From positions 48,398 through 112,397 of the forward strand of contig JALLBK010000134.1 of NCBI GenBank assembly GCA_036940085.1: a stretch of 64,000 bases of DNA, written 5' to 3'. The translations under genes were made by a program, and so were the position numbers. Numbering within the stretch: the first letter of the stretch is position 1; every line of letters starts with the position of its first letter. Below the pieces are notes generated by a model. The model searched no databases. It had not been told where the DNA came from and saw nothing but the letters and a program-made list of their open reading frames with translations. The stretch comes from Discostella pseudostelligera. Taxonomy: Eukaryota; Bacillariophyta; Thalassiosirophyceae; Thalassiosirales; Thalassiosiraceae. Below, piece by piece: positions 1 through 64,000 of this stretch.

Positions 1-194
1 TCTCGACAGTGACAGTGATGACTCCCTTACTCCTAATCCAAATTTGCTTGCATCAATGAGACTGCTTGCTAGGAACATTGCGAGGTTAACTGCAGCCGCG
101 TTGATGCAATGCATTGTATCTCTCTTCGCGAGTTACTATTATTTTTTGATGATGGTGGTATCAGTAGTAGGTGTATTTGTTTTTGTTCGATTGT

Positions 195-215
195 GGCGGG
201 AACTCATTTCCCGCC
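195..215. promoter_or_regulatory. GGCGGGAA inverted repeat upstream of the ubinuclein-like gene
   Basis: GGCGGGAA (195-202) and its exact reverse complement TTCCCGCC (208-215) are separated by 5 bases, about 75 bases before the chosen ATG at 291. The half-site extends to GGCGGGAACTC, the same extension seen in other promoters of this window. The core looks like an E2F/DP site; binding is inference. Confidence 0.5.
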
Positions 216-290
216 ATATTCGAACACTGCCATTCCTTCCCTCGATTCTTAAATTTTTGGATTTGGCCACATGATATTTCCGTCGAGTCG

Positions 291-3200
291 ATGGTAGTAG
301 TGGAGCCACCACCTCCAATTAACAGCATGCAATTGCAATCCGACCCATCGGGAAGCCGTCTCGAGACGACGACGGTGACGAAGTCCCCCAGTTTTGAAGA
401 GAATCTGCTCGCTGAAAAGAAGAACAGCGCGGATGATCATGATCTACCTCCCAGCAAAGTCGCCGTCGTCGTCAATGGTAGTGGCACGACAACGTCATCC
501 ACCTCCTCCATAAAGAACTTCGACAGCAAAAGTAACGATGTCAATGAAATCATAAAGGATGATAAAAATAGCTCTGCAGAGAATGATGCCGGTCTTGGCG
601 ACGTCGCTACACTCACCAATGATGATGATACCCTGAACAACACAAATGCAAACACAAACAACGATGAAGCAAATGGAGGACATTGCCCTCATAATAACAA
701 TTCGACCACCATCGACGCCAATATCAGTACCAATGACAAAGCAAATGCCAAAGAAATAGCAATCGATACCCCCACCCGCCGTAATAGTCGACAAATCAAA
801 AAACGACGTGAGGATGGATTCTTCTATGCACAAGATGACAAAAAGGAGGGGACAACTACCGTGGTGGAAAAGAAATTGAAGACATTAACAAGCAACGAGA
901 TAGATCAGCAACAACAGCATGATAACTTGCAAACTCAATCAGCAGCCATTTCATCTTGCTCCATCGGCACTGACAAATCCAAACAGCAATCTCACGTCCG
1001 TCAACAACAAGTTTCAGATGAAGGTCCATATCAACCAACAAAGAAGCAGCGAACATCCCAAAAATGTCCCATCAACGATACTATACTCATTCAAATACCG
1101 TTATCCGTCACTGCAGACTTAGGAGTGGCTATGAAACGTACTAGGAAGAAACGGACGAAACGGATAAAACGATGGTTACGGATGCATGAAAAGGATGATG
1201 GTGGTCCTCGGGGGAAGAGTGCAACATCATTGTCTTGCAATAATGAAATGGACACAACTACTGGCGACATTACAACAAAGAAGGGCAAAACGGAACAAGG
1301 ATCAGAAAAGGAACGCTGCGCCAAGGATGATGATGATTTGGGTGGGGTTGGTGATGAAGGTGATGAAGAAGACGACGAGGACGACGACAATACCGGACCA
1401 ATGGACAAGAAACAATACGGTTCAATTGTGGATTATCTCGAGGCCAAGTATGTACGGGGAGTGATGATTGATGATTATGATGAAAAGGAGGCACGTAAGA
1501 AGAAGAAGCGCAAGGTAAAGGCCGCCGCAAGCGAGAATGATGGCGAGGACAATAATGATGAAGAGGAGGATAGTGAAAAGGAGGGATCAATCTACAGTTC
1601 TGACGATGGATTTATTGATGACTCGTTACTAAATGAAGAGGTAGTTGATCAGCTAATAGCCTCGAGATCGTACGGAATGACGCAGATTGAGGAGGAGGCA
1701 CGGCGGAGGGCGAAGCAACGGGAGAAGAAGGGAGGGCAGGAAGCACAGGGGGACAAAAAAGACGATGAGTTGCTCAACGGCGAGGATGCAAGTGATGATA
1801 ATGATGACGAAGGTAGTGCAGCAATTTCAGCAGCAGAATTGGACTTTGACGATGGCTTCTTCGTCAACTTGGGTGATTTGGAAATGGCAGAGGGCTGGAG
1901 TGGCGATCACGACGTCATCATGTCGCCTATGAAAAACATAAACAGGAAGCGAGCTTACAATAAAAAGTCAGCAACGACGTCGTCTAATGCCAACAAATTG
2001 GATACTAAGATAGCAAAGAAGAAGAACGTTAAGGCGAAGGCTGCTCCTCCGGGTGGTGTGAAGAAGAAGTTGGTGAAAGACACCACCAAGAAGTTGATGA
2101 AAGATGAGAAGTCGGATAGTGACAAGGCAAAAATCAAGAAGACAAAGAAGTCAGAGAATGGAAGTGTCGTGAAGAAAAAGAAGAAAGCTGATAAGGAGGG
2201 TGGAAAGGTGGGAAATGATAAATCGCCACTGTCAAAGAAGAAGCCCGAGAGTTCATCAAGCCCCAAAAATAATGCAACATCAATGGCAGATACTTCATCT
2301 AATGCAAAATCTCCCAAAGCATCCGGCGTGACTACCAATAAACCTTCCAAGTCAAAATCATTGTCGCCACCAAAAGAAAAGGTTAAGAAACCAATGTCTA
2401 AAGAGAAGGAGAAGGCGACTCAACTTCGCATGATCTACAAACGACGGTACAACTCCTGTCTTAAGCTGATTGAGAAGATGACAAGTGAGGATTTGCCACG
2501 AAAGCCGAAGACTAAGAATACCATGAAAGTGTCGGTGAATATACCGGTAGATAAGGAGATTGGCGATGACCTCACTTTTGGGTGTGTATATGTACCAGCA
2601 TGTTACGTTTTGTGTTGTCTTTCGAGATTGATGCTAACTCGCGTTCCTTAAATTTGTCAACTATTTCAATGAAACCTTGAAGAAATCCAAACGTCCCAGG
2701 ACAGAAACTAAAGGTTCAGATTCCTAAAAATGCAGACATGGAAAAGAGAAGGTTCGTTGTCAGCATTCCAGCACCGAAGGTGACAGAACCAGTTGTGGTT
2801 CGAGAGAATAATTTCACGCAGGCGTTTAGGGAGGCGTTGTCCAACTATTCGGATGCATTCGATGAGTGGTGTAATGCAGAAGGTTCGTTTATTCTCTAAT
2901 CTTGTTATCGGGTCTTTCTCCTTCTTGAGCATCACTCAAGCCTATCTGTTGTCTAATATTACCTTGAAACAGGAGAACACAACGACAGCTTGCCTGCGGA
3001 CAAACGAAAGCAATTCAAACCTGGCGTCGAAAAGCTCAAGAAGTTTGACGATATGGCGAATGAATTTCCCAAGAATTTAGCCACCCCAGTAGATGCTAGT
3101 TGTCTTCGCAAAATTGCGAAGAAGGAGCGTAACAATAAGAGTAGACGGGAAAGGAGGAAAAGTGGCGGAAGCACTACTGCAGCTGGCGGAGCTAAAGTGA

Positions 3201-3295
3201 AGATTGAGCAGAAGCAAAATGAGTTGGAAGTGCACATTCCTCATAAGGGAAGAGACTTCCCTACCATTTCGTTTGACATGCGAGATTTTTCATGA
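291..3295 (+). CDS. Ubinuclein/HPC2-like histone chaperone subunit (HIRA complex)
   Basis: A 937-residue protein from three exons; introns at 2582-2682 and 2883-2972 restore one frame. The middle part has the two conserved halves of the HUN (Hpc2-related) domain: SSDDGFIDDSLL near residue 435 and FDDGFFVNLGDL near residue 517. Known members use this domain to bind HIRA and help deposit histone H3.3 in the nucleus. Here an acidic, charged stretch of about 70 residues separates the halves. The N-terminal and middle regions are low-complexity Asp/Glu/Lys/Ser with nuclear-localisation-like Lys clusters. The spliced C-terminus reads FGNPNVPGQKLKVQIPKNAD, followed by a charged helical region to MRDFS. 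The in-frame ATG at 171 is possible, but 291 (MVVVEPPPP) follows the promoter element and is preferred. Family assignment rests on the HUN motif only. Confidence 0.75.
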
Positions 3296-3531
3296 ACAAT
3301 ATCCTTGTCAGGGTTGGCCCTTGCTCGCCGAGCAATGATAGGTAGCAATTTCCAAGCAACTGAAGGAAATGATACATGCTCTAATTTGTACGTGTGTCGT
3401 GTTAAATGTTATTCAGAATTCATACAACACTATCATATTAATTCTCTGCATCTAACTGCGTTACTAGATATCTACATTCCTATTTCCGTGTCCAATAGTT
3501 CTCCCATCTAACGATGGGAGAAAATGCAGAG

Positions 3532-6120
3532 TTACGCCTTCACAGACTTCATTATACCGAGTTTCAGCTTCAGCGGAAGGATCGTCTTGGAAGTATTATT
3601 TTGGGGGGTTAATTTCGTTCGATTAGTCCAAGAAGATGGCTTGTTCTTCTTAAGTTGAGATCTCAGGGGTGATGGTGGCATAACTTCTTGCTTCGTACTA
3701 GCAGTTGCAGCAGCAGCTGCAGCTGCAGCCCCGCCGCTCTCAGTCCAAATTAAATCAGTCTGCTTCACCACTGGACCATGCTTGGCTACGACCTTCGCGA
3801 CACCAAAGTTGTGACTGGCCAACGTTCTTGGTTTTCTTGCCGGAGTCGTTTTCTTCGGCACCTTTAATAGCACCTCCATTCCATACTGGGAGCCTAGAAC
3901 AGATTGTTCACAATCCTTCCTGACAGTATTGCCACCAATAAAATTGTACGCCATGCCTGGTGACGACATCGACATCCTGCTCATCGCGTCCATGGGTACA
4001 CTTCCATCCTCTGCCAAACAGTCAGTTTCATTGTCACTTCGTGGGGTGGTGGTGGTATTGCTGATATTTTGCAACGACATTCGTGGTGCGGTAGTCAGTG
4101 GTGATTGCTGCTCTGGTGGTGGAGGCGGTGGTGCCGTCGTCGGTAGGCTATCCCAGGAACAAGTTGAGGAAAGGGAGGAAGATGCAGCAGTGTCACTATC
4201 CCCTTTGGCCCCTTTGGGGGGGCCTAGGAGGCGGTCCGTCTTCTTGAAATGATACCCACCATTGTATTTTTTCTCAGAGATATCCTCATTGTCTCCCTCT
4301 CCCTCTCCCAACCCCTTTCCCTCCCTTTCTTCCTCCTCCTCCTCCTCCTCCTCCTCCTCATTGACCGCCGGATTCTCTTTAGGCACCTTGTTGAGTGTGG
4401 CATATTTCTTTACAATACGATCAATGGACATGGTCGGTTCACCACCACCTTCCGTGTCTTTCTTCTCCTTATCACTACCAACCTTCTCCTCTTCCTCAAC
4501 AATCCCCTCCATCATCCCCTCCTCCCAATAATTTCTCTCATATATTTTTTCTCCTTTAGCATCCCTATCCTGAAACAAACTGCTCTTCTCAAAGTAAGTC
4601 GTCTGTTCCATCTTAACATTGCCTTCCATATCAATGCCATGATATCGATCCTCGAGCTTCACCTTGGCCCTGCGCCAACGTCGTAATGCCTCATTGTGAC
4701 TGTAGTACTTGTCGCCAATTTTGATAGGGCCGGCATCATCGACACCATCGTCATCATTGGACATGATAGCATTCCTCCACCCACCACCATTGTGTTGATG
4801 ATTGTACAGTTGGGACACGGCGAGCTTGGCGGAATCGACGATGCCAGACATGAATTGACTAAGGACTGGAGGAGTATCGCCGTAGAGCATCGCGTCGCTG
4901 AATTGGGCTAGAATGTCGGGTGTGGGTGAGTTGCTGCTGTTGTTGTCCTTGCCCGACCCCCCCTCTTCGTTCTGCGTCATAGTAGCAATGTTCTTTTTCT
5001 CGACAATTCTGGCATGAATGCAATCGCGTACATCAATTTCCACATCCTCCTCCTGCTCCTGCTGCTGCACTTGGCGTCCATTACTATTATTTTGCATCGC
5101 AGCAGGGTTCAACTCCCAGCTTTCTTCATCGTCCTCTTCGATAATGATTTGTTGGTAGGGGTACGAGAGCAGTGTGGAATCATCAAGAGATTCCGTTTTG
5201 AAGGAGGAGGATACTGATCCACTTGCATATCTGAAATTCGGTGGTGGATGGGATGGTGTACGTTGGTGATGTGGTAGTTGAGGTGGTAGTTGGTAATTTT
5301 GGTGCTGTTGTTGAGGATGATCATGATGAGGACTGCTGCCGTGAATCAATGGCTTGACGGACCTTTCGTCCGAAGTAGTAGATGGAATTTTCTCACGTGC
5401 ATCAATGAGACGTTCTAATGACGACAATGAGTGATGCTGTTGCTCTTTCTTTTGCAGCTGTTGTTCGAGAAGGAGGTCCTGCAGGTAAATAAGAGCTTCT
5501 TCCTTATCTTCCTCCTCGTCGTCCACTTCTTCTTCTCCTCCTTCTACCACTGCAAGATCAGCATTGCTGGTCGATGGCATCATTGACGAAAGTGACTTAA
5601 TGTAGGCATGGTACTGACCAACTGCAGCCCTCAAATAGGAACAAGATACACGTGCGGACTCTCGGCTGTTGTCATCGAGATAGGACATTACGTGAGCAAT
5701 GCATGTCACGGAATTATCACCATCGCTTTCCGATTGGTTGCTCACAAAGCTGCTATTGTTACTACCGCTGCTAACAAGAGTTGGTGCTTTGACAGTGGCG
5801 TCAGTGGAGAGATAAAGTAGTTCAATATGAGGAGGAGGCGGGGGTACGAAATCGAGATTCATGGCAGTGTTCATGTCGTTGTTGGTGTCTCTATCGTCTT
5901 CAACCACTGCTGGAGCAGCAGCAGCATCAGCAATAGCATCAGTGGTGGTGGCGGCGGCAATGGCATCGTACGATGCATCTTCTTTCAAATAACTTCGAAA
6001 ATCGCTATACTCGTCATCATCATCGCCATTCGTATTGATGGTAGCGGCCGCAGCGGCATCGGTGCTGTAGGATATTGACGAGCAGCTGAGCTCGTCCATG
6101 GAGCTGCTGGCGGTCATCAT
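3532..6120 (-). CDS. Unknown Ser/Glu-rich protein with a possible F-box-like segment
   Basis: A single-exon 862-residue reading frame that I do not recognise. Around residues 138-165 a short helical segment (HVMSYLDDNSRESARVSCSY) resembles an F-box, but only weakly. A second ordered-looking stretch near residues 480-520 contains GDKYYSHNEALRRWRRAKVK. The rest is low complexity: poly-Ala, poly-Gln/His, an uninterrupted acidic run of Glu near residue 600 and a Pro-rich tract before residue 690. The C-terminal 100 residues are Lys/Thr/Pro-rich. It converges on the ubinuclein-like gene with 236 bases between stop codons. Composition and length support a real gene; function is unknown. Confidence 0.6.
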   Translation of the reverse strand: MMTASSSMDELSCSSISYSTDAAAAATINTNGDDDDEYSDFRSYLKEDASYDAIAAATTTDAIADAAAAPAVVEDDRDTNNDMNTAMNLDFVPPPPPHIELLYLSTDATVKAPTLVSSGSNNSSFVSNQSESDGDNSVTCIAHVMSYLDDNSRESARVSCSYLRAAVGQYHAYIKSLSSMMPSTSNADLAVVEGGEEEVDDEEEDKEEALIYLQDLLLEQQLQKKEQQHHSLSSLERLIDAREKIPSTTSDERSVKPLIHGSSPHHDHPQQQHQNYQLPPQLPHHQRTPSHPPPNFRYASGSVSSSFKTESLDDSTLLSYPYQQIIIEEDDEESWELNPAAMQNNSNGRQVQQQEQEEDVEIDVRDCIHARIVEKKNIATMTQNEEGGSGKDNNSSNSPTPDILAQFSDAMLYGDTPPVLSQFMSGIVDSAKLAVSQLYNHQHNGGGWRNAIMSNDDDGVDDAGPIKIGDKYYSHNEALRRWRRAKVKLEDRYHGIDMEGNVKMEQTTYFEKSSLFQDRDAKGEKIYERNYWEEGMMEGIVEEEEKVGSDKEKKDTEGGGEPTMSIDRIVKKYATLNKVPKENPAVNEEEEEEEEEEEREGKGLGEGEGDNEDISEKKYNGGYHFKKTDRLLGPPKGAKGDSDTAASSSLSSTCSWDSLPTTAPPPPPPEQQSPLTTAPRMSLQNISNTTTTPRSDNETDCLAEDGSVPMDAMSRMSMSSPGMAYNFIGGNTVRKDCEQSVLGSQYGMEVLLKVPKKTTPARKPRTLASHNFGVAKVVAKHGPVVKQTDLIWTESGGAAAAAAAATASTKQEVMPPSPLRSQLKKNKPSSWTNRTKLTPQNNTSKTILPLKLKLGIMKSVKA

Positions 6121-6809
6121 GGTTGCGGCCTTGAAATTAGTAAGCTCCCCTACACTGCCTCTGCTGTTGCTGCTGAACCAAAGATCTCTCTACGACAGCA
6201 TCATGAAGATTCTCTATGGTTCTTATTTGCTTCGAGGCACTACTGGCGTCTCAGTTCCGGGGCCGAGTGTTGGTGTAGGGAGGGGCTCAATGTTTTGGCC
6301 GTCATGGTTCATGTGCATGAGTTCGAGTATCTAGGTTCGAGTTCGAGTGCAGTGTGAGCACAAGATGTGCTCGGAATGGCGCGTTCGGATGACAATGAGA
6401 AATTTTCGCGTGGGTGAGAAAGGGGGTTGGCTCTTCTATTCTGTCGCCAAACCACTCGCCTTGTGTGCCGTGCCTATTTAACAAGTCTGTAAGTATTATA
6501 CGCATTATTCCTGTCCCAATGATAGAATATTCAATTGTTATGTACCTGCCCGGCTAACCTTTTGAAGGGTTGGGCAAGCCTCTTTCTTAAGCCCCTCTCT
6601 TTCTGTGTCATGAAGGGCTGTAGAAGACTGGGCTGATTTGTCTTTCGTTGCATCTCGTTATCTCTCGTTATCTACACATCGTGCATCTACTGCATGCAAG
6701 ATGATGCACGCTATTTGCTATTGCTACTGAAAGATTATTTCATGCTCTCCTTCTTCGTGCATCGGCAAAGATCTAAGATCTTTCGGCTATCGTATCGGCA
6801 TTCGGCAGT
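6121..6809. other. Intergenic region, divergent promoters
   Basis: 689 bases between two head-to-head genes. I see no reading frame with protein-like composition and no RNA gene. Unlike most divergent spacers here, I found no clear GGCGSGAA element. Confidence 0.5.
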
Positions 6810-9371
6810 ATGTTGATGGTTCATAATACCATGAAACTGGTGGGCGGGGGTCTCTCTCTGATGGCAGCAGTATGGGCATCATCATCATCCTCCAGCGTCG
6901 CTGCCGACGCAGACAGTCGAAACAGCGATGGTGCCAACACCAACATGGGCATCGGCGTCGACGTCGACAATGGCAATGGACTCCTTACGTTCCCCCTGCT
7001 CAGCCATGATCATGTAGTCGAACGACGACGTCGAGAACTTTTAGCCGACGGATACGACATTGATCCCACTCGTCATCGTCTTGATCATGATCGCATCCCT
7101 TTGCACCGCGGTGGTGTTGATGATTCTGAATTTGCTACTGGCGACGGCGGTCATGATCATCGTTCACTCTCCAATCTCAAACAACAAATCGGCGCACTCT
7201 ACCAAGGCTACGGCACCCACTACATGGATCTTTGGGTAGGCTACCCCTCCCAACGTCAAACGGTCATTGTCGATACCGGCTCCTCCGTTTCCGTATTTCC
7301 CTGCAGCACATGCGTTAATTGTGGCAGTCATACCGATCCACCCTTTAATGAACTGTTATCGGAGTCATTCATTGCCAAGGTCTGTACAGCTGGGGGGGAC
7401 AATGGTGGATGTATCTTTGGGACATGTATGGATAATGGAAGCTGTCTCATTTCGCGTACTATTGAAACATCCTCCCAAGATAGCAGCAGTAGTACTGCTG
7501 TTGACAGTTGGACTGCCTTCGAGGCCGAAGACATTGTCTATGCGGCCGGTCTACATGATGAAGCACTTGATTCACCCGTGGTTGATCTAAACCCTGATGA
7601 TCCTGCCAATGCCATTAAATTTTCATTCCCATTGACATTTGGTTGTCAAATTTCCACCTCGGGATACTTTGCCAAACAATTAGCCAGTGGTGTCATGGGA
7701 TTAGATCGACGAGGGCAGAGCTTTTGGGGACAAATGCGTGCATCTCAATTGATATCACATTCTCAATTTAGTCTATGCTTTGGGAATCCAACTCCATACG
7801 GGTCGGTTGCTGGTGTGGTTACCTTGGGGGGTGTGGATAAACGATTACATAAAACTCCCATGGTATTTGCCAATAGTGCCGGAGATCGTTTTACTACCAA
7901 TTACAAGGTGCAAGTTCGAAAAATGTATTTGAGAGAGGGGAATGATATGAGTGTTATGAATGATGTCACAATGAAGTATCATTTGGTTGATGCTAGCATG
8001 GAGTGGTTGAATGGAGAACAAATGTTCAATTTGGAATCGGCCACGACGGATACATACTTCATTAAATCTCTGTCGGGTGCATTTCGTAATTTGTGGTTAG
8101 AGATTACTGGAATGGAATTCACTAACGAGCCCATGGCTATGGGAGGGAATAGTGGTGTGGATCTGCTCAAGTTACCCACCATCGTACTGCAAATAATTCC
8201 TCATAATGGTGGAATTGGTGATGAAGTCCAAACGGGTGATCCACGGGAAGTGAATGGCTTAGCTGGAATTGTCGATATGAGCACACCGAATGATGTATTG
8301 TTGGCCATTCCTCCTCAACACTACATGCAAAATAATAAGGATGGGACATTTACTCCGCGCATATATCTCGATAGGGACAATGCACTGGGAAATGTTCTGG
8401 GTGCCAATGCAATGATGGGACATGATGTCATGTTTGATTTGGAAGTGGGTCGGATTGGTTTTTCGGAGAGTGATTGCGATTATGCACGGTTGATAGCAGG
8501 GGGTGGTGAAGATGCTGCAGTTGACGTTGACAACAATGAGGATGGCCTACTTGCAGCACAACAGACTTCGGACACCAACAACAACAGCATACTCTGCACG
8601 AGCAATCGATGTTTTGGACTCTTCGCGTTCACAATGATACTGATCTTCTTCACATGCTTCTTGTTTGCCCGACGTTACGTCAACAGGCAGGACAATGTCA
8701 CCTCAGGTGATAGTAGCATCAGAGACATTGAGAGCTCGTCGGAGTTTGAAATGCAACTGAAGTCATCTCAAAATAAGCATCCGCGTGGGGATATGTCGTA
8801 CTCAGATGGTAGTAGTAGGTATCGTGACACCCCATCCTCCCATTCGTCCTCCAATGGTTCCATTCGTTCGTCAGATGCATCGGGCAGCCGAAAGGATCAA
8901 TACATCAATCGTGATGGCGAACGAGGAAGTCATTATACCGACGAACCTCGTCGTCAACGTTACCATGACAGGCGTCGGAGCAGCCGCGAATCGGACGACG
9001 GTGGTGACTTTCGTAGCAGCACACAGTCGGTGCATACCCACAGTAGTGGTACCAGCGGTAGTTCCGAGGGAAGTCGCGAAACTCGTCAAAGTTCTCGAAC
9101 GCACAATTCGTCACGTAGTCTTGGGACACACCATTCGGTTCGCTCCTCTGCAAGTAGACAAAGCACTCGGTCCAGTGCATCTCGTCAGAGTTCAGCGACT
9201 AAGGAAAGTCACAGGACAAGCGGCAGTAGTAGCAGTAGGAGGAGTCAATACGATGATGGTCGAAGTCGCTATTCTGATAGAGAGTATGGCCATGAACGAT
9301 CCTCAAGTCGTCGCTATGGTAGCGGATATGAAGATGATGACGATTTACCGAGGCCTCCGTCAATCTCTTAA
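6810..9371 (+). CDS. Membrane-anchored pepsin-like aspartyl protease (family A1)
   Basis: A single-exon protein of 853 residues. A hydrophobic N-terminus (best from Met8 at 6831) looks like a signal peptide. The catalytic half starts with YGTHYMDLWVGYPSQRQ, and the first active-site motif is VDTGSS at about residue 155. Cys-rich segments follow (CSTCVNCG), as in plant and oomycete membrane aspartyl proteases. The second catalytic Asp is probably in GIVDMSTPND at about residue 489, where the usual DTG/DSG reads DMS. A single membrane helix (about 601-622, FAFTMILIFFTCFLFARRYV) is followed by a 230-residue Ser/Arg/Asp-rich tail, probably cytosolic. Family is secure; activity is uncertain because of the changed second motif. 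Confidence 0.88.
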   Translation: MLMVHNTMKLVGGGLSLMAAVWASSSSSSVAADADSRNSDGANTNMGIGVDVDNGNGLLTFPLLSHDHVVERRRRELLADGYDIDPTRHRLDHDRIPLHRGGVDDSEFATGDGGHDHRSLSNLKQQIGALYQGYGTHYMDLWVGYPSQRQTVIVDTGSSVSVFPCSTCVNCGSHTDPPFNELLSESFIAKVCTAGGDNGGCIFGTCMDNGSCLISRTIETSSQDSSSSTAVDSWTAFEAEDIVYAAGLHDEALDSPVVDLNPDDPANAIKFSFPLTFGCQISTSGYFAKQLASGVMGLDRRGQSFWGQMRASQLISHSQFSLCFGNPTPYGSVAGVVTLGGVDKRLHKTPMVFANSAGDRFTTNYKVQVRKMYLREGNDMSVMNDVTMKYHLVDASMEWLNGEQMFNLESATTDTYFIKSLSGAFRNLWLEITGMEFTNEPMAMGGNSGVDLLKLPTIVLQIIPHNGGIGDEVQTGDPREVNGLAGIVDMSTPNDVLLAIPPQHYMQNNKDGTFTPRIYLDRDNALGNVLGANAMMGHDVMFDLEVGRIGFSESDCDYARLIAGGGEDAAVDVDNNEDGLLAAQQTSDTNNNSILCTSNRCFGLFAFTMILIFFTCFLFARRYVNRQDNVTSGDSSIRDIESSSEFEMQLKSSQNKHPRGDMSYSDGSSRYRDTPSSHSSSNGSIRSSDASGSRKDQYINRDGERGSHYTDEPRRQRYHDRRRSSRESDDGGDFRSSTQSVHTHSSGTSGSSEGSRETRQSSRTHNSSRSLGTHHSVRSSASRQSTRSSASRQSSATKESHRTSGSSSSRRSQYDDGRSRYSDREYGHERSSSRRYGSGYEDDDDLPRPPSIS

Positions 9372-9632
9372 AGGCAGTGCACAGTACATCATTATGATGG
9401 TATGATTTCATCATTCATGGTATGGTTGTACATCGTGCAATTTGTTTGCCTTTAGAAAGCTATTATAATGTTTTAGTCCTTAATTTTGATTTAGTCCTTA
9501 ATTTTGCTTTGAGAGTTCACTATGATAGTCATGAATGCACGAAAGCAGCGTAGGGTGCTGTCTCCAACGAATGTTCATGCATCATGTGTCCGTGAACATG
9601 CAATGCCTGAGCGAGAGCGGCGCCGGTCATAT

Positions 9633-12539
9633 TCACAACGCCCCATCGTAGCTCTCGATGTTATCCGAAGGGATGATAAGCTCCGGACTTGCTGGTACAG
9701 TAGCTGGTAGTACGGACTGCGGTTGCTGCTCCTCCACCTCCTCTTCTAACGTATCAGCAAACATGGGGGTTGATTCCGCCCTCTTCTCTATTTTTGGAAG
9801 AAATATCGACTCGTTCCCACCAGCGCCCTTGTTGTTAGCCTTGTACATGATGGAAATCTGATGAAACAAATCCAATATTCCTCCCTGAATATCAATGGCA
9901 CCACCGACGACATCTTCGGGTGGATACACTCCTCGGGGACCTTTCCCGAGCAACGTCCTAATGCGTTTATTATTCTTAACGCGTCGACCAATGCTGAGCT
10001 TCGAGCTCATGCGATGATATTCTTCTGTAATAAAACGGAAGAATTCAGGGCTGAACGTGACATTTTCGGCAATGAATTCTTGAATGCGCGCAAAGAGAGG
10101 TAGGTATTCTGGGGATAGTGTCGTGACGACTCGGGCCCATTCCTCGCCAGAGGTTAACTCCGGGTTCTGGCGCTTGCCTAGCAATGGCAAGGAGGTGGAT
10201 GATGAATCCGCGTCCACATTGCCATTGTTATCTTCATTGTCACTCGAGGGCATAGCGTCGGGAACCTTATTGTCATTCGAATTCTTGTCTGCCAGCAGGT
10301 CATGCTGTAGAACTGCATTTGCGGCAGCAACCTTGGCCTTTTCGGCCTCGTCGGCGGCGGCACGTGCCATCCTCTCCCTCCTTCTAATTTCTTCCATAAT
10401 TCTACGAGCCTGCTCTTCCTTCTTATCCGCGATGCTCTTGAGCTGCATCGCGACCGGATGGGATGTCACCCTGTAAAACAACATGTAAGCCTCGGCATTG
10501 CGAACTTCCTCCCACGACGAACGTACCACCTTGGCATCGTCCATCATCCACCACTCCTTCTTCGTGACATTGTGGACATACGACACATAATGTCCGGAAT
10601 GACTATTCTTCCCACTGTGCACGACCACGGCAAAGAGACGGCAAATGGCCTTTTGGAAGACAGTCTGTTGCAATTGAGGGGTCAAGTAGGGCTTCATATC
10701 CAAGACGGGACCGAAACCAACATGTCCCTCAATCTTCGCGGAACCGGATGGACCAACATTGTCAAAGTCCACTTGTGAGATGTTGCTCCCTCCTCCACCA
10801 CGCGCGGAGGATCGGCTGCTGCTTCGAGTGCTCCCACTGCTATTATTCTCGTTGTAAAAGCCCGGACCTCCTCCACCCCCGCCCCTCTTGCTACCACCCC
10901 CTCCTCCGCCAACACCACCTCCCGATCCATAACGGAACCTCTTGAGATGCAATGTCAAAATGGGTGGGATGGACGCGAGCTTCGATGTCTTCGTAGCCTT
11001 TCCGAGCTTACCGCACTTTTCACACTTGTATCCCGAGTCGAGATGTTCACTACTAATGAACCGTTCCAGGGCTTGTGTGACATCTGCCAAGGGTAAATTG
11101 GACGTGGGGGATGTGGAACGTGACAATGACATGGATGAGCTGCCACATCCACCTCCGATCCCTCCACTGCCACCACCTCCACGCGAAGATGAAGAGTATA
11201 AATTCGAAGTGCTGCTACTCGTAATAACATCATCGTGCTTCATGGGTAAAATGTCCAAGCCAATGTCTTCAATAGGGTCAATTTTGCACGACGTCGTTTG
11301 GCAGGCGGAGCACTTGACCCGCGATTCTACAGTGCCACGAAACAGACGAAAGGGATATTCGTTATCGTCGTTACTGGAGACTGTTCCTCGTGCCCTGCTG
11401 TCGTCGGCGTTGTTGTTGATGTTGACGCTGTTGTTGTTGTTCTTGTTGTTGTTGTTGTTGCCGAGAGATGTTTCTGCTCGAGCAGCCTTGCAGCTCGTTT
11501 GCATGGCATCTATTAACAATCTCAAGAACTCATGCGAGTCCTCTTGCACGCCGCGACGGAACCATGGAGCAACCTTGGACATGAACCCAGATACGAATGC
11601 CTCTGGTACGAAGGGTGCGTCTGGTGATGGACTGCCACTGCTGCTCATTGGTGGGGGAGTAGCAGAAGCGTTATCAACATTCTCCTCTTGCTCGTCATCC
11701 TCGTTGTTATCACCCAATATCTCCTCTTCGGGTCTGGAATGAACCCGACCCAGTAGTCGCTCGACCTCACACAACGTGCAGTATTCATAGTCGGGCATGG
11801 TCTCGAGACTCACACCTCCTCCTCCACCTCCGTTTGAATTTGCATCCCCACTTTGCTTTTTCGAACGCTTCTTGTTCGATGATGAACCCCCCGATCCAGC
11901 GGAACCATTGGATGAAGAAGAATTAGATCGGCGATGATGGGTGGATGATGTTTTGGAATCTTTGGAATTAGTTCTGTGAGCCGGGTGTTTCGAGACGTCC
12001 CCATCATCCACGTCAGTATTTCTGCTCCTTATATTCCTCCTCCTCCTTCGTTCATTCCGCAACGCAACTGGACATTTTCGTAAATGGCACTCAGCATCGA
12101 GGGCATGGCATAATTCTGGTGCATGTGCCAACGCCTGAAGTGCGGCATTCATGTAGCATGTATTGCCAAGGTTGGCTACTCCAGTGGCTGAATTGTGGGA
12201 GAAACGATAAAAGATTGTGTGCCGAAGACTTGAGAATTGAAAGACATTATGAACGAGTTGATGGCAAAGTGGCTCGAGAGATGACTTACCAACCTCGCGA
12301 GGAGGGGGTGGGGGTACAAAATTGGCGGGGATTTCAAACCCTCCTCCGTTATCGGTCATGCCATTGCCATTGCTGCTGCCAGATGGCTTCGGTGCTTTGG
12401 TCCCATGCTCGCTACTAGATGACGCCATGATCATCGTGGCAGTAGAAGAGAGTGACTCCACGACTACTGAAGAAGAAGTTGTCGTCCTGGGTGGCGGTGG
12501 AGGAGGGGGGGAGGGTGTGGGCTGTCGATATGGAGGCAT
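9633..12539 (-). CDS. Ubiquitin-specific protease (USP/UBP, peptidase C19)
   Basis: The ATG at 12539 (MPPYRQPTP) and one intron at 12188-12289 (GTAAGT...CAG, 102 bases, multiple of three, no stop) give 934 residues. The Cys box reads VANLGNTCYMNAALQAL with catalytic Cys at about 94 immediately after the splice junction. QEDSHEFLRLLIDAM and the zinc-ribbon-like CSACQ and CEKCGKLGK pairs follow. The His box is SHSGHYVSYVHN with WWMMDDAKV. Gly/Ser-rich insertions interrupt the catalytic domain, and a charged helix (EEQARRIMEEIRRRERMAR) follows it. It resembles the USP36/UBP16 group, but the subfamily is inference. It would remove ubiquitin from proteins. Confidence 0.9.
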   Translation of the reverse strand: MPPYRQPTPSPPPPPPPRTTTSSSVVVESLSSTATMIMASSSSEHGTKAPKPSGSSNGNGMTDNGGGFEIPANFVPPPPPREVGKSSLEPLCHQLVHNVFQFSSLRHTIFYRFSHNSATGVANLGNTCYMNAALQALAHAPELCHALDAECHLRKCPVALRNERRRRRNIRSRNTDVDDGDVSKHPAHRTNSKDSKTSSTHHRRSNSSSSNGSAGSGGSSSNKKRSKKQSGDANSNGGGGGGVSLETMPDYEYCTLCEVERLLGRVHSRPEEEILGDNNEDDEQEENVDNASATPPPMSSSGSPSPDAPFVPEAFVSGFMSKVAPWFRRGVQEDSHEFLRLLIDAMQTSCKAARAETSLGNNNNNKNNNNSVNINNNADDSRARGTVSSNDDNEYPFRLFRGTVESRVKCSACQTTSCKIDPIEDIGLDILPMKHDDVITSSSTSNLYSSSSRGGGGSGGIGGGCGSSSMSLSRSTSPTSNLPLADVTQALERFISSEHLDSGYKCEKCGKLGKATKTSKLASIPPILTLHLKRFRYGSGGGVGGGGGGSKRGGGGGGPGFYNENNSSGSTRSSSRSSARGGGGSNISQVDFDNVGPSGSAKIEGHVGFGPVLDMKPYLTPQLQQTVFQKAICRLFAVVVHSGKNSHSGHYVSYVHNVTKKEWWMMDDAKVVRSSWEEVRNAEAYMLFYRVTSHPVAMQLKSIADKKEEQARRIMEEIRRRERMARAAADEAEKAKVAAANAVLQHDLLADKNSNDNKVPDAMPSSDNEDNNGNVDADSSSTSLPLLGKRQNPELTSGEEWARVVTTLSPEYLPLFARIQEFIAENVTFSPEFFRFITEEYHRMSSKLSIGRRVKNNKRIRTLLGKGPRGVYPPEDVVGGAIDIQGGILDLFHQISIMYKANNKGAGGNESIFLPKIEKRAESTPMFADTLEEEVEEQQPQSVLPATVPASPELIIPSDNIESYDGAL

Positions 12540-13255
12540 CCTGTCGACGAGCCCTCCCCACAACAACTTCGAAATTTAAATTGAGCTTTGATTGATGCCT
12601 ATCGAAGCGATCAGTGACCCCGTAGGAAGAAAATAGATCCAAGCCCCAACTCTCGCTGCCACAAATAATGAGCCATCCTCGTTTATCCCGAGAGTGGATC
12701 CGTCTTCTTACTGCCTCCCCGATGACATCGTCATCATCATCGTGGAGTGGACGGCGGAGGAGGAAATGCCATGGTGATGAGAGGTCGAGAGTGAGAGAGG
12801 GCGGGGTCTTTCAAGGCGGCAACAGGCGGCATGCAGACGATGCCGCCAAAAGCTGTACTAATTCCTTTGTGACTTCGCGGGCTTTCTCTCGAGGTGCCAG
12901 CTGTCCCGCGTTGGCTGCTGCAATAGAGATGGAGAAAATGCAGGAAAATTCGCGTCTTGTGTGCGAGAGGAGAGACAGAAGAGAAATGCCAAAAAAATCA
13001 AAAATCCCAAACAAAAAGGCGGGAGAGGGCAATGCAAGACACGAAAGTTGAGGCAGTTTTGCGATGTTATTCACAGTGAAAGAGTTGAAAAGTTCGCCAA
13101 AGTTGCTCGAGTGTCAGTCTTAAACTTCCCCTGCAGCACAGCTCCACCCCAAAGCACAATGATGTGGCCATGGCGAACATCGAACATTGTAAGGAGAATT
13201 ATTGATGAATAGATGAAGCTCACTACTTCCTGCTGCACAATAGAATATATTAAAC
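12540..13255. other. Intergenic region, divergent promoters
   Basis: 716 bases between head-to-head genes. Short frames here have no protein-like composition. A GGCGGGAG element lies near 13018. No RNA gene recognised. Confidence 0.45.
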
Positions 13256-14047
13256 ATGAGTCTCCGAATGATAGCGCCCCGTCTTTCCTATTCGCGCTGC
13301 AGCATCGCTCTCGGCAGCAAGAGCCGCACGACCACGACCTTATTTTCCCCGATCCGAATACTCAACACCAACAATGCATCCGCAGCACCACATCGCCGTC
13401 GGAGCTTCTCCACTAGCACTACATCATCATCGATATCATCTACGCCCAAGAAGCCAACTACGCCCGAAGAGGTGGAAGCAGCCCTCATTAAGGCCAATGA
13501 AACTATGAAAGCGTACTATTCCTATCCTCCCGAAAAAGTGATTGCTGCCAAGAAATTAAAGTTTGAGGAGAGACATCGAGATAAACAATTTTATTTGCAA
13601 TTGGCGTTGGGTGAGTCATCAATTGCGTTTCTGTGTGCATTCATGAGTCGTCGTCTCTGAACTTTTTCTAATGCACCGTCTGCTGCTTCAAACACTACAT
13701 CTTACATACTGAAACCAGGCATGTCACTGTTGTGCTCTTTTTTAATAACACCCTTCCTCGGACGTAAAATCGCCTACGATCCTGAATTCCGATCCAAATA
13801 CATTCCCAGTTGGTATGATTATACTATCGAAAAACCGAAGAATGCATGGACGAAAGAAGAATTGCATGAAGAGATCATGATGTTACAGAAGAAATTACGT
13901 GAACGTGCCATTGCGGGAGAGTTTACGCCGGAAAAGTTGGAGGAGATGAGAAGGACGATGCATAAAAAGCCCGAGAAGGAGGAGCATGCTCATTTTGCGA
14001 AATTACATCCTGGCGTGGACGATGATGAAGAGCTTGAGGATGAATAG
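13256..14047 (+). CDS. Small predicted mitochondrial membrane protein
   Basis: Two exons joined across 13611-13718 (GTGAGT...CAG) give 227 residues. The N-terminus is Arg/Ser-rich and lacks acidic residues for about 60 positions, a typical mitochondrial presequence. A conserved-looking block follows: KFEERHRDKQFYLQLALG, then a hydrophobic segment MSLLCSFLITPFLG, then DPEFRSKYIPSWYDYTIEKP and a charged helix (ELHEEIMMLQKKLRERA). It ends in an acidic tail. I do not recognise the family. A role in the inner membrane is inferred from the presequence and the single hydrophobic segment. The promoter is shared with the divergent USP gene. Confidence 0.7.
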
Positions 14048-14161
14048 GTGCTATACTTAAATAAGTGATGATTCGACAGAGAGCAGATGTGGATGTCTTT
14101 CGGGGTGATCATTTATTAGCCATGGAATAAATGGCATGTAGCTATTGTGTTTTTCCTCTCG

Positions 14162-15028
14162 TTAATCATCATCAAGATCATCCAAATCGTCATCATCACC
14201 ATCCAAAAACAAATCTTTCTCTACCTTCTCTATCACGGCCTCCACCACACCTCCTGCGGACGAGGATCCATTTGCTTCGGTAGGATTTGTTTCACTACCA
14301 TCACCCACCTCCATACTCTCCCCCTCCTGATCCTTAAACAACTCCTTCTTATAATTGTAAAGTTCACGTCCACTCAATACACTCAACCCTTTTCCACCCT
14401 TCTTCTTCCTCATCTCGGCCTCGACCACCTTTTTAATTTCCGCCTCCTTGCGTTTCCGCTTGCGTTCTTGCCATTCCTTAAACGATGCTTCCGTTACGGG
14501 TGTGCCCACTTTACCTGAGGCCTTTAATTCCTTTAATTTTTGTTGTCGTTGTGCCTCGACTTTATCCTCGAGAGTGGGAACATAGTTGGGATCTTCCTTT
14601 AACTTGTCTTCCATCTCTTGAGCATCCATTTGATACATCATTTTCATAGCTCGACTAGTCCCTCCCTTCTTGTCATCATCACCATGATCACGTCCTTTGG
14701 CTTCGACCTTACCTTCATTTTTGGCAAACTTGGGTCCTTTCTTACTTACCGCCAAGAGTGCCTCACCAAATAATGCCGCCTGCTCATCCTCCTTGGCTTT
14801 TTTGAGTAATTTACGTGTCTCCTTCTTTTGTTGTTCGAGTGCCCGTGCTCGTGCATCCATACCGGTATTCATGATTGATTTTTCAGTAGATTTGACATAG
14901 GCTTGAACTTTGGAAGACTTGTTTTTGTTTTTAAGGCCAAAGGTCTTGTCCTCCAGCATCTTCTCCTTTTTCTTTTGCAAGGCCTTTTTGGAGGCTTGTT
15001 CTTGGCTTTTATTCTTTCCTCCCGCCAT
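14162..15028 (-). CDS. DFRP1/ZC3H15-like protein lacking CCCH zinc fingers
   Basis: A single-exon, 288-residue, highly charged protein. The N-terminal KKKEKMLEDKTFGLKNKNK matches the start of ZC3H15/DFRP1/Tma46 proteins, which bind and stabilise DRG-type translational GTPases. The C-terminal half matches that family's DRG-binding part: a LEDKVEAQRQ segment, TEASFKEWQERKRKRKEAE, LSVLSGRELYNYKKELF, then an acidic tail. The two CCCH fingers normally between these blocks are absent. The protein contains no cysteine at all and carries a short Lys/Asp linker instead. It is likely cytosolic and ribosome-associated by analogy. The stop lies 114 bases from the convergent gene. Confidence 0.72.
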   Translation of the reverse strand: MAGGKNKSQEQASKKALQKKKEKMLEDKTFGLKNKNKSSKVQAYVKSTEKSIMNTGMDARARALEQQKKETRKLLKKAKEDEQAALFGEALLAVSKKGPKFAKNEGKVEAKGRDHGDDDKKGGTSRAMKMMYQMDAQEMEDKLKEDPNYVPTLEDKVEAQRQQKLKELKASGKVGTPVTEASFKEWQERKRKRKEAEIKKVVEAEMRKKKGGKGLSVLSGRELYNYKKELFKDQEGESMEVGDGSETNPTEANGSSSAGGVVEAVIEKVEKDLFLDGDDDDLDDLDDD

Positions 15029-15287
15029 GGTTGCACTAGGTGTTTATTTGCGTATGTAATATGAATATCGAGTGAGTCAATGGGGGCAAGGGGATATGCT
15101 TGATTCCGATTGGAATTATTTCATCGACCTATCAGCTATCGGCTATCGGCTATCGGCTCGATCATCGATCGAATTGCTGCAATGGACACAGAAGGCAGGC
15201 ATTTTGCATGCATGTGGCTGTGCAGGCACCACCGGTGGCGGGAGGGTTGCCGCTAGAAACGGACGAAAACAGATTCGCGGTCATAGT

Positions 15288-15305
15288 GGCGGGAGAGTTC
15301 GCGCC
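15288..15305. promoter_or_regulatory. GGCGGGA / TTCGCGCC inverted element
   Basis: GGCGGGA at 15288 faces TTCGCGCC ending at 15305; read on the other strand the second half is GGCGCGAACTC. It lies about 65 bases before the RBM25-like ATG in a 339-base divergent spacer. Confidence 0.45.
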
Positions 15306-15367
15306 ATCGCACTTTATCGACCTCGCCGCAGCCTCGCAGACACAAAAATCAAAAATCCAAGGCAACC

Positions 15368-17629
15368 ATGAGCAATCTGCCGCCACCACCACCACTACCG
15401 CCAACATTTCCCCCGCCGCCACCACCCCCCATGGGTAGCAGCATGCCATTCCCTCCTCCAATGCAGCCTAGCATGATGATGCCGCCGCCACCGCCTCATT
15501 CTGGCATGATGATGACAGCAGCAGCAGGTGGGCCTGGTTATCCTGCTGCTCCACCTCTGCTGCCGCCACCGCCCGGCGTCCCAACCGGCGTACCCATGGC
15601 AGGCGCGATGCCAATGTCAATTCACCCATCTATGCCAATTCCCCCTCCACTGCCACCCGCGATTGGTGGTGGCGTTGGCAGTGGGATGATGCCGCCTCCA
15701 CCTATTCCACCGATGGCAGTTCCAGGTGAATTCCCAGGCATGGGACCAGGCAGCAACAGTAGCATCGCCATCCAAACTTCCTCTCTCCATCTGAATCATC
15801 ATCCACAAAATTCTGCCCAGACTGTAGTACTAACTCATTTGCCACCCTTTTTACGAGGAGTGCGGATATTGCGCGATGCCTCCTACCCCTGTGGCAGTGC
15901 CCGAACGGTACATGTAGGATGTTGTGCACCATTTTGTGAAGAGGAGGGAAGAAGAATGATGGAACGTGGATTGATTTCTCCGGAAATTGTGGCTGCCAGT
16001 CGATCTTCTGGAGCCGGTGCAAATGAAATAATGGAAAAGAGTGCAATGGAAGCATTGTCTTGGCAAGGTGCCCAGGGGGGTGTGGCCGTCATCAAAATGG
16101 GACACTTTACCTCGGCACAAAATTTTGCTGGGGGGATGCTTGCTTTGGTACGTTGTCAGGGAGAGAAATTGCCAAGTAAGCCTGGAGCGGATGGGATTGT
16201 TCGTGAGAATAGTTTGGTAGAAAAGGGTCATGGAATTGAGGAGGAGAAGGTGAAGGAGGATGCTGCTCTTAGTAAAGAAGTGCCAAAACCGCCTGTCGAC
16301 GAAACTATCCCTCCCAACGGTGACGATGACAGCCCTGAATCTCAATACACACAAGACGAAATGACCAAACATCTCGAAACTCTCTGTCAACTAAAACACA
16401 TGCATGTCTACCATCTCTTCAATCATCACATACCCGATCCTATCCCACCCGATATGAACATTCCGCAATCCGATCCAATGCCACAGGACCCCGCCGTGCC
16501 ATATCATCTACTTGAGGCATTAACATCATTGCGGTTACGGTACGAGGAATCGGTGAAGGAGGCGGCAGATGTGGCGCGGTCGGGGAAAGATTTATTCTCT
16601 ACATCGGTATCGTACATTCCCGAGGAGGAATGGGGAGGACATGCTGCCGCTGCGGCTGGGGTAGATCATCAGGATGCTAATAATAATGATGATGATGGCA
16701 CTGGTGGATTCAAGTTGGACAAGGCCAAAATTGCCGCGGCAGCGGGAGGTGTGGCAGGTTACGACGAGGAAGCTGATCCATTGAATGCACCCGAGGTTAT
16801 CAAGGCGGTGCTTGCATTCAAACGACAATTGGAACAACAGAATGTCAAGGGTAAAAAACGGAGAATTGAGATAGTGAGTGAAAAAATGGGAATGAAGGTG
16901 AAGGAGTTGTTGGAACGGGGTAGGAGGGAGCGGGAGGAGATGAAGCTGGAGCGTGAGCGGCAGTTATTGCAGCAGCAGCAGCAAGGACAGGAGGAGCAGC
17001 AGCAACAACAAGAGCAGCCAGTCGTTCCAAGCGTCGAGAGGAAGGATGTCGAAGATACAGGACGACGAGGTGTGTCGAACCTACCAGCTTGGATGACCAA
17101 TGGTGAAACAACCAGTGGAGATCCAAGTGTCACCATGGCAGCCAATGCTCCTGCTGCGGCGGCGGCGGTGGTCGATGACGACGACGGTGATGGTAAAAAG
17201 CGCAAGTTTGTACCATCCGAGGCCAATCGCGATATTAACGCACGCAAGCAAAAGCTCGATGTTGTCGAAGGAGGTAAGAGTTTAAGTGAGATTCGTGCTG
17301 CGAATGAGGCAGCTGACAAAGCGGCAGCAGAAGCTGCCGCCGCTTCAATGCCCTTTTTCGTCCAAACTACCAAAGAGGGCATCCTTGCTTCTGGAAGCCA
17401 ATTCCCTCCTCTATCCTTGGAAGCTGTGGACACTTTGAAACAGTACGTGACAGCACAAATCATGGACTACCTCGGCGAGGAAGAGTCAACACTGATTGAA
17501 TTTATCGTGAAGGAGTTACGCAAGGAGGGTGGATGCACAACGGCATCATTGTTGGAGGAGATGAAGGTGGTATTGGATGAAGATGCCGAGGAATTTGTAT
17601 TGGGGTTGTATCGCAAAATGACGGAGTAA
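15368..17629 (+). CDS. RBM25/Snu71-like splicing factor with C-terminal PWI domain
   Basis: 753 residues in one exon. A Pro-rich N-terminus (about 1-135) precedes an RRM-like fold beginning TVVLTHLPPFLRGVRILRDA. The middle is helical and Arg/Glu/Gln-rich (KVKELLERGRREREEMKLER then Gln tracts). The last 75 residues form a PWI domain: TLKQYVTAQIMDYLGEEEST, then FIVKELRKEGG and LVLGLYRKM-type helices. This order (Pro-rich, RRM, charged region, PWI) is that of RBM25, a U1-associated alternative-splicing factor. The RRM is divergent, so the name is by architecture. Located in the nucleus by family. Confidence 0.82.
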   Translation: MSNLPPPPPLPPTFPPPPPPPMGSSMPFPPPMQPSMMMPPPPPHSGMMMTAAAGGPGYPAAPPLLPPPPGVPTGVPMAGAMPMSIHPSMPIPPPLPPAIGGGVGSGMMPPPPIPPMAVPGEFPGMGPGSNSSIAIQTSSLHLNHHPQNSAQTVVLTHLPPFLRGVRILRDASYPCGSARTVHVGCCAPFCEEEGRRMMERGLISPEIVAASRSSGAGANEIMEKSAMEALSWQGAQGGVAVIKMGHFTSAQNFAGGMLALVRCQGEKLPSKPGADGIVRENSLVEKGHGIEEEKVKEDAALSKEVPKPPVDETIPPNGDDDSPESQYTQDEMTKHLETLCQLKHMHVYHLFNHHIPDPIPPDMNIPQSDPMPQDPAVPYHLLEALTSLRLRYEESVKEAADVARSGKDLFSTSVSYIPEEEWGGHAAAAAGVDHQDANNNDDDGTGGFKLDKAKIAAAAGGVAGYDEEADPLNAPEVIKAVLAFKRQLEQQNVKGKKRRIEIVSEKMGMKVKELLERGRREREEMKLERERQLLQQQQQGQEEQQQQQEQPVVPSVERKDVEDTGRRGVSNLPAWMTNGETTSGDPSVTMAANAPAAAAAVVDDDDGDGKKRKFVPSEANRDINARKQKLDVVEGGKSLSEIRAANEAADKAAAEAAAASMPFFVQTTKEGILASGSQFPPLSLEAVDTLKQYVTAQIMDYLGEEESTLIEFIVKELRKEGGCTTASLLEEMKVVLDEDAEEFVLGLYRKMTE

Positions 17630-18343
17630 AAGGACGATACTCGATTTGCATATCACGTAAGCCTCTCTCCGTCATATTATGATACATCATTTGCCAACTT
17701 GTGAAAAGACTGTCTTCTTCTTCCTTGAAGAGAGAAATGTTGCACGGCAGGTAGAGAAGTATGTTGGCGTCGCGAAATCATTTCACATACGAAATAATAG
17801 TAAGTGCAATGTTTGTACATGAGGTAGTTGACAGACTTTGTTCGAGAGCTATCGTATGTCGGAACGATCAGTGAGTATTCTTATTCATCATTCATTAGTG
17901 CCATCGTGAGATTTGTGAGCTAGTGCAAATGCATTTGGAGATGGTTGACAAAATAATCACTTCGTCGTCGCATAGATAAATTATTGTTAGCCTACCAATC
18001 ATCGTGCCCATGGTTGTAATTATTATTGATGGCGCGCCATAATGTTTGGCGCGCCGGTCCAATGAGCGATAAGAAAGCGAAATCGTAGGTAGGGTCGTAC
18101 TTCTACGTGCTCAGCATCTACTGAATCATCTCTACGTGAGATTGGTAGTTGGGAATCAGTAGTATCTTCTATTGTGGCCAAGTAAAGCGGTGAAGCGGTA
18201 AAAGGCCGTCATGGGCAACATGGCAATGAAGACACACTCTTCCGCCTCTATCGATTGCACTAATAGCATCGGCATCGATTCATCGCGACCATATCCATAT
18301 CCTTAAAAGGCGCCTGCTAGTCTAATTATATTTATCGAAAGCC
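17630..18343. other. Intergenic region upstream of RPS9
   Basis: 714 bases with no convincing gene. It holds two GGCGCGCC octamers at 18031-18038 and 18048-18055, about 290 bases before the RPS9 start. Both are palindromic AscI-type octamers that also contain the GCGCC half of the window's promoter element. No tRNA recognised. Confidence 0.45.
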
Positions 18344-18916
18344 ATGCCCCACAACGCCATCCACCGAAACTACAGGAAGACCTACAAGACCCCTCGCCGT
18401 CCCTTCGAGAAGGAGCGCCTCGATGCCGAGCTCAAGCTTGTCGGCGAGTACGGCCTGCGATGCAAGCGTGAAATCTGGCGCTGTCAGTATGCTTTGGCCA
18501 AGCTTCGTAAGGCCGCCCGTACCCTTCTAACCCTTGACCCTAAGGATCCCAAACGCATCTTCGAGGGTGCCGCCCTCCTTCGTCGTATGAATCGCTACGG
18601 CCTTCTTGCCGAGGATGAACTCGAACTCGATTTCGTCTTGCAGCTCACGACGCAAAAGCTATTGGAACGTCGTTTGCAAACCAAGGTCTTCAAGCAGGGT
18701 CTTGCCAAGAGTATTCATCATGCACGTGTACTTATCCGTCAACGTCACATTAGTGTGGGGGGCCAACTTGTGAACGTGCCCAGTTTTAACGTTCGTACTA
18801 GCTCCGAGAAACATATTGATATCTCGGCCAATTCGCCCTATGGACAGGGTGCGCCGGGACGTGTGGCCAAGAAGCGTGCCGCGGCCAAGGCTGCGGCGGG
18901 GGAGGATGATGAGTAA
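18344..18916 (+). CDS. RPS9: 40S ribosomal protein S9 (uS4)
   Basis: 190 residues, the full normal length of eukaryotic S9, in a single exon. The start [20 protein letters not shown], the central [11 protein letters not shown] and the S4 RNA-binding segment ([14 protein letters not shown], then [20 protein letters not shown]) are diagnostic. The C-terminal Ala/Lys/Asp tail is typical. The gene is more GC-rich, with C-ending codons, than its neighbours, as expected for a strongly expressed gene. It acts in small ribosomal subunit assembly and decoding accuracy. Confidence 0.97.
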
Positions 18917-19504
18917 ACTCGCTCCGCCCGAAAACGACGCATTCGGATTTAATTTTGGAACGGAACTAGTGGAACTGGATGTAAACTATAAAATTCGCAT
19001 AATAGACCAATGGACTACTTTCCCAACGTGAGATGTGCCTTTCTTATCATTTCTTTCCACTCTGCCGCAGAAGAAGTTGCATTGCGTGATAACAATTTAT
19101 GTCACGCGCGATATCCGGTGGCACATAGTTTCTATTCCTTCATCGAGATGAACCATCAAATAATAATGACACATGTTGCTATCAACCAGCAGCCAGCGAT
19201 GCAAACTATTGGTGGAATATCAGTTCAAGGGACGAAATCGGACAATCATCGTCAATGATAGCGCGGGATGGTGCGCGTGAATAACAAATTTATCACCTCA
19301 CGGGACAATCATCTAGTTGAGAGTTGAGGGTAGCTTTAGAATGAAGCGATATCCTACTGAGTTATGGGTAAACATCAATAGAGTTGCACAAGTAAGATAG
19401 ATTTTGTATCACAGTTGCTGAAGCTACCGAGAACGGGACGTTTGGCACTTTCGTACTAGATCTTAATGCGATTTTGCAAAGTACCCGCAGATAAAAATAC
19501 ACCT
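18917..19504. other. Intergenic region between convergent genes
   Basis: 588 bases, an unusually long convergent spacer for this window (others are 50-440). No protein-like frame and no recognisable RNA gene. Confidence 0.4.
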
Positions 19505-20367
19505 CTACTTCTTCCTCTTTCCCTTCTTCTTTTTATTTCCACCCAGCCCATTCGTCTCACCCCCCGATGTTATGGCGTCCTTCTCTGCCTTGAGCTTTTC
19601 TTCCTCCAAAATTTTCCTCTTTTCATTAAGTCTATTCTGTCGATTGGGTAATCCTGACATAACTTGTGCTACCTGACGTAGCAATTGTTTCTTCCCCCTC
19701 CCTTTCTTTCCCTCTATAATTTGATCCCCATCATCGTCATCATCTCCCATCTCTGGAATAGCATCATCCAAATCATATCCACCATTAGACATTTCCAATA
19801 CCCCCGTGTTAATAGCACCCTCCAAATCCACCAACACCCTACCCGGATTTTCCCATCGACTCGGACCATCACGTGAATACCCCTTATGCGGCTGAATCAC
19901 ATGGCGTATATCTAATGATACTAATGCCTCGTGAATATCTTGTATGGTAGGTTCTGGCACTGCATATCCCTTGGATATTCGACGACCGAGTTTGACAGTC
20001 TTTTCTGAATCAAGATAGTTGGGATAGATGGCACAAAAGCTTTTGTATGTCATGGTAAATGTTTCACCTACGGTAACGGTAGAGAGCAGCATTTCCAATA
20101 TTGAATATGGACAGAAAATAAGCAAGAAGTTAGAGTGCGATATTTCTAATAACGCAATCCATGAATCGCATTGATGTTAGTACTTGACACCAACGTACCC
20201 ATTGGCCAAATCAGAAATCCTGAATTGGAATCCGGCTTCGGCGGGAGGTGTATCATTTCATCGGGTGGGATGGCAAGATCCGCGAGGGGATTTGGCGGCA
20301 TCTTTGGTCCACCGATTTGCTTGACGCGTACGCGTCCTCCTGCCTTTTTGCCCATGGTTGCAACCAA
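19505..20367 (-). CDS. SRP19: Signal recognition particle 19 kDa protein
   Basis: Two exons; the intron at 20068-20198 begins GTACGT and ends in TAG, and joining restores WPMGETFTMTYKSFCAIYPN. The product has 243 residues (or 239 from the second ATG at 20355). The SRP19 core is clear: AIYPNYLDSEKTVKLGRRIS, then AVPEPTIQDIHEAL and GPSRWENPGRVLVDLEG. The N-terminal 60 residues (Gly/Pro-rich, with DLAIPPDEMIHLPP) and the Lys-rich tail are extensions. SRP19 binds SRP RNA and orders assembly of SRP54 for secretory targeting. The promoter contains a tandem palindrome array at 20473-20629. Confidence 0.92.
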
Positions 20368-20472
20368 TTATTTGATGGTAGGTCGAGGTCGTCGTCGTTG
20401 ACCGATACCGATACCGATACGGTAGTACGGTGCTGTTTGTTTCGTTGTCGGCGGCGGCATCGGCGAAGCAGC

Positions 20473-20629
20473 CTGCCACGTGGCAGAGGAGATGCGGATG
20501 GTCGGTCCGTCAATCCACCCTGCCACGTGCCACGTGGCAGATGAGTTGCGGTTTGCTGTGGCGCGTTGACTCCGCCTGCCACGTGGCAGATGAGATACGG
20601 GACGATTTGATTCACTCTGCCAGCGGTAG
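20473..20629. repeat. Tandem array of CTGCCACGTGGCAG palindromes
   Basis: Four imperfect units lie 106-262 bases upstream of the SRP19 start. Exact CTGCCACGTGGCAG palindromes occur at 20473-20486 and 20576-20589. A version with duplicated CCACGTG is at 20520-20540, and a degenerate copy at 20617-20629. Each is followed by AGATGAG(T/A)TGCGG-like sequence, so the repeated unit is larger than the palindrome. The core is a G-box (CACGTG) of the kind bound by bZIP or bHLH factors. Confidence 0.7.
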
Positions 20630-20771
20630 ATGAGTTGCGGATGGCGCTTTAGCTAAGGGAAATATCGAACAATCAATCGCATTAATTGAAGAATCATTTC
20701 GTCAAGTGCATCCGTGGGTGTTTTCATATTATAGAGATTTAGAATATGAATGACTTGATCTGTCAAACCTA

Positions 20772-21843
20772 TCATCCCTCAAAGTCGCCCCAGTCCACTC
20801 CACCGTCTTCTGTTTCATCGTTTTTGCAGACACAAGAATCATCTAACGACGATGCAGCAGCAGTCGTAGTGGTAGTAAGAGGAGCAGCAGCAACAGCATC
20901 GGTCGGAGGAGGTGGCGGCTTCTTCAATCCAATCGTCCCGCCCGTCGTCGTCGTGCCTTTGACTTTCTTGATTATTCGTGAATTGTTTGCATTTGTCGAG
21001 ATATTTATGTGCAATTTCTCTCCTTCTTTCAAACCCAGATTCGATTTGAGATACGTATGTTGCTGTTGCTGCTCCTCAGATTCCTCCGCCTCATCAATGG
21101 CCAAAGATTCCTCAAATTGTCGGTGTAATTCCATTGCCTTCTTCTCCCTCATTAACGAATTGACATAATCATCACACGCCATTCTAAAATTGGTTGCATC
21201 ATTCCGCTCAATGAATCCTATACCTATGAGTACCTCTTGCTTTGTGGAGGGGTTGGAAATCCGGAGGGCAAAGTAGCGGGAGGAGTCGATGGTGGGGCTG
21301 ATCCAATGTTCAAGTGCGTTGTTGGACGTGATATTGAGATGAACGATACTCCGTGCAAAGAGATAATTCTCCTTTGCTCCTTCGACTGCTCCTTCTCCAG
21401 TCTTGGGACGCTCTGCCAAAATATCAATAATCAATTCATCATTCTTTCGATACACCTCGATTGAGCAAGCGTTGGGAAGTAATGGCTTGCTTAAATTCCA
21501 TAATTCAGCACGATGTCCATCGATCGATTGCATGGGAGGTATGCGGTAGATGAATAGTTGGTGATTGATTTTTAGTAGTCGTTGTTCGATGATTACCGGT
21601 TGTTCGGCATCGTTGTCATCGTTGCCGAGATTGGCGTCAGCGGCGACGGCTGCGGCGCTTGCAACGTTGCCTCCTGTTTCGAGCATATTTCGTAGTTGTG
21701 GTAAAGCGTTCAGTGGTTCTCTGACGAAGGCTAGTCCGCACCTATCATAGTTGATCAATTATTTACTCGCATTATTGTATTACGATTTATTGACCCCCAT
21801 CATTATTTGCTAGTAGGGCGGTGTTCGGATCGGATCTTTTCAT
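20772..21843 (-). CDS. NECAP-like endocytic coat-associated protein
   Basis: The long frame ends at 20772 and contains the NECAP PH-like fold: RLLKINHQLFIYRIPPM, then SIVHLNITSNN, DSSRYFALRISNP and VLIGIGFIERNDATNFRMA. The C-terminal DWGDFEG is an adaptor-ear-binding WxxF-type motif. NECAPs link AP-2/AP-1 adaptors to clathrin coats. The start is uncertain because the open frame begins without ATG near 21758. A possible first exon at 21795-21843 (MKRSDPNTALLANNDG) joins across a 64-base intron at 21731-21794, giving 335 residues, but its donor (GTCAAT) is weak. Otherwise the first in-frame ATG is at 21686. An Ala/Asn-rich insert lies near the N-terminus. Confidence 0.78.
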
Positions 21844-21900
21844 GGTCGGCGCATCTTCTCACTTCTCCTTCTCCTCGCTCGCTCGTCGCGCGAGCTCTCG

Positions 21901-21960
21901 TTCCCGCCAATATCTTTAGTTTCGCGCCAATATCTTTGGTTTCGCGCCGATATCTTCTTT
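21901..21960. promoter_or_regulatory. Three-unit 20-base tandem array of GGCGSGAA elements
   Basis: Three direct repeats of exactly 20 bases: units start at 21901 (TTCCCGCC), 21921 (TTCGCGCC) and 21941 (TTCGCGCC), each followed by AATATCTTT or GATATCTTC. On the other strand each reads GGCGSGAA followed by an AAAGATAT-like half. The array is in the divergent promoter of the NECAP-like gene and the unknown gene at 22078. The array at 41098-41177 has the same unit length and layout. Confidence 0.65.
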
Positions 21961-22077
21961 GGCACCACATTTTTTCCCCGCTACCATTGATAACGATGAC
22001 CATGAAAATGAAATGAAATGAATGGCGCGAGATGTGCATCGGCAATGGTGATACACACAGGCCACCAATAAATACTA

Positions 22078-24219
22078 ATGGACCGTGCCGCCTTCCTTCG
22101 GGCATCCAACTATCTCATCCCTCTCCCTCCACGGGTCTGGGAAAGCGCCGTCGGCGGCACCAGCCATGACGACGGCAACAACAATGACGAAGTGTACTCT
22201 GGCTCGACCATTACGCCACCAACACCCTCTAGGCATACTATTGCCACACTGCGATTATTTAATGATTTAAATTGTGTAGTCTCTATCGAAACAAGTGTCT
22301 TCTTGAAGGAAGACGAAGTGGGAGAAGGTAAAGACAATGATTGCCACAGCAGTTTTATTGTCGAGAGTGGCTGCAAACGCCGCCGCGATCACAACAACGA
22401 TGACGATGATGATCATGATGATCAAAATGATGACCTCATTCGAAGAGGAGGCAAGCCGGTATTTTTCGCAGGATCGATCATAAAAAGTAGAGATGAAGGG
22501 GATAGCACAAATAACAATGATGATGGTGGGAATAGTAGTAGGACTACGAAGGGTAACAATTATCGCAGAGATCAAATCAATTCTGATCCTTCATTGTGTA
22601 CATTCGAAGCGGCAATCGTCCAAGAAGATGCGCTATCATTATTTTCCAACTATCCAGAAGAGAGAAGCAAAAAGATAGACTACCATGATACAATGATTGA
22701 AATTCGAGAATCAAAGAGAAAGGTGTTACTTTTTAGGTTTGGTCATCGCTTCGTATTTCGGGTGGATGATTCCGCCATTGTGGAAATTAGGTACGAACCT
22801 GGTAGCGACCTCGATGATTATACAACCATTGACAATCAGAATGGAGATGACAAATCGCCATTATCAAAACGGCAAAAACTCGACTCTGGTCGTCCTTCCT
22901 CAACTGCAGCAGAAAATGGTAGTGCCAAAACGACAACGAGGAGACAACTACCACCAAGTATGCTCGTATCATTTTATACATGCTCATTTCGTGTTTTTTC
23001 ACTTGACAAACAAAATGTTGGATCGAGCAAGTCTATAGATGTCACTATGGAAGATATGAATCGTCCCTCGTCACGGATATGGAGTACATTAAAACCCAAA
23101 GTGGCAGAGACTTCTGTAGAGAATACGCTCATGAATTCTCGGTCGGTGTTACTGCAGCACTTCGATATTGCAAACAACCAAAGGAGAGGTAGGCCCGGTT
23201 GCCCCAAATTATGGAAAATGGCACCCCCAGGATCAGGTCTTGCATTTCATACTTGGCCGGAAGAATCATTCGATGGTTCACGCTTGCATCAGGCGACAAC
23301 TCTATCCAAAGCATCCTGTGAGAATGACAACTTTTTGAGTGAAGGTTGGGACCGCTGCCTTGATATGGGGAATCAAGAGATGGTAGAGTGTCCATCGTCG
23401 GTAACAACATCGCCACGAAAATCCGGGTCAGCATCCAAGTCGAGTGGCAGTAGTACGCACTTTGAGCATGGGCAGAAGGAGCTAATACCGACGAGCAGCT
23501 TGTCGCAATCTCAATCTACTAAATCGGCAGTCGAGAGTAGTGCAGGCACAAAAGAGAGGGCCAGTGCCTCCGATCAACTGTCATCGGAGTTATCGCACGA
23601 AACTAAACAATGTGATGATGATGAAGGAGGCGGTGATGGCAAACCGAACGGAAGTCAACCGTCGACCGTCCATGAAATGGGGAACAATCTCGTTGCATCG
23701 GAGAAGACAAACAACGACGTTTGTACCAATGAGAATGGTGAGGAAAATCATGGTGGCACAAGCCAAATTGAAAATGGTACGACACGGAGAGGTGAAGAAG
23801 ACATGGACTTTGACCAGAAAGGTGCCAACCAACATCAATTGTGGAAAGATGAACTATGCAAAAAATACAAGTCATACGATCAGTCGGCTACTCACATGGA
23901 CAAAGCCATGGAAGCTAAAACATTCGCAGTTTCTACACAGCATCTCACGTCATGTGCAGACTCGTTATCGGCTAGTTATTTATCCATAAATGAATTCACG
24001 ACGAGGTCCCAAGAATGCGAGGACGACGTTAATCGTATATCGACCGAGCTCGAGTCGGTATTGGATATGATGTTCCCAGCGAGAGGAGGGAGGAAATCGA
24101 ACGAAGCACTTACATACGAGAAGAGTAGAGAATTCCAACTAAAGATAGAGGAGCTTGTGTCGTTGCGGAAGGAGGCTGTGGCGGAAAAATTGGCATTGTT
24201 GTTGATGCCGAAGAGATAG
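22078..24219 (+). CDS. Unknown protein, 713 residues
   Basis: One exon; I do not recognise a family. The N-terminal 250 residues have mixed, folded-looking sequence interrupted by Asp/His and Asn tracts (for example LNCVVSIETSVFLKEDE and RKVLLFRFGHRFVFRVDDSA). These alternate as beta-rich segments. The middle is Ser/Thr/Gly-rich and probably disordered. The last 120 residues look alpha-helical, with heptad-like spacing (DDVNRISTELESVLDMM, FQLKIEELVSLRKEAVAEKL). No signal peptide or membrane helix. The ATG at 22078 follows directly after the shared promoter array. Confidence 0.6.
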   Translation: MDRAAFLRASNYLIPLPPRVWESAVGGTSHDDGNNNDEVYSGSTITPPTPSRHTIATLRLFNDLNCVVSIETSVFLKEDEVGEGKDNDCHSSFIVESGCKRRRDHNNDDDDDHDDQNDDLIRRGGKPVFFAGSIIKSRDEGDSTNNNDDGGNSSRTTKGNNYRRDQINSDPSLCTFEAAIVQEDALSLFSNYPEERSKKIDYHDTMIEIRESKRKVLLFRFGHRFVFRVDDSAIVEIRYEPGSDLDDYTTIDNQNGDDKSPLSKRQKLDSGRPSSTAAENGSAKTTTRRQLPPSMLVSFYTCSFRVFSLDKQNVGSSKSIDVTMEDMNRPSSRIWSTLKPKVAETSVENTLMNSRSVLLQHFDIANNQRRGRPGCPKLWKMAPPGSGLAFHTWPEESFDGSRLHQATTLSKASCENDNFLSEGWDRCLDMGNQEMVECPSSVTTSPRKSGSASKSSGSSTHFEHGQKELIPTSSLSQSQSTKSAVESSAGTKERASASDQLSSELSHETKQCDDDEGGGDGKPNGSQPSTVHEMGNNLVASEKTNNDVCTNENGEENHGGTSQIENGTTRRGEEDMDFDQKGANQHQLWKDELCKKYKSYDQSATHMDKAMEAKTFAVSTQHLTSCADSLSASYLSINEFTTRSQECEDDVNRISTELESVLDMMFPARGGRKSNEALTYEKSREFQLKIEELVSLRKEAVAEKLALLLMPKR

Positions 24220-24386
24220 ATTCATCAAACCAAATACTACTGCAGGTATTAACTGAAGTATCACGGTGGTGATGAGAGATCAATTCCAATTGCTGCGTAT
24301 CGTTCCTAAACATTTATAAATGTATTAAGAAATAGAATTTGTTAATGCAAAACGCGAGGGATAGCACTCCGTTGATTTGCACGCGA

Positions 24387-25895
24387 TCAATACAGATTGT
24401 GCTCTCGCTGGCGTGCTTCTATTTGACAGACTATTGTTTCAAGGTGCGGGCAGTCGACGCCGAGTTCATCTGCACGGTCTAGCGCTCGTCGAAAAAGGTA
24501 CTTCACTTCCATGGCTTTCCTGGCATGCAAATCCAACATTGTTGATGGTTTATAAGGTCTAAATATTTCCGCTAGTCGGTCAGCGATGGTGCAAACGATA
24601 CAAAAATGAAGGAAAAAGAAATCTTCTCACCCCATATTATCAGAGAGCGTCATCATTTCATCCCTCTGTCCAATCAAGAGGTCCAACACAAGAGGACAAA
24701 GTTAGAATTTCAATAGGTTGCAAACGCCTGTCGACTCAATGCTTACCGTTTCATCTCCCAACAACTCATTGCTCGAGCAACCATACTTTCTTAGATCAGC
24801 ATTGGCAACTGCTATCGTTTCATCTATTACCTTGTATGCAAGCTTTCGCAGACTGGGATCGTTGACTATTTTGTCGATTGTGATTCCTCCCATACTGACA
24901 GAAATCCCACTAAATGGTAAATTCCAAACGTTCTTCCACCACCGCCCTCTTCTCAGATTCGGATCGAATTCAAACGGCACTGGCGACACCGGCTGAAATA
25001 GGTCCAGTATTGCTTGTTTATCTGACTCGACCCATTTCCCACTATCATCACCCGCATCTTCCGAATATGCCACGCCACATACCAACTTCCCACCATAGGT
25101 GTGACTTATTCTTCCTGGAGACAATCGATTGGAGCATATTAGCGCCATCCCTCCGTAGATTGCTTTACACCCAGGTCCATCTAAACCTCGGCTTTCTCGT
25201 TCCTTTCGCAGCAGTTGGATCAAATCATCTTCGATGAGTCCGTTCATGATAACAAGCAATCGACTTTCGGGAGAGAGTAATGGCCCTATCAGCGTTGGTA
25301 CATCGTCAAGCTATCATCGACATATTATACAGAGTGAGCATGAAATAATTCGTCTCAAAATAATGTCAACGTTCACGTTCAAAAATGAGCATCAACTCAC
25401 AGAGGTAGATTTCAAAGCACAAATAATCCAATCAAATATTCCATCATCTCCACATGAATCTATGACACTTTGTGCCATTTTCTCCGTCGTTGGGAATGCC
25501 AACAATTCCTCTGCGGGGATAGTAAAATCACCATGATAACTCGATACATCAATTCCATGTTGGGAGCAGTGATCATAATGCTCGTTGCGTAGATGAAACA
25601 TCACGTTGACATCATTTCGAGAACGGACGCTTTCCCATATTCTCCCACCATAATAGGATCCGACGGCACCGGCACCTACTATGGCAATGCGTACTGTCTT
25701 CCCGCTGGCGGCTGTAGTAGTTGATGATGCAGCGAGGGGTTTGGTTTTGGTGGGTGTCGGCAGTGGAGATGATGAGAGGGCAGAAACGAAAACCTCGAGC
25801 ACGAATTGGAGGGCGATGGCCATGAATAGAAAAGAAACGGGGTACGATATTAAATGGCGAGATGTTGGCCGATGCGATCTGAGGTTGGCCGTCAT
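24387..25895 (-). CDS. Ketopantoate reductase-like protein (ApbA/PanE family), four exons
   Basis: Exons 25401-25895, 24747-25310, 24631-24665 and 24387-24558 give 421 residues. The introns are 90, 81 and 72 bases, with GTGAGT, GTAAGC and GTGAGA donors. The NAD(P)-binding motif is IAIVGAGAVGSYYGGRI (residues 71-87). Exon 1-2 joining reads ALKSTSLDDVPTLIGPLL, followed by VIMNGL, the usual QNG region. The tiny third exon gives RDEMMTLSDNMG, joined to PYKPSTMLDLHARKAMEVKY, the family's C-terminal substrate-binding segment. A hydrophobic N-terminus precedes the domain and may be a signal or anchor. The bacterial enzyme makes pantoate for CoA; substrate here is not proven. Confidence 0.85.
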
Positions 25896-26046
25896 GGTGA
25901 TGGGTGCATACGATAGAGAGAAAAGGTACTGCGGCGCGGCGGCGGCATGATGCCGTCGGCGTCGGCGTCGGCCATCGCCATCGTCGAAGGAGGTTGTGTG
26001 TGTGTGATCCCGACGCCAGCCAGACGAATGCTGAGTCAGTATTTTT

Positions 26047-26066
26047 GGCGGGAGCTCTTGAGTACA
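26047..26066. promoter_or_regulatory. Single GGCGGGAGCTC element
   Basis: GGCGGGAGCTCTTGAGTACA lies about 85 bases before the ATG at 26131 in a 235-base divergent spacer. It differs by one base from GGCGGGAACTCTT, the third unit of the array at 41098-41177. Confidence 0.4.
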
Positions 26067-26130
26067 AAAGATCGTACTGATTCCTTTCCATGTAATATCT
26101 TTCAGTAGACTTCATACTTAGGAATTCACT

Positions 26131-27462
26131 ATGTCCTCTTCCCGCTCTTTCCAAAGGCACGCTGTCCCAACGCACCCTTGTATGTGCTTGTGGTTTTCGT
26201 TTCACCACAACAAAACCAAAACATCAACAACCATGGCGGCCAATGACAATGAATCTCGCCCAATAGCCCCGGCCAGCAGCCATCTCCAACGCAAGGCCGC
26301 CCTCGAGGGCCAATATCCCCCCGTTCCATCAATATGTGTCGTTACGGGTGGCACCGGCTTCGTCGGCAATCGTCTCGTTGAAATGCTCGTCGAGCGAGGC
26401 GCCCAAAAGGTCATCTCCTTTGATGTTGTACCACCACCTGCCGACGCTTGGGATCATCCCAATATTGAATGGCGTGTCGGTGACATTACCGACAGGGCAG
26501 CTGTCGACGACCTGCTATCGATACCAGGCATTGGGTGTGTGTGGCACAACGCCGCAGCCGTGGGGCCCTTCCATCCCAAACCACTCTACTACAAGGTCAA
26601 TTACGAGGGTACACTCAATATCATTGAATCGGCGAAGAAACATGGAATTAACAAGATTGTATTCAGTTCATCACCATCGACACGATTTACGGGGGAAGAT
26701 GTCGATGGGTTACGGGAGGATGAAATGCCAAAATTGCCGTTGAAACGATATATGCAAACCTATGCAGAAACAAAGGCCATGGCCGATATGGAAATAAGCA
26801 ACGTGTGCACCAATGAGTTCATGACGGTATCCGTAGCTCCGCATCAAGTGTACGGACCGCGGGATAATTTATTCTTACCCAATCTATTGGAAGCGGCCAT
26901 GAGTGGAGCACTACGAATATTTGGAAATGGCTACAATCGCATCTGTTTCACTCACGTGGACAATTACTGTCATGGATTAATCATAGCCGAAAGGTCGCTC
27001 TATCCGGATAGTCCGGCACTGGGCAAGTTTTACATTGTTACCGATGGGCATACCCATCCAAATGGAGAACAATACTTGATTTTTTGGAAGATTCTTGATG
27101 AAGCTGTCATTGCCATGGGGTTTACATCTTTATGGTCCAAGATGAAACTCCCGACATTGCTGTTAATGTTCTTGGCTATCATTTGTGATTTCATTGGCAA
27201 GTTACTTGGAATCACTGTGAAGCTGAACAAGTTCAATGTCACAGTGCTCACAATGCATCGATGGTTCGACATTCAAAATGCCGAGAAAGATTTGGGTTTT
27301 CAACCAATTATTGGATTTCGTGAAGGATGGGATGAAACGAAGGAATGGTTTAAGGATAATTGGCTGCCCAAACAAGCCAGATCGGCGAATGTTATCGGTA
27401 TTGCTAGTTCTACCCAACAAAAAATTGATATTCAGGACATGAGTTCGAAGAAGGTCAGATAA
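26131..27462 (+). CDS. 3-beta-hydroxysteroid dehydrogenase / sterol-4-carboxylate dehydrogenase-like
   Basis: 443 residues from 26131, or 409 from the ATG at 26233 (MAANDNES). An extended SDR fold: the NAD-binding motif VTGGTGFVGNRL, the WHNAAAVGPFHP loop, the catalytic YAETK (YxxxK) and VSVAPHQVYGPRDNLF are all present. A hydrophobic segment (LPTLLLMFLAIICDFIGKLL) near residue 340 could bind the ER membrane. These features fit NSDHL/ERG26, which removes the C4 carboxylate during sterol synthesis. The related 3-beta-HSD reactions cannot be excluded from sequence alone. Single exon. Confidence 0.85.
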   Translation: MSSSRSFQRHAVPTHPCMCLWFSFHHNKTKTSTTMAANDNESRPIAPASSHLQRKAALEGQYPPVPSICVVTGGTGFVGNRLVEMLVERGAQKVISFDVVPPPADAWDHPNIEWRVGDITDRAAVDDLLSIPGIGCVWHNAAAVGPFHPKPLYYKVNYEGTLNIIESAKKHGINKIVFSSSPSTRFTGEDVDGLREDEMPKLPLKRYMQTYAETKAMADMEISNVCTNEFMTVSVAPHQVYGPRDNLFLPNLLEAAMSGALRIFGNGYNRICFTHVDNYCHGLIIAERSLYPDSPALGKFYIVTDGHTHPNGEQYLIFWKILDEAVIAMGFTSLWSKMKLPTLLLMFLAIICDFIGKLLGITVKLNKFNVTVLTMHRWFDIQNAEKDLGFQPIIGFREGWDETKEWFKDNWLPKQARSANVIGIASSTQQKIDIQDMSSKKVR

Positions 27463-27624
27463 ATATTATTTGGACTATTGCGTGGCAAGGCTGTCAGAGG
27501 GGGTCTCGTTGCTAGTGGATAAACTGTGGGGGAGGATGGTACAGAGGTGAGAGGAAAGATCGTGCCCGCCTCAAAAACGGACATGCTTCATAACATAAGT
27601 TGACTTTTAGATTATGACTGTACA

Positions 27625-30316
27625 TTATTCTCCTTTCTTGGAGTATACCATAGCTTCGTAAGCCTCATCAAGCGTGCTGCGAAGAAATGAATTTTTCGTC
27701 ACCTTCGCTGACTCGGCGACAAATATTGCCCGCGCTATCCGCTTTTGCAGTTGCGGCAAGCTGTGTGCATGCTTTATTTTCCATGGAAAGGTCATGTTCA
27801 GGAAACTATTCATTCGGAGGGCTCTCATGTATGCAGGTATGGCCGACTGACGCTCATTGTAATGTATTTTGGGGTATCTACTACCACAGACACTCAACTT
27901 TCCAGGCACTGGATATAACTTTAGATCAATACCGACGTGAACGAAGCTACTTCCTCGCTGTGTTGGCGTCAAATTTAAGGGAATATGTGGAACTTTTTAC
28001 ATCGTGCAACGATAATCAAGTATCAGCATAACCGAATTCACAAAGAAAGTATCATTCTGGCATCAGAATGGTACTCACCGATGTCATTGTTGTTATAAAA
28101 TCGTGCATGCTGTACCATTTTCTTCTTCTCTTGATGCCGAAATGCATCCGCAAATGAATGGCCAACACAATAGGGCATGCCATAGGTGAAAATTTTCACT
28201 GGGCCATGACGAGTAAAACGCTCATCCGTCGATGCATAGAATCCAAAAAGAAGTGAGAGAGCACCGCCGAGACTATATCCATTCACAGTCACGGTGAAGT
28301 CACTACCTATCATCTTATGCCCATACTCATACACTGAATTTGACAACAAGGACAGAAGAGGAGGAGAGTTGAAAAGTACAATCAAAGCAACGCAAAGAAC
28401 AAAAGGCAATTATTTGACACACCTTTGTTTGCAATCTCATCGTATTTACGGGTGTGTGTATCCTTCCTAATTCGGAAGAGATAGGTATAAAATCCACTAT
28501 GAACTTTGAGGTACGACGTCTTTCCCTCATAATCATCCTTCACTGGATTATGACCTCGTTTCATCGAGGCATCAAATGCATGATTCCAATCTGCACGCGT
28601 CGTCGCCCCACGAAATAGCACCAATACTCTTTTTTTCTTTTTGTCGACGGAAATAGCATAGATACAATCTTTGATCTGGAACCAGTCTTGTAGCCAAACC
28701 ACTTGTGCCTCGCTTTTGACCATGGTTTGCGACACAGTATTATCGCGAAAGAAGTCGGCCATGAAGTCCAACGAGTGTGAATTTCTAGATTCGATGCATT
28801 TCGTCATGAAGTCGAGCAATTCCCGTTCGGACATGTTCCTCCCGGCGTCCGACGATGATGATGATGCTCTCACCGTCTTCTCCTCCTCATTGTTGGAGGC
28901 GGCAATTTCGGATGGTAAATAGGACCGTGGCAAATTCAAACTAGATGTCATCTGAACTAGCTTGTTTCCAACATCTTCCGCACCAGCAAAAGTTTCGTAA
29001 TCATCGGCGGGTATAATTAATCTGTGGTGTAGTACTTGATCTTCTCTGATTTTCTCCACAAAGGTTGAAATGTTTTTCTTTAGGCCGAATTGCAATAGTG
29101 GACTACCGATACTATGTGGTGGATGCTCGATCGATTCTGTTACTCTCTTTCCATTGGTATTGCTTTCATTCACAGACTTTTGAACCACCGTGCTTCTCCC
29201 GTCAGGACTTTGCATTATTGACTCTGATACATTTGACATAGTTGCCGTTTCATCCAAACCAGCATTCTCTTGCGATTCATCAATGAACGACAACTGAATT
29301 CCACGAGTGGCTGTGCTGACTGCTTTATCGCTTTTGTTCATTTCGCAACCACCATTGCCATTGTGCAATCCGCGTTCTGGTGAGGTGCCCAATGGCGCCT
29401 TTCTCAGAAAAATGGTGGCATTTAGGACATTTCGGAATCGTTCAATGGCGGCATTACTCTTGCTATTTTTACTTCCTTCATCGTCAGTGTCGTTCTTCGA
29501 CGGATCATGGGGCAATGGTTGATCCATTTCATCCAACGAAACTAAATTCAACAACCGCGGCTTGCGGAATGGTGCACTATTGAGCAGCGTAGTTGGTGTC
29601 ATGACTTTCTTCTCCAATTTCACCTCGGGTATTCCCTTCAAATCATGTGCTAGCATATCATTGTACGATCTTATGAGCGCATGCATGTCAGTTTCAAATT
29701 CCTTCCGTCCCTTTCGATCTGTGATTTTATTGAGCAATCCTGCATCATCATCGTCATCGTCGATATCGGTTGCGACAGTCAAATTGGGTACCCATCCTCT
29801 CTCCTTCAGTTGTTCTTTGGCCCTCTTTCGTTGTGCAAGTACTTCCTGCCGTAACTCAACGAACAGAATGGCCATAACTTGTCCTGGCGAAACTCCCTCA
29901 GAGCTACTGATCAATGAACCTTCACCCTCTCCCTCTTCTAGTGGTGACTGGGATTTCCCTACCAGTTGTGCCATTTGTGCGGACGTCGTCCTTGGTACTT
30001 TGTCGGAGTCTATGCATAATGTCTCAAATTTTGTGTTGATACGACCGGTAGCACTGAGTAGGCGGAGATCAGCGTATAAGAACATGAAGAGGGATTGGGC
30101 GAGGCACTCTTGTGCCTCGTCGACGATTGTGTTGGTGGTTGCAGCAGCAGTATCAGCAGCAGTTGTTGGAGTTGGATAGGACTGCGACATTCGACGACCA
30201 GCACTGTCGCGGGCGGGTGTCACAAGAGTGTCTGACCCATATGCATGCTCGGATGATGATGATGCATCAGCACCAGCCATGACGCTCTCCGGATCAGCTA
30301 TCGTGACGTGTGGCAT
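27625..30316 (-). CDS. Class 3 (alpha/beta hydrolase) lipase
   Basis: Three exons (28423-30316, 28079-28333, 27625-27992; introns 89 and 86 bases) give 838 residues. The N-terminal 500 residues are mostly low complexity with helical patches (QVMAILFVELRQEVLAQRKR). The Lipase_3 domain begins about residue 555: DCIYAISVDKKKKRVLVLFR, GATTRADWNHAFDAS, then KVHSGFYTYL. Joining to exon 2 gives KVYEYGHKMIGSDFTVTVNG and the nucleophile elbow GYSLGGA, with Ser at about 652. Joining to exon 3 restores NNNDIVPHIPLNLTPTQRG and HVGIDLKLYP, which carries the likely catalytic His. It would hydrolyse acylglycerols or phospholipids; the substrate is unknown. No signal peptide. Confidence 0.88.
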
Positions 30317-30476
30317 GACGCTAGATTAGACCATCCATCAGTGATCGACGGGGAGGTGTTATTATGATGCCAACGCCAATGCCATGCGACATTATTATGG
30401 AGGAGGGAAGATGTTGTCAGTGCCACCGCACTGTGCATCTGCTGTTTGGATTTTTTGCTTGGGAGGTGCACGATCT

Positions 30477-30552
30477 TCTCCCGCCAAATCTCTGAGTCCC
30501 CGCCAGAAAAAGGGCGGGAAGGAAATTTGGCGAATGGCGAAAATGGCGGGAA
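30477..30552. promoter_or_regulatory. Cluster of GGCGGGAA elements
   Basis: In the 315-base divergent spacer between the lipase and TRAPPC3 genes, exact GGCGGGAA octamers occur at 30513-30520 and 30545-30552. A TCTCCCGCC and further CCGCCA/TGGCG half-sites surround them. Confidence 0.45.
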
Positions 30553-30631
30553 GAAAATTCCGCCAACCGCTCGCTCCCTCAACCATGACGGACATCGCCT
30601 CATACCATTAATTGGTAGCCAATTGAATATC

Positions 30632-31246
30632 ATGTCATCCAAAATGCAAGCCTCCCAAGCCGGTCAGGCATTATGGTCAAAGATGCCCAAGGCCAACGCC
30701 GAACTCTTCGCCCTCACCTACGGCTCCCTCGTTACCGAACTCGTGCGTGATTACGAAGACCCCATCGAGGTCAATGCCCAACTGGATCGCATCGGACACT
30801 CCATCGGCGTGCGGTGCGTCGACGAATTATTAAGTAAGGCCGACGTGGCTGGGATGGGATTGGCCACCCAGTGTCAAAATTTACGTGATACTGCCGAGGT
30901 TGTGGCCAAGGTGGGGTTCAAAATGTTCCTCGGGGTGCAGGCCGAGGTGGGTGGATTTTCGCAAGATCAGCGTAGCTTCTCGATTTATTTGCAGGATAAT
31001 CCGTTAGCAACTTTTGTGGAATTGCCAGCCGCGGGGGATGAGCAGTACAATGGCGATGATTTACGGAAATTGAAGTATTCCAATCTGTATTGTGGCGTCA
31101 TCCGTGGGGCCTTGGAGCAAGTGAATCTCAAAGTGGAATGTAATATTGTGCGGGATACTCTCAAGGGGGATGAAGTGAATGAAATACGAGTAGAGTTGAA
31201 GGAGGTGCTTGCGGATGGTGCTGGTGATGATTATAAGGAGGAGTGA
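30632..31246 (+). CDS. TRAPPC3: TRAPP complex subunit 3 (Bet3)
   Basis: 204 residues in one exon, close to the usual 180 with a short acidic tail. Family hallmarks are NAELFALTYGSLVTELVRDY, NAQLDRIGHSIGVRCVDELL, AEVVAKVGFKMFLGVQ and the C-terminal LKYSNLYCGVIRGALEQVNL. The acylated Cys of Bet3 is not obviously shifted (TQCQNL region). Bet3 is a core subunit of TRAPP, the exchange factor for Rab1 in ER-Golgi traffic. The ATG at 30632 (MSSKMQAS) begins the homologous region, so upstream in-frame residues are not used. Confidence 0.95.
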   Translation: MSSKMQASQAGQALWSKMPKANAELFALTYGSLVTELVRDYEDPIEVNAQLDRIGHSIGVRCVDELLSKADVAGMGLATQCQNLRDTAEVVAKVGFKMFLGVQAEVGGFSQDQRSFSIYLQDNPLATFVELPAAGDEQYNGDDLRKLKYSNLYCGVIRGALEQVNLKVECNIVRDTLKGDEVNEIRVELKEVLADGAGDDYKEE

Positions 31247-31384
31247 TTCTGAAATAATAAACGGGTTCTAATACTGATATTGAGAACTATTCACATCATG
31301 ACAACCAACAACATAAATTAGTTCGATGTCCATGTACAATTCGAAGACGCAACCGACTCTAGGTAAATTGATCTCTCGACCAAT

Positions 31385-32530
31385 TTACGACACGTAATCA
31401 GCCTTAATCTTTCGACCCAAATGCCACGCAGAACTTCCAAACAATGCAATATTCACAGAGCTGTATGGCATCGTGCACACAGGGCGATGAATGAAAGGAA
31501 GACACAATTTGAGTCGATAAGTACATATCATCAAAGCACATACACAGAGCGCGAGGGAATTTGAAATCCCATCCTAACACAATCTTACCAAAGTGTGTAA
31601 TTGATCGGAGTAACCAACAATGCATATCGTGAGAAGAAAAAGCCCGTTAATGTCAATGCCGAATATTGTGCCAATGAAATCTTTTCGGTAGGACGATCCA
31701 ATTCAAGGAAGGATGCACCCGATATCATCCATTTACTCATGGGTGCCCAAAAGTGTACGGTGCTGCACATCATGTCAAAAGGTGAGGGGTTTCACTCGAG
31801 AGGTTGTTGCGCAAAAACACAGACAACGACATGAAGTAGTAATCACTCACAATGGTCCAGCATCCGCCGCAGCCACCGTCGATATAGGTCCCAAATTAGC
31901 ATTCACCAATGCATTCTGCACCATCGGTCCACCCATGACACATGCCGCCCCCGCGGCCACAGTCAAACCAGCCTTGACCAATATATCTTGCACCTCGTCC
32001 TCTTTTCCATTCTCACGCTTATATTCAATCGCTCGACGCAATTGATTTCCCTGTGCGGCAATATTAGCGACATGACAACCGGCCAATAATAAATTTTGTG
32101 GTTTCACTACCATGGCCCATCGGGCAAAGAGACTGGAGTAGACGAGTAGGACGCCGGTCATGTTGAGACTGATTAATTCCGGTGAGGATTCGAGTGCGTC
32201 GTAGATGGCAGCACCGGACATTCCCCATCCGGCGAGAGCACCGCATCGACCCCAGAATTCAGCTGAGTTCCACCATGATGGAGATGATGAACTAGACGAT
32301 GAGCTGCTATTATTGGGCTTGGGTGGTTCGACGGCCGGCGGCGGGGAAGATTTGGCATTCGTTTTGTCACTAAACATACGTGTCGTCGTCGTCAACGAGT
32401 TTGATGGTGCCGTCCTGGATTTTGGCACCGATGTGCGTAGTAGGAGTAGGCGCAGTGTGGTGCTGCTGGATGACGAGGCATGTCGCGTTGCTAACGGAGA
32501 GAGGAGGAGTCGTCCAATCATCATTGTCAT
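31385..32530 (-). CDS. Tandem mitochondrial pyruvate carrier: MPC1-like plus MPC2-like domains in one protein
   Basis: Exons 31851-32530, 31589-31762 and 31385-31460 give 309 residues; introns are 88 and 128 bases with GTGAGT and GTAAGA donors. Residues 1-60 form an Arg/Ser-rich mitochondrial presequence, then a Pro/Ser linker. Domain 1 (about 88-172) is MPC1-like: EFWGRCGALAGWGMSGAAIY, SSPELIS, FARWAMVVKPQNLLLAGCHV, ANIAAQ. Residues about 182-208 add one hydrophobic helix (LVKAGLTVAAGAACVMGGPM). Domain 2 (about 224-309) is MPC2-like: AGPFTVHFWAPMSKWMISGA, RPTEKISLAQ, SRYALLVTPINYTLCSVNIA, HLGRKIK. Known MPC is a heterodimer that imports pyruvate across the inner membrane. Here both partners appear covalently joined in a 3-1-3 helix plan. 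A two-gene reading is possible but would lose the GPFT start of domain 2. Confidence 0.85.
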
Positions 32531-32723
32531 CGTTGAGGAGTTGCTGTACTGAAGCCGCCGATGGCGATGGCAGATGGCACGGGCGTGCGGACGGAAGCAG
32601 TCGGCGAGAGATAGCAGCAAGGCGGGCGGGCAGAAATGAAACCGCCAAAAGATCGCCAAGATCCAACAACTTGAAGGTGGAGTTATGGCGGTGGCGATAA
32701 TGAGGCGATGCAGTGGCGACAAT

Positions 32724-32731
32724 GGCGGGAA
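32724..32731. promoter_or_regulatory. GGCGGGAA element between the MPC fusion and PP2C genes
   Basis: An exact GGCGGGAA octamer lies in the 356-base divergent spacer, about 155 bases before the PP2C ATG. Several GGCG/CGCC half-sites surround it. Confidence 0.35.
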
Positions 32732-32886
32732 GACAAATGTGGCGATTGCGGTGGATAGGATGGCGCGGCGCGACGATGGCGGCCCAAAACCCATAAGCCA
32801 AAAGCAGGCAGCGGGCAGCGGCAAAGTAGTATCCTTCTCCTACACACTTCCCCATCCAGCCGCCTCTATCGCCTCTCTCGTCAGCC

Positions 32887-34059
32887 ATGCTGGTCTCCAT
32901 AGCCGAAGAAATGAATCCTACCCGCCGCAACACACAAGAGGATGCGCATGTCGTTCATGGTCCGGGAACGTGGGGTGCACCCAATGATCATGCGACTTTT
33001 ATTGGCGTCATGGATGGACATGGTGGACGACATATTGCCGATTATCTCGAGGAGCATTTGGCAACGAATATTGCCAATGAGTGGAGTTTTGCAGCAAAAG
33101 AGGACGACGGTGATGAGTTTACAAACAACAGTGATAATGATGGTAGTGGGCAGCTGCATCTACCCAAGAAGCAGCGTCTTGGCAATGACGACGGTACTGA
33201 CAACAACAAAGAAAACAATGCTACCACTTCTCATCTTTCAACAAATCCAGCTGCACTATTAGAAATCGAACCTGAAAGCAAAGCCGTCCAAACTGCACTC
33301 GAACGGGCATTTCTCATCACCGACATTCAAAGTCGTCTCGACGGTATCATAACCTCGGGTGCTACCGTGGCCTGCTGTATCGTCATACCGAACTTCTCAC
33401 CCTCAGAAGGCAATCTTACATCAATTACAATTCATGCTGCCAATGCCGGTGATGCACGTGCGGTACTCTCATCGGGTACTGCCTTACGACGACGATCGTT
33501 GCCAATTTCAACTTCCCGATGCAGCAGCAGCAAAGTCAACAAACCCAAACAACTACCTAATCCAGAACTACCCAACGAACTACCCCTCCATCGCGGTACT
33601 AATGTCATTCGCATAACTCATGATCACAAATCAACTGACCCTGCTGAAATAGCCCGCATACAGTCATCCGGAGGCATTTTGTTACGTGGACGTGTGTTGG
33701 GTGTCCTTGCCGTAGCACGAAGTTTGGGTGATCATGGATTGAAGGAGTTTGTGATTGCCAAACCACACCTTTCGTCGACTACGATTCGTTTGATAGATTA
33801 TCAACAACAGCATGATGATAATGATGATGATAGGAACAAGGACTCTCCATTTACCGATGATGAATTCCTCATTGTGGCTTGTGATGGATTGTGGGACGTG
33901 ATGGAAGATCAGGAGGTGGTTGATTTCATTCGGAACTATATCCATGAAATTGATGATGATACGAAACATAGTCGACAAAATGTAGCGTCAATTGTCGTTG
34001 AGGAGGCATTGAAGCGTGGCAGTACAGATAATATCACGGTGATTGTCTATTGGTTGTGA
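32887..34059 (+). CDS. PP2C-family protein Ser/Thr phosphatase
   Basis: 390 residues in one exon. PPM motifs in order: RRNTQEDAHVV, FIGVMDGHGGRHIADYLEEH, SGATVACCIV, HAANAGDARAVLSSG, ITHDHKSTDPAEIARI, GVLAVARSLGDHGLKEF, FLIVACDGLWDVMEDQEVVD and GSTDNITVIVYWL. All metal-binding Asp positions (motif DGHGG, the CDGLWD Asp, the STDN Asp) are present, so it should be active. Two acidic/Asn-rich inserts interrupt the fold. No targeting peptide, so cytosolic or nuclear. It dephosphorylates Ser/Thr in a Mg/Mn-dependent way; the substrate is unknown. Confidence 0.93.
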   Translation: MLVSIAEEMNPTRRNTQEDAHVVHGPGTWGAPNDHATFIGVMDGHGGRHIADYLEEHLATNIANEWSFAAKEDDGDEFTNNSDNDGSGQLHLPKKQRLGNDDGTDNNKENNATTSHLSTNPAALLEIEPESKAVQTALERAFLITDIQSRLDGIITSGATVACCIVIPNFSPSEGNLTSITIHAANAGDARAVLSSGTALRRRSLPISTSRCSSSKVNKPKQLPNPELPNELPLHRGTNVIRITHDHKSTDPAEIARIQSSGGILLRGRVLGVLAVARSLGDHGLKEFVIAKPHLSSTTIRLIDYQQQHDDNDDDRNKDSPFTDDEFLIVACDGLWDVMEDQEVVDFIRNYIHEIDDDTKHSRQNVASIVVEEALKRGSTDNITVIVYWL

Positions 34060-34255
34060 AAATCAAACAGAGATAGACTCAGACACACTCGAAAGTGCTG
34101 CAAGTGCCAAACACTAGTAATTCATTATTTCTTTATGCTTCATATGATGCATGTTATTATCTGTATATGTAAAGTAACAAGTACAAGAGGCCAATGCAAT
34201 TGATTGCCTGTCATCTGGCCGATCTCCAATCATTAAAGTTGATTGTAATCGCAAT

Positions 34256-37036
34256 TCAATAACCCAAGCTCACTGATCCATTGAAATAATTATCACCACC
34301 GCCACCACCCCTCCTTTCTCGTTCCGTGGATGCCGTCGATGAGGAGGAGGACGAGGAAGACGCTGACGACGGCGACGATGAGGATGATCGATATTTCTCA
34401 CTATTGCTATCATTGCTTCCCATAATCGCCCCATTCCGCCACATCCCCTCGGATACACTGCCATGATCATACCGCATACTGCCCATGCCATGAGGAATGC
34501 TTAGGAAGTTGACTTCGCCAGTATACGACCCTGTATTTCCACTTTCGTCCGTCCATTCCATGCCGCAGACAACCGCACTTTGCTGCTGCTGTTGCTGCTG
34601 CTGCTGATGTTGCTGTGTTGGTGGGTCGTTATACTCGTAATCACTCGTCGCTCCATCCTCGGTGAGCGTCGCAAGGTACGATCGTCCGCCATGTCCCATT
34701 GGTGACCGATATGAGCCATGGTGATGCCGTGGTTGTCTCGGATAACTACTGTAACCTCCGCCTCCACCCATCAAAAATGGCTCCTCCTGCACCTCATTAG
34801 GAGGGTTGACACTCATTCCGAAATTCCACTCGCTGTAACATACGGCACCATTGGCATAGTTCATCGTTCCAATCCCATGGGGTGTCCCCGTCGATGGATC
34901 GACTTGTCCAGTATACCATCCGTGAGAGCCATATTTATCAAAGTACGGCATGCGTGTTACGTGGGCAGTTGCGCCACCATCATCATCATTATCATCATCA
35001 CCGCTGTGCTCAACAATCATATTGTTGGCATAATCGCCACGAATATCGTTCGCGGGGCCACTAGGACTACCAGACGACAAAGAACTTTGCAATCTCCCGC
35101 CTGTCGATTGGGTGTGACTCGATATGGTAACTGTCGATGCCGTACCGACTGATCGGGTATCGTCAGTTGGATCCCCACTTGACTTTGTGGCGCGTAGATG
35201 TAATTGCGAGATGGGAGGATTCTTATTCGTTTTGCTGCTGCTCGTTTTCTTCTTCTCCTTGCTCTTGTGACTTGATTTATTACCCTCTCCTCCTGCCCCA
35301 CTCCTCCTCCCTCGGCTTCTGCTGCTGCTGCTTGCATGACTACCACTGGTCTCACCACTTATACTCCGTCCTGACGATGACACATACGAATTCTTTGAGC
35401 GGACAGCACCTTCGCCGCCCTTCTTCCGCGATTGTTGTTGAACATCCCTCACACGTTTCATCTCATCCAAACAACATTCCGGACAGTGGCTTAGCAACAC
35501 CGTCCATGTAGAACGGAATAAATTCTTTTTACGTAAATGAACTGTAGTAGGGTGACGACGGCACCAACCCCGTTCATCGTAGTCACAGGTGTTGATCTTT
35601 CCTCCCCGATCCGCTGTGGTGGAGGATACCGACTTGGTGGATACTGACCTCATGTCTGATGATACTTTGCTGGTCAATGCAGTTGATTTTACGGATGGTA
35701 CTTTGCTACTGTTATTGTTATAGTCGGAATCGGTGGACGCTGTGGAAGAAGAGGATGACGACTCGTCGTCGGATTCGACATCTTCCAGCTGTTGTTGTCG
35801 ATGTCGTTCAGCTTGTCGTTGCTGTTGTCGTTGAATGTGTAATTGATGCATATGCTGTGTTACGGAGGACATGGTCATGACTGATACCTCATCCTGCTCT
35901 AGGACTTTGGGCATGGGCTTATCATGGTGTGTAAAATCTGATTCCATTTGGTAATCGGAATGTTGATTGGGATTCTGGATGGGTTGTCGCTCACCTCCAT
36001 TCCACGGAAGAGGTGACATGTTTGCACGGGGAACGGTGGGAGGGGATGGAGGCGCGGCGTGGGGGTAAAAAGTAGCTGGCATATTGTGATGCAGTTGTTT
36101 TAATTCACCAATGTCTTGTGGATCGGGACGTTTCTGAAGTTTATCTGGGGTCGATGCATTGCCACGATGTTGTGGGTCGGTGGTCAAATGATTGGGTATA
36201 GTACTCGGTTCATGCATCTGTTGAGGCATCGGTGGCTGAATCTCGCGACAGTAAACTTCCTGATACATAGCTTGCCTCTGCTCGCTATTCTGAACATGAG
36301 ACTGAAAATTCTCTGTTGTTTGTAGCTCCCCCCATGAATGTTGGTGTGAGACATCTTCATCATAAATGGTGAGTGTATCCACTCCGTTGAACTCCTCCTC
36401 GATGGTGCCATCTGTAACTGTTGGTATTGATTGCAGCGAAATTTCGGCCTGGGAGTGCGAAGAGTTGTACAATTCAGGGGCAGAAGATGACAGCCCTCTC
36501 TTGCAAGCATTGCCATTCTTGCTGCGTCGAGCCTTCGCCTTGGAAGATGTATTGGAAGTTCCCCTTCCGGCAGCCTCACCAGTTCGATTGCGCGATGTCG
36601 ATCGAGATTGACTTTCCCCCGTTGCATCGTCAACCCCAATCCCAGGAGTATGAGTGTACGATGATCCATGATGCTTCTTTTTCGACTTATGCTTCTTGTC
36701 TCGCCCACTGGCAGTCGTAGAACCGATTGTTTCGCTCCTACTGCTCATGATAAACCCCTCTATTTCTTCTGGAAATTCCCCACCATCTCCTGCTGCAATT
36801 TGGGTTCGGGTTTGATCATCGCCGCCGACCGCCGCCTGCTGAATTTGCGGAGTGCTGCTGCGGCTATGCCGTCCCCCCGTCGCGGTCGCAGTTGGCGGCA
36901 ATCCAGAAGCGCATAGCGGACACACCGTCAATAACTCTCTCCATTCACCACTCGACGTGCAATGTTGGAGTTGCATATCCGGGTGGAGGGTGCACCGACC
37001 ATATTCGTCGATTTGTTGCTCGCCGTCGAATCCCAT
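34256..37036 (-). CDS. MORN-repeat protein with two Cys/His motifs
   Basis: 926 residues in one exon. A Cys/His unit occurs twice: YGRCTLHPDMQLQ...WRELLTVCPLC near the N-terminus, and RGWCRRHPTTVHL...WTVLLSHCPEC in the middle. Each has C-x2-HP followed by W-x2-LL-x2-CPxC, suggesting a small zinc-binding fold. The C-terminal third has MORN-like units (GWYTGQVDPSTGTPHGIGTM, and GSYTGEVNFLSIPHGMGSMR then SVSEGMWRNG). The linkers are Ser/Gln/His-rich and disordered. MORN repeats often bind membranes or act as scaffolds. I do not know a characterised orthologue; the Cys/His unit seems to be an unnamed domain. Confidence 0.75.
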   Translation of the reverse strand: MGFDGEQQIDEYGRCTLHPDMQLQHCTSSGEWRELLTVCPLCASGLPPTATATGGRHSRSSTPQIQQAAVGGDDQTRTQIAAGDGGEFPEEIEGFIMSSRSETIGSTTASGRDKKHKSKKKHHGSSYTHTPGIGVDDATGESQSRSTSRNRTGEAAGRGTSNTSSKAKARRSKNGNACKRGLSSSAPELYNSSHSQAEISLQSIPTVTDGTIEEEFNGVDTLTIYDEDVSHQHSWGELQTTENFQSHVQNSEQRQAMYQEVYCREIQPPMPQQMHEPSTIPNHLTTDPQHRGNASTPDKLQKRPDPQDIGELKQLHHNMPATFYPHAAPPSPPTVPRANMSPLPWNGGERQPIQNPNQHSDYQMESDFTHHDKPMPKVLEQDEVSVMTMSSVTQHMHQLHIQRQQQRQAERHRQQQLEDVESDDESSSSSSTASTDSDYNNNSSKVPSVKSTALTSKVSSDMRSVSTKSVSSTTADRGGKINTCDYDERGWCRRHPTTVHLRKKNLFRSTWTVLLSHCPECCLDEMKRVRDVQQQSRKKGGEGAVRSKNSYVSSSGRSISGETSGSHASSSSRSRGRRSGAGGEGNKSSHKSKEKKKTSSSKTNKNPPISQLHLRATKSSGDPTDDTRSVGTASTVTISSHTQSTGGRLQSSLSSGSPSGPANDIRGDYANNMIVEHSGDDDNDDDGGATAHVTRMPYFDKYGSHGWYTGQVDPSTGTPHGIGTMNYANGAVCYSEWNFGMSVNPPNEVQEEPFLMGGGGGYSSYPRQPRHHHGSYRSPMGHGGRSYLATLTEDGATSDYEYNDPPTQQHQQQQQQQQQSAVVCGMEWTDESGNTGSYTGEVNFLSIPHGMGSMRYDHGSVSEGMWRNGAIMGSNDSNSEKYRSSSSSPSSASSSSSSSSTASTERERRGGGGGDNYFNGSVSLGY

Positions 37037-37719
37037 GGTGACAATGTATTCCTACCACGATACTTAATATGTGCTCCTACCGACCGAACTCAAGAAATGT
37101 ATTGTAACGAGAAGAGAAAGGTAGTCAGTTCAGGAGTCAACTTGATGCTGGGCAAGATTGCCGATACCCAGCATTCGTCGCGCTACTCTCTGTCATTGTC
37201 AATGCAGCAAATGCATTGAATATGGGATTGTTGAATGGTTGCAAGCAAGCTTCTCTCAGGTTGTAATAAATTCAGAAAAGAGATGCACATCTGACAAATG
37301 CCTCCGTAGAACAGCCCACGAAGGGAATCTGCAAAGGGGCTGTACAGTACAAGCCGAACCTTCTGCGGTTGCGGAAAGTGTTGAACTTCATGAATTTCAC
37401 TTCGTGCTTGCAAGTTAGGATCAAGTACCATATCGCCAATCACGAACGTCTGAGGATCGTACGTCTCGCAGTGTCGCCAACACTATTCTCGTCTCCAAGG
37501 TTTTGGCGCCAAGAGCGGAAAGATCTTTCGTCGATCGTCATTCAACATGACATTCTGGAACTCCACCAACCTGCCGGCCACCCATACCATACAGACCCGT
37601 AATAGACAATGTAAGCCAAGCAAGGGAGATTGGCGAGGATTCCTTGTTCCTTAGCATTGTGGGATATCGGCAGTAGTAGTAGTAGTAGTAGTATCAATTA
37701 CTCCATTAATCTCGCCATC
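37037..37719. other. Intergenic region, divergent promoters, with an AGT microsatellite
   Basis: 683 bases between head-to-head genes. It has an (AGT)n microsatellite at about 37672-37693, just upstream of the 6PGDH start. A TTTTGGCGCC sequence lies near 37500. No protein-like frame. Confidence 0.5.
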
Positions 37720-39192
37720 ATGTCCTGCGACATCGGTCTGTACGGTCTGGCAGTAATGGGCCAAAACTTTGCCCTCAACATGGCCTCGCACGGGTTCACG
37801 GTCTGCGTAGGTAATCGTTCCGCCAGCAAGGTCGAACTCACCGTAAACCGTGCCAAGGATGAGGGGAATTTACCGCTAGTGGGATCTGCCAACGTGGAAG
37901 ACTTTGTTAGCCAATTATCCAAGCCACGGAAGATTATCATCTTAGTTATGGCAGGCAAACCCGTCGATGAAACAATTACAAATCTTTCTCAATATTTGGA
38001 AAAGGGCGATGTCATTGTCGATGGTGGAAATGAATGGTTTCACAACACGCTGCGTAGGGCAAAAAGTTTGGAAGCCAAGGGGATACATTTCATTGGCATG
38101 GGTATATCGGGAGGCGAAGAGGGAGCAAGGAATGGACCGAGTCTTATGCCTGGTGGTCCCAAGGTGGCATATGATTTAATCGAACCCATTCTATCCAAAT
38201 GTGCCGCACAGGTTCACGACGGACCCTGCTCCGGTTATCTTGGACCTGTGGGGGCGGGAAATTATGTCAAGATGGTTCATAATGGGATAGAGTACGGAGA
38301 TATGCAACTTATTGGTGAAGTGTATGATATCATGCGAAATGTGCTCAAACTATCCAATACTGAGATGGCGGCCATCTTCGACGAGTGGAACAAGGGCGAA
38401 TTGGAGAGTTACTTGATTGAAATCACATCCAAGATTCTCAGTAAGGAAGATGATTTAACCAGTGAAGGACATGTCGTTGACTACGTTCTTGATAAAACCG
38501 GAATGAAGGGAACGGGACGTTGGACTATCCAGGAGGCTGCCGAACGAAGTGTTGCCGCGCCCACAATGGCTGCAGCGTTGGATTCACGCTATATTAGTGC
38601 ACGTAAGGAGGAGCGAGTCAAAGCATCTACTATTCTCAAAGGTCCAGAAATGACATTCGCCGAAATCCCAGTGCATAAGGGACAGTTGATTGATGATCTC
38701 AAGTCAGCACTCTATGTAGCCAAAGTTTGCTCGTATGCCCAAGGACTTGGTATCATCAAATCATCCAGCGATGATATGAATTGGAACATCAATTTGAGTG
38801 AGTGTGCACGCTTATGGAAAGGAGGATGCATCATCCGTGCCGAACTGCTTCAAAAGATTCAGGATGCATTGGCTCGGGATGCAAAATTGCCCAATCTTAT
38901 TTTGGATCCTGTCATTGCAAGTGAAATCAATGAACGAACGGCTGCATGGAGAAGAGTGATTGTCGTTGCCGTGGGGTATGGTGTCGCAACTCCTTCATTG
39001 TCAGCGTCGTTAAACTACTTCGATTCGTATAGGAGAGCGTCTCTGCCTGCGAACCTCACACAGGCGCAACGTGACTTCTTCGGTGGACACACCTATGAGA
39101 GGACGGATAGGGATGGAGTCTTTCATACGGCATGGACGGATGCTCATAAGAGCATTGGGGATATTACCGAGAGGAAGGCGGGAGAGATTTAA
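37720..39192 (+). CDS. gnd: 6-phosphogluconate dehydrogenase (decarboxylating)
   Basis: 490 residues, normal length, in one exon. The NADP-binding start is IGLYGLAVMGQNFALNMASH. The substrate loop GMGISGGEEGARNGPSLMPGG-type segment, YVKMVHNGIEYGDMQLIGE (catalytic Lys) and the C-terminal helical domain to GGHTYERTD are all intact. It makes ribulose 5-phosphate and NADPH in the oxidative pentose phosphate pathway. There is no presequence from the ATG at 37720, so it is probably cytosolic. An open frame upstream has no ATG. Confidence 0.97.
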   Translation: MSCDIGLYGLAVMGQNFALNMASHGFTVCVGNRSASKVELTVNRAKDEGNLPLVGSANVEDFVSQLSKPRKIIILVMAGKPVDETITNLSQYLEKGDVIVDGGNEWFHNTLRRAKSLEAKGIHFIGMGISGGEEGARNGPSLMPGGPKVAYDLIEPILSKCAAQVHDGPCSGYLGPVGAGNYVKMVHNGIEYGDMQLIGEVYDIMRNVLKLSNTEMAAIFDEWNKGELESYLIEITSKILSKEDDLTSEGHVVDYVLDKTGMKGTGRWTIQEAAERSVAAPTMAAALDSRYISARKEERVKASTILKGPEMTFAEIPVHKGQLIDDLKSALYVAKVCSYAQGLGIIKSSSDDMNWNINLSECARLWKGGCIIRAELLQKIQDALARDAKLPNLILDPVIASEINERTAAWRRVIVVAVGYGVATPSLSASLNYFDSYRRASLPANLTQAQRDFFGGHTYERTDRDGVFHTAWTDAHKSIGDITERKAGEI

Positions 39193-39282
39193 AGGGACTT
39201 CCATAACACACATCATGAGGGTTACAGTCTTGACGAGGAAGTGGAATTGTTATGCTATAGTTGAATACGTATTATCATTCTA

Positions 39283-40890
39283 TCAAATATCTTCACCCTC
39301 ATTTTGTCCTTGCAAATGTCCGATGCGCTCATTCCACCAAGTGTTGGAACACATTTCTAATAGGCGACTGGTAGCACGGCCAAAGGCGAACGACAACTCT
39401 TTTACACTTGCCATTTCACTCACGGGGTCGCCAATGACTTGAGCTACGTCAATGCCATGCATAACACTACTTGTTTCTGTACTATCAGTGAAGATATTGG
39501 TCTGAACAGATTTCCCAACAAACAATCTATCTGGAATATCAACAGCACTGCAAGCTAAGCAACAGCCTGCTTCGTACAATTCATCAACTAGGGTGATAAA
39601 CCTCCTGGCCCTATCAGGGTACTTCAATGTCAAACGGGGAACATTCTCGATCAACACAATTTGAAAGTGGTTTGCAATGGCAAGATAGTCCGAACTGCCT
39701 AATTCGGTTGTGCAGAGCTCATCGAATGTGAAACGTGCGATGACATTTGAATGATACCGAGATATGGAGATATTTCTTTGAAATTTCACCACGAGATTGA
39801 GAGGTTGGTTGTTGCTGGTAGTTTGCGAATGTTGGTTTTGAAAGGAACGAAATAATTGATCCATTTCATGAGATGTGTGTTGTTGACCGCTCCCCTCTTG
39901 AGTCAGGTAAAAGTAATCACCGCATTGATTGTCCCCATCTGGCATATCCACCCTTGATCTTATTCGACGGTAATCCTGTCCCTCACTCCCGAGCTTATCA
40001 TCACCCAAATGATGAACCAAACAATATTTCTGCAACAACTCAATAAATGGCAAGAAATACCCACGGTTCAATCCACCTTCGTATAATTTCTGAGGATGTC
40101 GATTGCTTGTGGCTACCACTACCACTCCTCGTTTCCATAACTCGCCGAAGAATTGGGAAAGAATCATGGCATCGGCAATGTCGGTAACCTGGAATTCATC
40201 GATGCATAATAATGTAACCTCGTCTGCTATTTGTTCAGCCACATGGATAATTGTATTCCGTTGTTTGGAGGTATCAACATGAAAACTGCGACCATACTTT
40301 TGCAACAATTGTTTGTTGAGATCATGAATGCGTTGATGTATGTCCTGAAGGAAGGAATGGAAGTGTATTCGTCGTTTTTTGTCGGGCGCGAGGGTGAAGG
40401 AGGAATTGTAAAAGTTGTTGAGCAGAAGAGACTTTCCTGTACCGACATTTCCATGGATGTAGAACCCTCGTGGGATGGGCATAGTTTCTGAAGGATGATG
40501 TGGTCGATTCGCAGTCTGAAGCTTGTCCACGACATTGAGCTCGTGTTCTTGTTCATATACTTTTAATTGCTCCAAAAATGTGTCATGGTCATACTCGCTC
40601 AAGGCCGCTTGCAACCGCGACAATTTCTTCGCCGCACGTTGTTGCAGTCTATCGAAGAGTAGCACTCCACTGCTAACCTGCTGTTCGTAAACTTGATCCA
40701 GAGGGATGAATTGTCGTCTGTAGCTGTCGCTGCGGTTGCCATGGGCCCTCGCGTTTTCGACAACACTCGACGTCGTCGATGTGGAGCGGCGCATCCAGAG
40801 AGTATGCAAGACATCCGTCATGGAATTTGCACTCGGCATCGTCATCATCGACCTGCGCAGTGTAGGGATTGCCAACGCCATCGTCGCCAT
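39283..40890 (-). CDS. AFG1/LACE1-like mitochondrial AAA-type ATPase
   Basis: 535 residues from the ATG at 40890 (MATMALAIPTLRRS); upstream open frame lacks ATG. Walker A is GFYIHGNVGTGKSLLLNNFY at about residue 148; Walker B is VTLLCIDEFQVTDIADAMIL. VVVVATSNRHPQKLYEGGLN and the C-terminal VENVPRLTLKYPDRARRFI-type block, ending LVDELYEAG, are diagnostic of AFG1/ZapE. The N-terminus is Arg/Ser/Thr-rich, fitting mitochondrial import. AFG1 helps quality control of cytochrome oxidase and other inner-membrane proteins. A short acidic insertion lies between the P-loop domain and the C-terminal block. Confidence 0.92.
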   Translation of the reverse strand: MATMALAIPTLRRSMMTMPSANSMTDVLHTLWMRRSTSTTSSVVENARAHGNRSDSYRRQFIPLDQVYEQQVSSGVLLFDRLQQRAAKKLSRLQAALSEYDHDTFLEQLKVYEQEHELNVVDKLQTANRPHHPSETMPIPRGFYIHGNVGTGKSLLLNNFYNSSFTLAPDKKRRIHFHSFLQDIHQRIHDLNKQLLQKYGRSFHVDTSKQRNTIIHVAEQIADEVTLLCIDEFQVTDIADAMILSQFFGELWKRGVVVVATSNRHPQKLYEGGLNRGYFLPFIELLQKYCLVHHLGDDKLGSEGQDYRRIRSRVDMPDGDNQCGDYFYLTQEGSGQQHTSHEMDQLFRSFQNQHSQTTSNNQPLNLVVKFQRNISISRYHSNVIARFTFDELCTTELGSSDYLAIANHFQIVLIENVPRLTLKYPDRARRFITLVDELYEAGCCLACSAVDIPDRLFVGKSVQTNIFTDSTETSSVMHGIDVAQVIGDPVSEMASVKELSFAFGRATSRLLEMCSNTWWNERIGHLQGQNEGEDI

Positions 40891-41097
40891 CGCCTCCACC
40901 TTCGCAAAACCAAAAGCACAAACCGCAATCAATCTTCCACACTTTTACCGTGAACTTCGCCCTGCTATTGACCCCCGGGCACTCTAGATGATTCGTCCGC
41001 AGTTCATTTGATATGCATGGAAGGGGAATGAAAGCCGGCGGCGGAAGTGAATTTGGTGGTACGAGGTACGAAAGTACGGAGTGATGTGGCGGAAAAC

Positions 41098-41177
41098 AGC
41101 GGGAACTCGAAAGATACGGCGCGAACTCGAAAGAAATGGCGGGAACTCTTAAGATATGGCGCGAACTCGATGACAAC
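41098..41177. promoter_or_regulatory. Four-unit 20-base tandem array of GGCGSGAACTC elements
   Basis: Four direct repeats of exactly 20 bases starting at 41098 (AGCGGGAACTC), 41118 (GGCGCGAACTC), 41138 (GGCGGGAACTC) and 41158 (GGCGCGAACTC). G and C alternate at the fifth base. The second half of each unit is AAGATAT-like. The array sits in the 337-base divergent spacer between the AFG1 gene and the small membrane protein gene, 50 bases before the latter's ATG. Confidence 0.7.
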
Positions 41178-41227
41178 GAAGAGCGAGAGGCAATGCCGCC
41201 GACCACATCTTCGGTATCTAGTTGATC

Positions 41228-41837
41228 ATGTCGAACCATCGAGACCATCGCCGTACTTTAGATTTGCTCTTCTTATTTGATTCGGGCGCTTCGTTGGTCC
41301 TTGGTGCGGTTGCGCTACTAACACCGCATGGTCTTCTTCAAAAAATTGTCGGCGGAGGTGAGTTGCTTTGGGGTTAGATCCTGCCGTCGTGACATGTAAT
41401 ATTGCGGCCTATGAAATATAACATATTCTCGTCGCTTCCAATAGGTTATAATCACGATACACATGAAGTTCTAAGGTAGGTTTATTTGATATTATTAATA
41501 TCGTAATGGAGTTGCCAATTATTTCACCATTATTTCTGCCAAATTCAGGTTGTACGGTTGCCTCCGTATCGCCATGGGCTGGATAACGTTTCACATACGA
41601 TCTGTCGACGATGGAAGGTTTAGAAGATCAGTGTGCGAAGCTTTATTTATATGCTATATATTACAGTCGGTGGCGGTTTTGAGGGCTCAATTCACTGGTA
41701 GAAATAGTAGTGTCAACTGGGTTGCTATCATTATTTTGACTGCCATGGGTGGTTGCTATGGACGATTTCGCTTTGGAAAGGGTGGTAGCATGATCAAAAT
41801 CTATGAGCTGCCCCAAAGCAACAACGACAAGAGATGA
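41228..41837 (+). CDS. Small membrane protein of three exons, family unknown
   Basis: Exons 41228-41357, 41445-41475 (only 31 bases) and 41549-41837 join to 149 residues; introns are 87 and 73 bases. The joined sequence crosses both junctions smoothly as KIVGGGYNHDTHEVLRLYGC. Membrane-like segments are LLFLFDSGASLVLGAVALL, CLRIAMGWITFHI, VCEALFICYILQSVAVL and VNWVAIIILTAMGGCYGRF. Charged motifs (RSVDDGRFRRSV, GKGGSMIKIYELP) separate them. The pattern loosely recalls TP53I11-type four-helix proteins, but I do not claim homology. The 20-base promoter array lies just upstream. Confidence 0.72.
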
Positions 41838-42273
41838 TCTAGAGGATTTCGGTCCATGTACAGATGTTTATGCTACCCTACAATCACCTTTTACGCACCG
41901 AAATTGCATTTGAGTTCGGGTAGTGTACCCACAAATCTGCAATTGGCATGCACTCGGACGGCAATGCAGAAGATCCTGAGACCCAATTCCCATCAACTTC
42001 AACACGTTGAGTAATCATTAGATTAGACTGTAATCGCCATCCTGAATACTGAAATCGTGGTGGAGTAAGACATCTGATTTCGTCAATACCAACTTCTTGG
42101 CGAAGTGAACTCAAAATTTGCATGCATCCATAATTTCTTCTACTAGCAATGAATGTGTATTATTTTATCTGGCGATTTATCGATCTGTCGTCCTGAAAGT
42201 ATCGTCATTTTGATTCTCGGGTGCATGCAAGAACAAGATCAACGCTGCGTCTGTCGAACTAGTATCGTGTAGT
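41838..42273. other. Intergenic region between convergent genes
   Basis: 436 bases. A minus-strand frame of 79 residues (41884-42123) has reasonable composition but no homology I recognise and no clear promoter or upstream exon; not called. Confidence 0.4.
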
Positions 42274-43110
42274 CTAATCGTTCTTTGTTCCTTTCTTTCC
42301 TTCCTTCTTTTGCCTTCTCTCTCCCTTACTCGATTTCTGTTTTGCTTGCGCTTTCATCTTCATCCGAGTCACATCGCCAAGCAAGTTCGATGCTTCCCTT
42401 ATCATACTTACGAGCATAAAAAGACACACCATCAGGAGCGGGGCGCAGACCATTATTCCCATAAATATGCCACTCCTATCGAAATAATTTTGCGTTGAAA
42501 ATTCTCTCCATCGCCTTGCCCCAATAGTATTAAGAATCTCTGCTAGCCTTATAATGATCCCCACAAAAATCATGAAACCCATTCGACTGTAAACACCGCC
42601 TGATCGATTTAGTGCAATTGCAGAAACAATGATCACCACATGAAGTCCAATCAGACATTTAATGAAAGGCTCATTCCACGTGATAGCAGCAGCAAAGGCT
42701 TGAATGTGTTCTTTTGGCGTCTGTGGACCGACCTGTGGAACGTTAGAAAACATAGTGTTTAGATGAGTTGCTGGATGCGGAGAGGTCGAAATCCACGATC
42801 ATGTATCAAAATAATAACACACCTGACTTGACATAATGTCAGACATGACGCTGTCTGCCATCCCCAATAGTGGAGAACCATAAGCATCGCCAAGGGCATC
42901 CATGTCACCATCATACACAGCGTCCTCGTCATCGAAGTGCGCGTCGTCGCCTATTGTGGTGGCGGGCTCTTCCGCCGACGACGACGACCCCGCCTCAATT
43001 CCTTGCTCGCCCATTTGCGCGCTTTCGCCCATCATGAATTTGGTACCCTCCTCAACGACTCGGGCAATCATTTCCATGTCATCTGAGAGTTGTTTGAATA
43101 ACGACGCCAT
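42274..43110 (-). CDS. TMEM18: TMEM18 family nuclear-envelope membrane protein
   Basis: Two exons joined across 42733-42822 (GTGTGT...CAG, 90 bases) give 248 residues. The N-terminal 95 residues are an acidic, Ser/Ala-rich extension. The TMEM18 domain starts after the junction: HIQAFAAAITWNEPFIKCLI, then RLAEILNTIGARRWREFSTQ, NYFDRSGIFMGIMVCAPLLM and a Lys/Arg-rich tail, as in other members. Three to four membrane helices. TMEM18 proteins sit in the inner nuclear membrane and the basic tail contacts DNA or pore proteins in animals. The start at 43110 (MASLFKQLSDD) is chosen; 43155 is also possible. Confidence 0.9.
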
Positions 43111-43416
43111 GGTGTTGGTTTCTGGGGAGGGTTGAAAAAGAAGAAGTAGAGTCATCGTCGTGCGAGGTGGAGGTGGAGATGGAGACGACGATGTGTAGTG
43201 TTGGGCGGCGGTACTTATTGGTTGTGGCGGGGGATCTCGCGCTAAACCAAAATGGCGCGCCCACGCAAACTCAGAGTTAAAATCCGCCCAAAAGCAAAAG
43301 ATATGAACCATGGCAGCCTCGTTGACCACAGGACGACCGCCTTTGGAATGACGGAACTCCTCCTGACGCGGGTCAAAGACAAGACATATGGAGTAATGCT
43401 ACAAATATGAAGTCGA

Positions 43417-46016
43417 ATGACAGGGGTGACGATGGAATCGCAGCACATGAACACTGATGACGAACAACAAAAATCGCACGGGTCACCTCTCGATGATCAT
43501 GAAGAGACACCGAAAGGGAATGGATGCGGCCAATGGCTGGATGCAAGAAAAGCAATGGTCAATAGACAGATCGATTCTAATGTGACGGTTTCAATCATGT
43601 TGATTGCCACGACGTGTATCCTCTATTGTGGGGATGTCCGAACACTTATTGCAGTCGGCGCTGGTGCAGACCTAGCATCACTTATTTTATCATCCATCGT
43701 GCTCGTACTGTTCGTCACCGAAATGGCACTGCTCTGCTGGTGTAAAGAGAAGTATCTCAGGAGACCAAATCTTGTCGTTCTTAAGAATTTGTTCACGCTT
43801 GATAGTTGGAGTGATAGAGACTCGGTGTTTTCATGGTGGGCACAGATCGCGAACGCATCTCACTTCGGAAGCTTCTATTTTTGGCTTGATCTGTTATCAG
43901 CTCTCTCCATAGTAATTGGAATCCTATGGGTCAATCGACTGGGAAGAGATGATCCATATGATATTGACTCGGATGATACTGATAGGGCAACTATTGCAGG
44001 AGAGAATTCTGCTAGGGTAATTCGAATGGTTCGATTGGTCAGACTTGCAAAATTTTTCAAGTACTTCTCGACCGATAACCATTCATTTGCTTCTTCAGAG
44101 AGAAGTTCGGATGCAACCTCTCAAGCAAGTCATGTAGGTGCGGAAATGTTTGACCGTACAACGAAAAAGGTCGTTGTTGGAATTCTTTTCATGCTGTTGG
44201 GAATACCCCTCTTGCATCCTGACAAGTCTCAATATTTGACTAAATTTTCAATGAAGATGGCATTTGAGCATAGAAAATGGATTTCGACGAATGATACAGG
44301 AGAGATCGAAATCAAACAATTGCACTTTGCAGAAGCATTTCTCATAGGCCGAGGTCACTGCATTGATATCATGTACAATGGATTCAACGACACAGTGCAA
44401 CTCGATGCTGTTTCCAGCAGTAGATCGAGGCTGCAAGAATTGGGAGATGAGGCATTGGATTCATGTACAATGACTGATAATGATTACGGGACATCAATGA
44501 CGGCTTTATTCGATGTTACAGGAAGAAACAGAGAGGATTCATTCTTAGGAGTTCTCCTGACAAGTTTTGTATTGGTGCTGTTGGGTCTCGCTATTCTCTC
44601 TTTCAATCAAGACATTCACGTTCTTGTCATTTTGCCGATTGAGCATATGATGCATCTTGTTCGAGAGATAAGTGAAAATCCACTCGGTAAACAGCTATCA
44701 CGCATGCTTGACAACAATATGCACAATGATGATGGTATGGAAACCACCCGGTTGATTCGAACAATATCGAAAATCGCCGGCCTGATGAGGGTAGGCTTCG
44801 GAGAAGCGGGTGCTGATATCATCGGTCAGAACCTAAATTTCACACATGGTACTGATAGAATGAATCTGTTGGGCAATGGAAGGAAAATACATTCCATTTT
44901 TGGCTTTTGCGATGTCCGCCAGTTTACAGACACAACTGAATGTCTGCAGGAAGAGGTTATGCTTTTCGTGAACCGGATTGCACACATTTTGCACTCAATT
45001 GTCGTGCAATGTGATGGAGCTGTCAATAAGAATGTAGGTGATGCGTTCCTACTCACATGGAAGATCGACATTGCCAATGTTACACATGGGTGCGAGGATC
45101 ACAATTATGCAGCCGACAAGGCCTTGTACTCATTTGTCAAAACGATGATCGAAATGTGCAGACATGAGGACTTTCTGTGCAAATTCTCTCCTCGCACATT
45201 GAGTGAGCTTTATGAGCGCATGCCTGGTTACAAGTGTCGTATCGGATGCGGTTTGCATTTCGGCTGGGCAATTGAGGGTGCAATTGGCTCTTCGAAAAAG
45301 ATTGATGCATCCTATATTTCGCCGCATGTATACATGACAGAATCACTGGAGTGTGCAACCAAGGAATATGGAACATCTATCCTCATGTCGGAACCTTTCT
45401 ACGATTTGTTGTCCAAGGAAGCAATGGCCGGTTGTCGCAAAGTAGATATTGTAAAGAAACGGGATAGTGAGCGCGTCATCAGTCTCTACACGTATGACAT
45501 CGATCTCGGTGTTGAGTTCTCAAAGATCAAGACGAGGACTTGTTCCAAACTACCCAAGCGTCGGAAAACGAAATTTTCACTGATTGCTGTGCAGTCAGGA
45601 CCAAATGATAGGGATTTGGTGGTGAGTGTATGGGAAATGCAATGGACTTTTAAATACTTCTTATGTGGCTCATAAGCTTCGTTATTTCATGTCAGGGGAC
45701 ATGTTTAACTGGTGAGAATGGTGATGGCGTTGGAGAAATACCAACAATAAAGGTAACAAACAGTTTTCCGAAGATATGGCGAACTGATGAGGATGTGGTG
45801 CGTGCAAGATCAAATTTTAGTGGGAAACAACGTGAGATATGGACCTTGGGAATGAATGCCTTCGAGGCGGGGCAATGGGGTGATGCCAGGGATCATTTTA
45901 ACTGTGTTCTGGATCTATCCGGTGGAACGGATGGCCCGTCACGCTTTCTCCTGCAGAGGATGGAAGAGCACAACTTTTGTGCTCCAGATTCATGGCAAGG
46001 GTACCGACGAACATAA
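43417..46016 (+). CDS. Voltage-sensor-like membrane protein fused to a class III nucleotidyl cyclase
   Basis: Two exons joined across 45622-45695 (GTGAGT...CAG) give 841 residues. Helices S1 (about 56-72), S2 (86-108) and S3 (152-171, YFWLDLLSALSIVIGILW) precede an S4-like helix, RVIRMVRLVRLAKFFK (200-215), with a basic residue every third position. A helix (251-266), an outside loop of about 110 residues and another helix (375-396) lead to the cyclase domain. Metal Asp residues are D499 (FGFCDVRQFTD) and D542 (KNVGDAF). K538 and D630 match adenylate cyclase specificity. The usual transition-state Asn and Arg are Y639 and S643, so catalysis is doubtful. A helical TPR-like tail (NAFEAGQWGDARDHF) ends the protein. 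Confidence 0.85.
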
Positions 46017-46066
46017 TAACATGACTAATAATGTACTTCTAGAACAGAAACCCGATAGTATTTACT

Positions 46067-47543
46067 CTATTGACTACTGATTTCCTTCACGAACTCTTCA
46101 ATTGTCTCTTGCAATGCAGTAGTATCAAACTCTCCAGTGAAAACACAACCGCCCAATTCTCCCTTCAAAAGGATCAGCCTCAACTGGCCATTGGCCACCT
46201 TCTTATCGACACTCATCAACTTATTGAATGTCCCCACTGTCATAGGAGAGTCCTTCGGAAGCTTCACTGGCAAATCGGCACTTTCCAAAATGTTGTATAT
46301 CCGCTTCTTCAACTCTGCATCAATCCACCCCATCTTTTCACTCATGGTGGCTGCCATAGCCGTCCCAATGGACACACCTTCTCCATGCAACCATGTACCA
46401 TACCCCGATCCATTCTCAATGGCATGTCCAAACGTATGGCCCAAATTCAACGTCGCTCTCATCCCCGCCTCCCGTTCATCGGCCTGTACAACCTCGGACT
46501 TATTCTCACACGATCGTTTAATGGCATATCGTAACGTGTCGGGATCTCGTTTTAGCAATTTGTCCATGTTCTCTTCCTGCCAAACGAAGAAGGGAGAATC
46601 TCGAATCAAACCATATTTGACAACCTCGCTAAGTCCACTCTTTAATTCCCGATCGGGAAGTGTATCGAGAACATTAATATCGATGAAGACACATTGAGGT
46701 TGGTAGAAGGCTCCAATCATATTCTTCCCCAACGGATGGTTGACTCCTGTTTTTCCTCCGACAGATGAGTCGACCATTGCCATGACTGTGGTGGGGATCT
46801 ATGGAGTCCAGCATTTGATAAAATGTAACAATGTGAATAAGGACAATAGTGAGAACAGTGTCACCGATTCAAGTTTGACTGGTAGAGAATAGCATGCAGC
46901 TCCATGCTCAACTTTTGCACAAAGTCATGATACAAACATTTTTGATAATAATATTGTGTTGTGCACGCACCTGAATAAAGTTGACACCTCTCAAATAAAT
47001 CGCCGAAGCAAACCCCACCATATCCCCAATAACCCCCCCTCCCAATGCCACAAAAGTACATTTCCTATCCAACCCCAATTCCAACGCCTTATCGAGTATC
47101 ATGGACATGCAATCCATTGTCTTGTGCTCCTCTCCATCGGGTAGGACGACGGTGTCCACCTTTATGTCATCTCCATTTGCCGACAGTAATTGTTGATACC
47201 GTTCAAGGTACATTGGTGCGATGCGATCATTGGTGATGAGCAAGACCCGATTGCCATGGATGTGTGATCGTAGAATAGCAGACGATTCATCATCGGAGAA
47301 TGTGGATCCAATGTAGATGGGATAATCTCGTCCGTCGGTGAGATCGACCTTGACAATGTCGTAGTCGGTAGTCGAGGTCGTGGAGGCTGTGGTGACTTGA
47401 AGAGGTGAGACGGTCGAAATCGACGGCAGCTGCCGTTTCTTCAAAGGCAAACGAGTAGGAGACGTGAAAGAGCTGCTCAATGGTGCGATGAGGAGGCTCA
47501 TCGTTGCGATGAGCCAGAAGGAGGGGGTGGTTGCGGACACCAT
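46067..47543 (-). CDS. aroB: 3-dehydroquinate synthase, predicted plastid form
   Basis: Two exons joined across 46799-46970 (GTGCGT...TAG, 172 bases) give 434 residues. The domain has the NAD loop [20 protein letters not shown], then [20 protein letters not shown]. The junction restores [28 protein letters not shown]-type metal ligands ([32 protein letters not shown]) are present. It converts DAHP to 3-dehydroquinate, step two of the shikimate pathway. The N-terminus has a hydrophobic signal ([16 protein letters not shown]) then SP/TR-rich sequence, fitting diatom plastid import. In many fungi and some protists AroB is part of a pentafunctional AROM; here it stands alone. Its stop is 50 bases from the convergent cyclase gene. 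Confidence 0.94.
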
Positions 47544-48047
47544 GGTGGAGGTCGTCGGCGGCGGCGGCGGCGGCTGCGGATTTAGGAGCGACGAGCGATG
47601 GGCGATGGGCGATGGGCGGTGCACTGTGCGTGCGCATGACAGACGACATGTCGTCATCGTCGCGTCCGTCCACGTGGATCCCTGAGGTCGAGGTCGATTG
47701 TGGACTTCGACTCCTACCATACCGCCGCCACAATATCGACGTTGATCAATTCGCCTTCATTCGATGAATGGCAATGTTTCATCCTCCCTCGGAATAGTAT
47801 TGAGTTTCTAGAGAGAGAGCCGCTGGTAGTAGTAGCCACAAGTATTTGGAGCTCAATGTCTACGAGTTCGGTGTGGTAAATTTGATAGGAGTACAAACCT
47901 CTTGATTAATTATTTTTTTGACTTCACCCCATTTCAATACAGATGCGCACGATATGAAAGATCCAACCCAAGTGACAAAAACGGTATCAAACACATCAAT
48001 CATCATCATCTAAAGTAACCAAATTACACCACTGGCAAATAATATAA
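47544..48047. other. Intergenic region upstream of 3-dehydroquinate synthase
   Basis: About 500 bases between two same-strand genes. An open frame continues upstream of the chosen AroB start to 47720, with an alternative ATG there, but those residues are Pro/Arg-rich and lack a signal peptide. Nothing else is seen. Confidence 0.4.
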
Positions 48048-49955
48048 TCATGCAGCCACAACCGATCCTGGAACATAACTAGCCGAGTACGCTTCAATCG
48101 CTTCGGCACCAACTCTATGACAAAAGTCACCAAACGCCTCAAACTCTTGCCTCTGCTGAATAAACATGGCCAAAATAGGCTCCACCGTTTCCTCCAACGC
48201 GTTCACATCCATCTTGGCCATATACGGGTAGGCTGTCCTTGTCAATACCGGACTACCCCCGAGCCAAAGCTGATAACTCTTGGCACCATCACCCACAAAT
48301 GCCAATTCGGCCATGTAGGGCCGAGCGCAACCATTGGGACAACCAGTCATACGCATAAGTATCTCTTCACCAGGGAGGTTCATCTTGTTGAGTAGTGCAC
48401 GCACACGTTCGATATAGGATGGCATGAGACGTTCGGCCTCAGTTTGAGCCAATCCGCACAGGGGCAAGGCGGGACATGCCATGGCAAGACGTGCCAATGG
48501 ATCCACCTCCTCAATGGGGACAACTCCATGCTCCCGCAACACCGATACAATGCCCTCCTTATCCTTTGGATCAATATCCCGAAAGATGATGGATTGGGTT
48601 GGACTTAAGATGGAATGGACATTGTACTTATCCACCAATGCACGCAATGCACTCTTGAGACGAAAGTTACCCTCATCCTTCACACGGCCATTATCGACAT
48701 GTTGCCCGTAGAACAACTTTCCATCACCCTGTTCCCACCATCCCATCCAATCATTATACTTCCACTCAGCAATTGGACGCCATGGAGCAATTTCCTTCCC
48801 GAAATAACTCTCCACGAGCTTTGTAAACTTGTCAATTCCCAAGGTGTGGACCAAGTACTTCATACGTGCATTCGCCCGCACGTCACGATTACCATGATCT
48901 CGCTGTGCGGCCACAATGGCCTTGAGCACCTCCATAATATCCTCCTTGGGTACGAAACCCATGTGATCGGCGGCACGTGCAAATGTATCCTCCTTATTAT
49001 GAGTGCGTCCCATCCCCCCACCGACCATAACGTTGAACCCCTCAAGTTCACCGGCATCATTACAAATTACCACAACACCAATATCATTCGTGTAGATATC
49101 CAACGAATTATCACCGGGCACAGTCACACCAATCTTGAATTTACGTGGTAGATACTGCGAGCCGTAGATGGGTTCGACAGCATCGGGCAGGATAATTCCC
49201 CGTCCAGAATCATACAGCATGTGTTCATCGACATTGAAATGTTCCACCTCCTTGGCCCACGTTTCAATAGTCGCGGCTTTCTCGCCATCAAGCCAAATTT
49301 CCGAAAAGGCAGGTGTCATGGGACGGAAGAGTTGAGCAAATACCTTGGAATATTCACGAGCATACCGATATGCGGGTGTTTCGAAGGGTGCGGGTGTGGT
49401 CATGACATTACGGGATACATCGCCACAAGCACCCACGGTGGACGATCCAATGTTCATAATGGAGGCAATGACAGTCTTGAGACTGCCCTTGAGTACACCG
49501 TGCAATTGGAAACATTGGCGGGTGGTTGCACGTAAATCACCTTGGCCGTACTTGGCACTTAGATCATCGAGAAGACAGTAGAGATCGGGGGGTAGCTCTC
49601 CGGCAGGTTGTTTGAGACGAAGCATGAATTGATAATCCTTGGGACCTTTGGTTTCGCGATTATTTTGTTGGTAGGATCCGTGATACTTGAGGATTTGGTA
49701 GGCGTCTTTCGAGATGCCAATTTCTTCTGTCTTGAGCTGCTCGTCGAGTGGATCACGAAGGTAGCGAGAGGCAATCTTGAGCTTCTCGATTTTGGGCAAT
49801 GCCTTGGTCGAGGCTTCCATTTGCACATTAAGGTGGGTAGAAGACGCATGGATATGGCGATGCTGGATGAAGGAGGCGGGGGCGAAGGCGAGGGCAGCGG
49901 GTACTGCCGCCGCGGCGGCGAGGGCGACGCAGCTGGCTGCGAACGATAGATTCAT
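48048..49955 (-). CDS. Ferredoxin-dependent sulfite reductase, plastid
   Basis: 635 residues in one exon. The signal peptide ends in ALAFAPASF, the diatom plastid-import junction. The nitrite/sulfite reductase repeats follow: GDLRATTRQCFQLHGVLKGS, then NVMTTPAPFETPAYRYA. The siroheme-4Fe4S ligands are in CPALPLCGLAQTEAER (about 492) and TGCPNGCARPYMAEL (about 537). The KxK-type sulfite-binding basic positions (ARMKYLVHTLG) fit the SIR rather than the NIR branch. It reduces sulfite to sulfide for cysteine synthesis using plastid ferredoxin. Codon use is GC-rich at third positions relative to neighbours, suggesting high expression. Confidence 0.94.
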   Translation of the reverse strand: MNLSFAASCVALAAAAAVPAALAFAPASFIQHRHIHASSTHLNVQMEASTKALPKIEKLKIASRYLRDPLDEQLKTEEIGISKDAYQILKYHGSYQQNNRETKGPKDYQFMLRLKQPAGELPPDLYCLLDDLSAKYGQGDLRATTRQCFQLHGVLKGSLKTVIASIMNIGSSTVGACGDVSRNVMTTPAPFETPAYRYAREYSKVFAQLFRPMTPAFSEIWLDGEKAATIETWAKEVEHFNVDEHMLYDSGRGIILPDAVEPIYGSQYLPRKFKIGVTVPGDNSLDIYTNDIGVVVICNDAGELEGFNVMVGGGMGRTHNKEDTFARAADHMGFVPKEDIMEVLKAIVAAQRDHGNRDVRANARMKYLVHTLGIDKFTKLVESYFGKEIAPWRPIAEWKYNDWMGWWEQGDGKLFYGQHVDNGRVKDEGNFRLKSALRALVDKYNVHSILSPTQSIIFRDIDPKDKEGIVSVLREHGVVPIEEVDPLARLAMACPALPLCGLAQTEAERLMPSYIERVRALLNKMNLPGEEILMRMTGCPNGCARPYMAELAFVGDGAKSYQLWLGGSPVLTRTAYPYMAKMDVNALEETVEPILAMFIQQRQEFEAFGDFCHRVGAEAIEAYSASYVPGSVVAA

Positions 49956-50447
49956 GGCTGCGGCTGATATTAATATTACTTTTGACTTTTGACGGCTCGT
50001 CTGATTGATGGAGCAAATTCAAATGAACGCTTGCGGATAGATGATGGGTATGGTACAATAGGTGGGGGTTTGGTAAATGATAGATTCAAAGGAGGTGGAT
50101 TTGATGCCATCGACGGCTTGGATTTCATGGTCGTCTGCCTCATCATTTCAGCCGAATCCTTTTCCCACCATCTTTGGCGGAGGAAGTGCCAGAGGGAAGA
50201 TTGAACTGATTCCGCTGTTGGATCTGCGGTGATGCACCGGCTGTTTTGTGGCCCTGCTGTCGGCGGTCCGTGCGTCCTCCGTTCTTGATGTTCCCGCCAA
50301 AACTACTACCCCCAACTTCAACTCCATCCACCCAAACTCTTGCCATCGCCATCGCGGCCATATCCATATCCAATATCCATGGCCATTCCGCCCACCACTC
50401 CTACTTTTGCTAGTGAATTGAGTTCTCCGTCATCTTGGTGATAAACA
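49956..50447. other. Divergent promoter region of sulfite reductase and RRP9 genes
   Basis: 492 bases, no gene. TTCCCGCC at 50291-50298 is an exact copy of the promoter octamer, about 150 bases before the RRP9 ATG. Confidence 0.45.
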
Positions 50448-52228
50448 ATGGCACCATCCAGAAGAAAGGCAGCGCCCACCGGAGCTGGAGGTGGAGGAAG
50501 CAAGAAACGATCCCGATCAAAACTCACCGTCGATCTCTCCGGCTCCGGCTCTGGCTCCAGTCGCAGTACGCATCATCAGCACGGAGGTCGCTACGAAGAT
50601 GCACTCGACGATGACATTACTCCGACATTGCGTGATGAAAATGTAGAGTCCGACGATGATGATGATGACGATAGCGGTGATGATTTCAATAATAGGAATG
50701 CAGAGGAGGAGGATGGTAGCGAAGAGGATGAGACGGTGGATGCTAAGCAATTACGATTGGCGAAAGAATATCTTAGTAAGATGGAAGAGCAAGAGTCATC
50801 TTCGAACGAGTCTGATGATGATGATGACGGTGACGAATCTGGCAAAGAAGGTGACGATGATGATCGACAAAGGCCTGTTGTAGACAAAGTTGGGAAGCGA
50901 ATTGCAAAGGAACGTCTACGAAAATCGGGTTTGTTACAAACACACATTGCCAATTCTGTATTGGAAGGTGTGCAATCTACACGAGCTGATATTGCACGTA
51001 AAATTGGAATTGATCCTGCATCCCAAGCTTGGATGGGAGGAGAGGCGGGAGATGGCACATCCGCGGAACTGTATGCCAAGGCATGGCTTGATGCAAAGGT
51101 TGTGACATACCATCGAGGGCATGACTTGACACCGACATGTGTTGCATTATCGCAAGATGGACACACTGCATTTAGTGGTGCCAAGGATGGATCACTCATT
51201 ATGTGGAATGTGCAAGGGGGAGGGAAGAAAGTGTCTTGTATCCTACCGGTGGTCAAGCGTGGGAATGCAAATAGAAATAGAAATCGAAGAGAAATCATGG
51301 CAATAGCAACAAGTGACGATGATCGCTACTTGGCGGTGGGAGGTCGTGACAATTGTGTACGAATATTTGATATCCGGACGTTGGGTAAAACGACATCATC
51401 ATCATCATCATCATCGGCCACCCCCATTACTACCTTTGAGGGACACAAAAAGGCTGTCATGGCATTGACATTTCGTTCGCGGACGTTAGACCTATATTCT
51501 GGAAGTGAAGATCGATGCATTCGACGGTATGATCTAAATGCCATGACCTATGTTGAAACATTGTATGGACATCAATCTCCCATCGTTGGGATACATTGCG
51601 CACACAAGAATCGTCCAGTGAGCATAGCCAAAGATAGGACGGTTCGCGTTTGGAAGGTCGAGGAGGATAGCCATTTAGTATTCCGTCCCGGTGGAGATGT
51701 GGGTAGTGCCGAGTGCGTGTCAGCCATTCAAGACGGGTGGTTTGTTACCGGTCATGAGGATGGGCGGTTGGCATTGTGGAGGGAGGAGAAGAAACGCCCG
51801 GTATCAAATATTATTGTTGCGGCGCATGGCTTTCAGGGTGGGACGAGTGCTGTACCGCGGAGTGTTATGTGTTGTGATGCATTAGGATTGAGCGATGTGT
51901 TGGCAACTGGATCCAATGATGGATATTTGCGGCTGTGGAGGGTAAGTTGTTGTCCTGATTCCAGGTATGATTACTCGTCGAGTGGACCTCACCCACATCA
52001 TTGTCCGTCTTGAATCAACAGGTCAGTACCGCAGAGAAAGACGCTGGGATCACTCCGTTGGACACAGTTCCTATGCATGGGCACATTAATAGTATTGCAC
52101 TGGGTCCTGGAGGAAAGTTTGCTGTGGCAGCTGTTGGCCAAGAGCCTCGTATGGGACGCTGGGATAGAGTCCCACGTGCAAAGAATCGTTTCGCGATAAT
52201 TCAGTTACGTGGTGGTGAGAGTGCGTGA
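50448..52228 (+). CDS. RRP9: U3 snoRNP WD40 protein RRP9/U3-55K
   Basis: Two exons joined across 51942-52021 (GTAAGT...CAG, 80 bases) give 566 residues. The N-terminal 150 residues are acidic and Ser-rich. A conserved helix (VGKRIAKERLRKSG) precedes WD repeats: TPTCVALSQDGHTAFSGAKD, GSLIMWNV, DDRYLAVGGRDNCVRIFDIR, GHKKAVMALTFR, SGSEDRCIRRYDLNAMTYVE, TLYGHQSPIVGIHC, and LATGSNDGYLRLWRVS across the junction. The final GHINSIALGPGGKFAVAAVG, then EPRMGRWDR, is typical of RRP9. It binds U3 snoRNA B/C motif and functions in 18S rRNA processing in the nucleolus. Confidence 0.93.
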
Positions 52229-52565
52229 TGGAATCAGCGTCGTCGATAGCTGCAATCTGGCTTGATATGTTTGAAATCAAGATAAGCTAGAACAAACATA
52301 ATAGCGTCCGGAAAAATTGGAGCTTATTTTACAGAAAATGCATACCATGAGCATGCTCGCTCTAAGTCGTGTAACGCGAGCAGACGTTCTGCTCTCTGCT
52401 CTGGACTGTATATGAGGGTCTGAGCGCTGAACTAAGACTTCTCCCGATGACAGCATTCCACAAGACCATCGACGAAGTGCGTTCGTTCCTCCTTGACAGG
52501 AGACACAATTGTGTCTTTCTATTTGGGTGCCAACAGACAGTGATCAAATAATGAAGGCTGGGGAC
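52229..52565. other. Intergenic region between convergent genes
   Basis: 337 bases, 3' flanks of RRP9 and the light-harvesting gene. No gene recognised. Confidence 0.4.
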
Positions 52566-53424
52566 TTACAAGCCAAAGGGTTGTCCCAAGTAGTTGGTGA
52601 CGAAAGGAGCCATTGGCTCACCGTCGTAGTGAGGGACAACTCCGGTAAGAAGAGGAACTGATCCCTCTGCGCATTGAGCCGAAAGGAATCCAAAGATACC
52701 AAGCATAGCAGCACGTCCGTTGTTGATCTCCGCACGCAGACGAGACTCCTTCTTCTCCGAGCTCATGTTCTTGGAGAATCGGAAAGGATCGTAGAGGTTG
52801 AATGGAACGGGGTGGGGGATGCCATCAGGTCCAGATACGAAGTCGGGGAAGTCACCAGGTTTGCCACCACGCATGTAGTGCTTGTGGTTGGGTGTGGAGA
52901 GTTCTGACCAGAATTCAAGGAAGGCGATGAGGCCAAAGATTTGCCACTTGGCAGAATCAGAGATGGTGTCCCAAAGAGCGGGAGGGTTTCCGTTGGCATC
53001 AGGGAATGGTGATCCGTCCATTTGCATGGCCCATGGGAACTTGATTCCGTTGGCGTGGACAATGTATCCTACAAAGGCAAACATCTGCGATTCGAAGACA
53101 TTATACGTGAGATGCGATGACACAAAAGAATTTCATCGAGTTAAATGCAGAATATAAATTCATTCAAAGAGAACTTACAGCAATACGCCCATGCTTGATC
53201 TCAGAGTGGCGAAGGAATCCAATGGTGGCCTCGTTGGATTGTCCCCAGAATTCAGCCTCGGCAAGGTTGAGAGGATCGTAGAAGCCAACAACAGGGTTCA
53301 ACTTCTTGGCAAGTGCCTCCAAATCAGCCTTGGTCTCAGAGACGGAAGTGGTGGCACGACCAGTCTGTGCCGGGGCAAAGGCGGTCGCAGATGCGATGAT
53401 AGAGGCGAGGATGGCGAGCTTCAT
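52566..53424 (-). CDS. Fucoxanthin chlorophyll a/c-binding (light-harvesting) protein
   Basis: Two exons joined across 53085-53178 (GTAAGT...CAG, 94 bases) give 254 residues. The signal peptide ends TAFAP, the diatom plastid-import motif. Helix 1 carries the chlorophyll-binding motif: SEIKHGRIAMFAFVGYIVHA across the junction. Helix 2 is KWQIFGLIAFLEFWSE, and helix 3 SRLRAEINNGRAAMLGIFGF, with the paired Glu/Arg and His/Asn ligands of LHC proteins. It binds chlorophyll a/c and fucoxanthin in the thylakoid. VVGFYDPLNL and the large loop with PGDFPDF suggest an Lhcr/Lhcf relative rather than stress-type Lhcx; the subfamily is inference. Codon use is strongly biased, fitting high expression. Confidence 0.95.
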
Positions 53425-53991
53425 GGTTGCGATTTGCGATGTTGTGGAGGAAGAAGTTGTGTCTTTGTTTTGGACATCGCGTGTCAAGTTGCCAATGCCA
53501 ATGATGTGCAAAATTTTGGCGGGTGCGATGAAAGATCGAAGATCAGACTTCAAGTAACTACTCGCTACGTGAAAGTCCTTTGTAGGAATCAGTATTTCGA
53601 GCAACACGTCCTTCTCTTGATTGAAGTCTCCTCGATTTTTGGATTCGGCAAGATGTTTAGCGATCTTTGGCGGTACTCGTAGTTCTACGACCGAGGAGTA
53701 TCGTACTTATTTGCCCGTCGGGCTTGCGTCAGCGTTATGTCAGCGTCAGCGTCAGCGTCTGCGTCTGCCTGCGTCGGCGGTCGGCGGCTGCATGCAGGCA
53801 GCAGCGGCGGCAGCAGGCAGCAGGACATCACCACAATGACCATGATATCCGTCGAGTAGATACGATAGTGTACAATAGTGTCTTCGTTCTTCGCATCACA
53901 AACGCATCGTAGATTCTGTATTCGTGTCCTTTCTATCAGCAATATCCAATTGGTGCGTCGGTGCTTCGCTCATATCTAATATCATAAAATA
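53425..53991. repeat. Divergent promoter region with GCGTCA/GCGTCT hexamer repeats
   Basis: 567 bases. A run of tandem GTCAGC/GTCTGC hexamers lies at about 53727-53770, followed by CGGCGG and GCAGGCAGCAG tracts to about 53822. GGCGGG at 53518-53523 is close to the light-harvesting gene start. No gene. Confidence 0.5.
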
Positions 53992-54912
53992 ATGGTGCCA
54001 GCACCAAAAGCCATGAAATGGGCGGCGTTGGCATGTGCCACCATCGTGGGTTCTCCTTCCGCGGAAATAATGGCTTTCAGCGTGCCGGTGCATCGCAGCA
54101 CTGTCGGCCGGGGAAATATAAGTAGTGGTGTTAATGGACGGTTATGGATGTCGTCGAATAAAAATAGCGGGAATGATGGTGACTTCGTAGACCCTAATCC
54201 TGGAGGTTTAAACCAGTGGGCCGATGACGATGATAAGAAACGATCCTTCCAAGAATTGAGCTTCATTGAACAGGTCCAGGAATGGTTTTCCAGTCCAGAG
54301 GGCAGAGAAGATGTCAAAACATACACTGTGAGCTTAGGTGTTGCCCTGCTACTTCGGCTAATCATTATCGAACCACGCTACATCCCAAGTTTGTCAATGT
54401 ACCCTACGTTTGAAGTTGGTGATCAATTGGCTGTGGAGAAGGTAACGAAGAGGATTCGTCCCTTTAGTCGAAAGGAGGTTGTGGTGTTCAATCCGCCAGA
54501 GAAATTTCGAGAAATTGTTGGTGATTCGTCGGGGAAGGCAAAAGAGGCGTTGATTAAGAGAATTGTTGCGGTTGAGGTAGGCGACGTGCTCTCTTCACTG
54601 CTTCCCGTTTCTTATCTTATTCTAACATCATATTTTCCTTATTATCAATTGCAGGGTGACAAGGTTGAAATAATGGGGGGTAAACTCTTTGTCAACGGTG
54701 CGGAGCAGGACGAACCGTTCACAGCTGAAGATGCAGCATACGAATTTGGACCTGTCATCGTCCCGCCTGGGGATGTTCTTGTGCTTGGAGATAATCGCAA
54801 CCACAGTCTCGATGGTCATATTTGGGGTTTCTTACCAAAGGAAAATGTGATTGGAAGAGCAGTCTTCGTGTATTGGCCGCCTTGGCGCATTGGATCAACA
54901 GGAATGTATTAA
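53992..54912 (+). CDS. Type I signal peptidase, predicted thylakoidal processing peptidase
   Basis: Two exons joined across 54577-54654 (78 bases, multiple of three, no stop) give 280 residues. A hydrophobic N-terminus ending MAFSVP suggests plastid import. One membrane helix (about 112-127, VSLGVALLLRLIIIEP) precedes the catalytic box IPSLSMYPTFEVGD, with Ser at 135. The catalytic Lys is in EALIKRIVAVEGDKVEI, Lys189, formed right at the splice junction. VPPGDVLVLGDNRNHSLDGH is box E. It removes thylakoid-transfer or envelope signal peptides, as in plant Plsp1. If the intron is kept, 26 mostly hydrophobic residues would be inserted just after the catalytic Lys. Confidence 0.93.
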   Translation: MVPAPKAMKWAALACATIVGSPSAEIMAFSVPVHRSTVGRGNISSGVNGRLWMSSNKNSGNDGDFVDPNPGGLNQWADDDDKKRSFQELSFIEQVQEWFSSPEGREDVKTYTVSLGVALLLRLIIIEPRYIPSLSMYPTFEVGDQLAVEKVTKRIRPFSRKEVVVFNPPEKFREIVGDSSGKAKEALIKRIVAVEVGDVLSSLLPVSYLILTSYFPYYQLQGDKVEIMGGKLFVNGAEQDEPFTAEDAAYEFGPVIVPPGDVLVLGDNRNHSLDGHIWGFLPKENVIGRAVFVYWPPWRIGSTGMY

Positions 54913-55471
54913 TATTTTTCATGACGATTTATGAGTATCGGTCTAAAATCGGAGTCTTGTTGTCGGGAAGGTCATGCGTCAATTTGCGACGGGTCAAAAT
55001 AATATGTAGCAGCTACTCAATGTTTGCGGTATTCTGTCAAAAGTCGAAAGAATCCACGCGCCCTGATGTGTTGTCCTCGACCTCGATTTTTATCTCAATT
55101 CAGCAGCTATCAACATACTCGCATGGCCAACTGCTGCTGCTTTGCGAGAGTAATGCGCACGGATATGTCCTTCAATGGAAAATCCGAAGCAAAGTAATGG
55201 ACACCGCTGATAGGTATTCATGGCCTCGTCATATCATTGCTTGATATCGGGGATCATATTCTTCGTCATGTATTTTAGGTTAGGTTCTACATTAAAGGTG
55301 TTGATCCTAGAGTGATGGATTTTGCTTTCCGAAATTTCTTCCCGCCAAAAAATAAAAATTGCGTGGCAAATAATACTCCTATTTTTGTTGGAAGTCCCAT
55401 CCCGCCCAAATCCGAACTCATAGATACCCCACACCTCCATCCACCTATCACCACTCACCACCACCGTCACC
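54913..55471. other. Intergenic region upstream of SNIP1-like gene
   Basis: 559 bases between two same-strand genes. TTCCCGCC at 55339-55346 matches the window's promoter octamer, about 130 bases before the ATG at 55472. A weak plus-strand frame (54822-55244) lacks protein-like features. Confidence 0.4.
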
Positions 55472-56449
55472 ATGAACTCCGACAAGGGGAATAATCGACG
55501 TAGCCGATGGGCCGACCGCCCTCACCACCTCCCAGCTTCTCATGTCGCCAATGAAGATGATCTGGCAATGGCAGCGCTTCTTGGTGAAGCCAACAAGCGA
55601 TCAGAAGAGCAGGAGCGAGAACGTCGACCCGATCGTCGGCCACATCCACATCCACATCCACAAAATAATCAGAGCCAGAGGCATGGCAATGGCGCACATA
55701 AACAATACAGTGAATCAAACAGTAGATATCGGGATAAACGAGTTGTGGAAGAGGAGGATGATGGGGCAGCTGAACGAGATTTAAAGCGTGGCAAGACCCG
55801 TCGCTGGGGTGATCGCACGGATGGTGCACCACAACTACGTGATGAGACAAAGTCTTCGGTCAACAAGGATGCAACAACATCTAACGATGCCGCCGATGTC
55901 GAAAATCCAAACAAAGTCAAAGCAAACTTTGGTCTCTCTGGTGCCCTTACCAGTGATACACAGACTGGAAATGTTCACAATGGGGTGACTCTTAAATTTT
56001 CTGAGCCACCAGAGGCTCGAATACCCAATACCCGATGGAGACTGTATGTCTTTCGCCAAAAGCCTTTGGACTCATCCACCTCAGATCCCAACAAGAAGGA
56101 TGATGACTTGATTGATACCTATCATATCAGCCGTCAATCCTCTTACCTATTTGGGAGGGAACATAAGGTTGCTGACATACCCGTCGACCATCCATCGTTA
56201 TCCAAACAACATGCCGTATTGCAATTCCGTGCGCTGCCCTCCAAACAACCACAGATTGGTGCCTCGGATAAACTACAATGTAAGCCATACTTGATGGACT
56301 TAGAAAGTACCAATGGAACATTCATTAATGGTGTGAGGTTAGAAGCGGCGAGGTATTATGAGTTGAGGAGGGGGGATGTCATTACGTTGGGTGCCAGTTC
56401 AAGGGAATATGTCTTGCTTACTGAACAGAGTGCGAAGACAAGAATTTGA
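55472..56449 (+). CDS. SNIP1/DAWDLE-like FHA-domain protein
   Basis: 325 residues in one exon. The N-terminal 150 residues are Arg/His/Asp-rich and charged. The C-terminal FHA domain has PNTRWRLYVFRQKPLD, HISRQSSYLFGREHKVADIP, HPSLSKQHAVLQFR, LMDLESTNGTFINGVRLE and DVITLGASSREYVLL. The Gly-Arg, Ser-x-His and Thr-Asn-Gly phosphothreonine-binding residues are all present. The architecture (basic N-terminus plus single FHA) is that of SNIP1, plant DDL and yeast Pml1, which link to the spliceosomal RES complex or miRNA processing. A nuclear role is inferred. Confidence 0.9.
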   Translation: MNSDKGNNRRSRWADRPHHLPASHVANEDDLAMAALLGEANKRSEEQERERRPDRRPHPHPHPQNNQSQRHGNGAHKQYSESNSRYRDKRVVEEEDDGAAERDLKRGKTRRWGDRTDGAPQLRDETKSSVNKDATTSNDAADVENPNKVKANFGLSGALTSDTQTGNVHNGVTLKFSEPPEARIPNTRWRLYVFRQKPLDSSTSDPNKKDDDLIDTYHISRQSSYLFGREHKVADIPVDHPSLSKQHAVLQFRALPSKQPQIGASDKLQCKPYLMDLESTNGTFINGVRLEAARYYELRRGDVITLGASSREYVLLTEQSAKTRI

Positions 56450-56755
56450 ATATGGGTCTATTCGTTGAGAACCCTTGGTTGGAGAGGGCAGGCGGAGATT
56501 CATCAACTAACGCATGTGCATATTATTTCTCGAATATTTATCTACAAGTTTGATGCATGTTGTTCTTCGTTCTGCGAAGTCTGAGCACCTACCCCGTATG
56601 CGTCGATGCAGATTAGATATGTCGCTTTAATTGAGTCCACAATAGTTAGTAGCAATCTAGCGTCAAAATTATTCATTATTAATGGTGAACATGTGTACTA
56701 TTAAGACAAACACTTATTCAATATCATGGAAACATCATGTCAAATCATCATTGAT
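56450..56755. other. Intergenic region between convergent genes
   Basis: 306 bases. No gene recognised. Confidence 0.35.
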
Positions 56756-59700
56756 TCAGAACGATAAAAAATGTTCCAATATTGGCTCTGGCTCCTCTTT
56801 GGGCTTGCCATTGCTCGATGATTTACCTTCTTTGCGCCAAGCTTTGCTCGTCTCATTGACGTCGTTCTGGTTAGATTTAATTGACTCCAACCTTGTAGTG
56901 CACGCGTCACTATTTTCAACAATGGATGACACAGTCATGTAACACTGAGCAAAGACCCATTTAACATTGTTCCAGCAATAACATCTCTTCGACACGTTGT
57001 GATCTACGGCGCCCTCCAGTGGATCGTACACAACAATAGGATCAACTGAGAACATTCCCGTAATTGGGTCGATAGTGCCCCCTGGAGGACGGGGCACAAA
57101 GGGAGACAGGCGATCAAAGTCAACCATACCATACTGTGGATTGTGGGTACCGTTAATATCGATCAATGTTAGCCTCGCATCAAAGTGCTGCCCGAAGAAT
57201 AAGAGAAAATGCATGAGAAGTTTCCCTGATGTCAGCTCCCCAGAGCAGAGTACTTCTAAGACATCATTTGAGCCTTGTGGTCCGTTAGATGATCTGAGTA
57301 TCTTGCAACTGTCGCCCTCACTGGATGAGGTAACCTGCGAAATCACCACCGACGGTCCATCAATTCCAGATGAATTGGTTCCTTGTGCGGGAATTCGCTT
57401 CTTTTCAACATTCAAATCACCCTTTTTTGATACATTGGCATTCGATTGTTTCTTTGATATGATCTTATCAGATTTACCCAGACAAACATCGCTGTTTTCT
57501 TGCCGTCGAGATTCATTATTAATATATCCTTCTCCAACCGTCTTTGTCACAATGGTTCTAGCTGAAGCTGAGCCAACGGTAGACTTTGTTATTGTACTGA
57601 GAGAGTCAGTTCTGGCGGTAGATGCATTTGATTTTTTCGCAATGGACGCCCATGATGAAGATGTATTTGGCTTCGATGTTGTACTGGGAGTGGCACTGCT
57701 TTTATCGGACGAGTCTGCACCCGGTGACGATGCTGAGCCAGCAGGGTTCACCGGATCTGCCTGAGTTCCTGCTAAAGTCGACCTCTTCTGGGCGGGGTGC
57801 GATTGCTTGCGCTCCTTTTGCGGTGGCCTGCTTTCGTCATTCTTTACCAGCTGGCGCTGCTTTTCCATCTTTTTCATTTCCTCCTGAATAATTTTCCGAT
57901 CCTTCAATACTGCTAGAAGCAACAACAACAGGCCGTAGCTACTGAGCCCGCCTGAAAATGGTTCGTTAAGTCTCCTTTGTGCCAGTAACTCTTTTAGAAC
58001 ACTTGCGACCTGAACCACTGGAGTGCTCTCAGGGGCTAGCCCAGTCTCTTCGCATGCATCTTGTACAACGCGAGCAGAGTACGTCGTTGATCCGATACCA
58101 CCATGCTCAGGACCCTCAAAAGTAATATCGACTGGCTGCAAGCCATTCATAATATCTGCTCCGCGCCACTGTGTTATCATTGGATGCGGTGAAAAGAAAT
58201 GTGCAGATGAAGGCAAAACGGAACACTGCTGAGTAGGGGACGAAATCTGGTCCGGGGATATCGGCGTTGGTTGCTTCATTCTCCAGTTTCCCCCAGTCCC
58301 CACCAACCCTGGAAGTTTCGACGGATCTGCCAACATTTTCACAACAGGCACAGTTGCAGTGGGAATCGCCTTGACCTGCACGGCCCATGGTTGGAGCTCC
58401 AGCTCGCTTGCGAGTCGCAAAACACGTTGAGCATTGATCGATAATGATGAGACGAAGCTGTACGGAGAGGCATAATAGAATTCCTGCCCATTGGTTTGGT
58501 ATTTCTGCCCATCATACCCCTCCATGAGGTTTGTATCCTCGCCTCCATAACCCATGGTGTAATTGTCAGTAGCAATATTCTCCTGGGAATGGTAAGAAAA
58601 TCCCGGTGAATAATCACCCTCCGTAGCCGCCACCTCGCCGTGATTAACCGATTCATAGTCAGGAGAGTAATTTTCCACGGAAACGCGGCCAGGTGAATAT
58701 TCGACACCCGTCACCATGTCATTCTCGCCACTTTCAACAAGCACCGATCCGGTTCGGTCGCCTCCAATGACGTAGTCACTTGCCAAACTATCCGAGGAAA
58801 GCTGCTCGTCCTCACCTGCTTTATGCAAAAAGGATCCAGTTGAACTACTTCTCGCAACCGGTATTTGCTGTTCATTCACAGTAGGTGAGCTTGGTATCTG
58901 CCCACCACGTCGGTTTGTCAGGGAAACACATTCTTGAGATGATTCATCCTGCTCAGCAAAATTATTCGACGACAGATTGTGCGAAGACTGGTCAATCAAA
59001 GGGGGAGCTGGAATCATGTGCTCGCCTACAACATCGTCCAAACCGCAAACAACCAAGTCTAAATCGGAGGAAGGCAAGTCAAGCTGCGTAGCACAGCTGC
59101 CGTACATTTCGACGCGGCATTGGCCTGGCCATATTTTCTGAAAAATGGTGCGTCGCAGCATATTGAGTAACATTCTTAATTCAAGGTAAAAGAGAGGAAA
59201 TTGAAAAACATTATTGACTCACCGTCAGCGTATCTCCTAATGCATTTAATACTGCATTCCGCTCCTTTCGTCGTATGTCCAAAGCAAGCGCACGTCGCGA
59301 CATGAACGTGTTGATCTCTTCGGATAATTGGCCACAAACATTCAACAAATGATATCCGACGTCATCCTCTGTGCTATTGGCGGATGATTGATGACGAAAT
59401 CGATTCGCAGAGCTGTGGGGAGCCTCGAGCGAGGAAGCGACGGAGGACGATGCGGAACAAGAGGTTCCGGGTCCGAGAAGTGTGGCGAGGGGGGGCGGGG
59501 AACCATCGTCATCGACAGTAGAGACGGAGTGACGGTGTTGCGTCTCCCCATTGTCAGAAGTGGCAGATAACAATTTCTCCTTGCCCTCGTCGGCTACTGC
59601 GCTCCCAACAAGCCGAGTGTTTTGGCTAGGCTTCTCCGACGATGTATGCACGGCAACAGACTTTACCTCCGACTTCTTCTTCAATTCGTCATTTTGCTTG

Positions 59701-61631
59701 AGCTTGATATCCGATGGAGGCTTGGCCCATGCATTTGGCTTGGGTGCGGGAGGCTGGTGTTGTGGTTGTGGTGGCTGTGGAGTCTTACTCACTGCTGCTG
59801 CTGGTTCAATCACAGATTTGTAACTCATCCCAGGTTTGACTTTCGACGACCCATTCGAAGGCTGGTCGCTATTACCACCTGCCCCCTTTGCTTGTGCCGC
59901 TGTGAGACTGTTCTTAGAAAGCTGAGCTGATGACGTTGTGGAAGTACCTAGGACAATATCCCGAAGCGATGTTGCCGACGAATTAGACACCATTGACGGA
60001 GCGGGGAGTTTCGCACTGCTCTCGACATCACCATTCAATTGATGTCGCCGATGTCCACCGTTACTGAGGTGGGAGAGGTTATTATTGCCATGAGACTTAG
60101 TGCGGTTTGCACGAACCTCGACGTCCACCGCATCCAGTATGTGAAGAATGACATCCTTGACAAATTTATTCTGCTGCTGATTATTACTGGTGCTCTGTTG
60201 GTTGTTATTGTTGTTGTTGTTCCGGTTCTTGTCCCTATTATACCGCTTTGTACGCCTTACTCGGCCGTTGTGAACACTCGTCCCATCATTATTTTGCCCG
60301 TTGGTATTGTTGGTATTACTGTGTGATGACGGTGATTTGGTGTTAGTTTGAGCCACCGGCACAACTTTTTTACCCCCGCCCCCCGGCCCCTTCTTTCGTC
60401 GGCATCGAGGCTTTTCTACTGTTTCCCAGGCGCCATCATCTGGATCGCAGGCATGATTCTCTTGAGTAGGCAATTCTTTATCGATGGGGGTCGATGATTC
60501 ATTAGACTGAGTTAATTCCTTCTTTTCCGTGGTGTCTGATGTATCGAATTTGTGGGAGTTTGTGTTCAATGGTGCATCTGTAACGTATTCATCAGGGCGG
60601 CCGCTACTTTTGCTACCGCAACTTCTTTCACTCTTACTCCTACTCTGATGGACTGCATGAGTGTCTACCGTCGGAATAGCCTCATCTGGCATGAACGGTG
60701 TATCCTTACCAGCATTGTCTGTCAGCAACGCAATGGACTCTGATCCCGACGCAGGTTCAGTCCCCGGCTGTTTAGTGATTGATTCATCTTTATGAACAGA
60801 ACTATTATCTTGTACCACTTGTTCAGATGAATCTGAAGGCTTTGTTTGGATAGAAGGAGTCTTTTCAGGACTAGATTTACGCTTCTGATTCACACGTGAC
60901 GAAATGAGGAGCACCAAAAGATGAGTGGAACTGCGAAATTGCAATCGAGGGTGAAAGACTAAAGAACTAACCTTCTTCTTTTTGTTCTTCTTTTTCTTTT
61001 TGGATGGAGACGATGGCGTCGACTCCATATCTGCGAAGAGTTCATCTGTTAGCGGAGCCGAGTCGTCAGCCTTGGTAGACATTTCTGCTGTAACCGAGGC
61101 AACTTTTGAACACAGATTCATGGTTACAATTCGGGTATTCCCAGGCTCCGCCGCGGCACTATTGTTGTTGTTGCCCTCATCTGGTTTTTCGTAGGTATGA
61201 TACTCGTTACGACCAGCTGTGGGCGGGTGGCTATTGCGAGTATTGTCTTCTCCTTTTGCGTCGTGCCTCTCCTGCGCGCTGGCTTCTTGTTGTGTCGCAG
61301 ACGCAGTAGGCAGCTTGGGCTGCTTTGGCGGTGCGGTGCCTTCTGCTGCTCCATCTCGGTAGTCATTGGATTTTCCCTCACGAATTTCGCTAGATGGGTG
61401 ACATTGTTTGGATTCGCATTGCTCTGTTGAAGCACTTCTACTCAGGGGTGGCAGCAAAGTCCTCGCCTGGACCTGAGTGGCGGTGGAAGTGGAAGATGCA
61501 GCGCCCACATCATGGGTGGACAGAGCAATTTGGCCACTCATGCTTACTCTACTAAATCGTCTGAATCGAATGGTGGATACTCCGCTGTAGTTGATTGATA
61601 TTTCTTCACCTTGCTCCCGTGCCCATCTCAT
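56756..61631 (-). CDS. TRF4/TENT4-type non-canonical poly(A) polymerase with large disordered N-terminus
   Basis: Exons 60972-61631, 59223-60884 and 56756-59137 give 1567 residues. The introns are 87 bases (a multiple of three, no stop) and 85 bases. The N-terminal 680 residues are Ser/Asn/Lys-rich and probably disordered. The nucleotidyltransferase core follows the second junction: TKIWPGQCRVEMYGSCATQL, then DLPSSDLDLVVCG with D799 and D801. About 310 residues separate this from the third Asp (VDITFEG, near 1111). The PAP-associated part is LNEPFSGGLSSYGLLLLLLA; a second insertion of about 200 residues follows before LLMHFLLFFGQHFD and FSVDPIVVYDPLEG. TRF4 enzymes add short tails to nuclear RNA for surveillance. 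Start 61631 (MRWAREQGEE) or 61541 (MSGQIAL). Confidence 0.88.
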
Positions 61632-62394
61632 GGCATCATGATCGTCGACCGGATGCTCACTGCACCATGGACACGGAGGAGAATGAAAAAATGGTATGGT
61701 AGTTATGTTGGTGGTGGTCGTCGGCCGACGGATGATGAGTTGAGTTGGGCGGTGGAGGCGGTGGGCGGTGGAGAAAGAGAGCGCGAAAGAAAGCGGCGAA
61801 GAAGAGAGAGAAGAGAGAAGAGTGCGCGACGAGGCCTCCACGTAGAATGTGTGAGATCCTTGTGCCTTGAAGCAGCACAGCCACACACCTCTGCCAAACG
61901 TGAAAAGTGGCCTCTCCGCATTCTGGACAGACCAAGGACAGACGGACCTCCTTGTTCCCGCCCTTTTCTCCTGCATGCCCCTACCATCTTCACTGCTCCA
62001 TCCCAGGCATCACTGATCAATGCTGGCACCATGAGAAACAAGATGAATAATGATGATTGGTGATAATAATAATATGATGATAATAATATGATGATCACCC
62101 GAAAGTGTAACTAATCTTTAGATTGAATAGAATTCCAGATTCCAGGCACTGGCTAGAAATCAGTTTGCTGGTAAGAACCCAAACCATAACCCATCACAGA
62201 ATCGATGAATAACAATAAAAAGAAAGTGTTTCCATGCACAAAGCACTAGTTTACGATCATGCATAGTTGTGATAAATTGGCCTCGTGGGTAGCATTGATA
62301 GTAATTGGAGTATTATTCATTGAGCCAGGAGTGCTTGTTGACAGATGAAGTATCCGCGTTCAGATATCCTATCGAAGCTGGTTCGGCATCAAAG
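61632..62394. other. Intergenic region upstream of the TRF4-like gene
   Basis: About 760 bases between same-strand genes. An open frame continues upstream of the chosen TRF4-like start to 61976 but is low complexity. TTCCCGCC at 61955-61962 is an exact promoter octamer. An ATAAT-rich stretch lies near 62050-62100. No other gene. Confidence 0.4.
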
Positions 62395-63879
62395 TCAAAA
62401 GCTTATCGGTCCAAAACCTGTTGTAAGAAAATATGGGTGCAACAGAAATCCTGTGATATCTGGTCTCTTTCTCGGGTCCAAACTCAAACACTTCCCTATC
62501 AAATCACGTAACTTGTCATCGGGTACCTTGCTTACATCCACCTCAAATGTATCCGCGCAAAGTAACTTGGTCACGATGCTTGGAGACTTTTTATCAAAGT
62601 ACGCGGTTCCGGTAGATAATTCGTACAGCATCATTCCCAACGACCACATGTCATATGAATAATCCAACACAAACTCTTCACCATAACCACCCATCAACGC
62701 ATTGGCAAATTCAGGCGGACTAGCCTCGGGAGTATAATCGATTGGGTTGCCACCCTTTGCAACGACACTCTCCAAATCAATTCCTTTTACACCAGGCATT
62801 CCCATACTGCCATCGACGTCTCTCACTTCTTTATTGAAAATATCACTGTTCACCAGAACAAAGTTTTCTGTCTTCAAATCAGTCCATACAACATTGCTCG
62901 AGTGTACTGCTTGTATGCACTGCCCTGCGGATACGGCCGCATCTCGAAGCGCCCGGCCACGGAGAGGCATTCCCTTTCGCGCCGAGAGTAATGCCTTGAG
63001 ATCACATTGTCCAGATTCGATTACCAGGGCAGACACTTTACCGTCGAGATTACGATCGTTGCTGGGCACGCTGTTAATGTATTCTATCTTTTTGACGAAA
63101 CGCCCGCTGAATAATCCCGATTGGACCTTGTTGTAGTTGGAGTTTTCTAGTTGTAATCGTTCGTAATCAGGGCTGAGTTTGATGGTGAGCTGTTGAACAT
63201 TGGATGCATCTCCTCCATCAAATCCAGCAGGAACGCCGGGCATGTCTGGAGCAGTTAGATACGCAGTCCAAATTTTGGCCGATCGACCAGATGATTGGCG
63301 CGGATTTGCGGCGAGCAAGTATTTTCCATCAGCTCCTACAGTTGTGCCGGTCAACGAAAATTTGGATTTAGCAAATTTGCGTAGTGCAGACGAAGAAATT
63401 AATGATGGGGATGCTAGTCTGGAAGCGTTGGCTGCCTGGGCTGGTGTTTGTGCTGCCTTTGCTTTCGACTTTATCTCGGCTTCCAACCGTGCTGTACCAT
63501 TCTTCGCCACCACGGCCTCTTTTTCCTTGGCAATCCTTATTTTGAGCGCGGGAAATATAGCGCCGTTTGCGACGTTGGATAATTTGTATTTACTGCCGCT
63601 CTTCGTCTCGACGATCATATTTTCATTGACACCGCCTGGATTTTTAACTTGTGATGTTGTAATACGATCTCCATCTGGGATTGTCGGATGATTGGATATA
63701 ATGCCACTAATGGTACCTTTCGAAGATTCATAGCGCCAGTTGCTGATGATAGGTGGGCCAGCGGGAAGGGGAGGGAAATTGACGTTGCTGCTCCTTCCTA
63801 GCAGAGGCGGTGCAAATGCCGAAATCGATACGGACTGAATGATGACAGCTGCCGAAGCATATCTTCGTAGGGCTCTCAT
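62395..63879 (-). CDS. Plastid-targeted divergent protein kinase-like protein
   Basis: 494 residues in one exon from the ATG at 63879. The N-terminal signal ends VSISAFAPPLLG, the diatom plastid-import junction. The first 180 residues contain a small domain (KGTISGIISNHPTIPDGDRI) and an Ala/Lys-rich linker. A kinase domain follows: the C-lobe has VVWTDLKTENFVLV, where the usual HRD reads WTD but Asp, Lys and Asn are kept. KGIDLES replaces DFG, again keeping the Asp. YTPEASPPEFAN is the APE region and DMWSLGMMLYEL helix F. KCLSLDPRKRPDITGFLLHP ends the fold. No clear Gly-rich loop is seen. Activity is possible but unproven; diatom-specific family by inference. Confidence 0.78.
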   Translation of the reverse strand: MRALRRYASAAVIIQSVSISAFAPPLLGRSSNVNFPPLPAGPPIISNWRYESSKGTISGIISNHPTIPDGDRITTSQVKNPGGVNENMIVETKSGSKYKLSNVANGAIFPALKIRIAKEKEAVVAKNGTARLEAEIKSKAKAAQTPAQAANASRLASPSLISSSALRKFAKSKFSLTGTTVGADGKYLLAANPRQSSGRSAKIWTAYLTAPDMPGVPAGFDGGDASNVQQLTIKLSPDYERLQLENSNYNKVQSGLFSGRFVKKIEYINSVPSNDRNLDGKVSALVIESGQCDLKALLSARKGMPLRGRALRDAAVSAGQCIQAVHSSNVVWTDLKTENFVLVNSDIFNKEVRDVDGSMGMPGVKGIDLESVVAKGGNPIDYTPEASPPEFANALMGGYGEEFVLDYSYDMWSLGMMLYELSTGTAYFDKKSPSIVTKLLCADTFEVDVSKVPDDKLRDLIGKCLSLDPRKRPDITGFLLHPYFLTTGFGPISF

Positions 63880-64000
63880 GGCTCTTTGCGATGAAATGGA
63901 TGCTGGCCAGAACCAGAAGCCAGAAGGGTGCACTATCGTGCTTATTTCGATGCTGCTGCTGGAGGTAGAGATCAGATATGGTACTCCTCTAGTGGTCACC

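Follow-up and report, generated by a model that had tools for sequence, protein, structure and literature searches.

The mitochondrial pyruvate carrier (MPC) is known from human complexes of two different subunits, and a locus of the diatom Discostella pseudostelligera raises the question whether one chain can hold both of them and how such a chain would be arranged in the membrane. The gene lies on the minus strand at 32530-31385 of the window, the whole 64,000-nucleotide stretch of DNA analysed here. An earlier note on this DNA had read it as both halves of the carrier joined by an extra helix in a 3-1-3 plan and had known of no described natural example. That last point is contradicted by the literature, since a fused single MPC gene was reported in 2016 for Cyclotella cryptica and other diatoms (PMC5124317). 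Section 14 of that paper deals with the fusion in a single sentence and mentions neither a linking helix nor topology, and neither a resemblance to SWEETs nor haptophytes. No further account of the helix plan, of haptophyte relatives or of the fusion was found in open-licence PubMed Central, and the accessible parts of PMC10909473, PMC7699257, PMC11115451, PMC7350735, PMC6198282 and PMC9546453 make no mention of a natural MPC fusion. The fusion itself is already known, while the seven-helix plan and the haptophyte relatives look new; the present analysis contributes both of these together with the pocket residues, the presequence and a signal-peptide clade. We read the gene, with a probability of about 0.86, as encoding a single-chain mitochondrial pyruvate carrier composed of an MPC1 and an MPC2 half and one membrane-crossing helix that joins them.

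Gene structure and identity of the two halves

Translation and splice sites resolved the gene into three exons (31851-32530, 31589-31762 and 31385-31460, all minus strand) separated by two GT-AG introns, intron 1 of 88 nt (31763-31850, minus strand) and intron 2 of 128 nt (31461-31588, minus strand). The spliced product comprises 309 aa followed by a stop; without splicing, the reading frame ends at the beginning of intron 1. Exon 1 carries the start codon, the presequence, the MPC1-like half, the linker helix and the first MPC2-like residues, exon 2 the bulk of the MPC2-like half according to translation and Pfam, and exon 3 the final helix, the C-terminus and the stop codon. We infer the splicing from the proteins of relatives: the Detonula confervacea transcriptome protein P0005 aligned with the spliced product across both junctions, ungapped over everything that follows residue 83, and this alignment and the GT-AG ends agree with both introns as the earlier note had placed them.

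The surroundings of the gene were also annotated. A protein phosphatase 2C gene (PF00481, 32887-34059, plus strand) lies head to head with the MPC gene, 356 bases separating the two start codons in the present reading, and an open frame for a TRAPP component (PF04051, 30479-31246, plus strand) is convergent with it, the stop codons being about 140 bases apart. A 647-residue open frame at 28382-30325 (minus strand) gave no Pfam match; its end, judged by eye, looks similar to the beginning of a class 3 lipase domain, and the frame may be the opening exon of a gene that extends further.

Pfam placed PF03650 in two stretches of the product, the complete protein scoring 157.6 bits where the cut-off is 27. 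When the MPC1-like three-helix half (32012-32275, minus strand, about residues 86-173) was searched alone against the human proteins, MPC1L scored 58.8 bits and MPC1 50.9, but MPC2 at most 19.1, whereas the MPC2-like three-helix half (31388-31861, minus strand, about residues 224-309, with both introns inside) gave 64.3 bits at best with MPC2 and 24.5 with MPC1L. The margin in favour of the matching subunit is about 40 bits for either half, which identifies them as two distinct partners in a set order and not as a duplication. An ordered MPC1-MPC2 fusion in one chain, as claimed in the earlier note in place of a duplicated single subunit, is confirmed by these sequence comparisons; two separate PF03650 matches, the first nearer MPC1 and the second nearer MPC2, were what the note had named as support. 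Where the solved human complexes have two separate subunits, this gene yields a single open chain after splicing, found whole in transcriptome proteins of relatives; separateness characterises the known complexes, whereas neither the family profile nor the mechanism calls for it. A six-frame PF03650 search of the 23 Mb assembly (963 contigs) returned two matches, both within the MPC gene, and found no second MPC gene, although a diverged or intron-broken copy could escape such a search. The apparent absence of separate MPC1 and MPC2 genes refers to the D. pseudostelligera assembly only, in which, as a rough measure of completeness, 5/5 ribosomal families searched were present with one match each.

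Relatives of the fused protein

A database search detected 674 proteins at E<=0.001 among 8000 scored candidates. Of the best 120 of these 674 relatives, 99 aligned over 98% or more of query residues 86-309, and all those with a readable name or taxid among the best 120 listed were diatoms, centric as well as pennate. The genera with the fused chain were Thalassiosira, Cyclotella, Detonula, Ditylum, Stephanodiscus, Epithemia, Striatella and Cylindrotheca, the same chain being carried by gene models as well as by transcriptome proteins, some of which contain it whole. Alignment A1 was assembled from 101 of the 120 listed rows, chosen without a strict rule; the 19 dropped were 17 rows with at most 92% query coverage plus P0002 and P0019, and four rows at 89-92% coverage were retained. 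Pattern-matching stretches for MPC copies in viral and prokaryote contigs (20 and 11, respectively) contained no relative by tblastn.

A divergent-fragment query yielded 285 proteins at E<=0.001 among 1204 candidates, and the 120 of them that were listed included fused proteins of Fistulifera and Seminavis and two with haptophyte taxids, P0255 (156173, Haptolina brevifila) and P0272 (221442, Coccolithus braarudii). Alignment A2 (92 rows) combined 13 rows from the diatom listing with 79 of the 107 new rows from the divergent query, the 28 dropped being mostly shorter and removed without a strict rule. We call "haptophyte-type" the 65 of 92 A2 rows that share the W-P-P motif of P0255 and P0272, the only two of them that are named.

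The linker and the predicted seven-helix plan

In SWEET and cystinosin an extra helix joins the domains, unlike in MPC (PMC12007569). In 99 of the 101 diatom-type rows, the stretch between the halves of the fused chain (residues 172-222 of P0001) is 51 residues long, and in the other two 52; the length of the presequence spacer ranges from 9 to 53 (sd 8.1). The best 19-residue hydropathy of the linker has a median of 1.46 in the diatom-type rows, exceeded among the seven segments only by TM2 (1.49), with TM3 and TM5 far below at 0.65 each. Its near-constant length and high hydropathy argue for a structured membrane helix and against a loose tether. This predicted transmembrane helix 4 (31901-32002, minus strand) spans about residues 177-210, as transferred from 175-208 in the model of a relative with 88% identity, in keeping with the extra hydrophobic helix previously claimed at 182-208. 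The linker is helical in both template-free AlphaFold2 models, one of a diatom relative and one of a haptophyte relative, and the best structural match of both models was to seven-helix SWEETs, cystinosin and the KDEL receptor coming next. The 3-1-3 seven-helix plan is a prediction well supported by these models, which return the SWEET-like arrangement that had been anticipated. The argument behind it, that a direct fusion would leave the second half upside down unless an extra helix intervened, is sound in its geometry; the side of the membrane faced by the MPC termini is disputed in general (PMC12007569; PMC6945462).

Conservation of the pyruvate pocket

The human pocket is lined by S35, L38, Y64, F68, F71, L82 and H86 on the MPC1L side and by K49, T78, W82, L96 and N100 on the MPC2 side, and K49 of MPC2 and H86 of MPC1L are required for pyruvate binding (PMC12007569). 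The residues equivalent to these two, K237 in the MPC2-like half and H153 in the MPC1-like half, were unchanged in 92/92 aligned fused proteins. Throughout A2, the equivalents of Y64, F68, L82, H86, K49, T78, Y85, L96 and N100 were invariant, and F71 and W82 were replaced in 92/92 fused proteins by W and F (W138 and F270 in the spliced product). The position of S35 holds G in 27 rows and N in 65, and that of L38 holds M in 26, I in one and L in 65. Compared with the human chains only, the invariant W and F may constitute a signature of the fused form. Conservation across the 92 fused proteins indicates that the essential residues of the H+-coupled pyruvate carrier are kept in one chain.

W82 is the inhibitor-stacking residue of human MPC2, and F in its place could alter the response to inhibitors; our literature search found no publication linking W82F to the MPC carrier.

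Alternative readings of the locus

It might be argued that the gene model is in error and merges two adjacent MPC genes with separate mRNAs, the more so as the model of D. pseudostelligera rests on DNA sequence and relatives. Short MPC2-only proteins do occur in the databases: the MPC2 half alone retrieved 146 proteins at E<=0.001 among 151 candidates, and 16 short ones were inspected among the best 120 listed. P0136, the Craspedostauros transcriptome protein P0187, P0209, P0238 and P0240 start with unrelated residues, which in P0136 and P0187 lie just ahead of the MPC2 part; either a fused gene or a separate MPC2 fits these starts. Several others start within TM3 or the linker, as pieces of a fused gene would. 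The whole chain is moreover present in the MMETSP/EukProt proteins P0004, P0005, P0006 and P0010, and the spacing between the halves is almost fixed across the 101 rows, which makes the two-gene explanation barely credible. If one chain is accepted, its linker could still lie on the membrane surface or form a re-entrant hairpin, the halves being tethered and not arranged as in SWEETs. Such an arrangement would leave the second half antiparallel, contrary to the twofold axis, which in human MPC stands perpendicular to the membrane (PMC12007569), and sits poorly with the near-fixed length in diatoms, the high hydropathy and the SWEET-like overlay of both models. Its attraction lies in a conserved G-P pair within the diatom linker (G199, P200), in the interruption of the linker helix at residue 199 of the haptophyte model, in the long surface amphipathic helices of the human MPC subunits (PMC12007569) and in the haptophyte-type linker, which can be anything between 45 and 50 residues long, though hydrophobic throughout this range. 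We regard a non-crossing linker as unlikely.

A changed job for the crossing, single-chain carrier would be either pyruvate export from mitochondria with their own glycolysis, as proposed for C. cryptica (PMC5124317), or transport of another monocarboxylate. The W and F that stand for F71 and W82 in 92/92 fused proteins leave some room for this, yet the K and H that are essential have been kept, as have most residues of the pocket, and we hold it to be rather improbable; direction, furthermore, is set by gradients and not by the fold, and export would be compatible with the main reading. Beyond the computed features of the chain, namely its fusion, the identities of its halves, the single MPC locus matched in the assembly and the conserved binding residues and linker, we infer that the protein resides in mitochondria, that its substrates are pyruvate and H+ and that it functions as a monomer. 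The protein is most likely an H+-coupled pyruvate carrier working as one chain. The extra crossing helix would keep both three-helix bundles parallel, as in SWEETs, and the chain would fold into a pseudo-twofold barrel with one central site, where H153 of the MPC1 half and K237 of the MPC2 half would bind the pyruvate carboxylate. Pyruvate would then be moved with H+ by alternating access, as in the human heterodimer, the fused chain working without a partner subunit.

N-termini and targeting

The presequence-like N-terminus of mitochondrial type (32369-32530, minus strand, about residues 1-54) contains zero D/E, several R and K, and an R-M-F-S site. Among diatom relatives (100 of the 101 A1 rows), an MPP-like arginine motif was present in 72/100, compared with a mean of 17 and a maximum of 30 in 500 shuffles, and a looser pattern gave 87/100; the N-terminal helical moment (0.439) was in slight excess of the shuffled values (mean 0.403, at most 0.421, 50 shuffles). 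Basic and bearing the arginine motif, the diatom N-termini look like mitochondrial presequences. Yeast Mpc2 and Mpc3 take the TIM22 carrier route without a cleavable presequence (PMC6945462), and the fused diatom MPC would have switched to the presequence import route. A presequence bringing the N-terminus into the matrix is a suggestive clue to orientation, not a decisive one since N-tails can be re-exported. Loop charge was ruled out as a guide to orientation, because the C-terminal-side loops of 101 relatives are richer both in K/R (8.7 vs 3.9 per protein) and in D/E (10.1 vs 3.3).

A haptophyte clade with signal-like N-termini

The D. pseudostelligera protein and P0272 are 54% identical over 223 residues, linker included. 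The linker profiles of the diatom and haptophyte types (27 vs 61 rows) aligned with an hhalign score of 42.1, the highest score among 200 column shuffles being 18.0, so the linker is taken as homologous in both types, which makes one fusion origin probable; to judge from these sequences, the fusion probably arose once and was later transferred or lost. A tree was calculated from 88 of the 92 A2 rows and the D. pseudostelligera protein by a quick method with SH-aLRT support only, N-termini being removed and P0263, P0269, P0271 and P0279 left out as truncated or carrying extra stretches. It set the diatom and haptophyte types apart with support 100, and a 30-row branch emerged inside the haptophyte type with support 99.

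The 30 rows include P0272, P0301 and P0323. In 29 of them a strongly hydrophobic stretch precedes helix 1 within the N-terminal 60 residues, accompanied by A-x-A in 21/30, and an LRGG motif was found in 27/30. With a hydropathy cut-off set after inspecting the haptophyte-type values, neither the stretch nor LRGG appeared in the 31 other haptophyte-type rows or in the 27 diatom-type rows. The first residue is not M in four of the 30 rows (P0281, P0300, P0320 and P0329), and the hydrophobic stretch of P0300 and P0320 may not be a signal. The clade, one row of which is named, looks like it has signal-plus-transit targeting to a complex plastid or its surroundings.

These results leave room for a tentative scenario, to which we assign slightly less than an even chance. 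MPC would have repeated the SemiSWEET-to-SWEET step once, an MPC1 and an MPC2 gene joining by way of a new crossing helix, in an event common to diatoms and haptophytes; the haptophyte clade would have gained an ER-type signal leading to a complex plastid or surrounding compartment, giving a pyruvate carrier outside mitochondria, and the fused mitochondrial form would take presequence import, not the carrier route of yeast MPC.

Significance and comparison with known systems

In a naturally single-chain MPC the halves have a set ratio and a set orientation to each other. Structural and transport studies of this drug target would thus gain a handy subject, and the question whether one heterodimer suffices a test provided by nature. 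Its single topology bears on the dispute over the membrane side of the MPC termini. It also provides a second, apparently separate case of half-transporters joined via an inserted helix, of relevance to the evolution of such proteins, and the haptophyte signal-peptide clade hints at MPC-type pyruvate transport beyond mitochondria.

The fused MPC of C. cryptica (g13004.t1; PMC5124317) likewise unites MPC1 and MPC2 in one gene of a related centric diatom; we take it to be the 300-residue C. cryptica protein P0009, which shows 84% identity over query residues 86-309. The SWEETs (5xpd, 5ctg) share the predicted 3-1-3 plan as best structural match and differ in sequence, with 11-14% identity in structural alignments; a Pfam-A scan at E up to 0.1 matched PF03650 only and no SWEET profile. 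The plan would have arisen separately in fused MPC and SWEETs. Cystinosin and the KDEL receptor, the next-best structural matches to the models, also have seven helices but only 6-10% identity to the fused MPC models, and differ from MPC in substrate, membrane and sequence. With the human MPC1/MPC2 and MPC1L/MPC2 heterodimers (PDB 9giv, 8yw6 and 9mnw) the likeness extends to sequence, each half matching its own subunit, to structure, single human chains matching the models of the fused MPC, and to the retained equivalents of K49 and H86; the fused MPC differs from them in being one chain, with an extra helix, a presequence-like N-terminus, and F and W in place of W82 and F71.
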